Of a stretch of 64,000 nucleotides of DNA, positions 1 through 64,000 are shown in pieces. This DNA is from Minwuia sp. Its GTDB lineage: Bacteria > Pseudomonadota > Alphaproteobacteria > Minwuiales > Minwuiaceae. Below the pieces are notes generated by a model, which saw only the letters and a list, made by a program, of their open reading frames with translations, had not been told where the DNA came from and did not search any database. A program made the position numbers and the translations under genes. Position 1 is the stretch's first letter. Each line of letters opens with the position of its first letter. The DNA is taken from the NCBI GenBank assembly GCA_029213165.1, contig JARGNO010000003.1, forward strand, positions 31,307 through 95,306. The letters are read 5' to 3'.

Positions 1-1
1 C

Positions 2-1012
2 TGCTTCCAGTCAGAGGAAGAACGCGCGACCTTCACGCGCTGGCGCGGCATCGCGCAGCAGCATGGCCTGCATTCCCGCATTGTCGAACCGTCCGAGATG
101 CAGCAGATCGTGCCGGACAGCCAGCTTGGCGATCTGGGCGGTATCTACACCGAAAGCGACGGCCATGCGGAACCGGCCAAGGTCACCGTGGCGCTGCAAC
201 GCGCGGCCGAGGGCCGGGGTGCCACATTCCTGACGGACTGCGCCGTCTTCGGTGTGGAGACATCGGGCGGCAGCGTTTCCGGGGTGGAGACCGAACACGG
301 CACGATTCGCGCCGGAACCGTCGTACTGGCCAGCGGTGCCTGGACCAGCCGGATGCTCGCGCATCTGGGGCTGACATTCCCCCAGGTCTGGATCACCGGT
401 TCCGTTGCCCGCACAACAGCGGCTCCACCGATCTCGAAGGCCGCCACCTGGGCCGGGGTTGCCTTCCGCCAGCGCCGCGACGGCACACTGAACATCGCCA
501 CACGCTCCGCCGATCACGACCTGACGGTCGAGAGCCTGCTGTTCGGTCGGGTGTTCCTGGATGATTTCCGCAAGCATGGTCGTGATCTGCGCCTGCGCTT
601 CGGACGGGCCAGCCTTGCACTCGCACTCGGGCGCTATTCGAAGTCGGCCCTGCGCCGGGAACTGACCCGCTACCGAACACTCGATCCGGCACCGAACCTG
701 CGGCAGCTCGACGCCGTGCTGGCCCGTCTGAAGCAGGCAATACCGGCGACCGGCGATGTCAGACTGAGCAATGCCTGGGCCGGATATATCGACATGACCC
801 CGGACATGCTGCCGGTCATAGACCATCTGGATCAGCCGTCGGGACTGGTGGTGGCCAGCGGCTTCTCCGGCCATGGCTTCGGCATGGGACCGATTGTCGG
901 ACGGCTGGTGTCGGAGATCATCGCCGATGGGCAACCTTCCCTGGACCTGCATGCCTTCCGTTTCAGCCGCTTTGCGGAGGATGGCCCCCTGACCTCCGAT
1001 ACCGTCATTTGA
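2..1012 (+). CDS. FAD-dependent oxidoreductase (DAO family), 5' truncated
   Basis: The reading frame is open from base 2, so the start and the N-terminal Rossmann fold lie outside the window; 336 residues remain. It resembles glycine/D-amino-acid oxidase type flavoproteins that oxidise an amine or amino acid and pass electrons to O2 or a quinone. Visible are the middle substrate-binding part and the C-terminal FAD-binding segment with GLVVASGFSGHGFGMGP, typical of the DAO fold. The ORF track starts it at 98, but the in-frame codons upstream read as normal protein (CFQSEEERATF). It precedes an acyl-CoA catabolic cluster by 47 bp and may feed it. The substrate cannot be told. Family assignment is firm; specificity is unknown. 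Confidence 0.8.
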   Translation, partial: CFQSEEERATFTRWRGIAQQHGLHSRIVEPSEMQQIVPDSQLGDLGGIYTESDGHAEPAKVTVALQRAAEGRGATFLTDCAVFGVETSGGSVSGVETEHGTIRAGTVVLASGAWTSRMLAHLGLTFPQVWITGSVARTTAAPPISKAATWAGVAFRQRRDGTLNIATRSADHDLTVESLLFGRVFLDDFRKHGRDLRLRFGRASLALALGRYSKSALRRELTRYRTLDPAPNLRQLDAVLARLKQAIPATGDVRLSNAWAGYIDMTPDMLPVIDHLDQPSGLVVASGFSGHGFGMGPIVGRLVSEIIADGQPSLDLHAFRFSRFAEDGPLTSDTVI

Positions 1013-1036
1013 CGGCGGCGGAGAGCTTCCCTTAAC

Positions 1037-1053
1037 CTCTCCCACCGGGGAGA
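1037..1053 (+). promoter_or_regulatory. Hairpin overlapping the Shine-Dalgarno of the enoyl-CoA hydratase gene
   Basis: CTCTCCC pairs with GGGAGAG across a four-base loop. The right arm is also the best ribosome binding site (GGGGAGAG) for the ATG at 1060. The stem could hide the site or simply be a dispersed palindrome; a longer relative of the same CTCCCC/GGGGAG type lies at 8186. Confidence 0.4.
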
Positions 1054-1059
1054 GACATC

Positions 1060-1854
1060 ATGAATGAAACGTTCGAGACCGTGGTGCTGGAGCGGCCTTC
1101 GCCGCATGTGCTGGTGGTACGCCTGAACCGGCCAGAAGCGCGCAATGCGATGAACACGCAGATGGGTCATGATCTGAAGACCGTCTGGCAGCAGATGTAC
1201 GTCGATCCCGGCGACACACGCTGCATCATTCTGACCGGCACCGGCGACAAGGCCTTCTGCGCCGGGGGCGACCTGAAACAGCGCAACAACATGACCGACG
1301 CGCAGTGGCAGCAGCAGCACGCCCTGTTCGAACAGGGCACGCTGGCGCTGATGGACTGTCCCGTCCCCGTCATCGCCGCCGTCAATGGCGCGGCCTTCGG
1401 CGGTGGTTGTGAATTCGTCTGCGCCGCCGATTTTGCCTACGGTTCGACCAATGCCCGCTTCGCCCTGACGGAAGTCTCGCTGGGCATCATGCCGGGCGCC
1501 ATGGGGACGCAGAACCTGCCCCGGGCGGTCGGTATCCGCCGCGCCAAGGAAATCATCCTGACGGCCAGTCCATTCACGGCGGAGGAGGCCCTGGCCTGGG
1601 GGCTGCTGAACAGGGTCTGCGCGCCGGATGAACTGATGGCAACCGCCCTGGCGACCGCGGAGCGGATCGCGGGCAATGCGCCGATCTCCACCAGACAGGC
1701 GAAGAAGTCGATCTCCATGTCCACGCAGGTGGGGTACCATACCGGCTACATGTACGAGATCGAGGCCTACAACCGCATGATCCCGACAGAAGACCGGCTG
1801 GAAGGCGTGCGTGCCTTCAATGAAAAGCGCCGCGCCGACTTCAAGGGCCGTTGA
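1060..1854 (+). CDS. Enoyl-CoA hydratase/isomerase family protein
   Basis: 264 residues, the usual length for a crotonase. It should hydrate a trans-2-enoyl-CoA in the cytosol. The oxyanion-hole segment CAGGDLK (near residue 67) is present. Both glutamates used by true hydratases appear to be kept, one in FGGGCEF and one in LTEVSLGIMPG. The start ATG has a GGGGAGAG ribosome site six bases upstream. The stop precedes the lyase gene by only 14 bp, so the two are probably co-transcribed. Together with the HMG-CoA-lyase-type and isovaleryl-type neighbours, a methylglutaconyl-CoA hydratase role is possible, but this is inference from context. Confidence 0.85.
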   Translation: MNETFETVVLERPSPHVLVVRLNRPEARNAMNTQMGHDLKTVWQQMYVDPGDTRCIILTGTGDKAFCAGGDLKQRNNMTDAQWQQQHALFEQGTLALMDCPVPVIAAVNGAAFGGGCEFVCAADFAYGSTNARFALTEVSLGIMPGAMGTQNLPRAVGIRRAKEIILTASPFTAEEALAWGLLNRVCAPDELMATALATAERIAGNAPISTRQAKKSISMSTQVGYHTGYMYEIEAYNRMIPTEDRLEGVRAFNEKRRADFKGR

Positions 1855-1868
1855 GAAGGAGAAGAGCT

Positions 1869-2816
1869 ATGGAACGTGATGTCATCCTGCGCGAGGTCGG
1901 ATTGCGCGACGGGCTTCAGATGGTGAAGTCCCAGTTCCCGACCGAGGCCAAGAAGCAGTGGATCAGCTCCGCCGTTGCGGCCGGAATGCCGGAGATCGAG
2001 GTCTGCTCCTTTGTGCCGCCGCATGTGGTGCCACAGTTCAGCGACCATGCGGAGGTCGTGGCGCACGCCCGGACCCTGGCTGACCTGACCGTCTCCGCCC
2101 TGGTGCCCAATGCCAAGGGCGCGGAACGCGGGTTCCAGCTCGGCGTCGACAAGCTCAACTTCGTGCTTTCCGCATCAGAAACCCACAACCAGAAGAACGT
2201 CCGCTGTTCGACCGAGCAGTCGCTGGAACGCTTCGATCAGGTGATGGAGGTGAAACGCTCCAACCCCGATTACGCGAAGACCAGTGTTGGCGGCGGCGTT
2301 TCCACCGCTCTCGGCTGCACGATGGAGGGAGCCATCGAGACGTCGCGGGTGATGTGGCTGATCGAGGAATATCTGAAACGCGGGGCCGATGAGGTCGGCA
2401 TTGCCGACACCGTCGGATACGCCAACCCGGCTCAGGTCAAGGCCGTGTTTCAGGAGGCGATCCGCAATTTCGGTGACGACACCACGATCGTTGCCCACTT
2501 CCATGACACCCGTGGCCTCGGCCTCGCCAATGCGCTGGCGGCGCTTGATGCCGGTTGCCGGGTCTTCGATGCCTCGCTGGCCGGTCTCGGCGGTTGCCCC
2601 TTCGCGCCGCTCGCCACCGGCAATGTGGTGATGGAGGATCTGGTGTTCATGCTGGAGGCGATGGGCATGCGCACCGGGATCGATCTGGACGCGCTGGTCG
2701 CGATCCGTGACCTGCTGACCACCAACCTGCCCGATGAACCGCTGCACGGCATGATCGCCAAGGCCAGCGTGCCGAAGGGCTTCGTCCCCGCCTCCACTGC
2801 CCTCGCCGCCGAATAA
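1869..2816 (+). CDS. Hydroxymethylglutaryl-CoA lyase family protein
   Basis: 315 residues from the ATG at 1869, which follows a strong GAGAAGGAGAAGAG purine tract; the ORF track extends it six codons to a TTG. It is a TIM-barrel metal-dependent lyase of the DRE family. REVGLRDGLQ holds the metal and catalytic residues near the N-terminus, HFHDTRGLG is the metal-binding HxH, and GLGGCPFAPLATGN carries the catalytic Cys of HMG-CoA lyases. The expected reaction is cleavage of (S)-3-hydroxy-3-methylglutaryl-CoA, or a close homologue, to acetyl-CoA and an acetoacetate-like acid. No carboxylase (methylcrotonyl-CoA carboxylase) is visible in the window, so a classical leucine pathway is not complete here. 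Confidence 0.85.
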   Translation: MERDVILREVGLRDGLQMVKSQFPTEAKKQWISSAVAAGMPEIEVCSFVPPHVVPQFSDHAEVVAHARTLADLTVSALVPNAKGAERGFQLGVDKLNFVLSASETHNQKNVRCSTEQSLERFDQVMEVKRSNPDYAKTSVGGGVSTALGCTMEGAIETSRVMWLIEEYLKRGADEVGIADTVGYANPAQVKAVFQEAIRNFGDDTTIVAHFHDTRGLGLANALAALDAGCRVFDASLAGLGGCPFAPLATGNVVMEDLVFMLEAMGMRTGIDLDALVAIRDLLTTNLPDEPLHGMIAKASVPKGFVPASTALAAE

Positions 2817-2839
2817 GAGACCGGACTGGAAACCCTGAC

Positions 2840-4039
2840 ATGAATGCCGACACGACCATGAATGCATCCTCCGCCGTTTCAATGGAACTGGGGGAGGATT
2901 GGCGCGATATCCGCGATCAGGTGCGGCGTATCTGTGAAGGGTTCCCCGGCACCTACTGGCAGGATCTGGACGAGAAATCACTCTATCCTGATGCCTTCGT
3001 CGAAGCGTTGACCAAGTCGGGCTATCTGGGTGCCCTGATCCCGGAGGAGTACGGCGGCTCCGGCCTGCCGGTGCGCGCGGCCTCCGTGATCCTGGAGACC
3101 ATCCATGCCTCCGGCTGCTCCGCCGCAGCCTGCCACGCGCAGATGTACATCATGGGTACGCTGCTGCGGCATGGTTCCGAGGAGCAGAAACAGAAGTACC
3201 TGCCGAAGATCGCCAGCGGGGAGCTGCGCCTGCAGGCCTTCGGTGTGACGGAGCCGACCACCGGTTCCGACACCACCCAGTTGAAGACCCGCGCCGTGCG
3301 CGATGGCGACAGCTATGTGGTCAATGGCCAGAAGATCTGGACCAGCCGCGCACTGCAGTCGGACCTGATGCTGCTGCTGGCCCGCACCACCGCTGCGGAC
3401 CAGGTGGAGAAGCGTACGCAGGGCCTCTCGGTATTTCTGGTGGACCTGCGGGATGTGAAGGGCAAGGGCTGCGAGATCCGGCCCATCCCGACCATGGTGA
3501 ACCACAACACCAACGAGGTCTTCTTCGACAACATGCGCATTCCCGCCGACAGCCTGATCGGTGAGGAGGGACGCGGGTTCAAGTACATCCTGGACGGCAT
3601 GAATGCCGAACGGGTCCTGGTGGCGTCCGAAGCCATCGGTGACGGCAAGTACTTCACGGAGAAGTCCGTCGCCTATGCCAATGACCGCTCCGTCTTCGGT
3701 CGCGCCATCGGCCAGAACCAGGCCATCCAGCACCCCATCGCCCGTGCCTATGGCGAGCTTCAGGCGGCTGAACTGATGGTCCGGCAGGCGGCGGCGCTGT
3801 TCGACGCAGGCCAGGAATGTGGTGAGGCAGCGAACCTCGCCAAGCTGCTGGCATCCGAGGCGGCGTGGAAGGCCGCGGATACCTGCATGCAGACGCATGG
3901 CGGGTTCTCCTTTGCCCGGGATTTCCAGATCGAGCGGAAGTGGCGGGAGTGCCGCCTGTTCCAGATCGCCCCGATCTCGTCCAACATGATCCTGAACTTT
4001 GTCGCGCAGAACGTGCTCGGACTGCCGCGATCCTATTGA
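2840..4039 (+). CDS. Acyl-CoA dehydrogenase, isovaleryl-CoA dehydrogenase-like active site
   Basis: 399 residues with the three ACAD domains. FAD and acyl-CoA contacts are seen in AFGVTEPTTGSDTT and GQKIWTSRA. The C-terminal segment that in most ACADs carries the catalytic Glu (YEGT) reads QIAPISSN here. A Glu is instead found in NAERVLVASEA, the place of the base in isovaleryl-CoA and long-chain enzymes. This supports a branched or unusual acyl-CoA substrate. The enzyme would oxidise the acyl-CoA and pass electrons to ETF. It lies 23 bp after the lyase gene and probably shares its transcript. Confidence 0.85.
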   Translation: MNADTTMNASSAVSMELGEDWRDIRDQVRRICEGFPGTYWQDLDEKSLYPDAFVEALTKSGYLGALIPEEYGGSGLPVRAASVILETIHASGCSAAACHAQMYIMGTLLRHGSEEQKQKYLPKIASGELRLQAFGVTEPTTGSDTTQLKTRAVRDGDSYVVNGQKIWTSRALQSDLMLLLARTTAADQVEKRTQGLSVFLVDLRDVKGKGCEIRPIPTMVNHNTNEVFFDNMRIPADSLIGEEGRGFKYILDGMNAERVLVASEAIGDGKYFTEKSVAYANDRSVFGRAIGQNQAIQHPIARAYGELQAAELMVRQAAALFDAGQECGEAANLAKLLASEAAWKAADTCMQTHGGFSFARDFQIERKWRECRLFQIAPISSNMILNFVAQNVLGLPRSY

Positions 4040-4147
4040 GGGGGGCGGGACAACCCTGCACTATTGGCATGCCGGGTGGAGACTGATCGCCCCATACTGC
4101 TGCCGACCAACAAACCAAAGAAACGCAAATTCCGGGAGGATCGAGAA

Positions 4148-4606
4148 ATGCTGAGTGTGGAAACCCCGCAGGACCTGAAGAACCACGTCGGTGCCGATTG
4201 CGGCGTGTCGGACTGGGTCACGGTTGATCAGGAAATGATCGACAAGTTTGCAGACGCCACAGGCGATCACCAGTGGATTCACGTTGATGTGGAGCGCGCC
4301 AGGAAGGAAATGCCGAACGGCCAGACCATCGCGCATGGCTTCCTGACCCTGTCGCTGGTGCCGCTGCTGTCCGCGCAGACCCTGACGGTGGAAAAGCGCA
4401 GTCGCGGACTGAACTATGGTTCCAACAAGGTGCGTTTCACCAACATGGTGCCCGCCGGCAGCCGTGTTCGCCTGCATCAGAAGATCAAGGAAGTGAACGA
4501 CGTTTCCGGCAATGGTGTTCAGGTGATTTCCGAGATGTCGATGGAGATCGAGGGCCAGGAACGACCGGCCATGGTGGCGGAGTTCATCAGCCTTTCATTC
4601 GCCTGA
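4148..4606 (+). CDS. MaoC family (R)-specific enoyl-CoA hydratase
   Basis: 152 residues from the ATG at 4148, preceded by GGGAGGATCGAGA; the ORF track starts earlier at 4064, but those residues are not family-like. It is a single hotdog domain. The hydratase motif is intact: Asp and His in ATGDHQWIHVD near residue 33, then NGQTIAHGFLTLSL. It hydrates an enoyl-CoA to the (R)-3-hydroxyacyl-CoA, the opposite stereochemistry to the crotonase at 1060. Having both kinds in one cluster suggests two separate hydration steps or epimerisation through the enoyl-CoA. Confidence 0.85.
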   Translation: MLSVETPQDLKNHVGADCGVSDWVTVDQEMIDKFADATGDHQWIHVDVERARKEMPNGQTIAHGFLTLSLVPLLSAQTLTVEKRSRGLNYGSNKVRFTNMVPAGSRVRLHQKIKEVNDVSGNGVQVISEMSMEIEGQERPAMVAEFISLSFA

Positions 4607-4619
4607 CCGGGATCCCGCG

Positions 4620-5966
4620 ATGACCGGCACTCAGGTAACTGCAACCCTGGCGGCGCAGGCCGCCGGGCTGCACCTCGACGATATCGACGATGACGCGCGC
4701 GCGGTTGCCCGGCAGTGCCTGCTTGACTGGTTCGCCGTGACCATCGCCGGGGCGGATGAACCCTGTGTGGCGCTGTTGACCGCGGAGGCCGCCGATCAGG
4801 GCGGCAATCCACAGGCAACGCTGGTCGGACATGGCCTGCGCCTGTCCACCCGTCAGGCCGCGCTTGTCAACGGCACGGCGAGTCATGCCCATGACTATGA
4901 CGACGTGAACATGACCCTTTCCGGTCATGCAACCGTCGCCGTGGCGGGCGGACTGCTCGCACTGGCCGAAAAGCTGGATGCCAGCGGCGCTGACGTGCTG
5001 ACGGCCTTCGTGGCGGGGTACGAGACCGCCTGCCGTGTCGGCGCGCTGGTGATGCCGGGTCACTATGCGATGGGTTTCCATTCCACGGCCACGGCTGGCA
5101 CTTTCGGTGCCGCCGCGGCCTGCGGGCGGTTGCTTGGCCTCGACGCAGACCAGATGGCGCGGGCCTTCGGCATCGCCGGCACCATGGCCGCCGGGCTGAA
5201 GAGCCAGTTCGGCACCGACTGCAAACCCTTCCATGCGGGCCGGGCGACGGAGGCCGGTCTGATGGCCGCAACCATGGCCAAACGCGGCTTTACCTCGCGT
5301 GGCGACATTCTGGATTGCGAGCAGGGCTTTGCCGCGACCCATTCGAAGCACTTCAATCCGGAGGCGGCAATTGGTGACGCGCCGGGCGGCGGTTTCCATG
5401 TCCGCAACAACCTGTTCAAGTATCATGCGGCCTGTTACCTGACCCACGCCGCCATCGAGAGTGGGCGGCAGATCCGGGCCGAACACGCCCCTGCCCCGGA
5501 AGAGGTTGCCGCCGTCTCCATCCAGGTGGAGAAGGGCGCGGACCGCGTCTGCAACATCGCGGAGCCCGTGACGGGGCTGGAGACCAAGTTCTCGCTGCGC
5601 ATGACCACGGCCTTCGCGCTTGCAGGCATCGACACGGCGGGCATGACAAGTTACACGGCGGCGAATGCCACCGACCCGCGCCTGACAGCGCTTCGGGACC
5701 GCGTGCAGGTCGATCTGGCAAGCGGAATCTCGGCGACCTTCTCCGACGTGACGGTGACCCTGAAGGACGGCACCCGGCTGCAGGCGAGCCACGACAGCGG
5801 CATCCCCGCGGCCGATGTCGGCGTCCAGGGCCAGCGCATCGGGGCCAAGTTCGATGCCCTGGCCAAGCCGGTGATCGGCGACAACCGGTCCGGCGCGCTT
5901 CGCGCGGCGCTCGAGAATATCGAGACCGCCCCTTCCATCGCCGAGATCATGCAGATCGCCGCCTGA
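4620..5966 (+). CDS. MmgE/PrpD family protein
   Basis: 448 residues, a full-length member of the family that includes 2-methylcitrate dehydratase, cis-aconitate decarboxylase and iminodisuccinate epimerase. Family segments include NGTASHAHDYDD and GFHSTATAGTFGAAAA in the helical domain, and KPFHAGRATEAGLMAA. The exact reaction cannot be assigned from sequence. It starts 13 bp after the MaoC gene and is part of the same run. With a CoA synthetase and an HMG-lyase-type enzyme beside it, dehydration or isomerisation of a small tri- or dicarboxylic acid is a reasonable guess. Confidence 0.8.
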   Translation: MTGTQVTATLAAQAAGLHLDDIDDDARAVARQCLLDWFAVTIAGADEPCVALLTAEAADQGGNPQATLVGHGLRLSTRQAALVNGTASHAHDYDDVNMTLSGHATVAVAGGLLALAEKLDASGADVLTAFVAGYETACRVGALVMPGHYAMGFHSTATAGTFGAAAACGRLLGLDADQMARAFGIAGTMAAGLKSQFGTDCKPFHAGRATEAGLMAATMAKRGFTSRGDILDCEQGFAATHSKHFNPEAAIGDAPGGGFHVRNNLFKYHAACYLTHAAIESGRQIRAEHAPAPEEVAAVSIQVEKGADRVCNIAEPVTGLETKFSLRMTTAFALAGIDTAGMTSYTAANATDPRLTALRDRVQVDLASGISATFSDVTVTLKDGTRLQASHDSGIPAADVGVQGQRIGAKFDALAKPVIGDNRSGALRAALENIETAPSIAEIMQIAA

Positions 5967-6039
5967 TCCCAACGATGAAACATGCGGTGTGGCGCGCAGG
6001 CCCTTTGCGCGCACCCGCTTTCAGAACGAGAGATACCAG

Positions 6040-8136
6040 ATGTCCACGAAGCCCAGGGACCTGACCGCGCTGGTCGATCCGAAGTCCATCGCTGTCATCG
6101 GCGCGTCCAATGACCCCTACAAGTTCGGTGGTCGTCCCATCCGCTACATGCGGGAGGCGAAGTTTGCAGGCCCGATCTATCCGATCCATCCCCGCGACAG
6201 CGAGATCCAGGGCCTGAAGGCCTATGCCGACATTCGCGATGTGGGACAGCCCGTCGACATGGCCATCATCACCATCCCGGCCCCGGGCGTGGCCGATGTG
6301 GTCGATGCCTGCGCGGAGGCCGGGGTGAAGTCCTGTGTCATCTTCTCTTCCGGTTTCTCGGAAGTCGGTGGGGAGGCACATGAGTGGCAGGAGCGGATCT
6401 CCGCGACCGCCAAACGCTCGGGCCTGCTCGTGCTCGGCCCGAACTGTCTCGGTACCCTGACACCGAAAGGCTGGGCCATCGGCACCTTCAGCACCATGTT
6501 CGATCATGGCTGGCCGGTTCCCGGACACCTGACCATCATGACCCAGTCGGGTGCCGTGGGTGGCCATATCCTTGTCGCCGCCCGTGAACGCGGCCTTGGC
6601 ATCCGCACCTGGGTCGCGACCGGCAATGAATCGGATGTGGATGTCGCCGATTGCATTGCCTTCGGCGCGACCGATCCGGAAACGAAGGTCATCGCCGCCT
6701 ACATGGAAGGCTGCAAGAACCCGGAGCGGCTGATCGAGGCGCTGAAGATGGCGCGTGATGCCGGCAAGCCGGTGATCTGCATGAAGGTCGGTTCGTCGGA
6801 AGTCGGTGCCGCCGCCGCGGCGACGCATACCGCGTCGCTGGCCGGTGCGGATGCCGTATTTGACGCGGTGTTCCGCCAGTATGGCGTCTATCGTGCGCGC
6901 AGCCTTGACGAGATGATGAACGTGGCCGGAGCCGCGCTGGTCAGCCCCCTGCCGAAGGGACGCCGGCTGGGCATCGTGACGGTTTCCGGCGGTGCCGGGG
7001 TGATGGCGGCAGACGCCGCCGCCGATCTGGGCCTGGAGGTACCGGAACTGCCCGCCGTGGCGCAGAAGGCGGTGAAGGACGCCCTGCCCTATGCCGCCGC
7101 CCGCAATCCGGTCGATGTCACGGCGACAGCGACAAATGACTTCCATCTGCTGCAGCAGGGTCTGGAGGCCATGTTGAGTCACGGCAATGTCGACATGACG
7201 GTGATCTTCCTGTCCACCGTCGGGTTCAGTCCGCGCATCATGGAGGGGCTGAAGGACATCTTCCCCGCCATCCGGAAAAAATACCCGGACGCCATCATGG
7301 CCGTTTCCATGATGTGTACGCCGGAGAACCGGCGGAAGTTCGAGGACAACGGCTATCTGGTGATCGAGGATCTGAATGACGCCGTGGAGATCCTGGCGGC
7401 GCTGGCACAGATCCGCGAAAGCCTGGAACGCCCCGACAGCGCCGATGGCCTGGAAGCGCCGGGCGTGCTGTCACACATCCCGGATGGTGCGCTGAACGAA
7501 GCGAAAGCCGCGGGACTGCTTTCGGAGTCCGGCCTGCAGTTTCCCGTCATTCATGTTGCCACCAATGCCTCGGAAGCAGAGGCCGCAGCGCGCAAGATCG
7601 ACGGGCCGGTGGCGATGAAGGTGCTCTCCGGCGCCATCCAGCACAAGAGCGACATCGGTGGTGTACGCCTGAACGTCACAGCCGACCTTGCCGCTGAGGC
7701 CTATGCCGGGATCATGAGCGCGGTCGGCAACCACGAACCCAACACGCCGCTGGATGGCGTTCTGGTCGCGCCAATGGCCCCGAAGGGCGTCGAGACCATC
7801 ATCGGGGTGCAGAACGACCCCGTCTTTGGTCCCGTGGTGATGTTCGGCCTGGGTGGCGTCTTCGTCGAGGTCCTGAAGGACGTGACCTTCCGCGTCGCGC
7901 CGTTCAACGAGGCAGAGGCACATCGCATGATCCGCGAGTTGAAGGGCCTGCCGCTGCTGCAGGGCGCCCGCGGGGCCGCTCCGGCGGATCTGGACGATCT
8001 GGCCCGGACACTGTCGAAGGTCTCGGTCTATGCCGCAGCGCAGGGCGACCAGTTCACCTCCATCGACATCAACCCCTATGTGGCATTGCCAAAGGGCGGC
8101 GTGGCACTGGATGCGGTGATCGTGCCGAAGGAATAG
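6040..8136 (+). CDS. NDP-forming acyl-CoA synthetase (acetate--CoA ligase family)
   Basis: 698 residues from the ATG at 6040 (the ORF track adds 17 upstream codons). Domains run in the order CoA-binding (VIGASNDPYKFGGR), succinyl-CoA-ligase-like with the presumed phosphohistidine in AATHTASLAG, and a C-terminal ATP-grasp domain (GPVAMKVLSGAIQHKSDIGG). This is the fused alpha-beta layout of ADP-forming acyl-CoA synthetases. It either activates the acid that enters the pathway or recovers ATP from the CoA ester that leaves it. It is the last gene of the + strand catabolic run. Confidence 0.85.
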   Translation: MSTKPRDLTALVDPKSIAVIGASNDPYKFGGRPIRYMREAKFAGPIYPIHPRDSEIQGLKAYADIRDVGQPVDMAIITIPAPGVADVVDACAEAGVKSCVIFSSGFSEVGGEAHEWQERISATAKRSGLLVLGPNCLGTLTPKGWAIGTFSTMFDHGWPVPGHLTIMTQSGAVGGHILVAARERGLGIRTWVATGNESDVDVADCIAFGATDPETKVIAAYMEGCKNPERLIEALKMARDAGKPVICMKVGSSEVGAAAAATHTASLAGADAVFDAVFRQYGVYRARSLDEMMNVAGAALVSPLPKGRRLGIVTVSGGAGVMAADAAADLGLEVPELPAVAQKAVKDALPYAAARNPVDVTATATNDFHLLQQGLEAMLSHGNVDMTVIFLSTVGFSPRIMEGLKDIFPAIRKKYPDAIMAVSMMCTPENRRKFEDNGYLVIEDLNDAVEILAALAQIRESLERPDSADGLEAPGVLSHIPDGALNEAKAAGLLSESGLQFPVIHVATNASEAEAAARKIDGPVAMKVLSGAIQHKSDIGGVRLNVTADLAAEAYAGIMSAVGNHEPNTPLDGVLVAPMAPKGVETIIGVQNDPVFGPVVMFGLGGVFVEVLKDVTFRVAPFNEAEAHRMIRELKGLPLLQGARGAAPADLDDLARTLSKVSVYAAAQGDQFTSIDINPYVALPKGGVALDAVIVPKE

Positions 8137-8185
8137 GTGTCGCGACCGGAAGCCGCTCGGCTGCGCCGGTTCACCCCTATCCCCA

Positions 8186-8208
8186 CCTCCCCCCGTCGGG
8201 GGGGGAGG
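8186..8208. terminator. GC hairpin between convergent genes
   Basis: CCTCCCCCC faces GGGGGGAGG across a short loop. It lies in the 107-bp gap where the acyl-CoA synthetase (+) and the isomerase (-) genes converge. There is no U-run, so it is a candidate bidirectional terminator or a dispersed palindrome, not a proven one. Confidence 0.45.
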
Positions 8209-8243
8209 AGCATCCGACCCTGTGAGAGTTCTGCCTGCGCCGC

Positions 8244-8828
8244 TCAGCGCGCCTGTTCGAGGCGCTCTGCGACCAGGTCGAGGCGGTCACCACCCCAGAA
8301 CAGTTCACCGTCCAGGGTGATGCTCGGGACACCGAACACGCCAGCGGCTTCGGCCCCGGCGCGCTGGCCGTCGTGCAGCTTGCCGCCCTCGCCCTCGTAC
8401 CAGGATGCGAACCCCGTCGTGTCGGCGCCGATCTGCTTCAGCAGGGCCTCGATCACTTCCGGGTCGCCGGTCTCCAGTTCCCGCTGGAAGAACCGGCGGA
8501 ACGCGGTGTCGAGATAGGGCCGGATCAGGCCCTGCCTGTCGGCATAGCTCATGCCGATCCCGGCGGGGCGTGAATCGAAGATCTTCTTCGGTCCATAGAG
8601 CGTCAGTCCCTGTCGGTTGGCCAGCCGCCGACAGTCCATGTAGGCATATTTCACCTTGCGCCAATTGTGCTCGGTGCGGACATCAACCGCGTCAAGATAG
8701 GTGTCGATATGCAGGGTCAGGTGCCGCCAGGTGAAGGGCTTGCCCCAGGCGTCCTCCAACCGGCAGGTCTCTGCGAAGGCGAGAAAGGCGTAGGGGCTCT
8801 TCACGTCCGTGTAGCAGACAACTTCCAT
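8244..8828 (-). CDS. 2-hydroxychromene-2-carboxylate isomerase / DsbA family protein
   Basis: 194 residues from the ATG at 8828, five bases after the stop of the upstream cupin gene, so the two are co-transcribed; the ORF track starts inside that gene. The thioredoxin fold of the kappa-GST-like HCCA isomerases is suggested by YTDVKSPYAFLA at the N-terminus, where the Ser replaces the DsbA redox Cys, and by GVFGVPSITLDGELFWGGDRLD at the C-terminus. These enzymes use glutathione to isomerise aromatic or other cis/trans substrates. The actual substrate is unknown. Confidence 0.8.
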   Translation of the reverse strand: MEVVCYTDVKSPYAFLAFAETCRLEDAWGKPFTWRHLTLHIDTYLDAVDVRTEHNWRKVKYAYMDCRRLANRQGLTLYGPKKIFDSRPAGIGMSYADRQGLIRPYLDTAFRRFFQRELETGDPEVIEALLKQIGADTTGFASWYEGEGGKLHDGQRAGAEAAGVFGVPSITLDGELFWGGDRLDLVAERLEQAR

Positions 8829-8833
8829 GATGC

Positions 8834-9514
8834 TCAGGCCGCCTGCTGCTTTGGCAGGTGGCCGGTCTTCACATACAGCAGGCAACCGCCTTCCGACTTC
8901 GGTGCATGGGCTGTTCCATCCGCCAGACGGAACCAGGTGCCGGCCGGATAACTGCCGTTCTCGTCGGAAATCTCGCCTTCGATGACAAAGACTTCCTCCC
9001 CGCCGTCATGGACGTGATGCGGCACCGTCGTGCCGGGCGCGAGGCGGGAGATATAGATCTTTTCCGGATAGTCCGGTTCGTCGAAGACCGTGAAGCGCTG
9101 CCGCCCCGGCCCGGTCTCTTGCCACCTATCGGCGTCCGTCGTGTCCACCCGCCGGGTGGGGCGTTCCGCCCCCGGATACTGGCACAGCTTCACCAGCAGG
9201 GTGCAGCCGGTATCCGTCTGCGGCTGGTGCCGCGACCCGGTTGGCAGCAAGGTGAAGCTGCCTTTCGGATAGCTGCCGAACTCATCGGCAAAGACGCCAT
9301 CCAGAACCAGAACCTCTTCCCCCAGCGGATGACCGTGCATCGGAAACCCGCAGCCCGGGTCGAAGCGGACGATGGATGTGACCATCCCCTTTTCCGTGTC
9401 ACCGACCAGTTCCAGACGCTTGCGCCAGACTCCGGCTGCGGGACTTGCCTGCCATTTGAGCGCATTCGTATCAACGACCACGCTCTTGCGCCGGTCGCCA
9501 TGCAGGTCACTCAT
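8834..9514 (-). CDS. Bicupin protein (ChrR-like cupin)
   Basis: 226 residues from the ATG at 9514; a start at 9535 is also open. There are two cupin repeats. The first has MHGHPLGEEVLVLDG and the second has PHHVHDGGEEVFVIEG, each with the His/His/Glu metal ligands, and later histidines in SRHQP and TAHAPK. This layout fits the cupin part of ChrR-type proteins and small-molecule dioxygenases. No sigma factor lies beside it, so an anti-sigma role has no support here. It shares a transcript with the isomerase at 8244. Confidence 0.75.
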   Translation of the reverse strand: MSDLHGDRRKSVVVDTNALKWQASPAAGVWRKRLELVGDTEKGMVTSIVRFDPGCGFPMHGHPLGEEVLVLDGVFADEFGSYPKGSFTLLPTGSRHQPQTDTGCTLLVKLCQYPGAERPTRRVDTTDADRWQETGPGRQRFTVFDEPDYPEKIYISRLAPGTTVPHHVHDGGEEVFVIEGEISDENGSYPAGTWFRLADGTAHAPKSEGGCLLYVKTGHLPKQQAA

Positions 9515-9599
9515 GTCCGTCACTGCCTTTCGCAAGGATGTTTCCGGTCGCTAAACTACCGCAGCATTGGCGCAAGACAAACGCTTCGGGGAGGACAAG

Positions 9600-10307
9600 G
9601 TGCAGGAAATCATCATCGACAGGCGATTCCAGGGACCGTCCCAATCCGCCAACGGTGGCTACATCACCGGACTGATGGCGGAACTGGTCGACGGTCCGGC
9701 GGAGGTGACCCTGAAAGCGCCGCCACCGCTGGAGAAGCCGTTGCAACTGGTCGCGACGGACGAGGGGTTCGCGATGATGGATGGCGAAACCCTGATCGCC
9801 ACGGTACGCGGCGTCCCGGCAAGGGAAATGGAACAGCCGGACTGCCCCGATGCAGCAGCCGCAGCGGCGGCAACGCGCCGCTATCCCGGGCATGACCACA
9901 GCCCGATCCCGCACTGTTTCGTCTGCGGTTCAAGACGGGAAGAAGGTGATGCCCTGCGCGTCTTCACCGGCCCGCTGGAAGGCCGGAACATGGCCGCTGC
10001 CCCCTGGGTGCCCCATGCGAATTTCGCTGATGGGTCAGGCCGGATCGCAAAGCGCTATCTGCTGGCCGCACTCGATTGCCCTGGTGCCTGGGCCTGGTAC
10101 GGCCAGACCGGCGGCCACATGCTGCTGGGCCGGATGCATTGCGAGGCGCTCGGCAGCGTGTCGGCGGGCGAAGCCTGCACGGTAACCGCCTGGCCCATGG
10201 GCCGCGATGGCCGCAAGGTCTGGGCCGGAACGGCGGTCCACAATTCGGAGGGAACTGTCGTTGCGTTCGGCTACGCGACCTGGATCACGGTCCCGGAGGT
10301 CAGCTGA
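9600..10307 (+). CDS. Hotdog-fold acyl-CoA thioesterase-like protein
   Basis: 235 residues from the GTG at 9600, which follows GGGGAGGACAAG; the ORF track starts at a TTG 33 bases upstream without such a site. The N-terminal half (FQGPSQSANGGYITGLMAE) and the C-terminal half (PWVPHANFADGSG, then GGHMLLGRMHCEAL) look like two hotdog domains of the 4HBT_3 kind. A central IPHCFVCGSRR carries two cysteines and a His. A thioesterase role on an acyl-CoA is likely but the substrate is unknown. It is divergent from the cupin gene and meets the histidine kinase gene tail to tail with an 8-bp overlap. Confidence 0.65.
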   Translation: MQEIIIDRRFQGPSQSANGGYITGLMAELVDGPAEVTLKAPPPLEKPLQLVATDEGFAMMDGETLIATVRGVPAREMEQPDCPDAAAAAAATRRYPGHDHSPIPHCFVCGSRREEGDALRVFTGPLEGRNMAAAPWVPHANFADGSGRIAKRYLLAALDCPGAWAWYGQTGGHMLLGRMHCEALGSVSAGEACTVTAWPMGRDGRKVWAGTAVHNSEGTVVAFGYATWITVPEVS

Positions 10308-11952
10308 GGAGACCAGGCGCAGCGGTCCCGCAGGTCCCTGAACGCAATCTTGCTGGCGGAAATACGATCCGCGCACGCAGGCCGCCTTCCGACCGGTTCT
10401 CCAGCGTCAAACGTGCGTTGTGCAGGTCTGCGTAGCGGCTGCATATGGCAAGGCCCAGTCCGAGTCCGCGCCTGTTGTCAGCGATCATCGCGTCACGACT
10501 GCCCTGCTCGAACGGCCTGAAGAGCCTTTCGGTGGTTTCCTCGTCAATGCCAGGCCCGGAATCCAGGACCTCGACTTCCAGTTCGTTCTCCGACGTCAGG
10601 CGGGCACAGATATCGATGGAGCCTTCAGACGGTGTGAACTTCAGTGCGTTGGCAACGATGTTCCCGATGATCCGTTTCAGCATCACCGGATCAGCCCAGA
10701 GGTTCGGAACACCGGGCGCAACCTCGCTGCGCAGGCGGATGTGTTTCCTCAGGGTCTCGCTTCTGGCGATGCTGTCGATCTCATCAAACACTTCCCGCAT
10801 GTCACAGGCTTCCTCGTTCTGGCTCTCCCCTTCACCTTCGATCTGCGCAAGATCCAGAATGGAGTCGATGATGCCCAGCAGCGACTGCCCGCTGGTGTGA
10901 ATGTCCGCCACATATTCCGCATACTGCCTGTTCTGCAACGGCCCCAGCATCTCCAGCTTGATCAGCTCGGACATCCCTATGATGGCGTTCAGCGGCGTTC
11001 GCAGGTCATGGCTGAAATTGGCCAGGAACCGGCTCTTGGCCTCATTGGCATCTTCCGCCCGACGGCGTGCCCTGACGGCGTCGGCCTGGGTATCGATCGC
11101 GGCGCGCAGGGCAGCCTGCCGCTCCATGTCCTTGTTATCGAGGACACGGGTCACCGCCAGCATGATGAGAAAGAGCACCAGCGAACTTGAAACGGTCAGG
11201 GCGGCCAGAGCGATCACTGAATCCGGCAATATCCTGTGGATCAGGTAACCGAGCGCCATTGGCACCAGCACCATCGGAATTGCGAGCCTGCGCATTACGA
11301 GACCACCGACTGCGTCTGAACGAAGCTGGCGCAGCAGGACGCCTTCTCTGCCGGTAAGAAACAGGGCAATGGTGACGCACAGTACGCAGAAGGTCGTCAG
11401 GATCGACATCGTCCCGAAGAAGCCGGAAAATCTCAGATCCCGCAGATCGAACAGATAGGTGTAGGCCACTATCAGAACGATGATGACCAGCATCGAGATC
11501 AGAATCTGCTGGACCCAGTGCGCGGGATCGCCACCCCATTGCATGAACACCAGCGAGAACCCGATCAGCAATCCGCATACTGCTGTTGCCGCTGACATCC
11601 GGCCTGCATGGCTTCCGTCAGTCCAGGGGTCATTCAGAATGGCTTCCGCGATCCCGGGGCCGGAACCTGGCTGAACGTCCAGCAGGCTCAACGCACCGAT
11701 GCCAATTACGAGAATTCCTGCGGCGTTGCGCAGCAAGCGCCATTGCCACCCCCGATCGACAACTGACGCGAGGCAACCGAGTGCGGCGACCGAAAGCATG
11801 ATCGCCGTGTTCACCTTCATGCTCGGCGCATCAGGGATCAGCCGGGTGAGCCACTCATTTCCCAGGACCCACCCCGCGAGCAACACCGTCAGACTGCACA
11901 GCAGGGAAATCGTGCTGAAGACACCCGCCAGAAGACGCAACCGCATTCGCAA
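10300..11952 (-). CDS. Membrane sensor histidine kinase (orphan)
   Basis: 550 residues. About seven hydrophobic segments fill residues 1-265. A short coiled linker (RRRAEDANEAKSRF) follows, then HisKA with the H-box FSHDLRTPLNAI, then HATPase_c with N-box NIVANALKF, G1 DSGPGIDEE and G2 RGLGLGLAICSRY. It autophosphorylates on the His and should pass phosphate to a response regulator, but none is encoded nearby, so the partner is elsewhere. The kinase core resembles PdhS/DivJ-type alphaproteobacterial kinases. The signal is not evident. The long upstream gap (11953-12448) probably holds its promoter. Confidence 0.85.
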   Translation of the reverse strand: MRMRLRLLAGVFSTISLLCSLTVLLAGWVLGNEWLTRLIPDAPSMKVNTAIMLSVAALGCLASVVDRGWQWRLLRNAAGILVIGIGALSLLDVQPGSGPGIAEAILNDPWTDGSHAGRMSAATAVCGLLIGFSLVFMQWGGDPAHWVQQILISMLVIIVLIVAYTYLFDLRDLRFSGFFGTMSILTTFCVLCVTIALFLTGREGVLLRQLRSDAVGGLVMRRLAIPMVLVPMALGYLIHRILPDSVIALAALTVSSSLVLFLIMLAVTRVLDNKDMERQAALRAAIDTQADAVRARRRAEDANEAKSRFLANFSHDLRTPLNAIIGMSELIKLEMLGPLQNRQYAEYVADIHTSGQSLLGIIDSILDLAQIEGEGESQNEEACDMREVFDEIDSIARSETLRKHIRLRSEVAPGVPNLWADPVMLKRIIGNIVANALKFTPSEGSIDICARLTSENELEVEVLDSGPGIDEETTERLFRPFEQGSRDAMIADNRRGLGLGLAICSRYADLHNARLTLENRSEGGLRARIVFPPARLRSGTCGTAAPGLLS

Positions 11953-12316
11953 ACTGCCATGTTGGTGCGGGGAACCAGTACCGCCGCCTCAGTCAATGAA
12001 CCCCGTCCGTCACCGCGTTCTGCTTGGCTGTACGGGCCTCATGCCTTCCCGAAAGCCGGAATTCTGTCTCATCCGACAATCAGGCGCAGGAGCAACTGAA
12101 TTCTTCAGCAGCGTTGCAGCAACTGCCACTGCCCCACCGGCACAATGGCAGCTTCAAGCCTTTGTGAAACAACTTCAAGCGTCATAGTATCCAGTTAACA
12201 AAGCCATATCGTGCAGCCGACATTATCGGTCGCCACAGTTCGCGGTTTTCCGGGCTTTACCGGGTGCGCTTCCCTGGCGCGGGTCACCTATGCAAATCTC
12301 GGAATTCTTCGCGCCA

Positions 12317-12334
12317 AGGCAGACTTGTCTGCCT
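12317..12334. promoter_or_regulatory. Perfect palindrome, operator-like
   Basis: AGGCAGACTTGTCTGCCT has two 8-base arms that match perfectly around a TT centre. The size and symmetry fit a dimeric repressor site such as a TetR-family operator. It lies about 365 bp upstream of the kinase start. No adjacent regulator gene is present. Confidence 0.4.
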
Positions 12335-12380
12335 ATCCCGCAGATCCACGGGGCTCAGGCCTGTTGAGGCGCGCCTGAGA

Positions 12381-12430
12381 CAATCGCGCCGCATGATTCC
12401 ATCATATCCAGGACCATGCGGCGCAGATTG
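12381..12430 (-). terminator. Long hairpin just downstream of the malyl-CoA lyase gene
   Basis: CAATCGCGCCGCATG pairs with CATGCGGCGCAGATTG: a perfect 10-bp core extended by five pairs past one bulged base. It begins 18 bases after the stop at 12449 on the - strand. No U-run follows, so it may protect the mRNA 3' end or terminate weakly. Confidence 0.5.
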
Positions 12431-12448
12431 CTGTTTCGGGTAGTACTG

Positions 12449-13429
12449 TTACCGGCCGCTGATCAGTTCGGACTGCTTGACCAGTGCTTCGGCCTGCTTG
12501 ATGGAGGCGATATCGATCAGGCGACCGTCCAGGGCAACCGCGCCGCGGCCTTCCTTCTGTGCCTGCTCCATGGCTTCCAGAATGCGCTTGGCCTTGGCGA
12601 CTTCCTTCTCTGACGGGGTGAAGACCTCGTTCGCAGTGGGAATCTGGCTCGGGTGGATGGCCCATTTGCCTTCGCAGCCGAGGATCGCGGAACGGTTGGC
12701 CTGGGCCTTGTAGCCATCCGGATCGGAGAAATCGCCGAACGGGCCATCAATCGGGCGAAGGCCATTGGCGCGGGCCGCGACCACCATGCGGGCCACCGCA
12801 TAATGCCACATGTCGCCCCAGTGATAGTCACGTGCGCCGCCACCCTCCGGCGGATCGGTCAGGACACCGTAGAGCGGGTTCGGACCACCGATGACCGTGG
12901 TGCGGGCCTTGGTGGAGGCAGCATAGTCGGCGACACCGAAATGCAGCGACTCGTTGCGCGGGCTGGCAGCGGCGATCTCGTCGACATTGGCCATGCCGAG
13001 CGCGGTCTCGATGATCATCTCGAAACCGATCCGCTTCTTGCGGCCGGTCGCGGCCTCGATCTGCGTCACCAGCATGTCCACGGCGTAGATGTCGGACGCG
13101 GTGCCTGCCTTCGGGATCATGATCAGATCCAGACGCTCGCCGCCCTGTTCCAGCACATCCACCACGTCGCGGTACATGTAGTGCGTGTCCAGGCCGTTGA
13201 TACGCAGCGACATGGTCTTGTCGCCCCAGTCAATGTCGTTCAGCGCCTCGATGATGTTCTTGCGGGCCGTCGCCTTGTCGTCAGGTGCAACAGCATCCTC
13301 CAGATCGAGAAAGATCACGTCGGCGTTGGACTTGGCGGCCTTTTCGAACATCTGCGGGGATGACCCCGGCACGGCGAGTTCGCAACGGTTCAGGCGCGGC
13401 GTGGTCTGTTCGACAATCTTGAAGGACAT
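12449..13429 (-). CDS. mcl1: L-malyl-CoA/beta-methylmalyl-CoA lyase (HpcH/HpaI family)
   Basis: 326 residues, close to the alphaproteobacterial Mcl1 enzymes. It reversibly cleaves malyl-CoA to acetyl-CoA and glyoxylate, and beta-methylmalyl-CoA to propionyl-CoA and glyoxylate, as in the ethylmalonyl-CoA pathway and the 3-hydroxypropionate cycle. CitE-fold motifs are clear: LAVPGSSPQMFEKA (CoA site), DVIFLDLEDAVAP (metal Asp/Glu), RINGLDT, MIPKAG, and the C-terminal GKWAIHPSQIPTANEVFTPS. No other ethylmalonyl-CoA pathway gene is in the window. A 102-bp gap separates it from xerD upstream, so it may have its own promoter. Confidence 0.88.
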   Translation of the reverse strand: MSFKIVEQTTPRLNRCELAVPGSSPQMFEKAAKSNADVIFLDLEDAVAPDDKATARKNIIEALNDIDWGDKTMSLRINGLDTHYMYRDVVDVLEQGGERLDLIMIPKAGTASDIYAVDMLVTQIEAATGRKKRIGFEMIIETALGMANVDEIAAASPRNESLHFGVADYAASTKARTTVIGGPNPLYGVLTDPPEGGGARDYHWGDMWHYAVARMVVAARANGLRPIDGPFGDFSDPDGYKAQANRSAILGCEGKWAIHPSQIPTANEVFTPSEKEVAKAKRILEAMEQAQKEGRGAVALDGRLIDIASIKQAEALVKQSELISGR

Positions 13430-13505
13430 TTTCGGGATTCCCCCTGGTTCGTGGATTTTCTGCCTCTGTCGCTCTCTTACAGACCGGGGCGCAGGCAGAC
13501 AAGCG

Positions 13506-13522
13506 GACTCGAGCCCCGAGTC
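13506..13522 (-). terminator. Small hairpin downstream of xerD
   Basis: GACTCG and CGAGTC flank a five-base loop, 9 bases past the xerD stop on the - strand. There is no U-run; weak candidate terminator. Confidence 0.3.
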
Positions 13523-13531
13523 TCCGGAAGA

Positions 13532-14446
13532 TCAGCCGATCCGGCCCCGTCGTGCCAGTGGGTGGGCTTCCTCGACCAGAGCGGTCAGCCGTGCCTCCTG
13601 CACGTGCGTGTAGATCTGCGTGGTGGAGATATCGGCATGACCCAGCATCTTCTGCAGACTGCGCAGGTCCGCCCCACCAGCCAGCAAATGACTGGCAAAG
13701 GCATGGCGCAGGACATGTGGAGAAACCTTGGCAGCATCAATCCCGGCATCCCGCGCAAGTTGCTTCAGCGCAATGCCGAATGCCTGCCGTGTCAGGTGCC
13801 CGCTGGTGCCGCGGGACGGGAACAGCCATGGTGACGGTTGCCCCTTCGTGAGAAACATCGCGCGGACCGCAAGATAGCGTGCCAGGGCGTCAAGCGCCTC
13901 CGGGCTCATCGGTGCCAGCCGTTCACGCCCACCCTTGCCGCGCACCTGCAGGAACCGGGGATCGGGTCCAAGCGGCGGATGTGGCAGGGTCAGCAGTTCG
14001 CTGACCCGAAGGCCGGAGGCATAGATGACCTCCAGCAGGCAGGTCAGCCGCAGTCCCTTGTGATCCGTCTTCGACGCGGCGCAATGCAGCAGGTCGGAAA
14101 CGTCCTCCACTGTCAGAACCCTTGGCAGCGGGCGCGACAGGCGCGGTGCATCCAGTGCCTGTGCCGGATCATCGGAACGCAGCCCATCCTGAACCAGAAA
14201 CCGGTACAGACCGCGAATGGCCGAGAGCTTGCGCGCCTGGGTGGATGCAGCAAGCCCGGCCTTCACCATCGCCTGCAGGCAGCGTCTCAGGTCGTCGGCC
14301 TGCGCATCAAGCAGACTGCGCCCGCGCGGCAATGCCTCAGAAATGCCGGTCAGATCCCGCCGATAGGCCGCAAGCGTATTGGCAGCGGCACCGCGCTCCG
14401 CCGCCAGCATGTCGAGATAGAGATCAATCAGCCGCCCGTCATTCAC
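13532..14446 (-). CDS. xerD: Tyrosine recombinase XerD
   Basis: 304 residues, the normal length. It should act with XerC at the dif site to resolve chromosome dimers during division. The N-terminal SAM-like DNA-binding domain (LDMLAAERGAAANTLAAYRRDL) is followed by the catalytic domain with Arg in YASGLRVSELL, His-x-x-Arg in PHVLRHAFASHLL, His in MLGHADISTTQIY and the nucleophile Tyr in that same segment. All five catalytic positions are kept. The start overlaps the stop of the upstream gene by 8 bp. Nothing suggests an integrated element around it, so it reads as the housekeeping enzyme. Confidence 0.9.
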   Translation of the reverse strand: MNDGRLIDLYLDMLAAERGAAANTLAAYRRDLTGISEALPRGRSLLDAQADDLRRCLQAMVKAGLAASTQARKLSAIRGLYRFLVQDGLRSDDPAQALDAPRLSRPLPRVLTVEDVSDLLHCAASKTDHKGLRLTCLLEVIYASGLRVSELLTLPHPPLGPDPRFLQVRGKGGRERLAPMSPEALDALARYLAVRAMFLTKGQPSPWLFPSRGTSGHLTRQAFGIALKQLARDAGIDAAKVSPHVLRHAFASHLLAGGADLRSLQKMLGHADISTTQIYTHVQEARLTALVEEAHPLARRGRIG

Positions 14447-16175
14447 CGGATCGCCGGACCTCGGTGGCGATCAGCGCCTCCACCGCCAGGCGTTCGGCCG
14501 CAGGTGCAAGGCCAAGCCGACGCAGCGACCCGACAACGCTGGCCAATGCGACCGGGTCCAGTCGACCCGGCCCCGCCGGGCCCATCAGGGCAAGCGCCGC
14601 CTGCACCGCCTCCCCCGTCCGCCCGGCACCTGTCGCCAGCACCAGTTGGCGCCAGAGTGCGGCGTCAGTCACGGCGTCGCTGGCGCTTTCCACCGCAGGT
14701 GACTGCAGTGCCCCGGTCCAGAGCGCCTCCGCCACGGGTCGTCCAATCGCATCCATCAGCAACAGGATCCGATGCCATTGGCGATCCGCGCCTTCACCTG
14801 CCGGATTGGCATCGCGCCAATTGCCGAGACGCCTGTTGTTGACGGGGTCGATGCCCGACACCTGGGCAAGTGGCAGGGCGGCAGTCTGGGCCAGAACGGC
14901 ATCCCGCTCCCCCGCCGCCGCACGGCGACGCAGCAGTTCCAGCCACCCCCGCGCCCGATCCCGGTCACCATTCAACAGGTGCATACGGAAGGCAACCGGC
15001 GCGAGAAAGGCCAGATCGACGGAGGGCAACATACGCTCCAGCGCCGGTGCCGCCAGTGCCGCCGCCATAGCCGCATCACCCCGTGACGCGGCAACTGTCC
15101 ACATCGCCAGCATCGCCTCCGCCCGGGCCAGTTTGCCCTCCGCCCGCGCATACGCGACAGCCGCCTGCCGGAAATCATCGGCATTCAGGTCCGCATCCGG
15201 TGCGCCGAGAATCAGGGTCACCGCCGCAGGCTGCAGGGTCCCGGTGCGCATCGCCTCGATACCGGCATCAAGCCGCATTGGTGTCGTCAGCCGCGGCATG
15301 GTCGCCAGCCGGGCCGCGATGGCCGGTGCCAACCCGGTCACCGATTTCAGTGTTGCCTTCGGTCCCAGCCGAAACATGGCCAGATGCAGGGGCGAGAGCT
15401 GTGAGGCGTCCTCCAGTTCCACCGCCACACCGTCAGCGATCGCATCGGCAAGGTCATCGAAGACCGGGTTGCTGGATCCTGTCTCGCCCAGGATCGTGCG
15501 GGTCAGATCCGCATCGGGTCGCCGCCCCGCCTGCAGGTCACAGAAGACGGAGGCACGCTGCCAGAAGTCGCGGCTGCCACCGCGCACCTGGGAACCGACC
15601 AGATCGCAGGCGCGTTTGACATCGCCACTCAGCAGCAGGGCATCGACCAGAGGGCGGTTGTAGGCAGGGTTGTTCAGGTCACCACTTGATGCGGCCTCCG
15701 CCAGAGCGACAGCCGAATCCGCCTCGCCCATCGTGATCAGCAAGGCCATCCGCTGCCCAAGCAACGCTGCACTGTCGCTGCCGGTCGGCGGCGTTCCGAT
15801 GGACAGCAAGAGGCGGCGCGCCAGATCGTGGGCGGCAGGCGACGCGAAATGTGCAGGCATTCGCCCGTAGAGCGCATGGACGATACCGGCGGAAGACCCC
15901 TCCCAGAGGCCAAGTCCCAGACCACCGGACGAGGGGCCAAGCAAGCCGGCCGCCGCCTCCCCCGGGGCATCCAGTCGGCCAATGACGATGCCGCCTGTCG
16001 TGACACTCTGATCCGACGGAGGCCGGGCGTCCGCTTCGGTTCCGGTGTTCACTGTCGCAGGCAGAAGCGACTTCGGGCCAGTGCCCTGCCCCTCGGCAGA
16101 ACCCGTCTGCGCCAGAGCCAGGGCGGGCAGGAACAGGCAGAGCCCGAGCAGGCTGCTAACGCGGAAAACGCTCAT
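14439..16175 (-). CDS. Secreted Ala/Leu-rich helical protein of unknown function
   Basis: 578 residues from the ATG at 16175; the ORF track adds 28 implausible residues. A signal peptide is clear (MSVFRVSSLLGLCLFLPALALAQ). The mature part is rich in Ala, Leu and Arg, with repeated helical stretches such as AAVAYARAEGKLARAEAMLAMW, like an alpha-solenoid (TPR-like). I do not recognise a catalytic motif. It overlaps the 46-aa membrane protein gene upstream by 20 bp and xerD downstream by 8 bp, so the three form one - strand operon opposite aroK. A periplasmic scaffold or envelope role is a guess. Confidence 0.75.
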   Translation of the reverse strand: MSVFRVSSLLGLCLFLPALALAQTGSAEGQGTGPKSLLPATVNTGTEADARPPSDQSVTTGGIVIGRLDAPGEAAAGLLGPSSGGLGLGLWEGSSAGIVHALYGRMPAHFASPAAHDLARRLLLSIGTPPTGSDSAALLGQRMALLITMGEADSAVALAEAASSGDLNNPAYNRPLVDALLLSGDVKRACDLVGSQVRGGSRDFWQRASVFCDLQAGRRPDADLTRTILGETGSSNPVFDDLADAIADGVAVELEDASQLSPLHLAMFRLGPKATLKSVTGLAPAIAARLATMPRLTTPMRLDAGIEAMRTGTLQPAAVTLILGAPDADLNADDFRQAAVAYARAEGKLARAEAMLAMWTVAASRGDAAMAAALAAPALERMLPSVDLAFLAPVAFRMHLLNGDRDRARGWLELLRRRAAAGERDAVLAQTAALPLAQVSGIDPVNNRRLGNWRDANPAGEGADRQWHRILLLMDAIGRPVAEALWTGALQSPAVESASDAVTDAALWRQLVLATGAGRTGEAVQAALALMGPAGPGRLDPVALASVVGSLRRLGLAPAAERLAVEALIATEVRRSGE

Positions 16176-16296
16176 CGGGGACCACCTTGCGGGTTTCCTT
16201 CGTGGGGGGCGGAATGTCCCATGTGGCGACAAACACGGCACCGGCGGCGCCGAGCACAATGACCAGCAGGAACAGGAAGAGGAACAGACGTCGCAT
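16156..16296 (-). CDS. 46-aa single-span membrane protein (not in ORF track)
   Basis: The ATG at 16296 opens MRRLFLFLFLLVIVLGAAGA, one hydrophobic span after two arginines, followed by a soluble tail WDIPPPTKETRKVVPDERFPR. The stop overlaps the start of the 578-aa secreted protein by 20 bp, suggesting translational coupling. A GGAG lies 13-16 bases upstream of the ATG. Two features argue it is real: the classic membrane-anchor pattern followed by a proline-rich polar tail, and the tight overlap. The function is unknown; it may anchor or partner the downstream protein in the periplasm. Confidence 0.7.
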   Translation of the reverse strand: MRRLFLFLFLLVIVLGAAGAVFVATWDIPPPTKETRKVVPDERFPR

Positions 16297-16365
16297 GGGG
16301 CCGTGGGATACTCCGGTCAGTGCGCGTTGACAGTGTCGGACAGGCCATCCATCACCCTATAGAGC

Positions 16366-16393
16366 TTGACGGACGGTACCGGCAGTGTATCGA
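16366..16393 (+). promoter_or_regulatory. Weak sigma70-like promoter candidate for aroK-aroB-corC
   Basis: TTGACG and TATCGA are 16 bases apart in the 171-bp divergent gap before aroK. The -35 box is good; the -10 box matches poorly. Offered only as the best candidate seen. Confidence 0.25.
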
Positions 16394-16467
16394 CGGGGTG
16401 AGATGCTTTCAATTGCAGTCACCAGCGCTGCATCGCAACAGGAAATGACGAAGGGCACTGCAGTTTC

Positions 16468-17067
16468 ATGGTTCGGGAGGCCGCTCAAGGCGTCATGTTC
16501 GAAGGCACGGGGGAGACCGGGGAAGCTGACCGGCAGTCACTGGTGCTTGTCGGCCTGATGGGCGCGGGCAAGAGTACGGTGGGCCGACGCCTGGCCCAGC
16601 GCCTGAACCTTCGCTTCGTTGATGCCGACGACGAGATCGAGGCCGCCGCGGGCATGACCATACCGGAGATCTTCGACCGCTATGGAGAGGCCCATTTCCG
16701 GGATGGAGAACGCCGCGTCATCCGTCGGCTGCTGGGCGAACCGCGCCAGGTCATCGCCACGGGCGGTGGCGCCTTCATGAATGATGAAACGCGCGCCCTC
16801 ATCGCTGCGGAGGCGACATCGATATGGCTCAAGGCCGACCTGGATACCCTCGTCCGGCGGTGCGCGAAGCGGACCGACCGTCCCCTTCTGCGCGGCAGGA
16901 ACCAGCGTGACACCCTGGCCGCCCTGATGCAGCAGAGATATCCGGTCTACGGGACTTCCGACCTGATGGTGGAGAGCGGCGGCGATACCCATGATGTGGT
17001 GGTGGACAGGATCATCAGCGCTTTGGGTCGCGATCCCGAGACCGGCAGCAGGACGGCGCAGCAATGA
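16468..17067 (+). CDS. aroK: Shikimate kinase
   Basis: 199 residues. It phosphorylates shikimate with ATP in the aromatic amino acid pathway. Walker A is GLMGAGKSTVGRRL near residue 30. The shikimate site is DADDEIEAAAGMTIPEIF, followed by FRDGERRVI and ATGGGAFM, and the lid Arg is in DRPLLRG. An ATG at 16495 is an alternative start that removes nine residues. The stop overlaps aroB by 4 bp (ATGA), which couples two enzymes of the same pathway. Confidence 0.93.
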   Translation: MVREAAQGVMFEGTGETGEADRQSLVLVGLMGAGKSTVGRRLAQRLNLRFVDADDEIEAAAGMTIPEIFDRYGEAHFRDGERRVIRRLLGEPRQVIATGGGAFMNDETRALIAAEATSIWLKADLDTLVRRCAKRTDRPLLRGRNQRDTLAALMQQRYPVYGTSDLMVESGGDTHDVVVDRIISALGRDPETGSRTAQQ

Positions 17068-18170
17068 CCACCACCGTGCATGTCGCGCTTGGCGCGCGGT
17101 CTTACGATATCCTGATCGGCACCTGTGTGCTTGCAGAGGCCGGGCGGCACATCGCGCCTGAATTGCGCCGCCCCCGAATTGCCATCGTCACCGACACAAA
17201 TGTGGCCGCAACACAATTGCCTGCCCTGACAGATGCCTGCGCGGCCGCAGGGATCGAGACCGTCTGCCTGACACTGCCCGCAGGCGAGAGCACGAAGAAC
17301 TTCACCCAGCTTGAACGCCTGACACGCTGGCTGATAGCCGAGCGTGTCGGGCGCGACGACATGATCGTCGCCCTGGGCGGCGGGGTCATCGGCGACCTGA
17401 CCGGGTTCGCGGCAGCGATCCTGCGGCGCGGGACCGGCTTCATCCAGATTCCGACCACCCTGCTGGCGCAGGTTGACAGTTCCGTCGGCGGCAAGACTGC
17501 GATCAACACGCCGGAAGGCAAGAACCTGGTCGGCGCCTTTCACCAGCCGAGCCTGGTACTTGCCGATACCGCCACCCTGGACACCCTGCCGGAGCGGGAG
17601 GTGCTGGCAGGGTATGCGGAGGTGGTGAAATACGGCCTGCTCGGCGACCGGACATTCTTCGAATGGCTTGAAGTCAATGGCCGGCAGGTCATCGCCGGCG
17701 ACCCGGCGGCACGGGAAGTGGCCGTCGCACGAAGCTGTCAGGCCAAGGCCGACATCGTGGCGGCTGATGAACGCGAGAACGACCAGCGTGCCTTGCTGAA
17801 CCTTGGCCATACCTTCGGTCACGCGCTGGAGGCGGAGGGCGGCTATGACGGTCGCCTGCTGCACGGGGAAGCCGTGGCCATTGGCATGATCCAGGCCCTG
17901 GACTACTCGGTGCGCCAGGGTCTTTGTCCGGGCCAGGATGCGGAACGCGCCCGCCGTCACCTGCAGGCGGTGGGTCTGCCGACACGGCCCGCCGACCGGG
18001 GCCTGGGCGATATTCCGGCCTCACGGTTGCTCGACCACATGGCACAGGACAAGAAGGTCCGCGACGGTCGCCTCACCTTCGTCCTGGCGCGCGGCATTGG
18101 CGAAGCCTTCATCACACGCGATGTCGACGCAGCAGAGCTGCAATCCTTTCTCGAAACGGAAGACAACTGA
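17064..18170 (+). CDS. aroB: 3-dehydroquinate synthase
   Basis: 368 residues. It converts DAHP to 3-dehydroquinate using NAD+ and a divalent metal, the second step of the shikimate pathway. NAD-binding and active-site segments are present: ALGGGVIGDLTGFAAA, IPTTLLAQVDSSVGGKTAIN, and the metal ligands in YAEVVKYGLL and LNLGHTFGHALE. It overlaps aroK by 4 bp and the CorC gene by one base (TGATG), forming a conserved alphaproteobacterial operon. Confidence 0.95.
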   Translation: MTTTVHVALGARSYDILIGTCVLAEAGRHIAPELRRPRIAIVTDTNVAATQLPALTDACAAAGIETVCLTLPAGESTKNFTQLERLTRWLIAERVGRDDMIVALGGGVIGDLTGFAAAILRRGTGFIQIPTTLLAQVDSSVGGKTAINTPEGKNLVGAFHQPSLVLADTATLDTLPEREVLAGYAEVVKYGLLGDRTFFEWLEVNGRQVIAGDPAAREVAVARSCQAKADIVAADERENDQRALLNLGHTFGHALEAEGGYDGRLLHGEAVAIGMIQALDYSVRQGLCPGQDAERARRHLQAVGLPTRPADRGLGDIPASRLLDHMAQDKKVRDGRLTFVLARGIGEAFITRDVDAAELQSFLETEDN

Positions 18171-19462
18171 TGCAAAGCGCCAGCGCTGAAATGTCCTCGA
18201 TCGACTGGAGTCTGGTCCTCTCCATCGCAGCCATCGTCCTGCTGCTGGTGATGTCGGCATTCTTTTCCGGCTCCGAGACCGCTCTGACCGCAGCCTCACG
18301 CGCCCGGATGCATCACATGGAGCGGCTGGGCAACAAGAAGGCGCATCTGGTCAACCGTCTGACCGAAGACAAGGAACGGCTGATCGGGTCGATCCTGCTT
18401 GGCAACAATCTGGTCAACATCCTCGCCTCTGCCCTGGCGACCAGCGTGCTGATCGCGCTGGTGGGAGACGCGGCAGTCGCCATCGCAACTGTGGCGATGA
18501 CACTGCTCGTGCTGATCTTCGCGGAGGTGCTGCCCAAGACCTATGCGATCCGCAATCCGGATCGCTTCGCCCTTGCCGTCTCCCCTGTCGTCGCCTTCCT
18601 GGTCCGCGCCCTGTCACCGGCGGTGATCGCCGTCGAGGCCATTGTTCGCGTGGCCCTGCGGGTGATCGGCGCACGACAGAACGGCGACGATACTATCGAT
18701 GTGGCTGACGAGTTGCGTGGCCAGATCGAACTGCATCATCGCGAAGGCGGTGTGCGCAAGACAGCCAAGGACATGCTCGGCTCCATCCTGGAACTGGATG
18801 ACGTCTTCGTTTCGGAGATCATGATGCACCGGCGGCGCATCAAGACCCTGAACATCGATGATGCACCTGAGGCCATTGTCGGTGCGGCACTGGACAGCAA
18901 CTTCACCCGCATTCCGCTCTGGCAGAACGATCAGGAGAACATCGTCGGCGTCCTCCACGCCAAGGACCTGGCCCGGGCACTGTCGAAGAACAACGGCGAT
19001 GCCGCGACACTGGATATCCGCTCCGTGGCGCGGGAGCCCTGGTTCGTGCCGGAGACGGCTTCATTGCGCGAGCAGCTGAACGCGTTCCGCCGCCGTCGCG
19101 CCCATTTCGCCCTGGTGGTGGACGAATATGGCGCCCTGAAGGGTATCGTGACGCTGGAGGATATCCTCGAGGAAATCGTTGGCGACATTTCCGATGAACA
19201 TGATGCGGTCACGGCTGGCGTCCGCCCGATGCCGGATGGCACCTACGAGGTCGAGGGATCGGTCACCATTCGCGACCTGAACCGCAGGTTTGACTGGAAC
19301 CTGCCCGACGAAGAGGCATCGACGATTGCCGGACTGGTGATCTATGAGGCGCAGGTCCTGCCGGAAATCGGGCAGGTCTTCCGGTTCCATGATTTCACCT
19401 TCGAGATCCTGGAACGCCGCCGCCATCGCATCAACCGCCTGAAGGTCACGCCGCCCGAATGA
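18170..19462 (+). CDS. corC: CorC/HlyC (CNNM-type) membrane protein with CBS domains
   Basis: 430 residues from the ATG at 18170, which overlaps the aroB stop; the ORF track extends far into aroB in another frame. A DUF21 transmembrane domain comes first (three to four spans, with FFSGSETALTAASRARMH), then two CBS motifs (MMHRRRIKTLNIDD; FALVVDEYGALKGIVTLEDILEEIVGDI), then a C-terminal CorC_HlyC domain. Members are linked to Mg2+ homeostasis and efflux. The haemolysin name is historical. Placement after aroKB is a common alphaproteobacterial order. Confidence 0.88.
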   Translation: MQSASAEMSSIDWSLVLSIAAIVLLLVMSAFFSGSETALTAASRARMHHMERLGNKKAHLVNRLTEDKERLIGSILLGNNLVNILASALATSVLIALVGDAAVAIATVAMTLLVLIFAEVLPKTYAIRNPDRFALAVSPVVAFLVRALSPAVIAVEAIVRVALRVIGARQNGDDTIDVADELRGQIELHHREGGVRKTAKDMLGSILELDDVFVSEIMMHRRRIKTLNIDDAPEAIVGAALDSNFTRIPLWQNDQENIVGVLHAKDLARALSKNNGDAATLDIRSVAREPWFVPETASLREQLNAFRRRRAHFALVVDEYGALKGIVTLEDILEEIVGDISDEHDAVTAGVRPMPDGTYEVEGSVTIRDLNRRFDWNLPDEEASTIAGLVIYEAQVLPEIGQVFRFHDFTFEILERRRHRINRLKVTPPE

Positions 19463-19633
19463 GGTCTGGACCGGCAGCACCTCACCGCAGACCGGATTTT
19501 GACGGGTTTCACACCCGCGCCGTCGTGCCGGTCAACCTGTCCGAACGCGCCAGGGACCGCTCGTCACTGCGTGGATCCTGCATCAGGCGCATCCGGTGAC
19601 TACTGGCAGTCCGACAACCGAGCGTGCGGCAGG

Positions 19634-20146
19634 TCAGGCAACACGCATGCTGTCGGGGCTGAGACTGACCCGGGTGGTCCGGCCCAGCAGATCGAGCAGG
19701 ACCCAGACACGCTGATCGGGATCTATGCGCTCCACCCTGCCAACGAAATCGGCGAATGCACCGGCTGTGACCATGACTGCATCGCCTGGCCGCACGGTGA
19801 CCGCAGCCAGCAGCTTGCCAGCCGCATCGCAGCGGCCCAGCAGGCCAGCCATCAGGTCGTCGGGAACCGGCGCCGGTCGAGCCCCGAAGCTGACCAGTCG
19901 CGTGATGCCATAGGTGTTGTTGATGGTACTCCAGCCACCTGCTTCCAGATCGAATGCGACGAAGACATAGCCGGGGAACAGCGGCCTTGAGCGTGTGACG
20001 AAACTGCCGCCCTGACGTGTCGTCAGATCATGCAGCGGCAGAAAGGTGCGAAAGCCCTGCCGGTCCAGATTGCGCAGCGCGATGCGCTGACAATTCGGCT
20101 TCAACTGTGCCAGATACCATCGTTCAGCAGGTTCGGTCGCAGCCAT
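19634..20146 (-). CDS. rfaH: RfaH-like NusG paralogue (transcription antitermination factor)
   Basis: 170 residues: a NusG N-terminal domain (WYLAQLKPNCQRIALRNLDRQG, RPLFPGYVFVAFD) and a C-terminal KOW-like domain (VRPGDAVMVTAGAFADFVGRV). The stretch STINNTYGITRLVSFGARPA followed by VP matches RfaH rather than housekeeping NusG. Such factors load onto RNA polymerase paused at an ops site and suppress termination over long polysaccharide operons. It lies divergently from the EPS locus, whose leader carries an ops-like GCGGTAGC. It converges with corC at 19462. Identity as RfaH-type is strong; direct control of this locus is inference. Confidence 0.85.
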   Translation of the reverse strand: MAATEPAERWYLAQLKPNCQRIALRNLDRQGFRTFLPLHDLTTRQGGSFVTRSRPLFPGYVFVAFDLEAGGWSTINNTYGITRLVSFGARPAPVPDDLMAGLLGRCDAAGKLLAAVTVRPGDAVMVTAGAFADFVGRVERIDPDQRVWVLLDLLGRTTRVSLSPDSMRVA

Positions 20147-20448
20147 TGGCCTCTCGTTCCGTCAGATGATCGCTCATTCTTGAACATTGCATCTGCGCTC
20201 CCTGATTTGAAGTGCAAAGCGTCACGAAAGGTGCGTCATCGTGGCTGGCGAAACGAGGCTCCGAAAGCCTCTGCAGGGCTTGCGGATGCCAGATCGCTCA
20301 ATTATGAACACGGCATGGACTGCAGCGATTCGCAGGCTCACTGCCCCTATCGGACATTGAGACGTCACCGGCGCACCACAGTGTGCCCCGGTGCGGTAGC
20401 TGTGGTGAACCAGATTCCCCTTCAACGCACAAGGCAAATCACCGCCTG
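20147..20448. promoter_or_regulatory. Divergent control region of the polysaccharide locus
   Basis: This 302-bp gap lies between the RfaH-like gene (-) and the MarR-type regulator (+). It should hold both promoters. Apart from the hairpin and ops-like element at 20374-20407, no clear promoter boxes stand out. The short ORFs reported across it are not protein-like. Confidence 0.6.
20374..20407 (+). promoter_or_regulatory. Inverted repeat with ops-like element GCGGTAGC
   Basis: CACCACAG and CTGTGGTG form a perfect 8-base inverted repeat with an 18-base spacer. The spacer ends in GTGCGGTAG, so GCGGTAGC (20393-20400) equals bases 2-9 of the enterobacterial ops sequence recognised by RfaH. It sits 48 bases before the ATG of the first + strand gene. 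The repeat could also be an operator for the MarR-type protein. Confidence 0.5.
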
Positions 20449-20829
20449 ATGGCAGGCAGCCGCAAGACATCACAGGAAGACGTGCACTTCCGCGTGCTGC
20501 GCCTTCTGGAGGAAAACCCGGAGATGAGCCAGCGCGATCTGGCACAGGCGGTCGGGATCAGTGTCGGTGGCGCGCATTACTGCCTGAATGCGCTGATCGA
20601 GAAGGGGCTTATCAAGATCGGCAACTTCTCCGCCGCGCGGGACAAGCGGCGCTATGCCTACATGCTCACACCAAAGGGCATTGCGGAGAAATCGGCGCTG
20701 ACCGGTCGCTTCCTGAAACGCAAGCTGGCGGAGTACGAGGCGCTGAAGGCCGAGATCGACGCCCTGAAGGTCGAACTGGAACCGTCAGGCGACCCGTCCC
20801 CGGTGCAGAAGCAGGCGCAACAGAAATGA
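20449..20829 (+). CDS. MarR-family EPS-associated transcriptional regulator
   Basis: 126 residues from the ATG at 20449; the ORF track starts 22 residues earlier at a GTG. A winged helix-turn-helix is clear: QEDVHFRVLRLLEENPEMSQRDLAQAVGISVGGAHYCLNALIEKG, with a wing at NFSAARDKRRYAYMLT. A C-terminal coiled coil (KRKLAEYEALKAEIDALKVEL) should dimerise it. Short MarR-type proteins of this build are typical first genes of exopolysaccharide loci. It overlaps galE by 4 bp (ATGA), so regulator and pathway are co-expressed, which fits autoregulation. The effector is unknown. Confidence 0.85.
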   Translation: MAGSRKTSQEDVHFRVLRLLEENPEMSQRDLAQAVGISVGGAHYCLNALIEKGLIKIGNFSAARDKRRYAYMLTPKGIAEKSALTGRFLKRKLAEYEALKAEIDALKVELEPSGDPSPVQKQAQQK

Positions 20830-21827
20830 CCCGGGTGCTGGTCACGGGGGGCGCAGGCTACATTGGTGCCCATACCTGCAAGGCGCTGGCTCATGCCGGG
20901 CATCAGCCGATCGTCTACGACAATCTGGTCTACGGCCACCGCCACGCCGTCCATTGGGGACCCTTCGCGGAAGGTGACATCCTGGACCGCGCGCGGCTGG
21001 ATGCCGTCATTGCCGAACATGCGCCGGAGGCGGTGATACATTTCGCGGCATTCGCCTATGTCGGGGAGTCCGTGACCGATCCGGGCAAGTACTATCGCAA
21101 CAATGTGGCAGGTACCCTGAACCTGATGGAAGCGATCCGTGATCACGGGATCGCTCACATGGTCTTTTCGAGTACCTGCGCGACCTACGGCGTCCCGACG
21201 GTGGTTCCGATCACCGAGGACGCTGCGCAGAACCCGATCAATCCCTACGGCCAGTCGAAACTGATGGTCGAGCAGATGATGGCGGACTTCGAACGCGCAC
21301 ACGGGCTTGGCTGGGTCGCACTGAGGTACTTCAATGCCTCCGGTGCCGATCCTGACGGTGAGACGGGGGAAGATCACACACCCGAGACGCACCTGATCCC
21401 GCTGATCCTCGACGCAGCGATGGGGCGTCGTGCCGCCATCACTGTCTTCGGCGACGACTATGACACCCCGGATGGCAGCTGCATCCGCGATTACATCCAT
21501 GTCACCGATCTGGCCGACGCGCACCTTCGCGCGCTTGAGGGGTTGCGGCGCGGCATGGCGTCCGGAGCATTCAATCTGGGCAATGGCACCGGGTATTCGG
21601 TCTTCGAGGTCATCGAGGCCGTTGAGCGCGTCACCGGCCTGACCGTGCCGAAGGAGATCGGGCCGCGACGGCCGGGCGACCCTGACCGACTGGTGGGCAG
21701 CGCGGAGAAGGCCCGTCGGGAACTCGGCTGGCAACCGCGCTTCGCGGCGCTGGACCAGATCATTCGCACAGCCTGGAACTGGCATCTGAAGCTCCATGAG
21801 CGCGGCAAGCAGGTGTCTTCAGCCTGA
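20826..21827 (+). CDS. galE: UDP-glucose 4-epimerase
   Basis: 333 residues, an extended short-chain dehydrogenase. It interconverts UDP-glucose and UDP-galactose (possibly also the N-acetyl forms) with bound NAD. The glycine-rich loop is GGAGYIGAHTCKALAHAGH, the catalytic Ser is in VFSSTCATYG, and the Tyr/Lys pair is in NPYGQSKLMVEQ. The C-terminal LGWQPRF is typical of GalE. It supplies precursor to the glycosyltransferases of the locus. Its stop and the next start overlap by one base. Confidence 0.92.
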   Translation: MTRVLVTGGAGYIGAHTCKALAHAGHQPIVYDNLVYGHRHAVHWGPFAEGDILDRARLDAVIAEHAPEAVIHFAAFAYVGESVTDPGKYYRNNVAGTLNLMEAIRDHGIAHMVFSSTCATYGVPTVVPITEDAAQNPINPYGQSKLMVEQMMADFERAHGLGWVALRYFNASGADPDGETGEDHTPETHLIPLILDAAMGRRAAITVFGDDYDTPDGSCIRDYIHVTDLADAHLRALEGLRRGMASGAFNLGNGTGYSVFEVIEAVERVTGLTVPKEIGPRRPGDPDRLVGSAEKARRELGWQPRFAALDQIIRTAWNWHLKLHERGKQVSSA

Positions 21828-22915
21828 TGCGGATCTATGCCCTGATCACGGATGCCTATGGCGGTCATGGCGGCGTCGCGGTCTACAATCGTGACCTGCT
21901 CTCCGCTTTCCTGGAGCACCCCGGGGTCACGGAAGTCATCGCGGTCCCGCGGGTGATCAGTCACGCCATGGAGACCCTGCCGGAAGGACTGACCTATCGC
22001 ACCGGTGCGGCAGGCGGGGTTGTCCGGTTCCTGGCCACCATCGTGCGGGACCTGCCGAGCATCGCCCGCAGTGACCTGATCTATTGCGGGCATCTGAACC
22101 TTGCCCCCCTCGCCTGGGCCCTCGGCAAGCTGTTCGGGCGACCGGTGCTCGGCGCGCTCTATGGTATCGAGGCATGGCAGCCATCCAGCCGCCGGGTAAC
22201 CGCCTGGGCCAGCCGCCACCTGGCCCGGTACTATGCCATCAGCAACTACACCCGTGACCGCTTCACGGCATGGTCCCGGGTTTCCGCCGGGCACGTCGAG
22301 CTGCTGCCCAACGCGATTCATCTCCAGGACTATGCGCCGGGCGCCAAGTCCGAAACGCTGGCCGCCCGCTACGGCCTGCAGAATCGCAAGGTCCTGCTGA
22401 CGTTCGGGCGACTGGTTTCGAGGGAGCGGGCCAAGGGGTTCGACGAGGTCCTGCAGGTCCTGCCGACACTGGTGGCCGAAGATCCGTCCATCGCCTATCT
22501 GATCGCAGGCGATGGTGCCTACCGCAGACGGCTGGAGGAACGGGTTGCCGAACTGCACCTTGGCGAACATGTCGTCTTCACCGGCTTCGTCGAGGAAGCC
22601 GAGAAGGCCGATCTCTACCGTCTGGCCGACCTGTATGTCATGCCGAGCCGGGGCGAGGGCTTCGGTTTCGTCTTCCTGGAGGCCATGGCGAGTGGCGTCC
22701 CCGTCATCGCCAGTTCGACGGACGGCAGCCGTGATGCGGTGCGTGACGGCGAACTGGGCGAAATGGTCGATCCGGACAAGCCGGATGAACTGCTTGCCGC
22801 GATCCGGCGTGGACTGAATGCCCCGCGCGGGGTACCGGATGGGCTGGGCTATTTTGCCTTCGGACAGTTTGCCGAGCGTGTCCGTGACATTCTGGACGGG
22901 ATGGTGAAACGGTGA
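21827..22915 (+). CDS. Glycosyltransferase family 4
   Basis: 362 residues with a GT-B fold. The N-terminal acceptor domain starts with MRIYALITDAYGGHGGVAVYNRDLL. The C-terminal nucleotide-sugar domain has LLTFGRLVSRERAKGFDEVLQ and the EX7E motif region RGEGFGFVFLEAMASGVPVIAS. A retaining transferase adding one sugar of the repeat unit on the cytoplasmic face is expected. Donor and acceptor cannot be told. It overlaps gmd by 4 bp (GTGA). Confidence 0.85.
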   Translation: MRIYALITDAYGGHGGVAVYNRDLLSAFLEHPGVTEVIAVPRVISHAMETLPEGLTYRTGAAGGVVRFLATIVRDLPSIARSDLIYCGHLNLAPLAWALGKLFGRPVLGALYGIEAWQPSSRRVTAWASRHLARYYAISNYTRDRFTAWSRVSAGHVELLPNAIHLQDYAPGAKSETLAARYGLQNRKVLLTFGRLVSRERAKGFDEVLQVLPTLVAEDPSIAYLIAGDGAYRRRLEERVAELHLGEHVVFTGFVEEAEKADLYRLADLYVMPSRGEGFGFVFLEAMASGVPVIASSTDGSRDAVRDGELGEMVDPDKPDELLAAIRRGLNAPRGVPDGLGYFAFGQFAERVRDILDGMVKR

Positions 22916-23883
22916 GCCCGCAAGCCACAGCCCTGATCTGCGGAGTATCCGGGCAGGATGGGGCCTATCTGGCCCGGCTGCTGCTCGACAGGGGCTATCG
23001 GGTCATCGGCACGTCCCGTGATGCCACAACGAACAGTTTTGCGAACCTGGAACGGCTGGGCATCGCGGATCGCGTCGAGACCGCATCGATGGTCCTGACC
23101 GACTTCCGGAGTGTGCTGCAGGCACTGAGCCGCTTCGAACCGGATGAAATCTACAATCTCGCAGGGCAGAGTTCGGTTGGCCTGTCGTTCCAGCAGCCCG
23201 TCGAGACCCTGGACAGTATTGCGGGCGGCACCATCAACCTGCTGGAGGCCGTGCGCTTCACCGGTCGTCCGGTGAAGCTCTACAACGCAGGTTCCAGCGA
23301 ATGCTTCGGCGACACCGGCGGCGAGGCGGCGAACGAGGATACCGCGTTCCGCCCGCGCAGCCCCTATGCGACAGCCAAGGCCACAGCGCACTGGGCCGTT
23401 GCCAACTATCGGGAAGCCTATGGTCTGCACGCCTGCACCGGCATCCTGTTCAATCATGAATCCCCGCTGCGGCCAGCCCGCTTCGTCACTCGCAAGATTG
23501 TCAACGGTGCCTGCCGCATCGCGCGAGACGGCGGCGGCGTTCTGCAGCTCGGCAACCTTTCGGTCAGTCGCGACTGGGGCTGGGCGCCAGAGTATGTGGA
23601 CGCCATGTGGCGCATGTTGCAGACCGACAGTCCGGCGGACTATGTCATCGCGACGGGCCGGAGCCACACGTTGCAGGCCTTCTGCAACGCTGTGTTTGCG
23701 GAACTCGACCTGGACGCTGCCGCACATGTCGAGATGGACGAGAGCCTGAAACGCCCCTCCGACATCGAATTCGGCCAGGGCGATGCCAGTCGGGCCGCAC
23801 GCGACCTCGGGTGGAAGGCGACGTATCACATGGACGAAGTCGTGAAAGCCATGGTTGAAGCAGAGAAAGCCTTGCATGACTGA
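22912..23883 (+). CDS. gmd: GDP-mannose 4,6-dehydratase
   Basis: 323 residues from a GTG that overlaps the previous stop. The NADP-binding loop is ICGVSGQDGAYLARLLLDRGY. The active site is seen in NAGSSECFGD and in the Tyr/Lys motif SPYATAKATAH, followed by FNHESPLR, which is typical of Gmd. It produces GDP-4-keto-6-deoxymannose for GDP-fucose, GDP-rhamnose or GDP-perosamine. No fcl, rmd or per gene is visible in the window, so the second step must be elsewhere. Confidence 0.88.
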   Translation: MSPQATALICGVSGQDGAYLARLLLDRGYRVIGTSRDATTNSFANLERLGIADRVETASMVLTDFRSVLQALSRFEPDEIYNLAGQSSVGLSFQQPVETLDSIAGGTINLLEAVRFTGRPVKLYNAGSSECFGDTGGEAANEDTAFRPRSPYATAKATAHWAVANYREAYGLHACTGILFNHESPLRPARFVTRKIVNGACRIARDGGGVLQLGNLSVSRDWGWAPEYVDAMWRMLQTDSPADYVIATGRSHTLQAFCNAVFAELDLDAAAHVEMDESLKRPSDIEFGQGDASRAARDLGWKATYHMDEVVKAMVEAEKALHD

Positions 23884-24763
23884 GACAGACAAGACGGTCG
23901 CCGACCGGCAGGCCGGGCATCATGATGCGCAGTGGACCCGTATCATCCAGCCCCAGCGCGGCCTGCTTTCGGTGCCGGTCGCCGAGATCTGGGCCTATCG
24001 CGACCTGCTGCTGTTGCTGGTCCGGCGGGACTTCGTGGCGCTGTACAAGCAGACCGTGCTGGGACCGATCTGGTTCATCATCCAGCCGGTGATGATGACC
24101 ATCGTGTTCACCATCGTATTCGGCAATATCGCCAACATTTCCACCGACGGCGTTCCACACACGGTCTTCTACCTGGCGGGAATCACGATGTGGACGTTCT
24201 TCGCCGATGCCTTCACCAAGACTTCGGAAACCTTCATCACCAATGCCAGCATCTTCGGCAAGGTCTACTTTCCACGCGTGATCGTACCCTTGTCGGTGGT
24301 GCTTTCCGGGCTGCTGAAATTCGCTGTCCAGTTCACCATCCTGATCGCCTTCGTTGCCTACTTCGCGGCGACCACGGAAGTCGTGCAGCCGACCTGGGCC
24401 GTGCTGCTGCTGCCCGTGCTGTTGCTGATGATGGGAACACTCGGTCTCAGTCTCGGCATGATCATTTCCGCCCTGACCACCAAGTATCGCGACCTGCGTT
24501 TCCTGATGCAGTTCGGTGTGCAGTTGCTGATGTACGCCACGCCGGTGATCTACCCGGTCTCCGCCCTGCCGGATACCTATCGGATCTACATCATGGCCAA
24601 CCCGATCACGCCGATTGTCGAGGCATTTCGCTACGCCTTCGTCGGTCGCGGCGATTTTGACCCCATGCACCTGGCCTACAGCGGTGGTGTGATCCTTGTC
24701 CTGCTGATCGCGGCGACCGTGATCTTCAATCAGGTCGAGAAAAACTTCATGGATACAGTCTGA
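23876..24763 (+). CDS. wzm: ABC-2 polysaccharide export permease (Wzm-like)
   Basis: 295 residues from the ATG at 23876, overlapping the gmd stop; the ORF track adds seven residues. About six membrane spans follow an N-terminal cytoplasmic part, with the family segments VRRDFVALYKQTVLGPIWFIIQPV and TKYRDLRFLMQFGVQ. With the ATPase downstream it should move lipid-linked polysaccharide across the inner membrane. The stop overlaps the wzt start by one base (TGATG). Confidence 0.92.
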   Translation: MTETDKTVADRQAGHHDAQWTRIIQPQRGLLSVPVAEIWAYRDLLLLLVRRDFVALYKQTVLGPIWFIIQPVMMTIVFTIVFGNIANISTDGVPHTVFYLAGITMWTFFADAFTKTSETFITNASIFGKVYFPRVIVPLSVVLSGLLKFAVQFTILIAFVAYFAATTEVVQPTWAVLLLPVLLLMMGTLGLSLGMIISALTTKYRDLRFLMQFGVQLLMYATPVIYPVSALPDTYRIYIMANPITPIVEAFRYAFVGRGDFDPMHLAYSGGVILVLLIAATVIFNQVEKNFMDTV

Positions 24764-26052
24764 TGAGCACGCCTGCGCTCCGGGTCGACAATGTGTCCAA
24801 GATGTACCGTCTCGGCGAGGTCGGCACAGGTTCCCTGTCACATGACCTGAACCGGGCCTGGGCCCGACTGCGCGGCAGACCCGACCCCTATGCCCTGATC
24901 GGCGCGGTCAATGACCGGACCAGCGAAGGCACAAGGGACTTCGTCTGGGCCTTGCGCGACATCAATTTCGAAGTCGGCCAGGGCGATATCGTCGGCATCA
25001 TCGGGCGCAATGGCGCGGGCAAATCGACCCTGCTGAAACTGCTCTCACGGGTCACAGCCCCAACGGAAGGCAAGATCTTCATCAACGGACGCATCGCCAG
25101 TCTGCTGGAGGTCGGAACCGGTTTCCACCCTGACCTTACAGGACGGGAGAACATCTTCCTCAACGGCGCGATCCTGGGCATGAACAAGCAGGAAATCCGG
25201 GCCCGCTTCGACGAGATCGTCGAGTTCTCCGGCTGCGCCAAGTACATCGACACGCCGGTGAAACGCTATTCGTCGGGCATGCATGTCCGCCTTGCCTTCG
25301 CCGTCGCAGCACACCTGGAGACCGATATCCTGATCGTCGATGAGGTGCTGGCCGTCGGCGACGCCGAATTCCAGCAGCGCTGCCTCGGCAAGATGAAGGA
25401 CCTGAGCACGAAAGGCCACCGTACCGTCCTGTTTGTCAGCCACAACATGGCCTCAATATCTGCCCTCTGCCCCCGATCACTCATGATCACGAAGGGTGGA
25501 ATTTCCTTCGACGGCGTCACGTCCGAGACCATTCGGCGGTACATGAAGGAAAGTCAGGTACTCATGACAAGCAGAGTTTCTGACCGATCCGATCGCAGCG
25601 GGAACGGCAAGGCACGCCTGGTGAAAATCCAGATCAAGGACAGCCAGTCAGAAATACGAAGTCAGTTCGCAACCGGTGAACAGTTCAGGATCGAGATGGA
25701 AATCGAATGTTCCGCGCCACTTGAGAACTGCAATATCGCCTTGGGTGTCTACAACGGCGTTGGAACGAAGCTAACCGATTTCTGGACTGACCTGACACTG
25801 CCGCGCCTGAACCTGCATCGCGGGATCAATCACGTCTCCTGCGTCTCCACCTCATCCAATTTCTCTGTCGGTGATTTCCGCTTCAATTTCTTCCTGGAAT
25901 CCAACAATGAAGTTGTCGATGCAATGGAAGATGTCGCGCAGGCCGAGTTCATGGCCGCACGGACCGGAAATCTGCAGATCGCCCCACGTGACGACTGCGG
26001 ACCCGTATTGCTTGATCACGAGTGGACGTTCAATGGCGGGATGTCAAAATGA
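24763..26052 (+). CDS. wzt: ABC polysaccharide export ATPase with C-terminal Wzt domain
   Basis: 429 residues. The ATPase half has Walker A GRNGAGKSTLLKLL, signature YSSGMHVRLAFAVA, Walker B DILIVDEVLAVGD and H-loop FVSHNMA. Residues from about 270 form an extra C-terminal domain (FRIEMEIECSAPLENCNIALGV, then NHVSCVSTSSNFSVGDFRF). In Wzt proteins this domain binds the modified non-reducing end of the glycan and gates export. Its presence suggests the polymer made here carries a terminal cap. The 3' part is richer in A+T than the ATPase part, hinting at exchange of the recognition domain. Confidence 0.92.
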   Translation: MSTPALRVDNVSKMYRLGEVGTGSLSHDLNRAWARLRGRPDPYALIGAVNDRTSEGTRDFVWALRDINFEVGQGDIVGIIGRNGAGKSTLLKLLSRVTAPTEGKIFINGRIASLLEVGTGFHPDLTGRENIFLNGAILGMNKQEIRARFDEIVEFSGCAKYIDTPVKRYSSGMHVRLAFAVAAHLETDILIVDEVLAVGDAEFQQRCLGKMKDLSTKGHRTVLFVSHNMASISALCPRSLMITKGGISFDGVTSETIRRYMKESQVLMTSRVSDRSDRSGNGKARLVKIQIKDSQSEIRSQFATGEQFRIEMEIECSAPLENCNIALGVYNGVGTKLTDFWTDLTLPRLNLHRGINHVSCVSTSSNFSVGDFRFNFFLESNNEVVDAMEDVAQAEFMAARTGNLQIAPRDDCGPVLLDHEWTFNGGMSK

Positions 26053-27266
26053 ACATCCTGATCGTGGTCGATTCAGACCCCCTGCGCGAACAAAGGGTCA
26101 TGAACATGGTTCAGCTGATGTCCAATTTCGGCACTGTGACTGTGATGGAAATTGAAACATCGAAATCAAACCGAACCAGCAACGAGACGAATTCGAAATT
26201 CAAGAAAGTCACAATCAGCAGAAAAAATCCAAAATCCCATTGGAAAAAGGGATTTTTTTTCAGAAAATACAGATCTCTTGTCAACAGGATACTATATTTT
26301 TTTTATAGAAAAAACCATTTCATTCGGGAATTATTGACCATATCTGCTCTTTCTGCAAAAAAAATTCAAAGTCACATTGACGTTTCCGAATATCAGATCA
26401 CTGTAATTCATCACATATGGAATATTCCTTCGGTATACAATGCATTTCGAGACACGGATACCACGTTCATTTGCAATCTTCATGAATATTACCCAGAACA
26501 GCACGCTGAAAATGATGAGTGGATGCAGGAGCAGAACGGATATCTGAACTACATTTGTCGGAAATATTTGAAAAAAATGAATACTTGCCTCTCGGTTTGC
26601 GACAGCATTTCGCAACGATATTTGAAGAATTTCGGAGGAAATTACATATTATTCAGAAATATCAAGGAATACTTTGATCTGACGCCCTCGACGAACGACG
26701 AAAAAATAACTCATCTCGTGCATCATGGAATCGCGAACAGATCCAGGAAGATCGAAAACTTCATTCAGGCCGTCGATATGCTGGGTGGCCGATTTCAATT
26801 GCATCTGTTCCTCACGGCTTCATCGTCCGATCCTGACTATCACAGATCGCTGGAGGAACTGGCGAATGCGTCAGCATTTGCAGAATTCCATGCCCCGGTC
26901 CCAACCAAGGAAATTCCGGCGCACATCAACAAGTACGACATTGCGCTCAGTATCGTTCCGAACGCCAATTTCAATCAACTCTGCATGCTTCCGAACAAGG
27001 TCTTTGAATCAATTCAGGCAAGGTTGATGCTGATTGTCGGCCCGTCGCACGAGATGAAGGAACTGGTGGAACGCCACGATATCGGGATATCCATTCCCGA
27101 GGCGAGCGCCGAATGTCTGGCACGAACCCTCGCCAATCTGGATATCAGTACGATTGCCGGGTTCAAACAGAGGAGCCATCTTGCCGCACGCGAAGTCTGC
27201 ACCGAAACCGAGATCAAGAGAGCGATCTCCGAATTGCGCAAGGTCGGGATCGTTGCAACCGGATAG
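26049..27266 (+). CDS. Glycosyltransferase-like protein, AT-rich
   Basis: 405 residues from the ATG at 26049, which overlaps the wzt stop. It looks like a GT-B glycosyltransferase: NILIVVDSDPLREQRVMNMVQ at the start and, in the C-terminal half, ITHLVHHGIANRSRKIENFIQAV and NQLCMLPNKVFESIQARLMLIVG. The similarity to known families is weak. The region 26150-26700 is much richer in A+T than its neighbours and uses Lys, Asn and Ile codons rarely seen elsewhere here. It carries T8, T8 and A8 runs within about 110 bases. Recent transfer from a low-GC donor is likely. Confidence 0.65.
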   Translation: MNILIVVDSDPLREQRVMNMVQLMSNFGTVTVMEIETSKSNRTSNETNSKFKKVTISRKNPKSHWKKGFFFRKYRSLVNRILYFFYRKNHFIRELLTISALSAKKIQSHIDVSEYQITVIHHIWNIPSVYNAFRDTDTTFICNLHEYYPEQHAENDEWMQEQNGYLNYICRKYLKKMNTCLSVCDSISQRYLKNFGGNYILFRNIKEYFDLTPSTNDEKITHLVHHGIANRSRKIENFIQAVDMLGGRFQLHLFLTASSSDPDYHRSLEELANASAFAEFHAPVPTKEIPAHINKYDIALSIVPNANFNQLCMLPNKVFESIQARLMLIVGPSHEMKELVERHDIGISIPEASAECLARTLANLDISTIAGFKQRSHLAAREVCTETEIKRAISELRKVGIVATG

Positions 27267-27328
27267 TCGGCGCAGCCCAACCGAAGCTGATGCTCACGAC
27301 ACAAGTCCGCCAGAACGAGGCCTGAACA

Positions 27329-28462
27329 ATGGTTGAGTCATGCACCAATTGCATCATGACGAAGATGGACGACCCCACCCTCACCTTCGATGAGGATGGT
27401 GTATGCAGCCTGTGCAGAAAATTCCAGGGAATGCTGGCTGAACTTCCAGGGAACAAGGAAGAGAGCGACAAGATACTTCTCCCGATGATCGAGAAGATCA
27501 AGGAACGGGGAAAAGGGCATCCTTATGACTGCATCACCGGAGTCAGCGGCGGCGTCGACAGCACCTACGTCTGCCTGTTGATGAAGCGATATGGTCTGCG
27601 TCCACTTTGCGTCCACTTCGACAACGGCTGGAATACCGAGCTTGCGGTCGAGAACATCAACAGGATGATTGATATTCTCGGATTCGACTTGGAAACTTAT
27701 GTTATCGACTGGGAAGATTTCCGTGAATTGCAGATCGCGTACTTGAAATCAGGTGTGATTGATATTGAAGTGGCGACGGATCATGCGATTTATGGATCAC
27801 TCTACAGCATGGCTATCAAGAACGATATTCCGTTCATTATCAGCGGTGTGAATACGGCCACAGAAGATTTCATGCCTTACCATTGGTGTTTCGACAAACA
27901 TGATGACGCCAACATCAAGGATATTTACCGCAAGCATGGATCCAAGCGACCACTGAAGAACTACCCCTTCGTTGACGCCAGGCTTCGCCGAAAAATCAAA
28001 CGGTCAAACATAGAAGTCATTCGAATTCTGAATATGTTGCCGATCAATATTGATGAAATGAAGGCTGACATTACCCGCGAACTCGGCTGGAAGCCATATG
28101 ATGGCAAACATCACGAGTCCATTTTCACCCGTTTCTATCAGGGCTACATTCTCCCCCGGAAGTTCGGCGTCGACAAGCGCAAGGCCCATCTTTCGAATTT
28201 GGTCTGTGCTGGCATGACCACTCGTCAGCAGGCGCTGGCAGAGTTCCAGCAGGACATCTATCCGCCGAGTCAGGCACGTGAGGATCTGGAGTTCGTCAGC
28301 AAGAAACTTCAGTTTTCGGTGGAGGAGTTTGAACAGCTCATGCGTGAACCTCCCCGGCGGCATCTCGACTTTGCAAATAGTCGCTGGTTCTTTGCGCGCT
28401 ATCCCGTGGCCAAGCCGCTTCTGCCTCTCTGGCGACGCTACAAGGCCTGGCGGGACGCCTGA
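27329..28462 (+). CDS. N-acetyl-sugar amidotransferase (WbpG/PseA-like), copy 1
   Basis: 377 residues. The PP-loop ATPase motif GVSGGVDSTYVCLL adenylates the acetamido oxygen of a nucleotide sugar; ammonia from a HisH/HisF pair then gives an acetamidino group. An N-terminal four-Cys knuckle, CTNC...VCSLC, probably binds zinc. The C-terminal KHHESIFTRFYQGYILPRKFG is shared almost word for word with copy 2 at 37740. HisH and HisF paralogues lie 2.8 kb downstream in the same run. Which acetamido sugar is modified is unknown. The first half is moderately AT-rich. Confidence 0.85.
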   Translation: MVESCTNCIMTKMDDPTLTFDEDGVCSLCRKFQGMLAELPGNKEESDKILLPMIEKIKERGKGHPYDCITGVSGGVDSTYVCLLMKRYGLRPLCVHFDNGWNTELAVENINRMIDILGFDLETYVIDWEDFRELQIAYLKSGVIDIEVATDHAIYGSLYSMAIKNDIPFIISGVNTATEDFMPYHWCFDKHDDANIKDIYRKHGSKRPLKNYPFVDARLRRKIKRSNIEVIRILNMLPINIDEMKADITRELGWKPYDGKHHESIFTRFYQGYILPRKFGVDKRKAHLSNLVCAGMTTRQQALAEFQQDIYPPSQAREDLEFVSKKLQFSVEEFEQLMREPPRRHLDFANSRWFFARYPVAKPLLPLWRRYKAWRDA

Positions 28463-28465
28463 CAG

Positions 28466-29500
28466 ATGCCACCTGTCGTTGCCCTTTGCATGCCTGCGTT
28501 CAATCGGGAGGATCTCATTGCGGAGACTCTCGATTCAGTGCTCGCCCAGACCTGGCCACATTGGGAGCTTCGAGTGGTCGATGATGGATCCACTGATCGC
28601 ACCATGCAGATCGTCGCGGACTATGCGGCTCGGGATTCCCGGATTCATCTCGCGAACCGGAAAGGACTTCCCAAGGGGGCCTGTACCTGCCGCAATGAAG
28701 GCGTTCTGGCCACCAGCGCCCAGTATGTCATGTTCCTCGACACCGACGACATCATCGAACCCTTCTGCCTGGAGAACCGGGTCGCGGCAATGGAGAGTGC
28801 GTCGACCCTCGACTTCGCGATTTTTCCGGGACTGATGTTCGAGCATGAGCCGCATGACCTGGGGCTCTGGTGGAACATTGAAACGCGTGAGGATGAACTG
28901 ACCCGTCAGTTTCGTCAGGACGCCATCGCACAGGGCACCGGCGTGCTCTGGCGAAAGGAATCCTTTGTCCGGATCGGCATGTGGAACCTTGAACTCATGC
29001 TCTGGCAGGACATCGAACTTTTCTTCCGGGCCTACATCCAGGGCTATCGATACCGGAAGTTCTTCGATCTGCCACCCGACCTCCACAACCGTGTAACCCC
29101 TGCCAGTCTCAGTCGCGGCCGGTTCTTCAGCCCGGAGAAGCAATTGAGCCGCGTCAAGGTTGCAAGGCAAGTGGCGGCTTTGCTGCGCGAGAATGGGCAG
29201 CAGCACCGGCTGAAAGAACTGCGTTACATGGTGGCGGAGATCGTGATCGGGGCTGCCCGTTCCGGACAGGTTTCACTCGCGGTGAGGTTCCTGACCTGGG
29301 CATTCAGGGAAGGCGTGATCAGCACCCGTCAATTCCTGCGTATTGCTTGCGTCATCAGCCTGTACGGTGGCCGCGCCACCCGGTTCCGGGTGTTTCGCGA
29401 TCTGGCTGAAAGACTGCAGCGCCCCTTCGCCGGTCACGGCAACATTGGCCGGATCCCCATCACGACACCAGTCACTTCAAAGGCAGGCACCCATCCATGA
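28466..29500 (+). CDS. Glycosyltransferase family 2
   Basis: 344 residues with an N-terminal GT-A domain. VVALCMPAFNREDLIAETLDSVLAQ and VVDDGSTDRTMQIV bind the nucleotide, and VMFLDTDDII is the metal-binding DxD. The C-terminal third, rich in Arg and Leu, is probably membrane-associated. An inverting transferase is expected; its sugars are unknown. It starts three bases after the amidotransferase stop and overlaps the next gene by 4 bp. Confidence 0.85.
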   Translation: MPPVVALCMPAFNREDLIAETLDSVLAQTWPHWELRVVDDGSTDRTMQIVADYAARDSRIHLANRKGLPKGACTCRNEGVLATSAQYVMFLDTDDIIEPFCLENRVAAMESASTLDFAIFPGLMFEHEPHDLGLWWNIETREDELTRQFRQDAIAQGTGVLWRKESFVRIGMWNLELMLWQDIELFFRAYIQGYRYRKFFDLPPDLHNRVTPASLSRGRFFSPEKQLSRVKVARQVAALLRENGQQHRLKELRYMVAEIVIGAARSGQVSLAVRFLTWAFREGVISTRQFLRIACVISLYGGRATRFRVFRDLAERLQRPFAGHGNIGRIPITTPVTSKAGTHP

Positions 29501-30267
29501 CCAGATCCCTCGCCGCCATCATTCCCGCTGCTGGTCGGGGTTCTCGGCTGAAACCGTTTCCCTGTCCCAAGGAGCTGTTTCCGGTTGGCTATCAGGACGT
29601 CGTCATCGATGGCGTGATGGAGAAACGGCCGAAAGTCGTCAGCCAGTACCTGGTGGACCACATGCTGTCCGCAGGCGCCAAACAGGTGTTCATCGTGCTT
29701 GGCGAAGGCAAGTCGGACATCATGCAGTACTATGGCAACGGTTCACGCTTCGGGGGCCATGTCAGCTATCTGTTCCAGGAAGAATTGCATGGCATGCCAT
29801 ATGCCATCGACCTTGCACGCCCGTGGCTGGACGGCCAGACAGTCCTGTTCGGCATGCCTGACACGATCATCGAACCTGCAGATTGTTTCAGCCAGTTGCT
29901 GTCGTTTCATGACCAGCACGAGGCCGACCTGACCCTGGCCCTGTTTCCGACCGACAACCCCAGCAAGTTCGGCATGGTCGACATGGATGAGAACAACGAC
30001 GTGATCTGGACCTACGACAAACCGGAAGCATCGGACCTGTCCTGCGCATGGGGTGCCTGTTGCTGGTCGCCGGCTTTCACGGCACTGATCGGGGAGTATC
30101 TGGAGACGGTGACACCCGGTGCGCAGGAGGTCGTTCTGGGCGATGTGTTCAACCACGCGATCGAGCGCAAGATGCGGGTCAAGGCAACGTCATTCGACGG
30201 AGCCAAGTACATCGACATCGGCACCACCGCAGAACTGAATCTGGCGCTCCAGCGGTTCAACCTGTGA
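29497..30267 (+). CDS. Sugar-1-phosphate nucleotidyltransferase
   Basis: 256 residues. The NTP-binding signature IIPAAGRGSRLKPFPCPKELFPVG is at the N-terminus. The acceptor part has LFGMPDTIIEP and FGMVDMDENNDV, and the C-terminus has AKYIDIGTTAELN. The protein resembles RmlA-type glucose-1-phosphate thymidylyl- or uridylyltransferases but is shorter than classical RmlA (about 290). It would activate a sugar phosphate for the neighbouring transferases. The nucleotide and sugar cannot be decided from sequence. Confidence 0.78.
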   Translation: MTRSLAAIIPAAGRGSRLKPFPCPKELFPVGYQDVVIDGVMEKRPKVVSQYLVDHMLSAGAKQVFIVLGEGKSDIMQYYGNGSRFGGHVSYLFQEELHGMPYAIDLARPWLDGQTVLFGMPDTIIEPADCFSQLLSFHDQHEADLTLALFPTDNPSKFGMVDMDENNDVIWTYDKPEASDLSCAWGACCWSPAFTALIGEYLETVTPGAQEVVLGDVFNHAIERKMRVKATSFDGAKYIDIGTTAELNLALQRFNL

Positions 30268-31247
30268 CCAGCATGGACAGCACGGCAAGCATATCCGTCG
30301 TCGTCCCGGTCAAGAACGAGGCTGCAGGTCTTGCTGCCTGCCTGGACGGAATCCTGGCGCAGACCGTGGCCGTCGACGAGATCCTGGTCATCGATTCCGG
30401 GTCCACGGACGGGACGCAGGACATTGTCCGGTCCTGTGCCCAGGCGCGGCTGCTGGAGATCGCGCCCGGCGACTTCAATCACGGCGAGACCCGCAACCTT
30501 GGTGTCCGGGAAACCTCAGGCGATCTGGTGCTGTTCACGGTCGGCGACGCACGCCCTGTCGATGACCGCTGGATCGAGCGGATGCGCAATGGCTTCGTCG
30601 CTGAGGATGTGGCGGCGGTGGGGGGCCTTCAGGTCGTTGCCCATGACCCGCAGAACAATCCGCTCGATTGGTACCGTCCGGTTTCAAAGCCGGTCAGAAG
30701 CGTGCACCGGTTCGGCAGTGCCGGAGACTTCGACGCCGCATCGCCGACGGAGAAGCAGAACGCCTGTGTCATCGACGACGTCACGTCGATGTACCGCCGG
30801 TCCTTCATCGCGGAAACACCCTTCCGCCACACGGTGTACGGAGAGGACATGCTGATCTGCATCGACGCGCTGCGCAGCGGCCATGCATTGGTGCGCGAAC
30901 CGGCAGCCTGCGTCTATCACTGCCACCTGGAGAACTACGAGACGACGCTGAAACGGACAGTGGTGGTCTGCCTGATGCGCCACGACCTCTTCGGCACGCT
31001 GCCTGGGGAACCGGCAATCCAGCCACTGCGGGAGGCTTTGCGACTGCTGCGCATTCCGTCGCTGACGGTGCGGCAGAAGCTTTACTGGTGGCACAACCGG
31101 CGCGAATGCGTCAGGGGATTGGTGGACGGAATCGCCATCTTCGAGAAGGCGCGGGCAAAGGGCGCGGAAGCGCTTTCCGCCCTGTACCGGGACTATCTTG
31201 GCGCACCACCGGTTCCGCTGAAGCGCGGACAGGCCGACGCCGCATGA
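30264..31247 (+). CDS. Glycosyltransferase family 2
   Basis: 327 residues from the GTG that overlaps the previous stop (GTGA); an ATG at 30273 is an alternative. SISVVVPVKNEAAGLAACLDGI and VIDSGSTDGTQDIV form the GT-A nucleotide site; FTVGDARPVDDRW takes the place of the usual DxD. YGEDMLICIDALRSG is the likely acceptor or base region, as in rhamnosyltransferase-like GT2 enzymes. The ORF track starts it 216 bases too early, inside the nucleotidyltransferase gene. The stop overlaps hisH by 4 bp. Confidence 0.82.
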   Translation: MTSMDSTASISVVVPVKNEAAGLAACLDGILAQTVAVDEILVIDSGSTDGTQDIVRSCAQARLLEIAPGDFNHGETRNLGVRETSGDLVLFTVGDARPVDDRWIERMRNGFVAEDVAAVGGLQVVAHDPQNNPLDWYRPVSKPVRSVHRFGSAGDFDAASPTEKQNACVIDDVTSMYRRSFIAETPFRHTVYGEDMLICIDALRSGHALVREPAACVYHCHLENYETTLKRTVVVCLMRHDLFGTLPGEPAIQPLREALRLLRIPSLTVRQKLYWWHNRRECVRGLVDGIAIFEKARAKGAEALSALYRDYLGAPPVPLKRGQADAA

Positions 31248-31885
31248 CCACCGGCGCGATCACCATTGTCGACTATGGTTGCGGCAACCCCGCATCCATC
31301 CGCAACATGCTGAAGAAGCTTGGCATCAAGGCCACGATCACTTCCGAGGCCGAGGATATCCTGACTTCGGAACGCATTGTCTTCCCTGGTGTCGGTGCGT
31401 TCGACCACGGTGCGGAGAGCATCAGGGAGAAGGGTATTTCCGAAGCGCTGGAACAGCGCGTGATCCGCGACGGCGTGCCCATTCTGGGGATATGTGTCGG
31501 GATGCAACTTCTCGGCCGTCGCAGTGATGAAGGCAAGTTGCCCGGGCTTGGCTGGATCGACGGCGATGTTCTGGCATTTGATCGCAGCCGGCTCGGCCCG
31601 ACCGATCGGGTGCCTCACATGGGCTGGGCGATGCTGGACGTGAAACAGCCGCAGACGGCACTTCACGGTTTTCACGAGGAACCGCGGTTCTATTTCGTGC
31701 ATTCGTTTCACATGACCTGCGATGACCCGGCAGACGTCGCCGCGACCGCACATCATGGCTATGATTTCTGCGCCGCCGTGGCCAGTCGCAACATACTGGG
31801 CGTCCAGTTTCATCCGGAGAAGAGCCATCGCTTCGGCATGACCCTGCTGCGCAATTTCGCCGAAGGAAAGACAGGCGCCGAATGA
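31244..31885 (+). CDS. hisH2: HisH-type glutamine amidotransferase paralogue (amidino-sugar pathway)
   Basis: 213 residues from the ATG at 31244; the longer ORF in the track is an upstream extension. It is a class I glutamine amidotransferase with nucleophile Cys in LGICVGMQLLG and the His/Glu pair in VQFHPEKSHRFG. Canonical HisH gives ammonia to HisF in histidine synthesis. Here it lies in a polysaccharide locus with two PP-loop amidotransferases and a HisF lacking its cyclase residue. As in the Pseudomonas O-antigen WbpG-HisH2-HisF2 system, it should supply ammonia for an acetamidino group. It precedes hisF by 13 bp. Confidence 0.85.
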   Translation: MTTGAITIVDYGCGNPASIRNMLKKLGIKATITSEAEDILTSERIVFPGVGAFDHGAESIREKGISEALEQRVIRDGVPILGICVGMQLLGRRSDEGKLPGLGWIDGDVLAFDRSRLGPTDRVPHMGWAMLDVKQPQTALHGFHEEPRFYFVHSFHMTCDDPADVAATAHHGYDFCAAVASRNILGVQFHPEKSHRFGMTLLRNFAEGKTGAE

Positions 31886-31898
31886 AGACCGGTCTCCA

Positions 31899-32690
31899 AT
31901 GAAACGGGTACGTGTCATTCCCACCCTGCTGATCGAACGGGGCCGTCTTGTGAAGACCGTCAGGTTCGGCAAGCGGACCTATGTCGGCGATCCGGTCAAT
32001 ACCGTTCGCATCTTCAGCGACAAGGAAGTCGATGAGTTGATGCTGCTCGACATCAGTGTCGCCAAGGCGGGCTCGGAACCGGATTTCGACCTGCTGCGCG
32101 AGATCGCCAGCGAATGTTTCATCCCCTTCGGATACGGCGGCGGCATCCGGACGCTGGAGCAAGCGCGGCGTGCCTTCGATTCAGGGGTCGAGAAGGTGGT
32201 GCTGAATACCGCCCTGCATCGTTCACCCACGCTGGCAGGCAAGATCGCGCGCATGTACGGCAACCAGGCTGTGGTCGCCAGCATCGACGTGAAGAAGGGA
32301 CTGTTCGGCGGGCCAAAGGTGATGACCGAATGTGGTTCCAGGCGCGTGCCGGGAGAGGTCACCGAGATCGCGCGCAATGCGGTTGACGCCGGCGCGGGCG
32401 AGATCCTGCTGACGGCGATCGATCGTGACGGCACCTTCGAAGGCTATGACATGGACCTGATCAGGCGGGTGACCAGCGCGGTCGATGTGCCTGTCATCGC
32501 CAGTGGAGGCGCGCGCGGCGTTCCCGATTTCCTTGCCGCGATCAAGGAAGGCGGCGCCTCTGCTGTCGCGGCAGGTGCCCAGTTCGTCTTCAAGGGTCCG
32601 CACCGGGCCGTCCTGGTCAATTACCCCAGTCAGGCGGTCCTGCGCGAGGGCCTGTTCGATCACCTGGGTCCCGAAGACATTGTCGCCTGA
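31899..32690 (+). CDS. hisF2: HisF paralogue lacking the cyclase Asp (amidino-sugar pathway)
   Basis: 263 residues, a full (beta/alpha)8 barrel. True HisF starts with IPCLDVKDGR, where the Asp is essential for imidazole ring closure. Here the segment reads IPTLLIERGR, so the Asp is Leu. The second catalytic Asp is kept (VASIDVKKG) and so is LLTAIDRDGTFEGYD. The protein should therefore carry ammonia from HisH but not make IGP. This fits HisF2 of amidino-sugar loci. Downstream is the WbpB-D-E set, which makes a plausible acetamido substrate. Confidence 0.85.
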   Translation: MKRVRVIPTLLIERGRLVKTVRFGKRTYVGDPVNTVRIFSDKEVDELMLLDISVAKAGSEPDFDLLREIASECFIPFGYGGGIRTLEQARRAFDSGVEKVVLNTALHRSPTLAGKIARMYGNQAVVASIDVKKGLFGGPKVMTECGSRRVPGEVTEIARNAVDAGAGEILLTAIDRDGTFEGYDMDLIRRVTSAVDVPVIASGGARGVPDFLAAIKEGGASAVAAGAQFVFKGPHRAVLVNYPSQAVLREGLFDHLGPEDIVA

Positions 32691-32729
32691 TCCCCTGTCC
32701 ATCCAGAAGAGAATGGTCTGAAACACAAC

Positions 32730-33761
32730 ATGCAGCAGGTATCTCCCAACAGCACAGGCTTCGCCATTGTCGGCTGCGGCCGGATCGGTCAGCGCCACGC
32801 TGGCCATGCCCCCAAGTTCGGTCGCCTGACCGCCGTCTGCGATATCGTGCCGGAGAAGGCGCAGCAGGTCGCGGCGGAGCAGGGAGCCGAAGCCTTCACC
32901 GATCTGGATCAGATGCTGAAGGACATGCGCGGCAAGGCCGATGTGGTCGCGATCTGCACCCCGAACGGGCTGCACGCTGAGCACACGATCAAGGCATTCG
33001 AGGCCGGATACCATGTGCTCTGCGAGAAGCCCATGGCGCTGACCGTTCACGAGTGCGGGGAGATGATCAAGGCGGGTGAAAAGGCCAATCGCCGTCTCTT
33101 TGTCGTAAAGCAGAACCGCTACAATCCGCCGGTGGAGCATCTGAAGAAGCTGCTGGACCAGGGCGCGCTCGGGCGGATCTACAGTGTCCACCTGAATTGC
33201 TTCTGGAACCGCAACGACGCCTATTACGCCGACAGCTGGAAGGGCAGCATGGCGATGGATGGCGGCACGCTCTACACCCAGTTCAGCCATTTCATCGATC
33301 TGCTCTACTGGCTGGCCGGCGACGTACAGGACGTGGCCAGCTTCATGGACAACTACTGCCATGCGGACTCGGTCGAGTTCGAAGACGCCGGGGTCGCGAT
33401 CCTGCGCTTCTACAGCGGTGCCATCGGCAGTGTCAGCTTCACCATCAACAGCTTCGGGCGGAACATGGAGGGATCACTGACCCTGTTCTGCGAAAAGGGA
33501 ACAATCAAGATTGGCGGCCAGTACCTGAACGAGATCGAGTACGAGAACATCGCCGGCATGAACCCGGCCGAGCTTAAACAGGGCCGCCCCCCGAATGAAT
33601 ACGGGGCCTACCAGGGTTCCATGTCGAACCACGAGGATGTCTACGAGAACATCCGGCAGGTCCTGACTGCCGAAGGCTCCATCGGCACCATCGGTTTCGA
33701 GGGACTGAAGACCGTCGAGATCATCGACAAGATCTACAGGGCCGCGAAGATTGCCTCCTGA
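32730..33761 (+). CDS. wbpB: Gfo/Idh/MocA oxidoreductase, WbpB/WlbA-like
   Basis: 343 residues. The Rossmann motif IVGCGRIGQRHAGHAPKFG and the catalytic Lys in LCEKPMAL are clear. In a locus with WbpD- and WbpE-like genes directly downstream, it should oxidise UDP-GlcNAc-uronate at C3 to the 3-keto sugar, with NAD recycled by 2-oxoglutarate as known for WbpB/WlbA. Its stop overlaps the acyltransferase start. Assignment rests on family plus the three-gene order, which is characteristic of 2,3-diacetamido-uronate synthesis. Confidence 0.82.
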   Translation: MQQVSPNSTGFAIVGCGRIGQRHAGHAPKFGRLTAVCDIVPEKAQQVAAEQGAEAFTDLDQMLKDMRGKADVVAICTPNGLHAEHTIKAFEAGYHVLCEKPMALTVHECGEMIKAGEKANRRLFVVKQNRYNPPVEHLKKLLDQGALGRIYSVHLNCFWNRNDAYYADSWKGSMAMDGGTLYTQFSHFIDLLYWLAGDVQDVASFMDNYCHADSVEFEDAGVAILRFYSGAIGSVSFTINSFGRNMEGSLTLFCEKGTIKIGGQYLNEIEYENIAGMNPAELKQGRPPNEYGAYQGSMSNHEDVYENIRQVLTAEGSIGTIGFEGLKTVEIIDKIYRAAKIAS

Positions 33762-34209
33762 CCTGAAGAGTGTCGGCATTCGCGACGTGACCTGCGGCAC
33801 GGGCGTCACGATCGTCGAACCGTCCAACGTCTATCGCTGCACGCTGGGTGACGGTTGCTTCGTCGGTCCGTTCGTCGAGATCCAGGCCGGGGTAGAGATC
33901 GGAGCGCGGACACGGGTGCAGTCCCATGCCTTCATCTGCGAACTGGTGACCATCGGCGACGACTGTTTCATCTCGCACGGTGCCATGTTCATCAACGACA
34001 GTTTTTCCGGTGGCGGCCCGGCACGTGGCGACCGCACGAAGTGGGGCAACACCCGCATCGGAAACAATGTCTCCATCGGAACCAACGCGACGATCATGCC
34101 CGTCAGCATCTGCGACAATGCCGTGGTCGGTGCTGGCGCCGTCGTGACGAAGGACATTATCCAACCCGGCTTCTATGTGGGAAACCCTGCAAGACGAATG
34201 GAGCGCTGA
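33751..34209 (+). CDS. wbpD: Hexapeptide-repeat N-acetyltransferase, WbpD/WlbB-like
   Basis: 152 residues from a TTG at 33751 that overlaps the wbpB stop; no better start is in frame nearby. It is a left-handed beta-helix acetyltransferase: repeats run through CTLGDGCFVGPFVEIQAGVE and IGNNVSIGTNATIMPVSI, with FICELVTIGDDCFISHG in the middle. It should transfer acetyl from acetyl-CoA to the 3-amino group made by the aminotransferase. Its length is short, as for WlbB-type trimers. Three bases separate its stop from the next gene. Confidence 0.83.
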   Translation: MPPDLKSVGIRDVTCGTGVTIVEPSNVYRCTLGDGCFVGPFVEIQAGVEIGARTRVQSHAFICELVTIGDDCFISHGAMFINDSFSGGGPARGDRTKWGNTRIGNNVSIGTNATIMPVSICDNAVVGAGAVVTKDIIQPGFYVGNPARRMER

Positions 34210-34212
34210 CTG

Positions 34213-35322
34213 ATGCAGTTCGTAGACCTGAAGGCGTTGCACGACACGCTGCAGCCTGCCCTGAACGACACGATCGCCCGCGTCATCGACACATCCGCAT
34301 TCATTCGCGGCCAGGACGTCGATGACTTCGAACAGAATTTCGCCAGCCTGACCGGCGCAAGGCATTGCGTATCCTGCGCCAATGGCACCGACGCCCTCTA
34401 CATTGCACTCAGGGCGCTGGGGGCGGGGCCGGGTGACGAGGTCATCACGACGGCACACAGCTGGATCGCCACCAGCGAAACCATCACCCAGACGGGCGCG
34501 AAGGTCATCTTCGGCGACACCGAGGATGCCTATTTCTGCCTCGACCCCGCGGAGGTCGAGGCGAAGATCACTCCCCGCACGAAGGGTGTCGTTGCCGTCC
34601 ACCTCTATGGTCAGCCCGCAGCAATTGCCGAGATCAAGGCGATCTGTGACCGGCATGGACTGTGGCTGATCGAGGACAGCGCCCAGGCGCATCTCGCAGA
34701 GGTGGATGGACAGCAGGTGGGGCGCTTCGGTGACGTGGCGACCTTCTCGTTCTATCCCGGCAAGAACCTGGGCGCGATGGGGGATGCCGGTTGCCTGATC
34801 ACCGACCGTGATGACATTGCGGAGTTCGCCACCCTGTTCGCCCGTCACGGGGGCAAGAACAACCACGTGATGGAGGGAATCTGCAGCCGCATGGACGGCC
34901 TGCAGGCGGCAGTGCTGAACGTGAAGATGCCGCATCTGCCGGGCTGGAATGACGCCCGCCGCAAGGTCGCGGCACGTTATGACCGGATGCTGCAGGGCAT
35001 CGGCGACCTGACCCTGCCCGCGCAGCGGCCCGGCGTGCGCCATGTCTATCATCTGTACGTGGTCCGCACCGGAGACCGCGACGCGCTGCAGAAACATCTC
35101 GTGGCAGCGGGTGTGCCGACCGTCATCAATTATCCGCGCGCCCTGCCCTTCTACTCGGCGTACGACCATCTCGGCCATGTGCCTTCGGACTTCCCCGTTG
35201 CGCATGCCCATGCGTCGGAGATCCTTTCCCTGCCGATCCATCCGATGTTGAGCGAGGCGGATCAGGATCGGGTGGTGGAAGCCATCAGCGACTTCTTCGC
35301 GAAGCCAGGCAATCGCGGCTGA
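34213..35322 (+). CDS. wbpE: DegT/DnrJ/EryC1 aminotransferase, WbpE/WlbC-like
   Basis: 369 residues, a PLP-dependent sugar aminotransferase. The PLP Lys lies in FSFYPGKNLGAMGDAG, and TGARHCVSCANGTDALYIAL and HLYGQPA are family segments. It should aminate the 3-keto-uronate from WbpB using glutamate, giving the amine that WbpD acetylates. With its two upstream partners it forms a complete module from UDP-GlcNAc-uronate to UDP-2,3-diacetamido-uronate. The UDP-GlcNAc 6-dehydrogenase (WbpA) and the 2-epimerase (WbpI) are not in this window. Confidence 0.87.
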   Translation: MQFVDLKALHDTLQPALNDTIARVIDTSAFIRGQDVDDFEQNFASLTGARHCVSCANGTDALYIALRALGAGPGDEVITTAHSWIATSETITQTGAKVIFGDTEDAYFCLDPAEVEAKITPRTKGVVAVHLYGQPAAIAEIKAICDRHGLWLIEDSAQAHLAEVDGQQVGRFGDVATFSFYPGKNLGAMGDAGCLITDRDDIAEFATLFARHGGKNNHVMEGICSRMDGLQAAVLNVKMPHLPGWNDARRKVAARYDRMLQGIGDLTLPAQRPGVRHVYHLYVVRTGDRDALQKHLVAAGVPTVINYPRALPFYSAYDHLGHVPSDFPVAHAHASEILSLPIHPMLSEADQDRVVEAISDFFAKPGNRG

Positions 35323-35339
35323 TGGGCCAGGGGAGCAAC

Positions 35340-36212
35340 ATGACGACACCTGCACCAGCGGTCAGTGTCCTGATGACAGCCTACAATCGGGCCGACTTCA
35401 TTGCCGATGCGATGGGCAGCGTGCTGGCGTCCGACTTTACCGACTTCGAACTGATCGTGGTGGATGACGGGTCGAACGACCGGACAGTCGAGATCGCACG
35501 GACGCTGGAAGCCACCGACAGCCGGGTACGTGTCTATCAGAACGCGAAGAACCTTGGCGACTATCCGAACCGCAAGCACGCGGCCAGTCTCGCAAGAGGA
35601 AAGTATCTGAAGTACGTCGATTCCGACGACATGATCTATCCTTGGGGACTGGGCGCCTTCGTGCGTTGCATGGAACAGTTCCCTGATGCCGGTTTTGGCC
35701 TGTCGGCCCATTCCGCTCCTGACCGTCCGCATCCAATGATCTTCTCACCCGCTGAAGCGTACAGGGAAGAATTTCACGGGCGCGAATTGTTCGGCAGGGC
35801 TCCTGGATCCGGTATCATCCGACGCGATGCGTATGAGGCGGTTGGCGGGTTCAGCGGCATGCGCCAGCTTGGCGACATGGAATTCTGGCTGAAGATCGGT
35901 GCCCGCTATCCAGTCGTGACTATGCCGCCTGCGCTGGTTTGGGACCGGGTGCATGGCGGTCAGGAGAAGAACGTGAATACCGATACCGAGAAGACCGCGA
36001 TGCGAGTAGGCGTGGTAATTTCAGCCCTGCTGTCCGACGAATGCCCACTCAGTATGTCGAAACGACGCGAAGCGTTGGTCGCGTACCGCAGAACTCTGGA
36101 GAGGGACCTCCTGCGCAACACTCTGCGTCACGGTCGATTTGGTCAGATTCCGGTCTACCGGCGCACTGTGCTCACTCCCCTGCGTCGAGCAATCCTGTCC
36201 ACGTATTCCTGA
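35340..36212 (+). CDS. Glycosyltransferase family 2
   Basis: 290 residues from the ATG at 35340, which has GGGGAG seven bases upstream; an ATG at 35322 overlapping the previous stop is also possible. The GT-A site is AVSVLMTAYNRADFIADAMGSV and VVDDGSNDRTVEIA, with DxD in KYVDSDDMIYPWG. A probable acceptor helix has GGFSGMRQLGDMEFWLK. The sugar is unknown. The gene is followed by a 245-bp gap, the longest break within the sugar locus, so a transcription unit may end here. Confidence 0.83.
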   Translation: MTTPAPAVSVLMTAYNRADFIADAMGSVLASDFTDFELIVVDDGSNDRTVEIARTLEATDSRVRVYQNAKNLGDYPNRKHAASLARGKYLKYVDSDDMIYPWGLGAFVRCMEQFPDAGFGLSAHSAPDRPHPMIFSPAEAYREEFHGRELFGRAPGSGIIRRDAYEAVGGFSGMRQLGDMEFWLKIGARYPVVTMPPALVWDRVHGGQEKNVNTDTEKTAMRVGVVISALLSDECPLSMSKRREALVAYRRTLERDLLRNTLRHGRFGQIPVYRRTVLTPLRRAILSTYS

Positions 36213-36457
36213 GTTGTATTCCCTGGCCGCGCAGATCGAGACCGAATGGCCGTTAGCATTGCCTATCTGGATTGAGCAAACGGACAACGCTGTCCCATCT
36301 AAGTTGGATATTTGAGTGGAACGCACACGAGGAATGGTTGGAGGGCACTGTTGGTGCTCTGTACTGTCCGGACAGGATCCTGGGACTACGCCTGTTATCG
36401 GGCAGGGCGTACCTCTGGACCATCATCCATGACTGTGGCAGCTGACTAGCGACTACG
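36213..36457. other. 245-bp gap inside the polysaccharide locus
   Basis: No gene was found. It contains a 12-base palindrome CTGTCCGGACAG at 36366-36377 that could fold or bind protein. The local base composition is lower in G+C than the flanking genes. It may carry an internal promoter for the second half of the locus. Confidence 0.5.
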
Positions 36458-37738
36458 ATGCCACGCCATGTCCTCATCCTGCCGACCGAGGAATTCCTGC
36501 CAGCGCATGAGCCGCTTGCCGGTATTTTTCAGGGGCATCAGATCGAGGCCCTGCGGATGACTGGCAACGAGAAGTTCGGCGTTGTCTCCATTCGCCTGCG
36601 CCATTCCGTTCCCATGTACATGCGCAGCATCCTGCGCCGCCTGGGCGGGCGCCCTGCCGACCCGGCACTGCCGGGTGGACGCCTGTTGCTCCTGTGCCGC
36701 GAGTTGTTTCGGCGGTGGTTCGATCCACGCTCGACAGTCGCCGTCGAGGATTGGAAGGGCACGCCTGTCCTCAGAGTGGAGGGGCTCTACGGCACGCCAC
36801 CGTCCCGCAGGTTCGACCCCGTGTGGTGGCAGAGAGCAGGCTGGGCAGGCTATCGCGAGTACTGCGCCCGCTACGGACGCCCTGACCTGATACATGCCCA
36901 CAACACCATCGCCGCTGGCTTGCTGGCGCATCGGATCGCCCGCCGTGAGGGTATCCCCTACGTCCTGACGGAGCACAGCAGCGCTTACCAACTTGATGAG
37001 GTTCCTGCCTCCCTGTTTCCCGCTGTCCGTTCGGCCATCGCGGGTGCCCATGCGTTCCTGCCGGTCAGCAAGGCATTGCTGCAATCGGTGGTGACGCGGG
37101 TTGGGGAGCCGGACACCGATGTCACCGTCCTTGGCAATGTATTGCCACGCACCTTCATGGATATCGAGCGGCGCGAGCGCGAAGGCGGACCTTTCACGTT
37201 CCTGACTGTCGGCAGCCTTCTGCCGGTGAAGAACCATGCCCTGCTGATCTCCGCGTTCGCTCGGGTTCTCGATGACCATCCGGACTGTCGGCTGGTGCTG
37301 GTCGGAGACGGGCCGCTCCGCCATTCGCTTGAGCAACAGTCCGAGGAGGCAGGACTGGCTGATCGGATCCGATTCATGGGACTGCTCGAACCATCCAGTG
37401 TGCGGGAGCAGATGTTGCGGGCAGATGCCTTCGTCTTTTCCAGCCACTTCGAAACCTTTGGTGTCGCGCTGATCGAGGCCATGGCGTGTGGTTTGCCCGT
37501 GATCGCCATCGCATCCGGCGGACCGCTGGAAATCATCACTGCCGCAACAGGACGATTGGTCAACCCCGGTGACGTCTCGGCGTTGATATCGGCAATGACC
37601 GATATCGCTTCGACATCAACAACCTTTGATACCGGGGCCATTCAGGCACATGCCCGGAACACATGGGGTCCCGAGGGTTTTGGCCGGAATCTTCGCATGG
37701 CCTACGCCAATGCTTGCGCCGACGTATCCGGGGCATGA
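36458..37738 (+). CDS. Glycosyltransferase family 4
   Basis: 426 residues with a GT-B fold. An acceptor domain contains YGRPDLIHAHNTIAAGLLAHRIA and LTEHSSAY. The donor domain has LTVGSLLPVKNHALLISAF and the EX7E region SHFETFGVALIEAMACGLPVIA. It begins a run of eight transferase or modification genes after the 245-bp gap. The stop is one base before the ATG of the second amidotransferase. Donor and acceptor are unknown. Confidence 0.85.
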   Translation: MPRHVLILPTEEFLPAHEPLAGIFQGHQIEALRMTGNEKFGVVSIRLRHSVPMYMRSILRRLGGRPADPALPGGRLLLLCRELFRRWFDPRSTVAVEDWKGTPVLRVEGLYGTPPSRRFDPVWWQRAGWAGYREYCARYGRPDLIHAHNTIAAGLLAHRIARREGIPYVLTEHSSAYQLDEVPASLFPAVRSAIAGAHAFLPVSKALLQSVVTRVGEPDTDVTVLGNVLPRTFMDIERREREGGPFTFLTVGSLLPVKNHALLISAFARVLDDHPDCRLVLVGDGPLRHSLEQQSEEAGLADRIRFMGLLEPSSVREQMLRADAFVFSSHFETFGVALIEAMACGLPVIAIASGGPLEIITAATGRLVNPGDVSALISAMTDIASTSTTFDTGAIQAHARNTWGPEGFGRNLRMAYANACADVSGA

Positions 37739-37739
37739 A

Positions 37740-38912
37740 ATGACAGGTATCTGCGACTCGGATGTGAACCATATCCCCAATGTCCGCCAATGCAGTATCG
37801 GTGTGCTGGACACCAATGATGATCCAGACATGCGCTTCGATGACGAGGGCCGGAGCCACTACTATCACGACTACATGCGTGCCGCCGCCGAACTGGTGCA
37901 TGACGGGCCGGAGGGAGAGGCCATGCTGCAATCGCTGGCCGCGCAGATAAGCGCAGACGGCAAGGGCAAGCCCTATGACTGCATCATGGGTCTCAGCGGG
38001 GGGGTAGACAGCACTTATGTGGCGCTCCAGGCGCGCAGGCTGGGTCTGCGCCCCCTTGCGGTCCATCTGGACAATGGCTGGAACGCGGAACTGGCGGTCC
38101 AGAATATCGAGCAGATCGTCAGCCGTCTCGATATCGACCTGCACACGCATGTCATCGACTGGAACGAATTCCGTGACCTGCAGCGTGCGCACCTGAAGGC
38201 ATCCGTGATCGATATCGAGGTCGTCTCTGATCATGCCATTTTCGCCGTGCTGAACCGGCTGGCGTCAAAATACGGCATCCGTCATGTCCTCAGCGGCACC
38301 AATGTGGTGACTGAATTTGTCATGCCGCCACACTGGATTTTCGCCAAGACCGATCATGTGAACATCAAGGCAATTCACGCCGCACATGGCGAGGTCCCAT
38401 TGAAGACCTATCCCTTCATGTCACTGAAACTGAAGAAGTGGGACCAGATGTTCCGGGGACTGAAGTCCCATTCCATCCTCAATCTGGTGCCCTATGACAA
38501 GGCTGCCGTGAAGCAGAAGATCATTGATGAACTCGGTTGGCGGGACTATGGCGGCAAGCATCACGAGTCGATCTTCACCCGCTTCTACCAAGGCTACATC
38601 CTTCCGGTGAAATTCGGCGTGGACAAGCGCAAGGCCCACCTGACCAATCTGATATATGCCGGGCAGATCACGAAGGAAGACGCGCTCAACGAGCTTTCCG
38701 CCCCGCCCTATGACCCGGACCAGATGGAGGAGGACCGACAGTTTGTCTCCAAGAAGCTGGGTTTCACGCTGGCCGAGTTCGACGAGATCATGCGCGCACC
38801 GCCGCGGCCCCACAGTGACTTTGCGGTCGAACGGTCTGTCTACGAGGCCTATCCGGCGCTGCGCCCCCTGCGCGGAGCCTTCAACCTGATCAAGCGCGGC
38901 GCGGGGAAGTAG
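37740..38912 (+). CDS. N-acetyl-sugar amidotransferase (WbpG/PseA-like), copy 2, Cys-poor
   Basis: 390 residues from the ATG at 37740; the ORF track starts 38 residues early inside the GT4 gene. The PP-loop is GLSGGVDSTYVALQ, and most of the protein aligns with copy 1 (e.g. VIDIEVVSDHAIF, KHHESIFTRFYQGYI). The N-terminal zinc knuckle differs: CTNC...VCSLC of copy 1 becomes CSIG...RSHYY, losing three of four Cys. Copy 2 may therefore be a separate subfamily with another substrate or partner. It has no second HisH/HisF pair, so the two copies may share one. Confidence 0.85.
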   Translation: MTGICDSDVNHIPNVRQCSIGVLDTNDDPDMRFDDEGRSHYYHDYMRAAAELVHDGPEGEAMLQSLAAQISADGKGKPYDCIMGLSGGVDSTYVALQARRLGLRPLAVHLDNGWNAELAVQNIEQIVSRLDIDLHTHVIDWNEFRDLQRAHLKASVIDIEVVSDHAIFAVLNRLASKYGIRHVLSGTNVVTEFVMPPHWIFAKTDHVNIKAIHAAHGEVPLKTYPFMSLKLKKWDQMFRGLKSHSILNLVPYDKAAVKQKIIDELGWRDYGGKHHESIFTRFYQGYILPVKFGVDKRKAHLTNLIYAGQITKEDALNELSAPPYDPDQMEEDRQFVSKKLGFTLAEFDEIMRAPPRPHSDFAVERSVYEAYPALRPLRGAFNLIKRGAGK

Positions 38913-38941
38913 GCCGAATTGCCCGGCGCGCATGTCCGCCA

Positions 38942-40102
38942 ATGACCGAACCGGAAGTCCGGTGGCTGAAGGACAAGCAGATCCTGCTGATTTCACCGCA
39001 GGACTGGGACCATATCCCCATTTCAAAACATCACTATGCAGAGGCGCTGGGGCTTGCGAACCGGGTCCTGTTTCTTGACCCGCCCGACTGGTCGATGCGT
39101 CCGGGCGCCGTTCGCAGGTCGGTGACAGGACGACCGGGTGTCGAACGCATCACCTGGCGGCCATGCCTGCCACGATCACTGCGGTTTCATGCCCCGAGGC
39201 TCTACCGTATCTGGATCGGACGGGAGGTACGCCGGTTGCTCCGCATACTGCAGGCCAGTCCGGATCTGGTCTGGTGTTTCGACTTCAATACCTACCCCGA
39301 CCTTCGCGCCTTCGGGGCGCGGCGCGTGATCTTCCATCCGGTTGATCCTGTCAGCGACCCACGACAGGCCAGGATCGGCCGCACCGCCGATCTTGTATTC
39401 AGTGTGTCGGAGCGCATTCTCGCCAGTGTCACGAGACATGCTCCCCTGCCCGCCAGCGCCGTGATCAATCACGGCACAGGAACGGAGTTCGCGGCACTGG
39501 CGCAGGTCGCTGCGCGGAGACCGGGGCGAGATGGCGGCATTCATTGCGGCTATTTCGGGAACCTCGACCGCCAGACGATCAACGTGGGTCTGCTGCGCGC
39601 GGTGGCGCGACAGCATCCTGACATCACGTTCCATTACTGGGGACCGATCAGCGACGGTTCACCATTGGCAGCAGCTTTGGCGGATTGCCGGAACTGCCTG
39701 TTTCACGGTGCCTTGCCGAAGGCGGAGTTGGCCAATGCCGCCGCGGCCATGGATTGCCTGTTACTGAGCTATCAGGATCACGAGACCGAGTCGGACCGAT
39801 CCAACTCCCACAAGTTCATCGAATATTTCGCGACAGGCAAGGTGGTTGTCAGCACCCGCATGTCAATCTATGCCGATGACCCTGAACTGGTCCGCATGTC
39901 AACGTCGCCTGACGACAGTGACTTCGTCGACATCTTCAGCCAGACAGTTCGCGACCTGGAAACCCACAACGCTCCGGCGCGCCAGAAACGACGCAAGGCG
40001 CTGGCACTTCAGAATACCTACCCGCGCAACATTGCCCGTATCGACAACATGCTCTGCCAGATCGACGCGGGCACAGTCAGCAACAAGGAAACAAGACAAT
40101 GA
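38942..40102 (+). CDS. Glycosyltransferase (GT-B fold)
   Basis: 386 residues. It opens with QILLISPQDWDHIPISKHHYAEAL, a start seen in bacterial glycosyltransferase family 1/4-like enzymes of surface polysaccharide loci. The donor half contains IHCGYFGNLDRQTINVGLLRAVA and LLSYQDHETESDRSNSHKFIEYFATGKVVVST, where a Lys-Phe-x-Glu segment replaces the usual EX7E. The overall fold is likely GT-B; the sugar is unknown. It overlaps the methyltransferase gene by 4 bp. Confidence 0.72.
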   Translation: MTEPEVRWLKDKQILLISPQDWDHIPISKHHYAEALGLANRVLFLDPPDWSMRPGAVRRSVTGRPGVERITWRPCLPRSLRFHAPRLYRIWIGREVRRLLRILQASPDLVWCFDFNTYPDLRAFGARRVIFHPVDPVSDPRQARIGRTADLVFSVSERILASVTRHAPLPASAVINHGTGTEFAALAQVAARRPGRDGGIHCGYFGNLDRQTINVGLLRAVARQHPDITFHYWGPISDGSPLAAALADCRNCLFHGALPKAELANAAAAMDCLLLSYQDHETESDRSNSHKFIEYFATGKVVVSTRMSIYADDPELVRMSTSPDDSDFVDIFSQTVRDLETHNAPARQKRRKALALQNTYPRNIARIDNMLCQIDAGTVSNKETRQ

Positions 40103-40935
40103 GCCTGAAGCGGTTGCTCGCGCGCAGCGTTGACATCCTGCCCTGGGGTATGCGGAACCGCATCAAATCGTTGCCGCTGGTCGCACCGCTGCAACGCTGG
40201 CTGGTCAACTCGGCGATGAAAGATGCCGAGTTCGTGCATCGCATCACGGCCGGCCCGGCCAGGGGGCTGACCATGCGGATCAGCTTGCCCGACGACAAGC
40301 TCTACTGGACCGGTACCTGGGAACAGGACGTGACAACCGCGCTGGCAGCGGAAGTCACACAGGGCATGGTCTGCTACGACATAGGCAGCCACCGTGGCTT
40401 CATGGCCGGTGTCATGGCCGCCAGCGGTGCTGCGGAAGTGATCTGCTTTGAGCCGAATCCGGAAAACGCGGCCACGATCGAAGACCTGATTGCACTCAAT
40501 CCGGCAATGAGGCTTTCGCTCCAGACCTGCGCCGTCGGGGCAGAGGACACCACGGCGACGTTCGAGGTCATGCCTGAGACCAGCATGGGCAAGCTTTCGA
40601 GTTCCAGCTTTCAGCACGGCACTGATGGCCAGACACGCATCGAGGTCCAGGTCGTACGGCTGGATACGCTGGTCGACAGGCAGGTCATTGCACCGCCGGA
40701 TCTGCTGAAGATCGACATAGAGGGTGCAGAACAGGACGCACTGCTGGGCGCCGAGTCCACGGTGGCGCGGTTCAGGCCGGTCCTGCTGATCGAGGTCCAC
40801 TCCCATGACCTGCTGATCAGTTGTCGCCAGTGGCTGGCGGAAAGGAACTATCGGATGCGCGTGGTGCAGCAGGATCTGGACACCATCACGGCAGCCAACT
40901 TCCACGTCTGTCACCTGGTGGCGAAGCCCGCCTGA
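40099..40935 (+). CDS. FkbM family methyltransferase
   Basis: 278 residues. The SAM-binding motif is MVCYDIGSHRGFMAGVMAAS, followed by VICFEPNPENAATIEDL, and the FkbM hallmark DLLKIDIEGAEQDALLG is near residue 200. It should O-methylate a sugar hydroxyl. In ABC-exported O-antigens such methylation can cap the chain, and the Wzt C-terminal domain can recognise the cap, so a capping role is attractive here but unproven. It overlaps the flanking genes at both ends. Confidence 0.82.
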   Translation: MSLKRLLARSVDILPWGMRNRIKSLPLVAPLQRWLVNSAMKDAEFVHRITAGPARGLTMRISLPDDKLYWTGTWEQDVTTALAAEVTQGMVCYDIGSHRGFMAGVMAASGAAEVICFEPNPENAATIEDLIALNPAMRLSLQTCAVGAEDTTATFEVMPETSMGKLSSSSFQHGTDGQTRIEVQVVRLDTLVDRQVIAPPDLLKIDIEGAEQDALLGAESTVARFRPVLLIEVHSHDLLISCRQWLAERNYRMRVVQQDLDTITAANFHVCHLVAKPA

Positions 40936-42185
40936 TGCCACGCCGCTATGTGATCGTCTCCGGGTTTCAGGTGATCAACAATCCGCGCGTGGTCAAGGAG
41001 GCCGACGCAATAGCCGAGCTGGGGCACGAGGTCATCGTGCTGGCTGCCATTCACCGGGCGCAGGACCTGCCGCGGATCGATGCGATGGTGCGGGACCGGA
41101 GGTGGCAACACATACCGGTAATGGACCTGACCGAGACTGGCCTGGTGAACCGGCTGCGGAGTACCTGGCTGCGCGCGATGGCGCGACTGATGCGAGAGGC
41201 CGGGCAACGCTTCGGTTACGAACATCCGATGCAGTTGGGTTATGAGGCGGGTTCGCTCCTGCGGACCGCGCGTCGGCTGAACGCGGACCTCTACAGCCTT
41301 CACCTGGAAAAGGCACTGTGGGTTGGCACCAGACTGGTCAATGATGGCCGCGCGGTTCGGATCGACATGGAGGACTGGTACACCGATGATGGCTTGCCGG
41401 TGGATCAGGCCAAGCGACCCCTGAACCTGATGCGGCGCGCCGAATCGTTTCTGCTCAACAACGCCGTTCATGCGACCACCACATCCCATGCACTGGCCGA
41501 CGCACTTGTGCGCGCCTATGGCTGCCCGAAGCCGGGAGTGATCCACAACAGCTTCCCCTCAGAGGAACGCCTGACAACGGATGGCAGGATCGTGGACCGC
41601 AGGGATACCGGGATCCCTTCGATCACCTGGTTCTCGCAGACCATTGGACCGGGGCGGGGCCTGGAAGCACTGATGCAGGCGATCATGCTCATCGATGCGC
41701 CGTTCGAGCTGCACCTGAGGGGCACACCCCGCGCCGGGTTCATGCAGGAACTCCTCGCGGACGTTTCGCCGGAAGTCCGGAACCGCGTCCACGTTCACCC
41801 GCAGGTGCCGCAGGCTGAATTGCTGTCACGGCTGAGCGAGCACGATATCGGCTATTGTGGCGAGCTTTCCGACTGCGCCAGCAGACACCTGACAATCACC
41901 AACAAGGTCTTCGAGTACATGCGCGCCGGCCTTGCCATCGTGGCAAGCGATACCGCCGGACAGTCGGAAGTTGCCGGGATCGCGCCGGAAGCGGTTCACA
42001 TCTTTCCGCAGGGCGACGCGCGTGCCCTCGCGGAAGCCCTGCGTCCATTGATCGTGGACGCACGGGAACGCACGACAGCGGCGAAGGCATCCGTGGCGGC
42101 CCTGGAGCAGCACTTCTCATGGGAGCTGTCGAAGGCGCGCCTGCAACGTCAGGTGAACGACTTTCTGGAAGCAGGCAACGCTTGA
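40935..42185 (+). CDS. Glycosyltransferase family 4-like
   Basis: 416 residues from the ATG at 40935, overlapping the FkbM stop; the ORF track starts 38 residues early in another gene's frame. The N-terminal domain reads RRYVIVSGFQVINNPRVVKEADAIAELGH. DMEDWYTDDGLP lies mid-protein. The donor domain has ITWFSQTIGPGRGLEALMQAI and TNKVFEYMRAGLAIVASDTAGQ. A GT-B retaining enzyme is likely. The stop overlaps a TTG start of the next gene. Confidence 0.78.
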   Translation: MPRRYVIVSGFQVINNPRVVKEADAIAELGHEVIVLAAIHRAQDLPRIDAMVRDRRWQHIPVMDLTETGLVNRLRSTWLRAMARLMREAGQRFGYEHPMQLGYEAGSLLRTARRLNADLYSLHLEKALWVGTRLVNDGRAVRIDMEDWYTDDGLPVDQAKRPLNLMRRAESFLLNNAVHATTTSHALADALVRAYGCPKPGVIHNSFPSEERLTTDGRIVDRRDTGIPSITWFSQTIGPGRGLEALMQAIMLIDAPFELHLRGTPRAGFMQELLADVSPEVRNRVHVHPQVPQAELLSRLSEHDIGYCGELSDCASRHLTITNKVFEYMRAGLAIVASDTAGQSEVAGIAPEAVHIFPQGDARALAEALRPLIVDARERTTAAKASVAALEQHFSWELSKARLQRQVNDFLEAGNA

Positions 42186-43459
42186 AACGCGTGCTCTGCA
42201 TCTCCCCGCATTTCCCCCCGGTCAATGCGGCTGACATGCACCGGCTGCGGCAGTCCCTGCCCTGGATGCGGGCGAATGGCTGGGAACCGGTTGTCTTTGC
42301 GGTCGATCCGGCAGACTGCGAGACAGCGTCCGATCCATTGCTGCTCAGGACCATTCCTGACGACGTCGAAGTGCATCACGTTCGGGCCTTCTCACCGCGC
42401 CTGACGCGCAAGGTAGGGCTTGGCAATCTCGGGTTTCGCTGCTGGTTGCAGTTGCGGCGCGCCGTGGATGCCTATCTGTCGCGCCACCGCGTTGACCTGA
42501 TCTTCTTCACGACAACGGTGTTCACGGCCATCGCCCACGGTCCGCACTGGAAACGGAAATTCGGTGTTCCCTTTGTGGTGGACCTGCAGGATCCGTGGCG
42601 CAACGACTACTATCTCTCGCTGCCGCGCGAGAAACGACCGCGCAAGTTCGCCTTCGACTACTGGCAGAAGTCCAGGCTGGAAGCCCGCACGATGCCGGAA
42701 GCCGCCGGGGTGCTGGCAGTGTCGGAGCCCTATATCCGCACCGTGCAGGAACGCTATCCTGCGCTTCGCGGCAGGCCCGAACTGACCCTGCCCTTCGCGG
42801 CTGCCCTCGGCGACATGGACATTGCGCGAACCCTTCCAGAGGTCAGGACCGGGGCGTCTGGGGGCACGTCACAGGTTGTCGTGCGCTATGTCGGCAGGGG
42901 TGGACCGGACATGGCGAAGGCGCTGACAATCCTGTTCCGTGCACTCCGCCGCGAGACCTTCAGTCGATTGCGGTTCGAGTTCTATGGCACCAGCTATGCG
43001 CGCGCTGGCCATGGCGTACGGACGATCCTGCCGGTGGCGGTGCAGGAAGGTGTCGCGGACCAGGTTCGCGAGATACCGGACCGCCTGCCCTATTTCGTGT
43101 CGCTGCGTCACCTGCTGGATGCCGATGCGCTCGTCATCATCGGCTCCGACGATGCCGCCTACACTGCATCGAAGGTCTATCCCTATGCACTGGCCGGTCG
43201 CCCGTTGCTCTCCATCTTTCACGAGTCCAGCACCGCCGCAGAGTTTGTCCGGAACACCAATGCGGGAACGGTGGCGACATTCGGGACGGGCGACGACAGA
43301 GAGAATGCAGTGGATTGCGCGTACAGGGCACTGTCCGCGATGGTCCTTGATCCGCCAACCGTCGTCCTGGACCAGCAGGCTTTCGCCCCTTTCACTGCCG
43401 AGATGATGACCAGAAGGCTGTGTCATCTTTTCGAAACATCAATTGCGGGGCTTCGTTGA
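42182..43459 (+). CDS. Glycosyltransferase (GT-B), TTG start
   Basis: 425 residues if it starts at the TTG at 42182, which overlaps the previous stop as TTGA; the first residues KRVLCISPHFPPVNAADMHRLRQSL are typical of GT4-like N-termini. A central VDLQDPWRNDYYLS suggests a substrate loop. The donor half has YVGRGGPDMAKALTILFRAL and ASKVYPYALAGRPLLSIFH. No classical EX7E is seen. The sugar is unknown. Confidence 0.75.
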   Translation: MKRVLCISPHFPPVNAADMHRLRQSLPWMRANGWEPVVFAVDPADCETASDPLLLRTIPDDVEVHHVRAFSPRLTRKVGLGNLGFRCWLQLRRAVDAYLSRHRVDLIFFTTTVFTAIAHGPHWKRKFGVPFVVDLQDPWRNDYYLSLPREKRPRKFAFDYWQKSRLEARTMPEAAGVLAVSEPYIRTVQERYPALRGRPELTLPFAAALGDMDIARTLPEVRTGASGGTSQVVVRYVGRGGPDMAKALTILFRALRRETFSRLRFEFYGTSYARAGHGVRTILPVAVQEGVADQVREIPDRLPYFVSLRHLLDADALVIIGSDDAAYTASKVYPYALAGRPLLSIFHESSTAAEFVRNTNAGTVATFGTGDDRENAVDCAYRALSAMVLDPPTVVLDQQAFAPFTAEMMTRRLCHLFETSIAGLR

Positions 43460-44634
43460 CCCGCACGAGACTGGCCATCGTCAGCAGTCACCCGATCCAG
43501 TACAACGCTCCACTGTTTCAGGAACTTGCCCGGAATTCGCCTCTGGAGATCCGGCTGTTCTATTGCTGGGAAGGGCCCGGCGGGACCATCGATCGCGAAT
43601 TTGGCCGCCAGGTCATCTGGGATATCCCCCTGCTGGACGGCTATGACTGGGAGATCGTGCCGAATGTGTCCGCCGATCCGGGCACACACCACTTCAACGG
43701 GCTGAACAATCCGGAGATGGTCGACAGGATCAGCCGCTGGCAACCGGATGCCGTTCTGGTCTACGGCTGGGCCTGGCGCACGAACCTTCGTGTCTTGCGG
43801 CATTTCCACGGTCAGACGCCGATATTGTTCCGCGGTGACTCTACCCTCGCCTCCGTGCGTGGTCCCCGTCTCAAACGGTGGCTCAGAAGGCCCGTGCTGA
43901 GGTGGGTCTACAGCCATGTCGACATTGCCCTGACACCAGGCACGCGCAACAGTGAATACCTTCGGCATATGGGTTTGCCGATGGACCGGATCAGCCATAT
44001 GCCGCATTCAATCGACACGGAGCGCTTTGGCACGACTTCCGGCGCCGTGCCGAACTTGCGCAATCACGAACGCGCACAGCTCGGAATTGGCGAGCACGAT
44101 CCGGTCTTTCTCTATGCAGGGAAGTTCGTTTCCCACAAGCGGGTGGATACACTGATCGATGCCTTCCGGAAGGTCGCCAATGCCGTCCCAGGCGCGCATC
44201 TGGTCCTGGCCGGCGACGGGGCAGGCAAAACGGCCCTGGATGCCCAGGCAAGGGACCTGTCCAATGTTCATTTCCCGGGCTTCAGGAACCAGAGCGCGAT
44301 GCCTGGCCTGTATCAGATGGCGGACGTATTCGTTCTGCCTTCCAGCAGCGAAACCTGGGGACTGAGCGTGAATGAGGCACTCACTGCAGGCTGCATGGCC
44401 ATTGCTAGCGATCAGGTTGGCTGCGCCCCCGACCTGCTCGCGGACACGACATATGGCCGGATTTTCCCTTGCGGCGATGTCGATACGCTGGCAAGGATCA
44501 TGATCTCGATCGCTGAAGATCCTGCTGCGCTGTATCTGAACGGTCGCCAGGCGGCCAAGGCAAGCAGCAACTGGTCGACATATGCGGCATCGACCGCCCT
44601 GCAGAGCGCCATTGCGAAACTGGTCCTTCATTGA
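43456..44634 (+). CDS. Glycosyltransferase family 4
   Basis: 392 residues from the TTG at 43456, again in a TTGA overlap; a GTG at 43420 is an alternative. RLAIVSSHPIQYNAPLFQELARN opens the acceptor domain. The donor domain has PVFLYAGKFVSHKRVDTLIDAF, VHFPGFRNQSAMPGLYQ and SSETWGLSVNEALTAGCMAIAS, a clear GT4 signature. The gene is followed after 10 bases by the AT-rich membrane protein gene. Confidence 0.83.
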   Translation: MTRTRLAIVSSHPIQYNAPLFQELARNSPLEIRLFYCWEGPGGTIDREFGRQVIWDIPLLDGYDWEIVPNVSADPGTHHFNGLNNPEMVDRISRWQPDAVLVYGWAWRTNLRVLRHFHGQTPILFRGDSTLASVRGPRLKRWLRRPVLRWVYSHVDIALTPGTRNSEYLRHMGLPMDRISHMPHSIDTERFGTTSGAVPNLRNHERAQLGIGEHDPVFLYAGKFVSHKRVDTLIDAFRKVANAVPGAHLVLAGDGAGKTALDAQARDLSNVHFPGFRNQSAMPGLYQMADVFVLPSSSETWGLSVNEALTAGCMAIASDQVGCAPDLLADTTYGRIFPCGDVDTLARIMISIAEDPAALYLNGRQAAKASSNWSTYAASTALQSAIAKLVLH

Positions 44635-44644
44635 GAGTAGCTAG

Positions 44645-46033
44645 ATGACCTCGACCGAGAATCTGCAGCATCCGTCAACCGAAATGCAGGCACCGACAAC
44701 GACATTGCCTGTAAACCTGATAGCCGGTGCCCTGACGACTGCCGTGGCGCTGGCTTTCGATGTCGAGATTCTGGCATCCATTGGACTTGGGCTGTTTGCC
44801 TATACACTTTTCTGGTTCGTCAATGCGACCGGCAAGGAAATAGCCATAGGTCCAGTCGTATCCATGATTGCTACGGCGCAATGGATTGTCGGACCCTATT
44901 TTGCGTATTATCATGACGCTGTGACCTACAAATATCGAATGTACGTCGATGAAGAGTCTTATTTTCTTTACGTTGTACCATCTTTGATTTTATTCGTTCT
45001 TTCTGTGCGAATTTTTTCACCAAACATCAACATAGATCAAATTAGAAATTACATAAACAGAACCTCAATTCTTAATTCGACAAATATTTATTACATTTTC
45101 CTGATCGGCGTAGTAGCACATATTGCCACGCCGAATTTGCCATTTTCATTGCGCTTCATACTTTTCCTCATTTCACAATTCACATTTATCGCATCCATCT
45201 ACATGATGGTTCTTCGAATAAAATTTCGATGGGTATGCCTTTCAATATCATTCATCCTTCTCGCAAACAGCTCTCTGGAATACAGTTTTTTTCATATCCT
45301 CCTGCTTTGGTCAGCCCTCATCGCGTCATATGTTTGTGCGGAACTGAGAATAAAATTCCGAACAAAATTCCTTGTCTTCCTTGGCTGTATCCTGCTCGTT
45401 ACTCAACTACAGGCAGCCAAGTCAGAATATCGCCTCCGCATCATTCAGGATCCGAGCAAATCCGGGATATTCACACTGATGGATGCAATGGTTGAGAACT
45501 CCCTTTTTCAGAATTCCGAGTTTTCTTCAGCCAGCACAACGGGTGGAGCACTGAACGCTCGCCTGAATCAGGGATGGATCATCAGCGCCGTGATGAGTTA
45601 TGTTCCTGCAGTTCATGATTTTGAAAACGGCGATACAATATTACGCGCACTTCAGGAAAGTCTCCTGCCTAGATTCTTGTTTGAAAAACGCGCCGTGAAT
45701 GTATCCGACGGATTTGAGAAATATACCGGACTCAGAGTTTCGAATGATACTTCATTTGGAATCAGCATTGTCGGCGAGGCATGGGCGAATTTTGGCTATT
45801 ACGGCATCTTTTTCATGGGAATATTTGGGGCGTTCTATGGATCAATCATTCGATTGACATTCATCATTGCACGACGATTCCCGACCGTGATCTTCTGGAT
45901 ACCCTTGATCTTTCTTCAGGCCACCAAGGCCGAGACCGAAACCGTCGTCGTGCTGAACCACATCGTGAAGTCGGGTGCCCTGGTCGCGATGATCTATATC
46001 ATGGCCTACAAGGTCCTGAAGTGGCGCATCTGA
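44645..46033 (+). CDS. Multi-span Wzy/WaaL-like membrane protein, AT-rich
   Basis: 462 residues with about ten to twelve hydrophobic segments from residue 20 on. A long polar loop (roughly residues 255-340) holds FSSASTTGGALNARLNQGW. This fits O-antigen polymerase or ligase-like proteins. Its presence beside an ABC exporter is unusual, since ABC-type glycans are finished in the cytosol. It could instead be a ligase. The stretch 44930-45700 is AT-rich relative to the neighbours, as is common for acquired polymerase genes. I would not call it wzy from sequence alone. Confidence 0.6.
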   Translation: MTSTENLQHPSTEMQAPTTTLPVNLIAGALTTAVALAFDVEILASIGLGLFAYTLFWFVNATGKEIAIGPVVSMIATAQWIVGPYFAYYHDAVTYKYRMYVDEESYFLYVVPSLILFVLSVRIFSPNINIDQIRNYINRTSILNSTNIYYIFLIGVVAHIATPNLPFSLRFILFLISQFTFIASIYMMVLRIKFRWVCLSISFILLANSSLEYSFFHILLLWSALIASYVCAELRIKFRTKFLVFLGCILLVTQLQAAKSEYRLRIIQDPSKSGIFTLMDAMVENSLFQNSEFSSASTTGGALNARLNQGWIISAVMSYVPAVHDFENGDTILRALQESLLPRFLFEKRAVNVSDGFEKYTGLRVSNDTSFGISIVGEAWANFGYYGIFFMGIFGAFYGSIIRLTFIIARRFPTVIFWIPLIFLQATKAETETVVVLNHIVKSGALVAMIYIMAYKVLKWRI

Positions 46034-46068
46034 CCTCCGTGTTTCGTGAGAGTGTGTAGCCGGACCGG

Positions 46069-47190
46069 ATGCGCATCTTCCTGTCATCGGGCAGTTTCGA
46101 CCGCAGCTACGGGGGGCCCGCCTATTCGGTTTCCAGACTCGGACGGGCGCTGGCCGACGCTGGTGTCAGTGTCGGGCTGTGGGCACCCGATGGCAGCGCC
46201 GTTCGATCCGATGTCGTCCGCGGCTCCGAACATCAGGGCATGGACAGACTGATCCGGCTGGAAGGCTCCCTGCAGGCAGCACTGGAAGCCTTTGGTAATG
46301 TCGATGTCTTTCATGACAGCGGCCTGTGGTGGTCGCACAATCATGCGATCAGCCGTCATGCGCGGCAGTCCGGGACTCCGGTCGTCGTCAGCACCCGTGG
46401 AATGCTTGCCCCCTGGGCGATGCGACACAAGCACTGGCGCAAGAAGGTTGCCTGGCAGCTTTATCAGCGCCGGGACCTGATGCATGCGGCTGCCATCCAC
46501 GCCACCTCGCCGGAGGAAGCCGGCCATGTTGCAGCCCTGAACCTCGGGCACACGGCCACGCTGATCCCGAATGGCGCCGATCTGCCGACAGAACTGCCAC
46601 CAACCGATACCGGCGACGGGAGGGCGCGCAGAACTGCTGTCTTCCTGGGTCGCCTGCATCCGGTCAAGGGACTGCCGCTGGCACTGGAGGCATGGCAACG
46701 GGTTCGCCCGGACGGCTGGGATTTCGCGATCGCCGGGCCGGATGAGGATGGCTATCGCGCCGTGTTGCAGGACCTGATCGCGAAGCTGGCCCTTGACGAC
46801 TGCGTCAGGCTGACCGGCGCTGTTGATGGCGATGCCAAGACCGACCTGTTGCGCAGGGCCGATCTGTTCCTGCTGCCCAGCCATTCCGAGAGTTTCGGGA
46901 TGGTGGTTGCGGAGGCTCTGGCCCACAGCCTGCCCGTTTTGACCACTCATGCGGTTCCATGGCCGGATCTGGAACGGACAGACTGCGGATGGCGCGTGCC
47001 GGCAAGTGTCTCGGGGCTAGCTGACGGGCTTTCTGCCGCCACGGCCCTGTCCGATCAGGAAAGGGCTGCCATGGGTGACCGGGGACATGACCTGATCCGC
47101 ACCCAGTACAGTTGGGAATCGGTGGCGCGGCGGTTTCTCGATCTCTATTCATCCGTTCTGACCGGTTTCAACACAGGGAAAGTTGCATGA
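46069..47190 (+). CDS. Glycosyltransferase family 4
   Basis: 373 residues. The N-terminal part MRIFLSSGSFDRSYGGPAYSVSRLGRAL is a GT4 acceptor domain; STRGMLAPWAMRHKHWRKKVAWQLYQR is a segment typical of enzymes in exopolysaccharide loci. The donor half has AVFLGRLHPVKGLPLALEAW and the EX7E region SHSESFGMVVAEALAHSLPVLT. Base composition returns to the GC-rich norm here. It overlaps the carbamoyltransferase gene by 4 bp. Confidence 0.85.
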   Translation: MRIFLSSGSFDRSYGGPAYSVSRLGRALADAGVSVGLWAPDGSAVRSDVVRGSEHQGMDRLIRLEGSLQAALEAFGNVDVFHDSGLWWSHNHAISRHARQSGTPVVVSTRGMLAPWAMRHKHWRKKVAWQLYQRRDLMHAAAIHATSPEEAGHVAALNLGHTATLIPNGADLPTELPPTDTGDGRARRTAVFLGRLHPVKGLPLALEAWQRVRPDGWDFAIAGPDEDGYRAVLQDLIAKLALDDCVRLTGAVDGDAKTDLLRRADLFLLPSHSESFGMVVAEALAHSLPVLTTHAVPWPDLERTDCGWRVPASVSGLADGLSAATALSDQERAAMGDRGHDLIRTQYSWESVARRFLDLYSSVLTGFNTGKVA

Positions 47191-48938
47191 TCATCCTTGG
47201 CGTGAACGCCTTTCACGGTGACAGCTCGGCCTGTCTGGTCCGTGACGGCAAACTGGTCGCCGCGCTGGAAGAGGAACGCCTGCGCCGGGTCAAGCACTGG
47301 GCGGGCTTCCCCTCGGAATCCATTCGCTACTGCCTGGACGAAGCAGGTCTGAAGATCGGCGACGTCGATGTGCTGGCCGTCAATCAGGACAGCAAGGCCA
47401 GCCTGCCGCGCAAGATCGGCTATGTGCTGCGCAAGCGGCCGGACCTGAGCCTGGTGCTGGACCGCATCCGCAATCGCCATGCCCGGCGCAGCCTGCCCGA
47501 ACTGATTGACGACGCCTTTCCTGGGGAGAAATTCGGGGGCGAGATCCGGAATATCGAGCACCATCGCGCGCATCTGTCATCCGCGTTCCACGTCTCGCCG
47601 TTCGAGGAAGCGACGGTCATTTCCGTCGACGGGTTCGGCGATTTCTCCAGCGGGGCCTGGGGCATCGGGCGCGGAACGGATATCAGCATGGAGGGGAAGG
47701 TCTATTTCCCCCACTCGCTGGGTATCTTCTATCAGGCGCTGACGCAGTATCTCGGCTTCCGACACTATGGCGACGAGTACAAGGTCATGGGTCTGGCCCC
47801 CTATGGCCAGCCGACCCTGATGGACGCGATGCGCCAGATCGTGAAGCTGCAGACGGATGGCGGATACCAGCTCAACCTCAGCTACTTCCGCCACCACAAG
47901 GAAGGCGTGCAGTACGAGTGGAAATCAGGCATTCCGGAGGTCGGAACCCTGTTCTCTGACGCGCTGGAAGACCTGCTGGGTCCGACCCGGGAGCCGAAGG
48001 CGGAGATCAGCCAGCGGCACTATGACATCGCCCGCTCTGTCCAGGCGATGTACGAGGAAGCCTTCTTCAACCTGCTGAATACCCTGCAACCCCGCCATGG
48101 GCTGAAGACACTTTGTCTGGCCGGAGGCTGCGCCATGAATTCCGTCGCCAACGGCAAGGTCCGGCGCCAGACAGCCTACCAGAAGGTCTATATCCAGTCC
48201 GCCGCGGGCGATGCAGGTGGCGCCATCGGCGCAGCCTATGCCGCCTGGCATGACACAGGGGCTCCGCGCGGCTTCGTCATGGATCATGCCTATTGGGGAC
48301 CGGCCTATGGTGTGGAAACCGTGGAAGCCGTGCTGCGCGACAACCAGGACGCCATCGCGACCGCCAACTGTACCGTCACGATCCACGCCCGGCAGAGTGA
48401 CCTCTATACCCATACAGCGAAGGCCATTGCCGATGGCAAGGTCATCGGCTGGTTCCAGGGCCGGCTGGAATGGGGACCGCGGGCGCTGGGCAACCGTTCC
48501 ATTCTCTGCGACCCACGCCGGGGCGACATGAAGGCGGTACTGAACGCCAAGATCAAGAAGCGGGAGAGTTTTCGCCCCTTCGCGCCTTCGATCCTTTCAG
48601 AACATGTCCCGGACTGGTTCGAGGAGGATGACAATGTCCCCTTCATGATGCAGGTCTTCCAGATCCGCGAGCCCAGGCGTGCCGAAATTCCGGCAGTCAC
48701 CCATGTCGATGGTTCCGGACGGCTGCAGACCGTGCACCAGTCGGCCAACCCACGCTATCACGCACTGATCTCCGCATTTCACGACCTGACGGGTGTGCCG
48801 ATCCTGCTGAACACCTCGTTCAACGAGAACGAGCCGGTGGTCTGCCACCCGCAGGAAGCACTGGACTGCTTCCTGCGCACCGACATGGATGTCCTGGTTC
48901 TGGGCGACACCATCATCGAGCGTCAACGCGACACCTGA
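47187..48938 (+). CDS. NodU/CmcH-type carbamoyltransferase
   Basis: 583 residues from the ATG at 47187; the ORF track starts 25 residues early. The Kae1-like domain has NAFHGDSSACLVRDGKLVAALEEERLRRVKHWAGFP, HHRAHLSSAFHVSPF and CLAGGCAMNSVANGKV; the C-terminal YrdC-related part has LEWGPRALGNRSILCDPR. Such enzymes transfer carbamoyl from carbamoyl phosphate to a hydroxyl, as NodU does on Nod factors. Here the likely target is a sugar of the polysaccharide. It is the last + strand gene and ends three bases from the convergent cysG. Confidence 0.88.
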   Translation: MIILGVNAFHGDSSACLVRDGKLVAALEEERLRRVKHWAGFPSESIRYCLDEAGLKIGDVDVLAVNQDSKASLPRKIGYVLRKRPDLSLVLDRIRNRHARRSLPELIDDAFPGEKFGGEIRNIEHHRAHLSSAFHVSPFEEATVISVDGFGDFSSGAWGIGRGTDISMEGKVYFPHSLGIFYQALTQYLGFRHYGDEYKVMGLAPYGQPTLMDAMRQIVKLQTDGGYQLNLSYFRHHKEGVQYEWKSGIPEVGTLFSDALEDLLGPTREPKAEISQRHYDIARSVQAMYEEAFFNLLNTLQPRHGLKTLCLAGGCAMNSVANGKVRRQTAYQKVYIQSAAGDAGGAIGAAYAAWHDTGAPRGFVMDHAYWGPAYGVETVEAVLRDNQDAIATANCTVTIHARQSDLYTHTAKAIADGKVIGWFQGRLEWGPRALGNRSILCDPRRGDMKAVLNAKIKKRESFRPFAPSILSEHVPDWFEEDDNVPFMMQVFQIREPRRAEIPAVTHVDGSGRLQTVHQSANPRYHALISAFHDLTGVPILLNTSFNENEPVVCHPQEALDCFLRTDMDVLVLGDTIIERQRDT

Positions 48939-48941
48939 AGC

Positions 48942-50372
48942 TCATACGGCCTTTGCCACAGGGTCCACGCGGCGCAGTTCCCTGCATGTGTCCTGCCGCA
49001 GGACCTCCCCCATCAGGACCAGGGAAGGCTGTTCTTGATCAAGTTCACCGATCGAAGTCGCGGCCTCAGCCAGTGTCGAATGCACCCAGGCCTCATCGGG
49101 TCGGGAAATGCTGACCCCGACTGATACGGGTGTCGAGGCACAGGCGCCCCGCGCCATGGCCTCCGCACTGAAGGCCGCCAGGCGGCCACGCCCCATGTAG
49201 AGTGCGATGGTCGTCCGCTCGGAAGCGACCGCCTGCCAGTCGATCTCCGCCGGGCCGTCTCCTCTCCCATGACCTGAAACATAAAGAAGCTGCCGACCGA
49301 AATGCCGGTCGGTCAGTGTCTTGCCGATGCTGGCCGCAGCCGCCGAGGCGGTGGTGATGCCAGGCACGATGCTGACATCAATCCCGGCGTCTCGCAGTGC
49401 CCGCACCTCTTCCCCGCCACGGCTGAAGATTGCAGGGTCTCCCGCCTTCAGCCGGACAACGTGCTTCCCCTCCCCCGCGAACCGGATCATCAGACGATTG
49501 ATCTCTTCCTGCTTGCAGGATGGACGCCCGCCGCGCTTGCCAACCGGCATCCGCTGCGCCTCCCGCCGGGCCAGTTCCAGGATATCGTCGGAAACCAGTG
49601 CGTCGAACAGCACCACATCCGCATCCTGCAGCGCCCGGATCGCCTTCACAGTCAGCAGATCCGGATCACCCGGACCGGCGCCGACCAGCGTGACCCGCCC
49701 GCTCTCTCCCCCGAAGACCGGCATGGCATCGTTCGCGACTGCCGGCAGTTCCGCGCCGGACATTGCGGTGTCGGCAAAGCGGGTCCACCAGGCGCGGCGC
49801 AGGCTGGGCAGTGGCAGCGCAGTCCTGACCGTTGCACGCATCGCCCGCGCCCACATACCCCATGCGCCAAGGTTGCGCGGCAGCAGACGCTCCACCTTCT
49901 GCCGGATCGCCTGCCCCAGAACCGGGGCGGTGCCATCGGTGGAGATACCAACCACGACAGGCGAACGATTGACGATGGATCCGAACTGCACGGTGCAGAA
50001 CGCCGGGCGGTCGATCTGGTTGATCGGCACACCCCGTGCGACCGCCGCATCAAACAGCGCCCTTGCCTGCGTCTCCGCCTCGACATCCGCGACGACCAGC
50101 GCGAACTCCGACAGCCGGGCAAGGACGGCATCGAATTCCGACCGCAGCAGCGCATGCTGCATGATCAACGCCCTGACTTCCGCGACCGGGCGTTCGGCAA
50201 CCAGCGTCGGCACCGCTCCGGTAGCCAGCAGCAGTTCCAGCTTCCACGCCACGGCTTCGGAGCCACCGACAACCAGAACGGGGCGGTCCTGCAACCGATG
50301 GAACAAGGGCAGCACAGCGATCGGCGCGATGCGCTCCACCGCTTTCTCAGACAGCTTCCGCGACCTGCGCAT
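48942..50372 (-). CDS. cysG: Sirohaem synthase (multifunctional)
   Basis: 476 residues. The N-terminal half is precorrin-2 dehydrogenase/ferrochelatase (PVLVVGGSEAVAWKLELLLATGA). The C-terminal half is uroporphyrinogen-III C-methyltransferase (VTLVGAGPGDPDLLTVKAIRALQDADVVLFD, then VVRLKAGDPAIFSRGGEE and VPGITTASAAAA). It makes sirohaem for the nitrite reductase encoded three genes upstream in the same operon. A start at the ATG at 50372 overlaps nasA by 26 bp; a GTG at 50339, after the nasA stop, would give a more usual N-terminus. It ends three bases from the carbamoyltransferase. Confidence 0.9.
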   Translation of the reverse strand: MRRSRKLSEKAVERIAPIAVLPLFHRLQDRPVLVVGGSEAVAWKLELLLATGAVPTLVAERPVAEVRALIMQHALLRSEFDAVLARLSEFALVVADVEAETQARALFDAAVARGVPINQIDRPAFCTVQFGSIVNRSPVVVGISTDGTAPVLGQAIRQKVERLLPRNLGAWGMWARAMRATVRTALPLPSLRRAWWTRFADTAMSGAELPAVANDAMPVFGGESGRVTLVGAGPGDPDLLTVKAIRALQDADVVLFDALVSDDILELARREAQRMPVGKRGGRPSCKQEEINRLMIRFAGEGKHVVRLKAGDPAIFSRGGEEVRALRDAGIDVSIVPGITTASAAAASIGKTLTDRHFGRQLLYVSGHGRGDGPAEIDWQAVASERTTIALYMGRGRLAAFSAEAMARGACASTPVSVGVSISRPDEAWVHSTLAEAATSIGELDQEQPSLVLMGEVLRQDTCRELRRVDPVAKAV

Positions 50373-53019
50373 TGCTCAGCAGCCTCCCGATCTCGCTCTG
50401 GCACGACCCGCATCCGGTTCCCGCGCCCGTGACCTTACCAACAGCCTGGACACTGCAGGCACCACCTGCGACTGCCGCGCTGATGGCGCGGGTGCCCACG
50501 TTGTTGCAGGCACAGACCATGACCCCGGGCCCCGCGTTCGCGTCTGCCGGGCGACCGGCCAGCAGACGGGCACGTTGCGCAACCTCGTCGAATGTCTCGC
50601 CGAGACAGGAGAGCAGCCATTCACGCTCGACAGCGACCGGGGCAGGGGCGGCGAGGAACGCGCCGATCAACCGGTTCCGTCGGAAGGCGGCCAGCCGATA
50701 GAGGCCGAGGTGGTTGTCCAGAAACTGCAACCGCTCCAGCCCGTCCCCGGATGCAAGGCCAAGGAAGCGGTCGGTCAGCCGGGATTCCGGAACATCGCCG
50801 CGCCCTGCGCATTCGAATCTGTAGCCAGCCCCTGACCGAACAGCGGCCCAATAGTCGGTGCCTGCAAGGTCGGGGCGTTCGAGACTGGCACCGAAACCGT
50901 ACCAGTCGGCCTCGTGGCGTTGCACCGACACGCGGGACGACTTCAGGGCGGGCTGACCGGACACGGGATCGACGACACCTCGCACCAGCGCATCGACTCT
51001 GGCCGTCACAGCCGTCTGGCCCGTCCAGTGCATCGGGCTGAAGACCGTGCCTGGCTGCTGCGCGTCCGTGATCAGTGCCCGCGCCACCAGCCGTCCGCAG
51101 TCATTCGAGAGCCGGACGAGATCTGCTGCCCTGATGCCTGTACGCTTCGCATCAGCCGGATGCAGCGCCACATACGGCTCAGCCAGATGCTGGGAGAGCC
51201 GGGCAGACCGGCCGGTGCGTGTCATCGTGTGCCATTGGTCCCGCACCCGCCCCGTGTTCAGGACGAAAGTCGCGGAATCTGCCCCAACCGGCGCAGGTGA
51301 AAGGGTCGGGACGAACCGTGCCTTCCGGTCAGGCGTAAAGAACCGGCCATCCGAGAGGATCTGTCCATCTTGGCGCGACGACTGGTTCGGGACCGGCCAT
51401 TGCACCGGCGACAGACGGTCAAACCCGCCGCGCCCCAGCCCGACAAGTCCGCCGATATCGAAATCACGCTGCCCGACATTGTCCAGGGCAGAGAGCCGGG
51501 CATGTTCGTCGAAGATCGCGGCAGGTCCGGAGTAATCGAAGGCCTGCCGGAACCCCATTGCCTTGGCGACATCACAGATGATGCGCCAGTCCGGGCGGGC
51601 TGCGCCGGGCAGCGGGCGAAAGCCGCGCTGCCGACTGATACGGCGTTCGGAGTTGGTGACGGTTCCGTCCTTCTCGCTCCAGCTCGCGGCAGGCATCAGG
51701 ACATCGGCAACTTCGACGGTATCGGTGCGCCGCTCGACATCGGACACGACGACCAGCGGACAGGCCTTCAGCGCGCGGCGCACCCGATCAGCATCCGGCA
51801 TGGTGACCGCCGGATTGGTGGCCATGATCCAGACAGCCCTGATCCGGCCGGCCTCGATCGCGTCGAACAGGTCAACCGCCTTCAGTCCGGCCCGCGTGGC
51901 CATGGCAGGGGCCTGCCAGAACCGCTGTACCCGCGCCCGGTCCTCCGGATTCTCGATCTCCATGTGTGCGGCAAGTTGGTTGGCAAGCCCGCCGACCTCC
52001 CGCCCCCCCATCGCGTTCGGTTGGCCGGTGATGGAGAATGGCCCCATGCCGGGACGCCCGACACGTCCGGTAAGCAGATGGCAATTGATGATGGCATTCA
52101 CCCGATCCGTGCCGTCTGCCGCCTGGTTCACTCCCTGACTGAAGACAGTCACGGTCTTGCGGTGCGCTGCAAACATTTCCCGGAACGCCGCAATCTGCGC
52201 CCGGCTGAGACCCGTCAGCGCTTCTGTCTCAGCCTGCTGCGTCACCTCGGCCGTGCGCAGGGCGTCTTCCAGCCCATTGGTATGCTGCGCCACGAAGGCC
52301 GCATCGGCATGTCCCTGCTCCGCCAGCCAGACGAGCAGATTGCTGAACAGCGCAACGTCGCCGCCGCTGCGGATCGGCAGGTGCAGATCTGCAAGTTCCG
52401 CCGTCGGTGTCCGTCGCGGGTCGATGACAACGATCTTCATTCCGGGTCGCGCATTCCGCGCCGCCAGCAGCCGCTGGAACAGCACCGGATGACACCAGGC
52501 CAGGTTGGAGCCAACCAGAACGACCAGATCCGCCTGCTCCAGATCCCCATAGGAAACCGGCACGACGTCGGCGCCGAAAGCCCGCTTGTGCCCAGCCACT
52601 GCGGAGGCCATGCAGAGACGGGAATTGGTGTCGATATTGCCCGAGCCGATGAAGCCCTTCATCAGCTTGTTGGCGACGTAGTAGTCCTCCGTCAGCAACT
52701 GGCCGGAAACATAGAAGGCGACCGAGTCGGGGCCATGTTCCGCGATCGTGCGACTGAATCCGTCCGCGACCCTTGCGATGGCTTCATCCCATGTTGCGGG
52801 CTGCCCATCGATCTCCGGTGCCAGCAGTCGCCCATCCAGCCCCAGGGTCTCCCCGAGCGCCGCCCCCTTCGAGCACAGACGACCGAAATTCGCCGGGTGA
52901 TCCGGATCCCCCTTTATCTCCACCGAGCCATCGGGTCTGGCGGTGGCCAGCACGCCACAGCCCACCCCGCAATAGGGGCAGGTGGTGCGCACGATGGGGG
53001 ACGCGGCGCTGTCAGGCAT
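50347..53019 (-). CDS. nasA: Assimilatory nitrate reductase catalytic subunit
   Basis: 890 residues from the ATG at 53019, which overlaps the nirD stop by 8 bp. A [4Fe-4S] site is near the N-terminus (TCPYCGVGCGV, then RLCSKGAAL). The molybdopterin guanine dinucleotide domains follow (FYVSGQLLTEDYYVANKLMKGF; GSNLAWCHPVLFQRLL). A BFD-like [2Fe-2S] domain ends the protein (VMVCACNNVGT, TGCGSCQSEIG). There is no signal peptide, so it reduces nitrate to nitrite in the cytosol. The extra C-terminal cluster suggests electrons arrive through an iron-sulfur partner. No separate diaphorase is encoded here. Confidence 0.94.
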   Translation of the reverse strand: MPDSAASPIVRTTCPYCGVGCGVLATARPDGSVEIKGDPDHPANFGRLCSKGAALGETLGLDGRLLAPEIDGQPATWDEAIARVADGFSRTIAEHGPDSVAFYVSGQLLTEDYYVANKLMKGFIGSGNIDTNSRLCMASAVAGHKRAFGADVVPVSYGDLEQADLVVLVGSNLAWCHPVLFQRLLAARNARPGMKIVVIDPRRTPTAELADLHLPIRSGGDVALFSNLLVWLAEQGHADAAFVAQHTNGLEDALRTAEVTQQAETEALTGLSRAQIAAFREMFAAHRKTVTVFSQGVNQAADGTDRVNAIINCHLLTGRVGRPGMGPFSITGQPNAMGGREVGGLANQLAAHMEIENPEDRARVQRFWQAPAMATRAGLKAVDLFDAIEAGRIRAVWIMATNPAVTMPDADRVRRALKACPLVVVSDVERRTDTVEVADVLMPAASWSEKDGTVTNSERRISRQRGFRPLPGAARPDWRIICDVAKAMGFRQAFDYSGPAAIFDEHARLSALDNVGQRDFDIGGLVGLGRGGFDRLSPVQWPVPNQSSRQDGQILSDGRFFTPDRKARFVPTLSPAPVGADSATFVLNTGRVRDQWHTMTRTGRSARLSQHLAEPYVALHPADAKRTGIRAADLVRLSNDCGRLVARALITDAQQPGTVFSPMHWTGQTAVTARVDALVRGVVDPVSGQPALKSSRVSVQRHEADWYGFGASLERPDLAGTDYWAAVRSGAGYRFECAGRGDVPESRLTDRFLGLASGDGLERLQFLDNHLGLYRLAAFRRNRLIGAFLAAPAPVAVEREWLLSCLGETFDEVAQRARLLAGRPADANAGPGVMVCACNNVGTRAISAAVAGGACSVQAVGKVTGAGTGCGSCQSEIGRLLSNAQVAEAV

Positions 53020-53368
53020 CCGCGCCCACCGCGCCTGCCCGCAGGCAATCGCCACTCAGCAGGATACGGCCATCCTCGACGCGGGTGGGGTAGGTTGTGA
53101 CCCGACCGCTGTCCGCCCCCTGCGCCTCCCCCGACTCCAGGCTGATGACCCAGTTGTGCAACGGACAGGTGACGGACGCCCCATGCACGATGCCCTGGCT
53201 CAGCGGTCCCTGCTTGTGCGGGCAACGGTCCTCCAGCGCGAAGACCTGGTCATCGACCGTACGGAATACCGCAATGCAGCCCTGGGGCAGGCGCAATACG
53301 CGCCCGCCACGGCGCGGGACATCATCAAGTGCCGCAATGTCCAGCCAGCGTTCTGTGGTGTGCTGCAT
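53012..53368 (-). CDS. nirD: Nitrite reductase small subunit, Rieske type
   Basis: 118 residues, a single Rieske domain. Both cluster-ligand pairs are present, CPH in LEDRCPHKQGPLSQG and CPLH in VTCPLHNWVISLESG, so it probably keeps a [2Fe-2S] cluster, unlike the Cys/His-less enterobacterial NirD. It partners NirB in reducing nitrite to ammonium. The start and the nirB stop overlap by one base, and its stop overlaps nasA, so expression is tightly coupled. Confidence 0.92.
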   Translation of the reverse strand: MQHTTERWLDIAALDDVPRRGGRVLRLPQGCIAVFRTVDDQVFALEDRCPHKQGPLSQGIVHGASVTCPLHNWVISLESGEAQGADSGRVTTYPTRVEDGRILLSGDCLRAGAVGADA

Positions 53369-55812
53369 CAGGCCACGGCCTCCAGATCAGGGGTTGCGAG
53401 GGAAGTGAATTCGTGGGCATCGCGACCGGCGGCCCGTTCCGACCAGGGATCGGTCTGGGCGAACTGCTGGGCAAAATTGAAGCGGTCGACCAGCGCCTGG
53501 CGATTCTCGGCATCGCCGACGATGGCCTGTTGCACATGCTCCATGCCGACGCGCGCCAGCCACTTGTGCATCCGGTCGAGATAATGGGCTTCTTCCCGGT
53601 AGAGCTGCAGCAGGGCGACGCAGTATTCCATCACCTGCTCTTCCGTCTCGACCTTGCAGAGCGGGACGGTTTCCTTGACTTCCATGCCTGCGGCCCCGGC
53701 GAACAGCAGTTCGTAGCCACTGTCCACACAGATCACGCCGAAGTCCTTGATGGTCGCCTCCGAGCAGTTTCGCGGACAGCCGGAGACGCCCATCTTCACC
53801 TTGTGCGGTGTCCATGCTCCCCAGAGGAAGCGTTCCATCCGCACCCCCAGCGAGACCGAGGCCTGGGTACCAAAACGGCACCATTCACTGCCGACACAGG
53901 TCTTCACCGTGCGCAGCGCCTTGCCATAGGCATGACCGGAGACCATGCCAGCGGCGTTCAGGTCGGACCAGACCGCCGGCAGGTCATCCTTCTTCACGCC
54001 CAGCAGGTCGATCCGCTGCCCGCCCGTGACCTTCACGGTCGGGATGGCGAACTTGTCGGCCACATTGGCGATGGTGCGCAATTCGTCCGGCGTGGTGATG
54101 CCCCCCCACATGCGTGGCACGACCGAGTAGGTGCCATCCTTCTGGATGTTGGCGTGGACCCTTTCGTTGATGAAGCGGGACTGCTGGTCATCGACATACT
54201 CACCGGGCCAGGTGGCCAGCAGGTAGTAGTTCAGCGCCGGGCGGCACTTGGCGCAGCCACAGCTCGTCTGCCATTGCAGTTCCTGCATCACCGCCGGAAT
54301 GGACTTCAGCGCCTTTGCGATGATCAGGCGACGGACCTCCCCGTGGCCCAGATCCGTACAGCCGCACATGGACTGGACTGCAGGGCGCGCGTAGGACTCG
54401 CCCAGGCTGAGTTCCAGCAATTGTTCCACCAGCCCCGTGCAACTGCCGCAGGACGACGATGCCTTCGTGGTCGCCCGCACCCCGTCCAGATCGCTCTGAC
54501 CTGCGGCGATGGCGTCGACGATGACACTCTTGCAGATGCCGTTGCAGCCACAGATCTCGGCGTCATCCGCCAAGGCTGCAACGGCCGCCATAGGGTCCAG
54601 CGGGCCCGCTCCCGCAAAACCCTGTCCGAAGATCAGGGTCTCGCGCATGTCGGAGATATCGGTGCCGTCCTTCATCAACTGGAAGAACCAGGGGCCATCC
54701 GCCGTGTCGCCATAGAGAACCGCACCAATGATGCGATTGTCGCGAAGCACCAGCCGCTTGTAGATCGCGTGACTGGCGTCCCGCAGCACGATCTCCTCCC
54801 GGTCATCGCCCTCCGCGAAGTCCCCGGCGGAATAGAGATCGACGCCTGTCACCTTCAGCTTCGTCGCCGTGATGGAGCCTTCGTAGGTCAGGCTGTCATC
54901 CCCCGCCAGTCCAGCCCCCACTGACTTCGCCATCTCGTAGAGCGGCGCGACCAGGCCGTAGCAGGTGGCCCGGTGCTCGACGCATTCGCCCACGGCATAG
55001 ATCGCCGGATCACTTGTCTGCATCAGGTCGTTGACCAGAACCCCGCGATTGACCTCCAGCCCGGCATCCCTGGCCAAGGCGATGCTCGGCTTGATGCCGA
55101 CGGCCATGACCACGATGTCCGCCGGGATTTCCGTTCTATCGTCCAGCCGCACGGCCTCGACCTTGTCATCACCCACGACCGCGTGGGTGTTGGCGCGGGT
55201 AATGACCCTGATCCCGCGATCCTCGATCGCGCGTTGCAGCAGGTATCCGGCACTCTGGTCCAGTTGCCGCTCCATCAGCGTCGGCATCAGGTGCAGCACG
55301 GTGACTTCCATGCCCTGCGCCTTCAGCCCCGCCGCCGCCTCCAGCCCCAGCAGGCCGCCGCCGATGACAACCGCGCTGCCGCCCTTCCGTGCCTGGGCCA
55401 GCATGGCTTCGACGTCGTCCAGATCGCGGTAGCTCAACACGCCCGGCAAATCGTGGCCCGGGACCGGAATGATGAAGGGCAGTGATCCCGTGGCGATGAT
55501 CAGCCGGTCGTATTCGGCAACCGTACCGGCGCGGGAAATCACCCGCTGGTCGGCCCGGTTGATGGCAATGACTTCCTCCCCCCGGATCAGGTTGACCCGG
55601 TTCCGGACGTACCAGTCATCGTCATGGATCAGGATATCCTCATAGGCCTTCTCACCCGAAAGCACCGGAGAAAGCATGATCCGGTTGTAATTGACCCGGG
55701 GTTCGGCGTTGAAGACCGTGACCTCATAGCGGTCCGGCTCCCTGCGGAACAGCTCCTCCAGCGCACGGCCAGCGGCCATGCCGTTGCCGATGACGACAAG
55801 CTTCTCAGTCAT
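53368..55812 (-). CDS. nirB: NAD(P)H nitrite reductase large subunit
   Basis: 814 residues from the ATG at 55812; the ORF track adds six. FAD and NAD domains come first (KLVVIGNGMAAGRALEELF; AVVIGGGLLGLEAAAGLKAQG). Next is a BFD-like [2Fe-2S] segment (CGCNGICKSVIVDAI, SCGSCTGLVEQL). The sirohaem/[4Fe-4S] domain is at the C-terminus with TCVGSEWCRFG and GVSGCPRNCSEA, giving the four Cys ligands. It reduces nitrite to ammonium with six electrons from NAD(P)H in the cytosol. Sirohaem comes from cysG in the same operon. Confidence 0.95.
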   Translation of the reverse strand: MTEKLVVIGNGMAAGRALEELFRREPDRYEVTVFNAEPRVNYNRIMLSPVLSGEKAYEDILIHDDDWYVRNRVNLIRGEEVIAINRADQRVISRAGTVAEYDRLIIATGSLPFIIPVPGHDLPGVLSYRDLDDVEAMLAQARKGGSAVVIGGGLLGLEAAAGLKAQGMEVTVLHLMPTLMERQLDQSAGYLLQRAIEDRGIRVITRANTHAVVGDDKVEAVRLDDRTEIPADIVVMAVGIKPSIALARDAGLEVNRGVLVNDLMQTSDPAIYAVGECVEHRATCYGLVAPLYEMAKSVGAGLAGDDSLTYEGSITATKLKVTGVDLYSAGDFAEGDDREEIVLRDASHAIYKRLVLRDNRIIGAVLYGDTADGPWFFQLMKDGTDISDMRETLIFGQGFAGAGPLDPMAAVAALADDAEICGCNGICKSVIVDAIAAGQSDLDGVRATTKASSSCGSCTGLVEQLLELSLGESYARPAVQSMCGCTDLGHGEVRRLIIAKALKSIPAVMQELQWQTSCGCAKCRPALNYYLLATWPGEYVDDQQSRFINERVHANIQKDGTYSVVPRMWGGITTPDELRTIANVADKFAIPTVKVTGGQRIDLLGVKKDDLPAVWSDLNAAGMVSGHAYGKALRTVKTCVGSEWCRFGTQASVSLGVRMERFLWGAWTPHKVKMGVSGCPRNCSEATIKDFGVICVDSGYELLFAGAAGMEVKETVPLCKVETEEQVMEYCVALLQLYREEAHYLDRMHKWLARVGMEHVQQAIVGDAENRQALVDRFNFAQQFAQTDPWSERAAGRDAHEFTSLATPDLEAVA

Positions 55813-55859
55813 GGCTGCAAACTCCTGCAATCGTGCGGTGCGACTTCTGCGACCGCATT

Positions 55860-56870
55860 TCAGAAATACCAGGCGACAACGTCGCTCAGGCTGTCGGTTC
55901 CATGGATCGGCAGCGCCACCAGTGACCGGAACCCGGCGCGGGCAGCGGCCCGTTCAAGAATGTCGGTGCTGGCGGCAAGGTCGGCGACGACCTCCGGCAC
56001 GCCTGTGGCGGCAACCCGCGTCAGCACGCAGTCGCCATCCCGCACCAGCAGCTCCACGTCGTGCCCGCTCGGCGTGCCTTCCAGTTCGCAGACCCCGTCC
56101 CGGAACTTCATCCACCGCCGGTCAAGTACCGACCAGATCTCGAAACGCCGCGCGATGGGCGTACCCCGTGCAGACAACAGGGCCAGCACAGTGGTGCCGG
56201 TGGTGTGGCTGGCCACGGGAAAAGCCAGCCCGAACGTCAGACCTGCCTTTTCCGCACTCTCGGAGCGGATGAAACGGCGGCTGTTGCCCAGGTCATGCAT
56301 CAGTTGCGGCCGACCGCTGGCCCAGACCTGGCCGGGGAGACCCATGCCCTTCGGGAAACGCGTCCGCTTCGAGATCCACTCGAAATGCGCGGCGGTTCCG
56401 AAATAGCCGTCCACCAGACCCATGGTGTCGCCCGACTCATCACCGCCGTGCCAGAGTTCGATGGCACCCACATGCTCCGCATCGTCACCGCAGAGAAAGA
56501 CGACAACGCCCATCAGCTCGTCGCGATGAGAGAAGACCGGGATGGCCAGACCAACCGTCAGCCCCTCCCGCTCTGCCGCTTCGGTGCGCCTGAAGTAACT
56601 GCCACGAAATCCCTTCAGCATGACCGGCGCACGCGACTGCCAGGCTCTGCCCGGCAAGCCTTCACCCATGCCGAAGCTTTCCTGATCGCTGACCTGCGCG
56701 AAGCCGGTCATCGATCCATGATAGGCAGAGGCGAGAGTGAGCCGATTGCTGGACGGATCCAGCGTCCACACTTCAGTGGCGCGCACGAATGCCCTGGTGT
56801 CCCCTGCCTGAACAGGTGCCGCCTCGGTCACGGCTGATCCCATCAGACCTTTCAGCATTCCGGTGTTCAT
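55860..56870 (-). CDS. GAF-domain protein within the nitrate operon
   Basis: 336 residues with what look like two GAF domains: one around [24 protein letters not shown] to [14 protein letters not shown], the second around [29 protein letters not shown] to [14 protein letters not shown]. No kinase, HTH or cyclase domain is present, so it is a stand-alone sensor or binding protein. It overlaps the ATPase gene by 4 bp (ATGA) and sits between transporter and nirB, which ties it to nitrate use. A role in sensing nitrate, NO or redox, or in allosteric control of transport, is inferred only from position. Confidence 0.75.
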
Positions 56871-58600
56871 GCTGCCTCATCCCGCTTGGAAACGGTGTCT
56901 GCCGGCGCCTCCTCAGGCTTCGGCTCCGGCGTTGCGCCGTGCTCGTATTCCTCCAGGAAGGACAGCAACTGCTCGCGGTAGAGGTAATAGTCCGGGTGCT
57001 CCAGCAGGGCCTTGCGGGTGCGGGGGCGCGGCAGGTCCACCTCCATGATCCGGCCAATCGTGGCGTTCGGCCCGTTGGTCATCATCACCACGCGGTCTGC
57101 GAGCAGGATCGCCTCATCCACGTCATGCGTGACGCAGATCGCCGTGACCTGGGTCCGCTTCCAGACATCCATCAGGACTTCCTGCAGTTCCCAGCGTGTC
57201 AGGCTGTCCAGCATCCCGAAGGGTTCATCCAGCAGCAGCAACTTCGGCGAAAGGGCGAAGGCACGCGCGATCCCGACGCGCTGTTTCATGCCGTTGGAGA
57301 GATCGGCTGCCAGCCGGTCCATGGAATCCCCCAGACCGACACGGGCAAGGTAGTACTCGACGATGTCCGACCGCTCCGCAGCCGTGGCATTGGGGAACAC
57401 CCTGTCCACGCCGATGGAGACATTCTCCCGCGCCGTCATCCAGGGCATCAGGCTTGGTGCCTGAAACACCACCGCGCGCTCCGGCCCCGCACCCGAGATC
57501 TCGCGACCATCCAGCACCACACTGCCCGACGAGATCTCGTTCAGACCCGCGGTCATGGACAGAACCGTTGACTTGCCACAACCCGAATGCCCGATCAGGG
57601 AGATGAACTCCCCCTTGCGCATCTTCAGTTCGACGCCATCGACGACGGTCAGTGGCCCCTTCGGCGTCGGATAGACCTTCTTCAGGTTGATGAATTCGAG
57701 GAAGCGGTCCTCGCGCGGGCTTTCGGCAGCCTTCAGATAGGCTTCGGGCGGCAGGTCCTCGCCGCCCTGCTGCGTGATCGGGACGACATTGGGCAGGACA
57801 AGCGTGTCCTCGACATTCGCGCCACGTTCCAGGCCCACCCGCATCAGGTACTGCGTGATGTCAGCACGCAGACGCTTGAAACCGGCGTCATGGTTCATCG
57901 CCGTCCGCTCCCTGGGGCGCGGCAGGTCCACCCTGAACTCCGGTCCGAGTGTCGCGTTGGGGCCCGGGTTGAGCGGAATGATCCGGTCGGCGAGCAGGAT
58001 CGCCTCATCCACGTCATTGGTGATCAGCAGAACGGTCTTGCGGTCCTGCTGCCAGATGCGGGTGATCTCGTCCTGCAGATTGGCGCGGGTCAGCGCGTCC
58101 AGCGCCGAGAGCGGTTCGTCGAGCAGCAGGATTTCAGGACTCATGGCCAGGGCGCGCGCCACGGCAACCCGCTGGCGCATGCCACCGGAAAGCTCCGCAG
58201 GCTTGCGGTCGACGGCGTGCGACAGGCCCACCATGTCGATGTAGCGGGCAACCCGCGCCGCGCGTTCCGCCCTGCTCTCCGACGAGAAGACGGAGTCGAC
58301 GGCCAGCGCCACATTGCCCTCCACCGTCAGCCAGGGCATCAGCGAATAGCTCTGGAAGACGACGCCACGCTCCGGATCCGGACCCTTCACGCGCTTGCCC
58401 TTCAGCAGGATCTCGCCCGCATCCGGTTCGATCAGCCCGGCAATGGCGCTGATCAGTGTCGTCTTGCCGGAGCCGGAGAAGCCGACGATCGCAATGAACT
58501 CGCCCTCCTCAACCGCCAGATCGATGCCGTCCAGAACGATGGAGCGATCCACCCCGACGCCATACCCCTTAGTCAGTCCATTGAGTTCAAGAAATGCCAT
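56867..58600 (-). CDS. nrtCD: Nitrate ABC transporter ATPase, two fused ABC domains
   Basis: 577 residues carrying two complete ABC cassettes. Domain 1 has [18 protein letters not shown] and [11 protein letters not shown]; domain 2 (from about residue 310) has [17 protein letters not shown] and [11 protein letters not shown]. The switch His is kept in domain 2 (CVTHDVDEA) but is Asn in domain 1 (LITNDVDEA). One composite ATP site therefore looks degenerate and the other canonical. It energises nitrate/nitrite uptake with NrtB and NrtA. Cyanobacteria use two separate proteins, NrtC and NrtD; here they are one chain. It follows nrtB by 12 bp. Confidence 0.9.
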
Positions 58601-58612
58601 GATCCGCCCCCC

Positions 58613-59698
58613 TCACCGCGTTGCCGAGTGGGTGAACATGGTCTGCAGCGCCAGCATCACGCGATCCAGCAGGAAGCCGATGATGCCGATGGTGAAGACC
58701 GCAACGAGGATCTTGGCGAGGGACGACGAGGAACCGTTCTGGAACTCGTCCCAGACGAACTTGCCCAGCCCCGGGTTCTGCGCCAGCATTTCCGCCGCAA
58801 TCAGCACCATCCAGCCAACACCGAGAGACAGGCGCAGTCCGGTGAAGATCAGCGGCATGGCAGAGGGCAGGACCAGTTTCACGATCTGCTTCGACCAGGA
58901 CAGTTGCAGCACCCGACCGACATTCATCAGGTCCTTGTCGATGGAGGCCACGCCATAGGCCGTATTGATCAGGGTCGGCCAGAGCGAACAGAGCATCACG
59001 GTTATCGCGGAGACCACGAAGGACTTCGGAAACAAGTCGCTGTTGCCGGCGTAGACCGCCGAGACGACCATCGTGACCAGCGGCAGCCAGGCCAGCGGCG
59101 AGACCGGCTTGAAGATCTGGATCAGCGGATTGACCCCGGCATTCACGGCCCGCGAAAGCCCGCAGACGATACCCAGCGGCACCGCCACGACGGTTGCCAG
59201 CAGAAAGCCGAAGCCGACCGTGACCAGGCTGGTCCATATCTGGTCGAGATAGGTCGGTGCGCCGGTGTAGTCGCGCCATTTGATGCGGTCCTGCTTGCCC
59301 TGCTCGGCAAGCTTCGCGTTCCGCTTCTCCTGTCGCTCCATGAACGCTGCTTCCTTGCCGCGTTCGCGCACATGGTCGGCGTAGAGGTTCTCCACCTGCT
59401 CCCAGACGCCCGCCGGACCAGGTATGGCCCCAAGCGAGGTATTCACCAGCGGCGCCGTCTGCGCCCAGACAAACAGGAACAGCAGGATACCCAGCACTGG
59501 CATGCCGAGACCGCGCCCCAGTTCCTTCATCTGATGACCGACCGGATCTCCGGCGGCGATCTTCAGCAAGGGCGTGACCCAGCCAAGTGCCAGCATGTTG
59601 AGGTAGGTGTCTGCCCGGCCAATCCAGGTGAACATCCGCTCAGTGCGGCGTTGCCTCGCTGCTTCGGCAGTGCTGTCAATATCGCTTGCGACGCTCAT
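58613..59698 (-). CDS. nrtB: Nitrate ABC transporter permease
   Basis: 361 residues from the ATG at 59698; the ORF track adds 32 residues that are not family-like. About six membrane spans, with the permease EAA-like loop near SLWPTLINTAYGVASIDKDLMNVGRVL. It is longer than cyanobacterial NrtB (about 275) because of an N-terminal extension and a charged helical insert (RERGKEAAFMERQEKRNAKLA) between the first spans. The insert should lie outside the membrane. It works with NrtA and the fused ATPase. Confidence 0.9.
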   Translation of the reverse strand: MSVASDIDSTAEAARQRRTERMFTWIGRADTYLNMLALGWVTPLLKIAAGDPVGHQMKELGRGLGMPVLGILLFLFVWAQTAPLVNTSLGAIPGPAGVWEQVENLYADHVRERGKEAAFMERQEKRNAKLAEQGKQDRIKWRDYTGAPTYLDQIWTSLVTVGFGFLLATVVAVPLGIVCGLSRAVNAGVNPLIQIFKPVSPLAWLPLVTMVVSAVYAGNSDLFPKSFVVSAITVMLCSLWPTLINTAYGVASIDKDLMNVGRVLQLSWSKQIVKLVLPSAMPLIFTGLRLSLGVGWMVLIAAEMLAQNPGLGKFVWDEFQNGSSSSLAKILVAVFTIGIIGFLLDRVMLALQTMFTHSATR

Positions 59699-59782
59699 GT
59701 TCTCTCGTCTCTCAAAAGGAGGGGCCGGAATGGTTGACCGGCAGGGGCGCAGCGACCGGTGCCGCACCCCGGGCGCCCCCCC

Positions 59783-59801
59783 CCGGCGGGCCACCCGCCG
59801 G
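59783..59801 (-). promoter_or_regulatory. Intercistronic hairpin between nrtA and nrtB
   Basis: CCGGCGGG and CCCGCCGG form a perfect 8-bp GC stem with a three-base loop, two bases after the nrtA stop. No U-run follows on the - strand. Such hairpins often protect the upstream message, which would give more binding protein than permease. Confidence 0.5.
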
Positions 59802-59803
59802 TT

Positions 59804-61207
59804 TCAGCCGTCAACCACGCTGCTGCCTTCGACCTTCTCGGAACCCTTCAGGCCGATCGGGAACTGCTCCAGATAGGCGTTGGGCTTGCGGCCATCGAAG
59901 GTGATGCCATCGATGAACTCGGTCTGGGCAGGCTTGAAACCATCGGTATCCCAGGGGAAGTCCGCCTTGTCAGCCAGACCTTCCTCCACCAGCAACTTCG
60001 CGGCGGAGAGATAGATGTCCGGGCGGTAGACCTTGGCCGCGACGTCCTTGTACCAGGCATCCGACTTGCCATCGGTGATCTGGCCCCAGCGGCGCATCTG
60101 GCTGAGATACCAGATCGCATCGGAGTAGTAGGGGTAGGTCGCGAAGTAGCGGAAGAAGACGTTGAAGTCGGGGACGTCGCGCTTGTCACCCTTCTCGTAC
60201 TCGAAGGTTCCGGTCATCGAGTTGGCGATGACCTCCCGGTCGGCCCCGACATATTCGGAACGGGACAGGATATCGACCGCTTCAGGCCGGTTGGCATTGT
60301 TGTTCTCGTCCAGCCACATGGCGGCGCGGATCAGTGCCTTGGTTACCGCCACGGCCGTGTTGGGATACTTCTCAGCGAATTCGGCGGTGATCCCGAAGAC
60401 CTTTTCGGGATTGTCCTTCCAGATCTCGTAGTCGGTGATGACCGGAACACCGATCCCCTTGAACACGGCCTGCTGGTTCCACGGCTCGCCCACGCAGTAG
60501 CCGTGGATGGTGCCGGCCTCCAGCGTTGCCGGCATCTGCGGCGGCGGCGTCACGGACAGCAGCACATCCGCCTGGATCTGCCCCGTGATGTTCTCACCGG
60601 AATAATAGCCGGGATGCAGGCCACCAGCGGCCAGCCAGTAGCGCAATTCATAGTTGTGGGTCGAGACGGGGAAGACCATGCCCATCTTGAAGGCCTTGCC
60701 ATCATTGCGGAAACGGTCGACGACGGGCTTCAGGTAGTCGGCCTTGATCGGATGCACGGGCCTGCCGTCCGCCTGCAAGGGAATGTTGGGCTTCATCTCC
60801 GCCCAGACCTCGTTCGACACGGTGATGCCGTTGCCGTTCAGATCCATGGAGAACGGAGTGATGATATGCGCCTCGGTACCGAAACCGATGGTCGCGGCCA
60901 GCGGCTGACCGGCCAGCATGTGGGCGCCATCCAGTTCGCCGGTGATCACCCGATCCAGCAGAACCTTCCAGTTCGCCTGCGGCTCCAGCGAGACGAAGAG
61001 TCCCTCATCCTCGAAGTAACCCTTCTCGTAGGCGATGGCGAGCGGCGCCATGTCGGTCAGCTTGATGAAACCGAAGGTGAGTTCGTCCTTCTCGACATCC
61101 AGCATCTCGGCCTGCGAGATACCGGGTGCGCCAATGCCTGCGATGGCGAAGGCGGCCAGTGCCACGAATGCACCATCTCTGATGCGACTGAGCAGTGAAT
61201 GGGTCAC
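59804..61207 (-). CDS. nrtA: Nitrate-binding periplasmic protein of ABC transporter
   Basis: 467 residues from the GTG at 61207, preceded by a GAGG-type site. A Sec signal peptide is visible ([22 protein letters not shown]). The mature protein is a NrtA/CmpA-type solute-binding protein with [42 protein letters not shown] and [14 protein letters not shown]. The last two segments also appear in cytosolic NasS. It captures nitrate or nitrite and delivers it to NrtB. The ORF track extends the frame upstream through the leader, which is not coding. Confidence 0.92.
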
Positions 61208-61275
61208 GTCCCTCTGTCTCCCTCTGTCCCGGATCCGGTTGCGCCGGACCCTCCGCCCGGTCATCGACCAGGCAC

Positions 61276-61333
61276 AAAAAAAGCCGCCCACCTTTTCCGG
61301 CCCCGCTGGATGCGGTTCCTTCAAGGTGGCGGC
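61276..61333 (-). terminator. Intrinsic terminator in the nrtA leader
   Basis: On the - strand GCCGCCACCTT pairs with AAGGTGGGCGGC (one bulge) and is followed at once by seven U. It lies about 70 bases before the nrtA start and after the two hexaloop hairpins. This is the attenuator expected for NasT antitermination. Confidence 0.85.
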
Positions 61334-61344
61334 CTTGCCACGGA

Positions 61345-61362
61345 CGACCCGTCAATGGATCG
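61345..61362 (-). promoter_or_regulatory. ANTAR target hairpin P2
   Basis: CGATCC and GGGTCG close a six-base loop ATTGAC (one G-U pair), with A at loop position 1 and G at position 4. It lies 11 bases after P1 and 11 bases before the terminator arm. Confidence 0.8.
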
Positions 61363-61373
61363 CTATGTTTCGG

Positions 61374-61391
61374 GACACCGTCGTTGGCGTC
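61374..61391 (-). promoter_or_regulatory. ANTAR target hairpin P1
   Basis: GACGCC and GGTGTC close the loop AACGAC, again six bases with A1 and G4. Paired hexaloops of this kind are the known target of dimeric ANTAR antiterminators such as EutV, NasR and NasT. Confidence 0.8.
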
Positions 61392-61405
61392 TTGCCCCTG
61401 TCCTA

Positions 61406-61421
61406 TTCAAGCCCTGTGCCA
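61406..61421 (-). promoter_or_regulatory. Sigma54 promoter (-24/-12) of the nitrate operon
   Basis: TGGCACAGGGCTTGAA on the - strand matches TGGCACRNNNNTTGCW with one mismatch (A for C in the -12 box) and correct GG-N10-G spacing. The predicted start, near 61395, places P1 at the very 5' end of the RNA. Confidence 0.65.
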
Positions 61422-61496
61422 GAGCAGATTTTCATTTTTTATTATCCAATTCAATTGATTAGGATGCTGATTGAAAAATGGCCAAATCAGATATTC

Positions 61497-61532
61497 GCTC
61501 GATTCTTGTGCATCGCGGCAAATTTTTTGTGC
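61497..61532 (-). promoter_or_regulatory. Two tandem NtrC-like enhancer sites
   Basis: On the - strand, GCACAAAAAATTTGC (61518-61532) and GCACAAGAATCGAGC (61497-61511) each match GCAC-N7-GTGC with one mismatch. Their centres are 21 bp apart, two helical turns, and about 109 and 130 bp upstream of the predicted start. The DNA between them and the promoter is AT-rich, which would help looping. Confidence 0.5.
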
Positions 61533-61542
61533 AACTGCTGCT

Positions 61543-62736
61543 TCAGCGAACAGTGGGTCGAAGCTCACCGAGATAGCGGCGGACATTGTCCGGATCGAAG
61601 TAGTGGCCATCCATCAACGGGGCATGATCACGCCCATTCACACCGGCCGGAAACCCGGCAGCACCGGCCAGGAGGTCGGCGCGATAGACTTCGCCAACCA
61701 TCTGCACGGCCTGTTCGCTGTAATCGACCTGTCCCCACCGCATCATCTGGCTCAACACCCAGGTTGCCGCATCCGCATCGGGCAGGTTCATCCGCCCGCC
61801 ACCGAAGCGCAGGAAATCCGGGGCCTGCCGGATGGTCCCGTCCGGGTGGATCACAAGGTTGCCGGTCAGCGCCCGGCGCAGGATGCGCACGGGCGCGCCG
61901 ACATGCGCCTCATCCGCAAGCAGGCTCACCAGATCATCGCGATTTGCCGGGTCCTGACACCATTCCGCGCCCGCATGAAGTGCCCGCAGCAATCGCCGCA
62001 GCAGATCCGGATGACGTTCCGTCCAGACCTTGCGGGCACCAAGCACCTTCTCCGGCGCATCGGGCCAGATGTCGTGTTTCAGCGCCACGATCGCGGCCAG
62101 TCCCGCATCGACCGCCAGACTTCCCCAGGGTTCGCCGACACAGAAACCATCGACCTGCCCGGCGCGCAGGCTGTCCACCATCATCGACGGCGGAATGACG
62201 ACAATGCGCACATCCGTATCCGGGTCGATGCCGGAAGCCGCAAGCCAGTAGCGCAACTCGTAATTGTGGCTGGAGAACGGGAAGACCATGGCCAGCACCA
62301 GCGGCGCCTCGCCAGCCGCCGCGCGCTGTCTGATCAGGTCGCGCAGGGCCAGGCCGGCAGCCAGCGGGCCGTCCCGCCAGCCCTGCCCTGTCCCGTCGAG
62401 TCCTGCAAAAAGGCCACGACTGAGCGCGATGACATTGCCACCCCGTCCGAATGCAAAACTCGCGACCGTCGGCACCTTCAGATGATTGATGCCCAGGGAC
62501 GCGGCAAGCGGCATCCCCGCCAGCATCTGCGCAACATCCAGGTGACCGACGTTGATGCGGTCGCGGATGCTGGCCCAGGACGGTTGTCGCAGCAGGCGAA
62601 GATCGATGGCCTCCGCCGCCGCCATGCCGCGCCGCGCCGCGACGATCAGCGGTGCCGCGTCCACCAGCGGCAGGAAGCCCGCACGCACGACTTCGTGGCC
62701 ATCGCGGCCCCTATCCATGTTCATGTCGATTTCCAC
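61543..62736 (-). CDS. nasS: Nitrate/nitrite sensor NasS
   Basis: 397 residues, a solute-binding-protein fold without a signal peptide, so cytosolic. It shares with NrtA the segments [20 protein letters not shown] and GFCVGEPWGSLAVDA, which line the anion site. In known NasS-NasT systems NasS holds NasT inactive and releases it on binding nitrate or nitrite. It lies 142 bp downstream of nasT and directly upstream of the controlled leader. Starts at codons 4 or 6 are also possible. Confidence 0.9.
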   Translation of the reverse strand: MEIDMNMDRGRDGHEVVRAGFLPLVDAAPLIVAARRGMAAAEAIDLRLLRQPSWASIRDRINVGHLDVAQMLAGMPLAASLGINHLKVPTVASFAFGRGGNVIALSRGLFAGLDGTGQGWRDGPLAAGLALRDLIRQRAAAGEAPLVLAMVFPFSSHNYELRYWLAASGIDPDTDVRIVVIPPSMMVDSLRAGQVDGFCVGEPWGSLAVDAGLAAIVALKHDIWPDAPEKVLGARKVWTERHPDLLRRLLRALHAGAEWCQDPANRDDLVSLLADEAHVGAPVRILRRALTGNLVIHPDGTIRQAPDFLRFGGGRMNLPDADAATWVLSQMMRWGQVDYSEQAVQMVGEVYRADLLAGAAGFPAGVNGRDHAPLMDGHYFDPDNVRRYLGELRPTVR

Positions 62737-62878
62737 GCACGGAGTTCATCGTTCACATCTCCCGCACAGGGCCACGACCGACGTGGTCCGCCGCCCAGGT
62801 AGGTTTCCGGTCGCGCTCCGTTGCGCAATCTGTCCTCCGGTCTCGCCATTGAGACCCATCTTTCCGCCACCGGCCCGG

Positions 62879-63466
62879 TCAGGCAAGCAACTCGGCCGCT
62901 GTCACCACGCTTCGGGCAATATCGGCAATCTTCTTCTTCTCGTTCATCGCGGTGCGGCGCAGCAGGCCATAGGCGGCCGGTTCATCGACCCCCTTGCTGC
63001 GCATCAGGATGCCTTTCGCACGCTCGATGATCTTGCGGTCCTCCAGTGCGCCCCGCGTCTCCTCCAGTTCCGCACGCAGGCGGGAGAAGGCGTTGAAGCG
63101 GCTGATCGCCATGTCGACGATGGACCGGACACGCGACTGCACCAGACCATCGACGATGTAGGCGGACACGCCCGCCTCAATGGCCTGGTCGATCATGGCC
63201 CGGTCGGAATGGTCCACGAACATGGCAATCGGGCGACGCACGTCACGGCTGACCTGGAACATCTGTTCCAGCACGTCACGGCTGTGATCCTCCAGATCGA
63301 TCACGATCACATCGGGGTCCATGGCGAAGATCCGGCGCTGCAGATCGAAGGTATCCGTGATCAGGTGCGCATCCACCTCCCCCGCGCCCGTCAGCCCGTC
63401 CACCAGAATGGCCGCACGGACGGGATTGCTGTCGATTACCGCGACTTTGAGAGCTTCTTTTTGCAT
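62879..63466 (-). CDS. nasT: ANTAR-domain antitermination regulator NasT
   Basis: 195 residues from the ATG at 63466; the ORF track adds 42 residues of non-coding sequence. A receiver-like domain (LKVAVIDSNPVRAAILVDGL; DVIVIDLEDHSRD) is followed by a coiled linker and a C-terminal ANTAR domain (DRKIIERAKGILMRSKGVDEPAAYGLLRRTAMN). It binds paired hexaloop hairpins in nascent RNA and prevents terminator folding. Its likely target is the nrtA leader at 61276-61391. Together with nasS it forms the sensor pair. Confidence 0.92.
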   Translation of the reverse strand: MQKEALKVAVIDSNPVRAAILVDGLTGAGEVDAHLITDTFDLQRRIFAMDPDVIVIDLEDHSRDVLEQMFQVSRDVRRPIAMFVDHSDRAMIDQAIEAGVSAYIVDGLVQSRVRSIVDMAISRFNAFSRLRAELEETRGALEDRKIIERAKGILMRSKGVDEPAAYGLLRRTAMNEKKKIADIARSVVTAAELLA

Positions 63467-63610
63467 TGCAGCAAAAGAATGACGCAGCGCACAACAATCC
63501 GTCAAGGCGTTTGCAGCGCACAAGCCTCGCGCGAAAGCCGACGACGCTGTGAACCAGCATCGATCCGACCAGTCTTCCCAAGGCCGATGCAATACCCGAT
63601 TGTTTCTTAT

Positions 63611-63631
63611 TGCAACTGACTCTCAATAGCA
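63611..63631 (+). promoter_or_regulatory. Fur-like box upstream of haem monooxygenase gene
   Basis: TGCAACTGA-CTC-TCAATAGCA is an imperfect 9-3-9 palindrome with seven of nine arm matches. It resembles Fur boxes of the TGCAA-TGA-TCTCA type at iron and haem genes. It lies 119 bp before the ATG at 63750. Confidence 0.45.
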
Positions 63632-63749
63632 TATAAACGGGGTGGTTCACTCCTCCGGCGCACATGGCCAGAGGGAACGTCGAAATGGCCCCATGCTGGA
63701 ACCTACGAGACACTTCACGGCAGCGGGCCAAGGCAACAATGAGGTTGGG

Positions 63750-64000
63750 ATGTATATCGCGATGAACAGGTTCCGGATCGTGCCGGGCCAGGAAAAAGCC
63801 TTTGAACAGGTCTGGGAAGAAAGGGATTCCCAGCTCACCGAGGTGCCGGGATTCATGGCCTTTCACCTGCTGAAGGGACCAAAGGCGGACGACCACACGC
63901 TGTATTCATCACATACCATGTGGACGAACGAGGACGCGTTCGAGGCATGGACCCGGTCGGAGGCGTTTCGGCAGGCGCATCAGGGTGCCGGTGACCGCAA
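63750..64000 (+). CDS. IsdG-type haem-degrading monooxygenase, 3' truncated
   Basis: 83 codons are in the window from the ATG at 63750, which has GAGG five bases upstream; the frame is open to the window end. An in-frame ATG at 63693 is possible. It is an ABM-fold protein (YIAMNRFRIVPGQEKAFEQVW). The catalytic Asn of IsdG is matched by Asn in MNRF; the Trp and His appear in AWTRSEAFRQAH with the IsdG spacing of ten residues. It should open haem and release iron in the cytosol. It is not in the ORF track because it lacks a stop. Confidence 0.78.
   Translation, partial: MYIAMNRFRIVPGQEKAFEQVWEERDSQLTEVPGFMAFHLLKGPKADDHTLYSSHTMWTNEDAFEAWTRSEAFRQAHQGAGDR

Follow-up and report, generated by a model that had tools for sequence, protein, structure and literature searches.

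A putative NasT antitermination leader with three hexaloop hairpins upstream of nrtA in Minwuia sp.

In Paracoccus denitrificans, NasS holds the RNA-binding protein NasT, and nitrate releases NasT from NasS (PMC3795266). The leader RNA of nasA is bound by NasT, and its hairpin HI is required in vivo (PMC3795266, PMC5424462). In the model of ANTAR antitermination, the second hairpin (P2) is located at the 5' base of the terminator and this overlapping hairpin constitutes the antiterminator (PMC3369931, PMC3369936, PMC8934654). We here compare these systems with a nitrate-assimilation locus of Minwuia sp., which is encoded on a 64,000-nt stretch of contig JARGNO010000003.1 (assembly GCA_029213165.1). 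This whole stretch is called the window in the following, and the coordinates of its features are given in Table 1.

The locus resembles the Paracoccus NasS-NasT/nasA system (PMC3795266, PMC5424462) in that nasTS is found directly upstream and a hairpin leader separates nasS from the structural genes. It differs in that its operon begins with nrtABCD. Furthermore, two hairpins (HI and HII) are named for Paracoccus, while the Minwuia leader has three hexaloops with A at position 1 and G at position 4 (A1/G4), one of them embedded in the terminator. The Paracoccus leader is gel-shifted by NasT and one of its hairpins is required in vivo. With Enterococcus eut/EutV (PMC3369931, PMC8934654), the locus shares A1/G4 hexaloops, a P2 inside the terminator's 5' arm and a REC-ANTAR protein, while eut leaders show two instead of three hexaloops. 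The Klebsiella NasR/nasF leader (PMC3369936) likewise serves nitrate assimilation and shows a terminator overlapping P2 as well as A1/G4 loops. Unlike in Minwuia, NasR is a one-component NIT-ANTAR sensor and two hairpins are present.

On the minus strand, the gene order is nasT, nasS, a 335-nt gap, nrtA, nrtB, nrtCD, a GAF-domain gene, nirB, nasA and cysG. That is, nasT and nasS are located just upstream of the leader, as noted in the first-pass annotation. The nasS product is about 40-50% identical to genes at the equivalent position in other loci and shows no signal peptide (by inspection); it is a cytoplasmic NrtA-like sensor encoded next to nasT, in line with a NasS-NasT system. The nrtA product carries a hydrophobic, signal-like segment at its N-terminus. 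Residues 820-898 of the nitrate reductase (50347-53055, minus strand) match the 390-470 region of NirB and perhaps form a fused [2Fe-2S] domain. Among named relatives, a Minwuia thermotolerans MAG is the closest, and its NasT is 95% identical. Within the genus the locus is patchy, with nasT in only 3 of 7 genomes (G000 and G001-G006).

NasT is the only ANTAR gene of the genome (profile PF03861). When aligned with EutV, the RNA-contact residues of which are named in PMC8934654, it keeps the contacting Tyr, Arg, Met and Asn and shows conservative changes at three basic positions, as read from the alignment. Its receiver domain gives a weak match below the cut-off, and the switch Lys is replaced (YIVDGL for YLVKPL). 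Because this receiver lysine is lost, the NasT sequence fits a control via NasS and not via phosphorylation, i.e., NasT would be released by NasS while EutV is phosphorylated.

Table 1. Features of the nitrate-assimilation locus in the window.
Feature	Position	Strand	Remarks
nasT	62879..63466	-	pseudo-receiver + ANTAR RNA-binding protein; PF03861 E=4.5e-21; EutV/NasR/AmiR matches
nasT-nasS element	62811..62856	-	second dual A1/G4 hexaloop element, loops AATGGC + AACGGA; nasT-nasS gap; no U-run terminator
nasS	61543..62736	-	nitrate-binding sensor; PF13379; follows nasT; start codon uncertain
sigma54-like -24/-12 promoter	61406..61421	-	TGGCACAGGGCTTGAA; sequence, putative function
Hairpin Pa	61374..61391	-	gacgcc-AACGAC-ggtgtc; loop AACGAC; extra upstream hexaloop; hairpin 1 of the first-pass annotation
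Hairpin Pb	61344..61363	-	gcgatcc-ATTGAC-gggtcgt; loop ATTGAC; equivalent of ANTAR P1 (recruitment hairpin); hairpin 2 of the first-pass annotation
Hairpin Pc	61326..61341	-	gtggc-AAGGCC-gccac; loop AAGGCC; equivalent of ANTAR P2 (antiterminator); excludes terminator
Intrinsic terminator	61276..61336	-	with U7; 5' arm overlaps Pc
nrtA	59804..61207	-	periplasmic nitrate-binding protein; PF13379; first controlled gene in the proposed model
nrtB	58613..59698	-	permease; TIGR01183 E=1.2e-47, under that model's cut-off
nrtCD	56867..58600	-	fused two-ATPase subunit; TIGR01184
nirB	53368..55830	-	assimilatory nitrite reductase; TIGR02374 928 bits
nasA/nasC	50347..53055	-	assimilatory nitrate reductase; NF047855 437 bits, under that model's cut-off
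cysG	48942..50372	-	siroheme synthase; NF007922 463 bits

The first-pass annotation described two hexaloop hairpins, here called Pa and Pb, followed by a terminator, as a complete NasT (ANTAR) leader. Both A1/G4 hexaloops are present at the site, with every element on the minus strand. The U7 terminator was placed about 70 bases before nrtA and ends 68 nt before its start at 61207. The two hairpins were said to be 11 bases apart, which holds only when Pb is counted with 6 bp; the Pa-Pb linker is otherwise 10 nt long. Both hairpins and the terminator are part of the minimum free energy fold of the minus strand, where the 141-nt region shows a z-score of -3.46 and none of 200 shuffles is equally stable. 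The plus strand shows no notable fold (z = -1.46), and a reading on this strand was therefore dropped. None of 5000 dinucleotide shuffles of the nasS-nrtA gap yielded a pair of hairpins as good as this one. A sequence search in Rfam yielded no relevant family match for E-values up to 5. When the genome was searched for further NasT leaders, one strong match (92 bits) was obtained and all others had E >= 0.7; weaker relatives may escape this search, as its covariance model was built from three close sequences.

The nrtA leader contains a third A1/G4 hexaloop hairpin, Pc, in addition to Pa and Pb. Pc sits between Pb and the terminator and takes up the terminator's 5' arm, such that both structures are mutually exclusive; its own 5' arm (GTGGC) is outside the terminator. 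Length-stepped folding yields Pa, followed by Pa+Pb and, from 70 nt, Pa+Pb+Pc. Pc is displaced from about 106-118 nt, i.e., only once the 3' arm of the terminator has been made. The energy of the full fold is -54.9 kcal/mol vs. -43.8 kcal/mol when Pc is enforced. The Pb-Pc linker (2 nt with a 7-bp Pb, 4 nt with a 5-bp Pb) is shorter than in eut leaders, for which a range of 5-12 nt is reported (PMC3369931); in the EutV system, a 3-nt linker abolished induction, though among the 44 leaders described below a loop spacing of 16-25 nt is usual. Because the published position of P2 matches Pc, Pb by analogy corresponds to P1 and Pc to P2, while Pa would be an extra upstream hexaloop. The leader was thus not complete with Pa and Pb as P1 and P2, since neither of them is at the 5' base of the terminator.

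Hexaloop frequencies were taken from 30 leaders whose selection ignored hairpins and relied only on a sigma54-like TGGCR element followed by a U-run. They contain 47 A1/G4 hexaloop hairpins, while 1.7 are expected from dinucleotide shuffles (28-fold excess). For the other three hexaloop classes, counts of 4, 3 and 15 compare with expected values of 4.4, 3.7 and 15.5. In most relatives, the TGGCR element is found about 43-69 nt upstream of Pb. A broader set comprises 44 leaders with Pb and Pc at a loop spacing of 16-25 nt; as it was selected by pairing, including that of Pc with the terminator, and by G4, these features (the overlap in part) are present by construction in this set, while the Pc-terminator overlap in the window is independent thereof. 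Since MAFFT placed the Pa loops incorrectly when aligning all leaders, hairpins were anchored by their loop signature instead. Among 42 distinct leaders, the Pa slot shows a hexaloop hairpin in 23 and none in 19. The A1/G4 signature is observed for 17 of the 23 compared to 7.6% expected (p = 6e-15, with leaders not fully independent), and leaders with an A1/G4 Pa span many alphaproteobacterial genera. Pa is therefore recurrent but not universal and, judging from the 19 leaders that lack its hexaloop, is not essential to the leader family.

It had also been suggested that NasT prefers loops ending in GAC, as both Pa and Pb do. This does not extend to the relatives, where only 10/44 Pb loops and 1/44 Pc loops show this end and the Minwuia species G003 has AACGGA/ATTGCA instead. 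Pc loops favour AACGCC, while the Pc loop of G003 begins with G and not A. Three further loci (L171, L172 and also L169) show an A1/G4 hexaloop cluster directly 3' of nasT, before the first NrtA/NasS-like gene; in L171 it consists of three hexaloops and a U10.

For the covariation of Pc, hairpins were chosen by loop signature only. The third pair is complementary in all 22 distinct leaders (14.1 expected for shuffled partners) and is found as A-U, G-C and U-A, while no significant covariation was observed for the fourth and fifth pairs in these leaders. Because the 5' arm of Pc is outside the terminator, the third-pair signal supports Pc itself. Pairs 4-6 of Pb and 2-4 of Pa covary above shuffles. 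As the sequences are related, the p-values for all three stems overstate independence. Across the three Minwuia species, Pa and Pb each show one pair that is altered on both sides. That is, the two stems whose covariation in homologues was at issue in the first-pass annotation both covary. The proposed type of leader is thereby retained, while its completeness is not, given the overlooked Pc.

We thus consider the nrtA leader a nitrate-responsive, NasT-controlled transcription antitermination leader, with a probability of roughly 0.88. It is of a known kind, in a three-hexaloop variant. The three hairpins, the Pc/terminator overlap, the covariation and the NasT partner gene are shown by sequence and comparison, while we infer NasT binding, its order and an extra recruiting role of Pa. 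Transcription would probably start at the sigma54-type promoter just upstream of the leader. When nitrate is absent, NasS would hold NasT and the terminator would form, such that transcription halts 68 nt before nrtA. When nitrate is present, free NasT would bind the A1/G4 hexaloops of Pa and Pb as these leave RNA polymerase and next stabilise Pc, which would capture the terminator's 5' arm. With the terminator blocked, polymerase would continue into nrtABCD-nirB-nasA-cysG.

The first-pass annotation took Pa and Pb alone as the ANTAR pair, such that NasT bound there would block termination without a terminator-overlapping hairpin. Their linker of 10-11 nt is inside the eut range of 5-12 nt (PMC3369931) and both loops are perfect A1/G4. 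We nevertheless regard this as improbable, since relatives possess Pc, whose stem covaries, the Pa hexaloop is missing in 19/42 leaders and nothing in Pa-Pb would disturb the terminator. Alternatively, Pa might merely be a stabilising 5' hairpin that is not bound by NasT, which leaves Pb+Pc as an ordinary dual hairpin. Several rhizobial leaders appear (by eye) to have a tetraloop or 5-nt-loop hairpin in the Pa slot. The strong A1/G4 bias of the hexaloops in this slot (17/23), even if the leaders are not fully independent, speaks against a mere stabiliser, which we hold to be unlikely though worth keeping in mind. Finally, terminators after two-gene operons are common, and the U-run hairpin could be the mere end of the nasTS transcript, with nrtA served by its own downstream promoter and the hairpins incidental. 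This is hardly credible given the conserved promoter-like element upstream of the terminator, the 28-fold A1/G4 excess and the exclusion of the terminator by Pc.

In the open literature, to which the search was largely confined, we found no published three-hexaloop ANTAR leader; the EutX small RNA has an extra single hexaloop (PMC8934654). For the antitermination reading, 44 NasT leaders are now defined, in which the 5' arm of the antiterminator is mutable apart from the terminator. The recurring third hexaloop provides a test of the recruitment-then-handover model published for ANTAR antitermination.

The most novel lead of our analysis is the second dual-hexaloop element, which is located between nasT and nasS. 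Its hairpins, GGTCTC-AATGGC-GAGACC and TTGCGC-AACGGA-GCGCGA, are 10 nt apart. When the gap was shuffled 20000 times, a pair as strong was obtained once; no U-run is found at the element. It is common to three Minwuia species (the window, L002 at about 4610-4656 and L103 at about 923-970). In the more distant species the surrounding gap has diverged, yet both loops are A1/G4 and the loop spacing is 28 in both. There, both arms of the first stem are altered, with one mismatch. Of the remaining loci with a long gap between nasT and nasS, only Chthonobacter (L040, about 4600-4640) shows a comparable pair without terminator, i.e., two A1/G4 hairpins with loop spacing 26 and no U-run. Dual hexaloops without terminator are also known from actinobacterial ANTAR RNAs near start codons (PMC8164766). 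Many of these overlap the ribosome site, while the nasT-nasS element ends about 45 nt upstream.

NasT may also bind this element and thereby exert feedback on its own inhibitor NasS within the nasTS message; no intrinsic terminator would be involved. In combination with the three hexaloops before nrtA, the operon would then contain an ANTAR RNA circuit of two sites, a tentative proposal to which we give less than an even chance. The element might act by titrating NasT, by affecting how the transcript is processed or through Rho-dependent control. If bound, it would be a new kind of NasT target, i.e., the gene of NasT's own antagonist. A switching of the nasS ribosome site was rejected, as forcing the hairpins on or off left the predicted accessibility unchanged. 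In both the window (about 62710-62750, minus strand) and L002, the nasS start is overlapped by a 12-codon ORF (MNSVRGNRHEHG), which a ribosome-site-like GGGAG stretch precedes. In L103, the ATG that matches the start of this ORF is in frame with nasS. These arrangements might reflect translational coupling or a shifted start.
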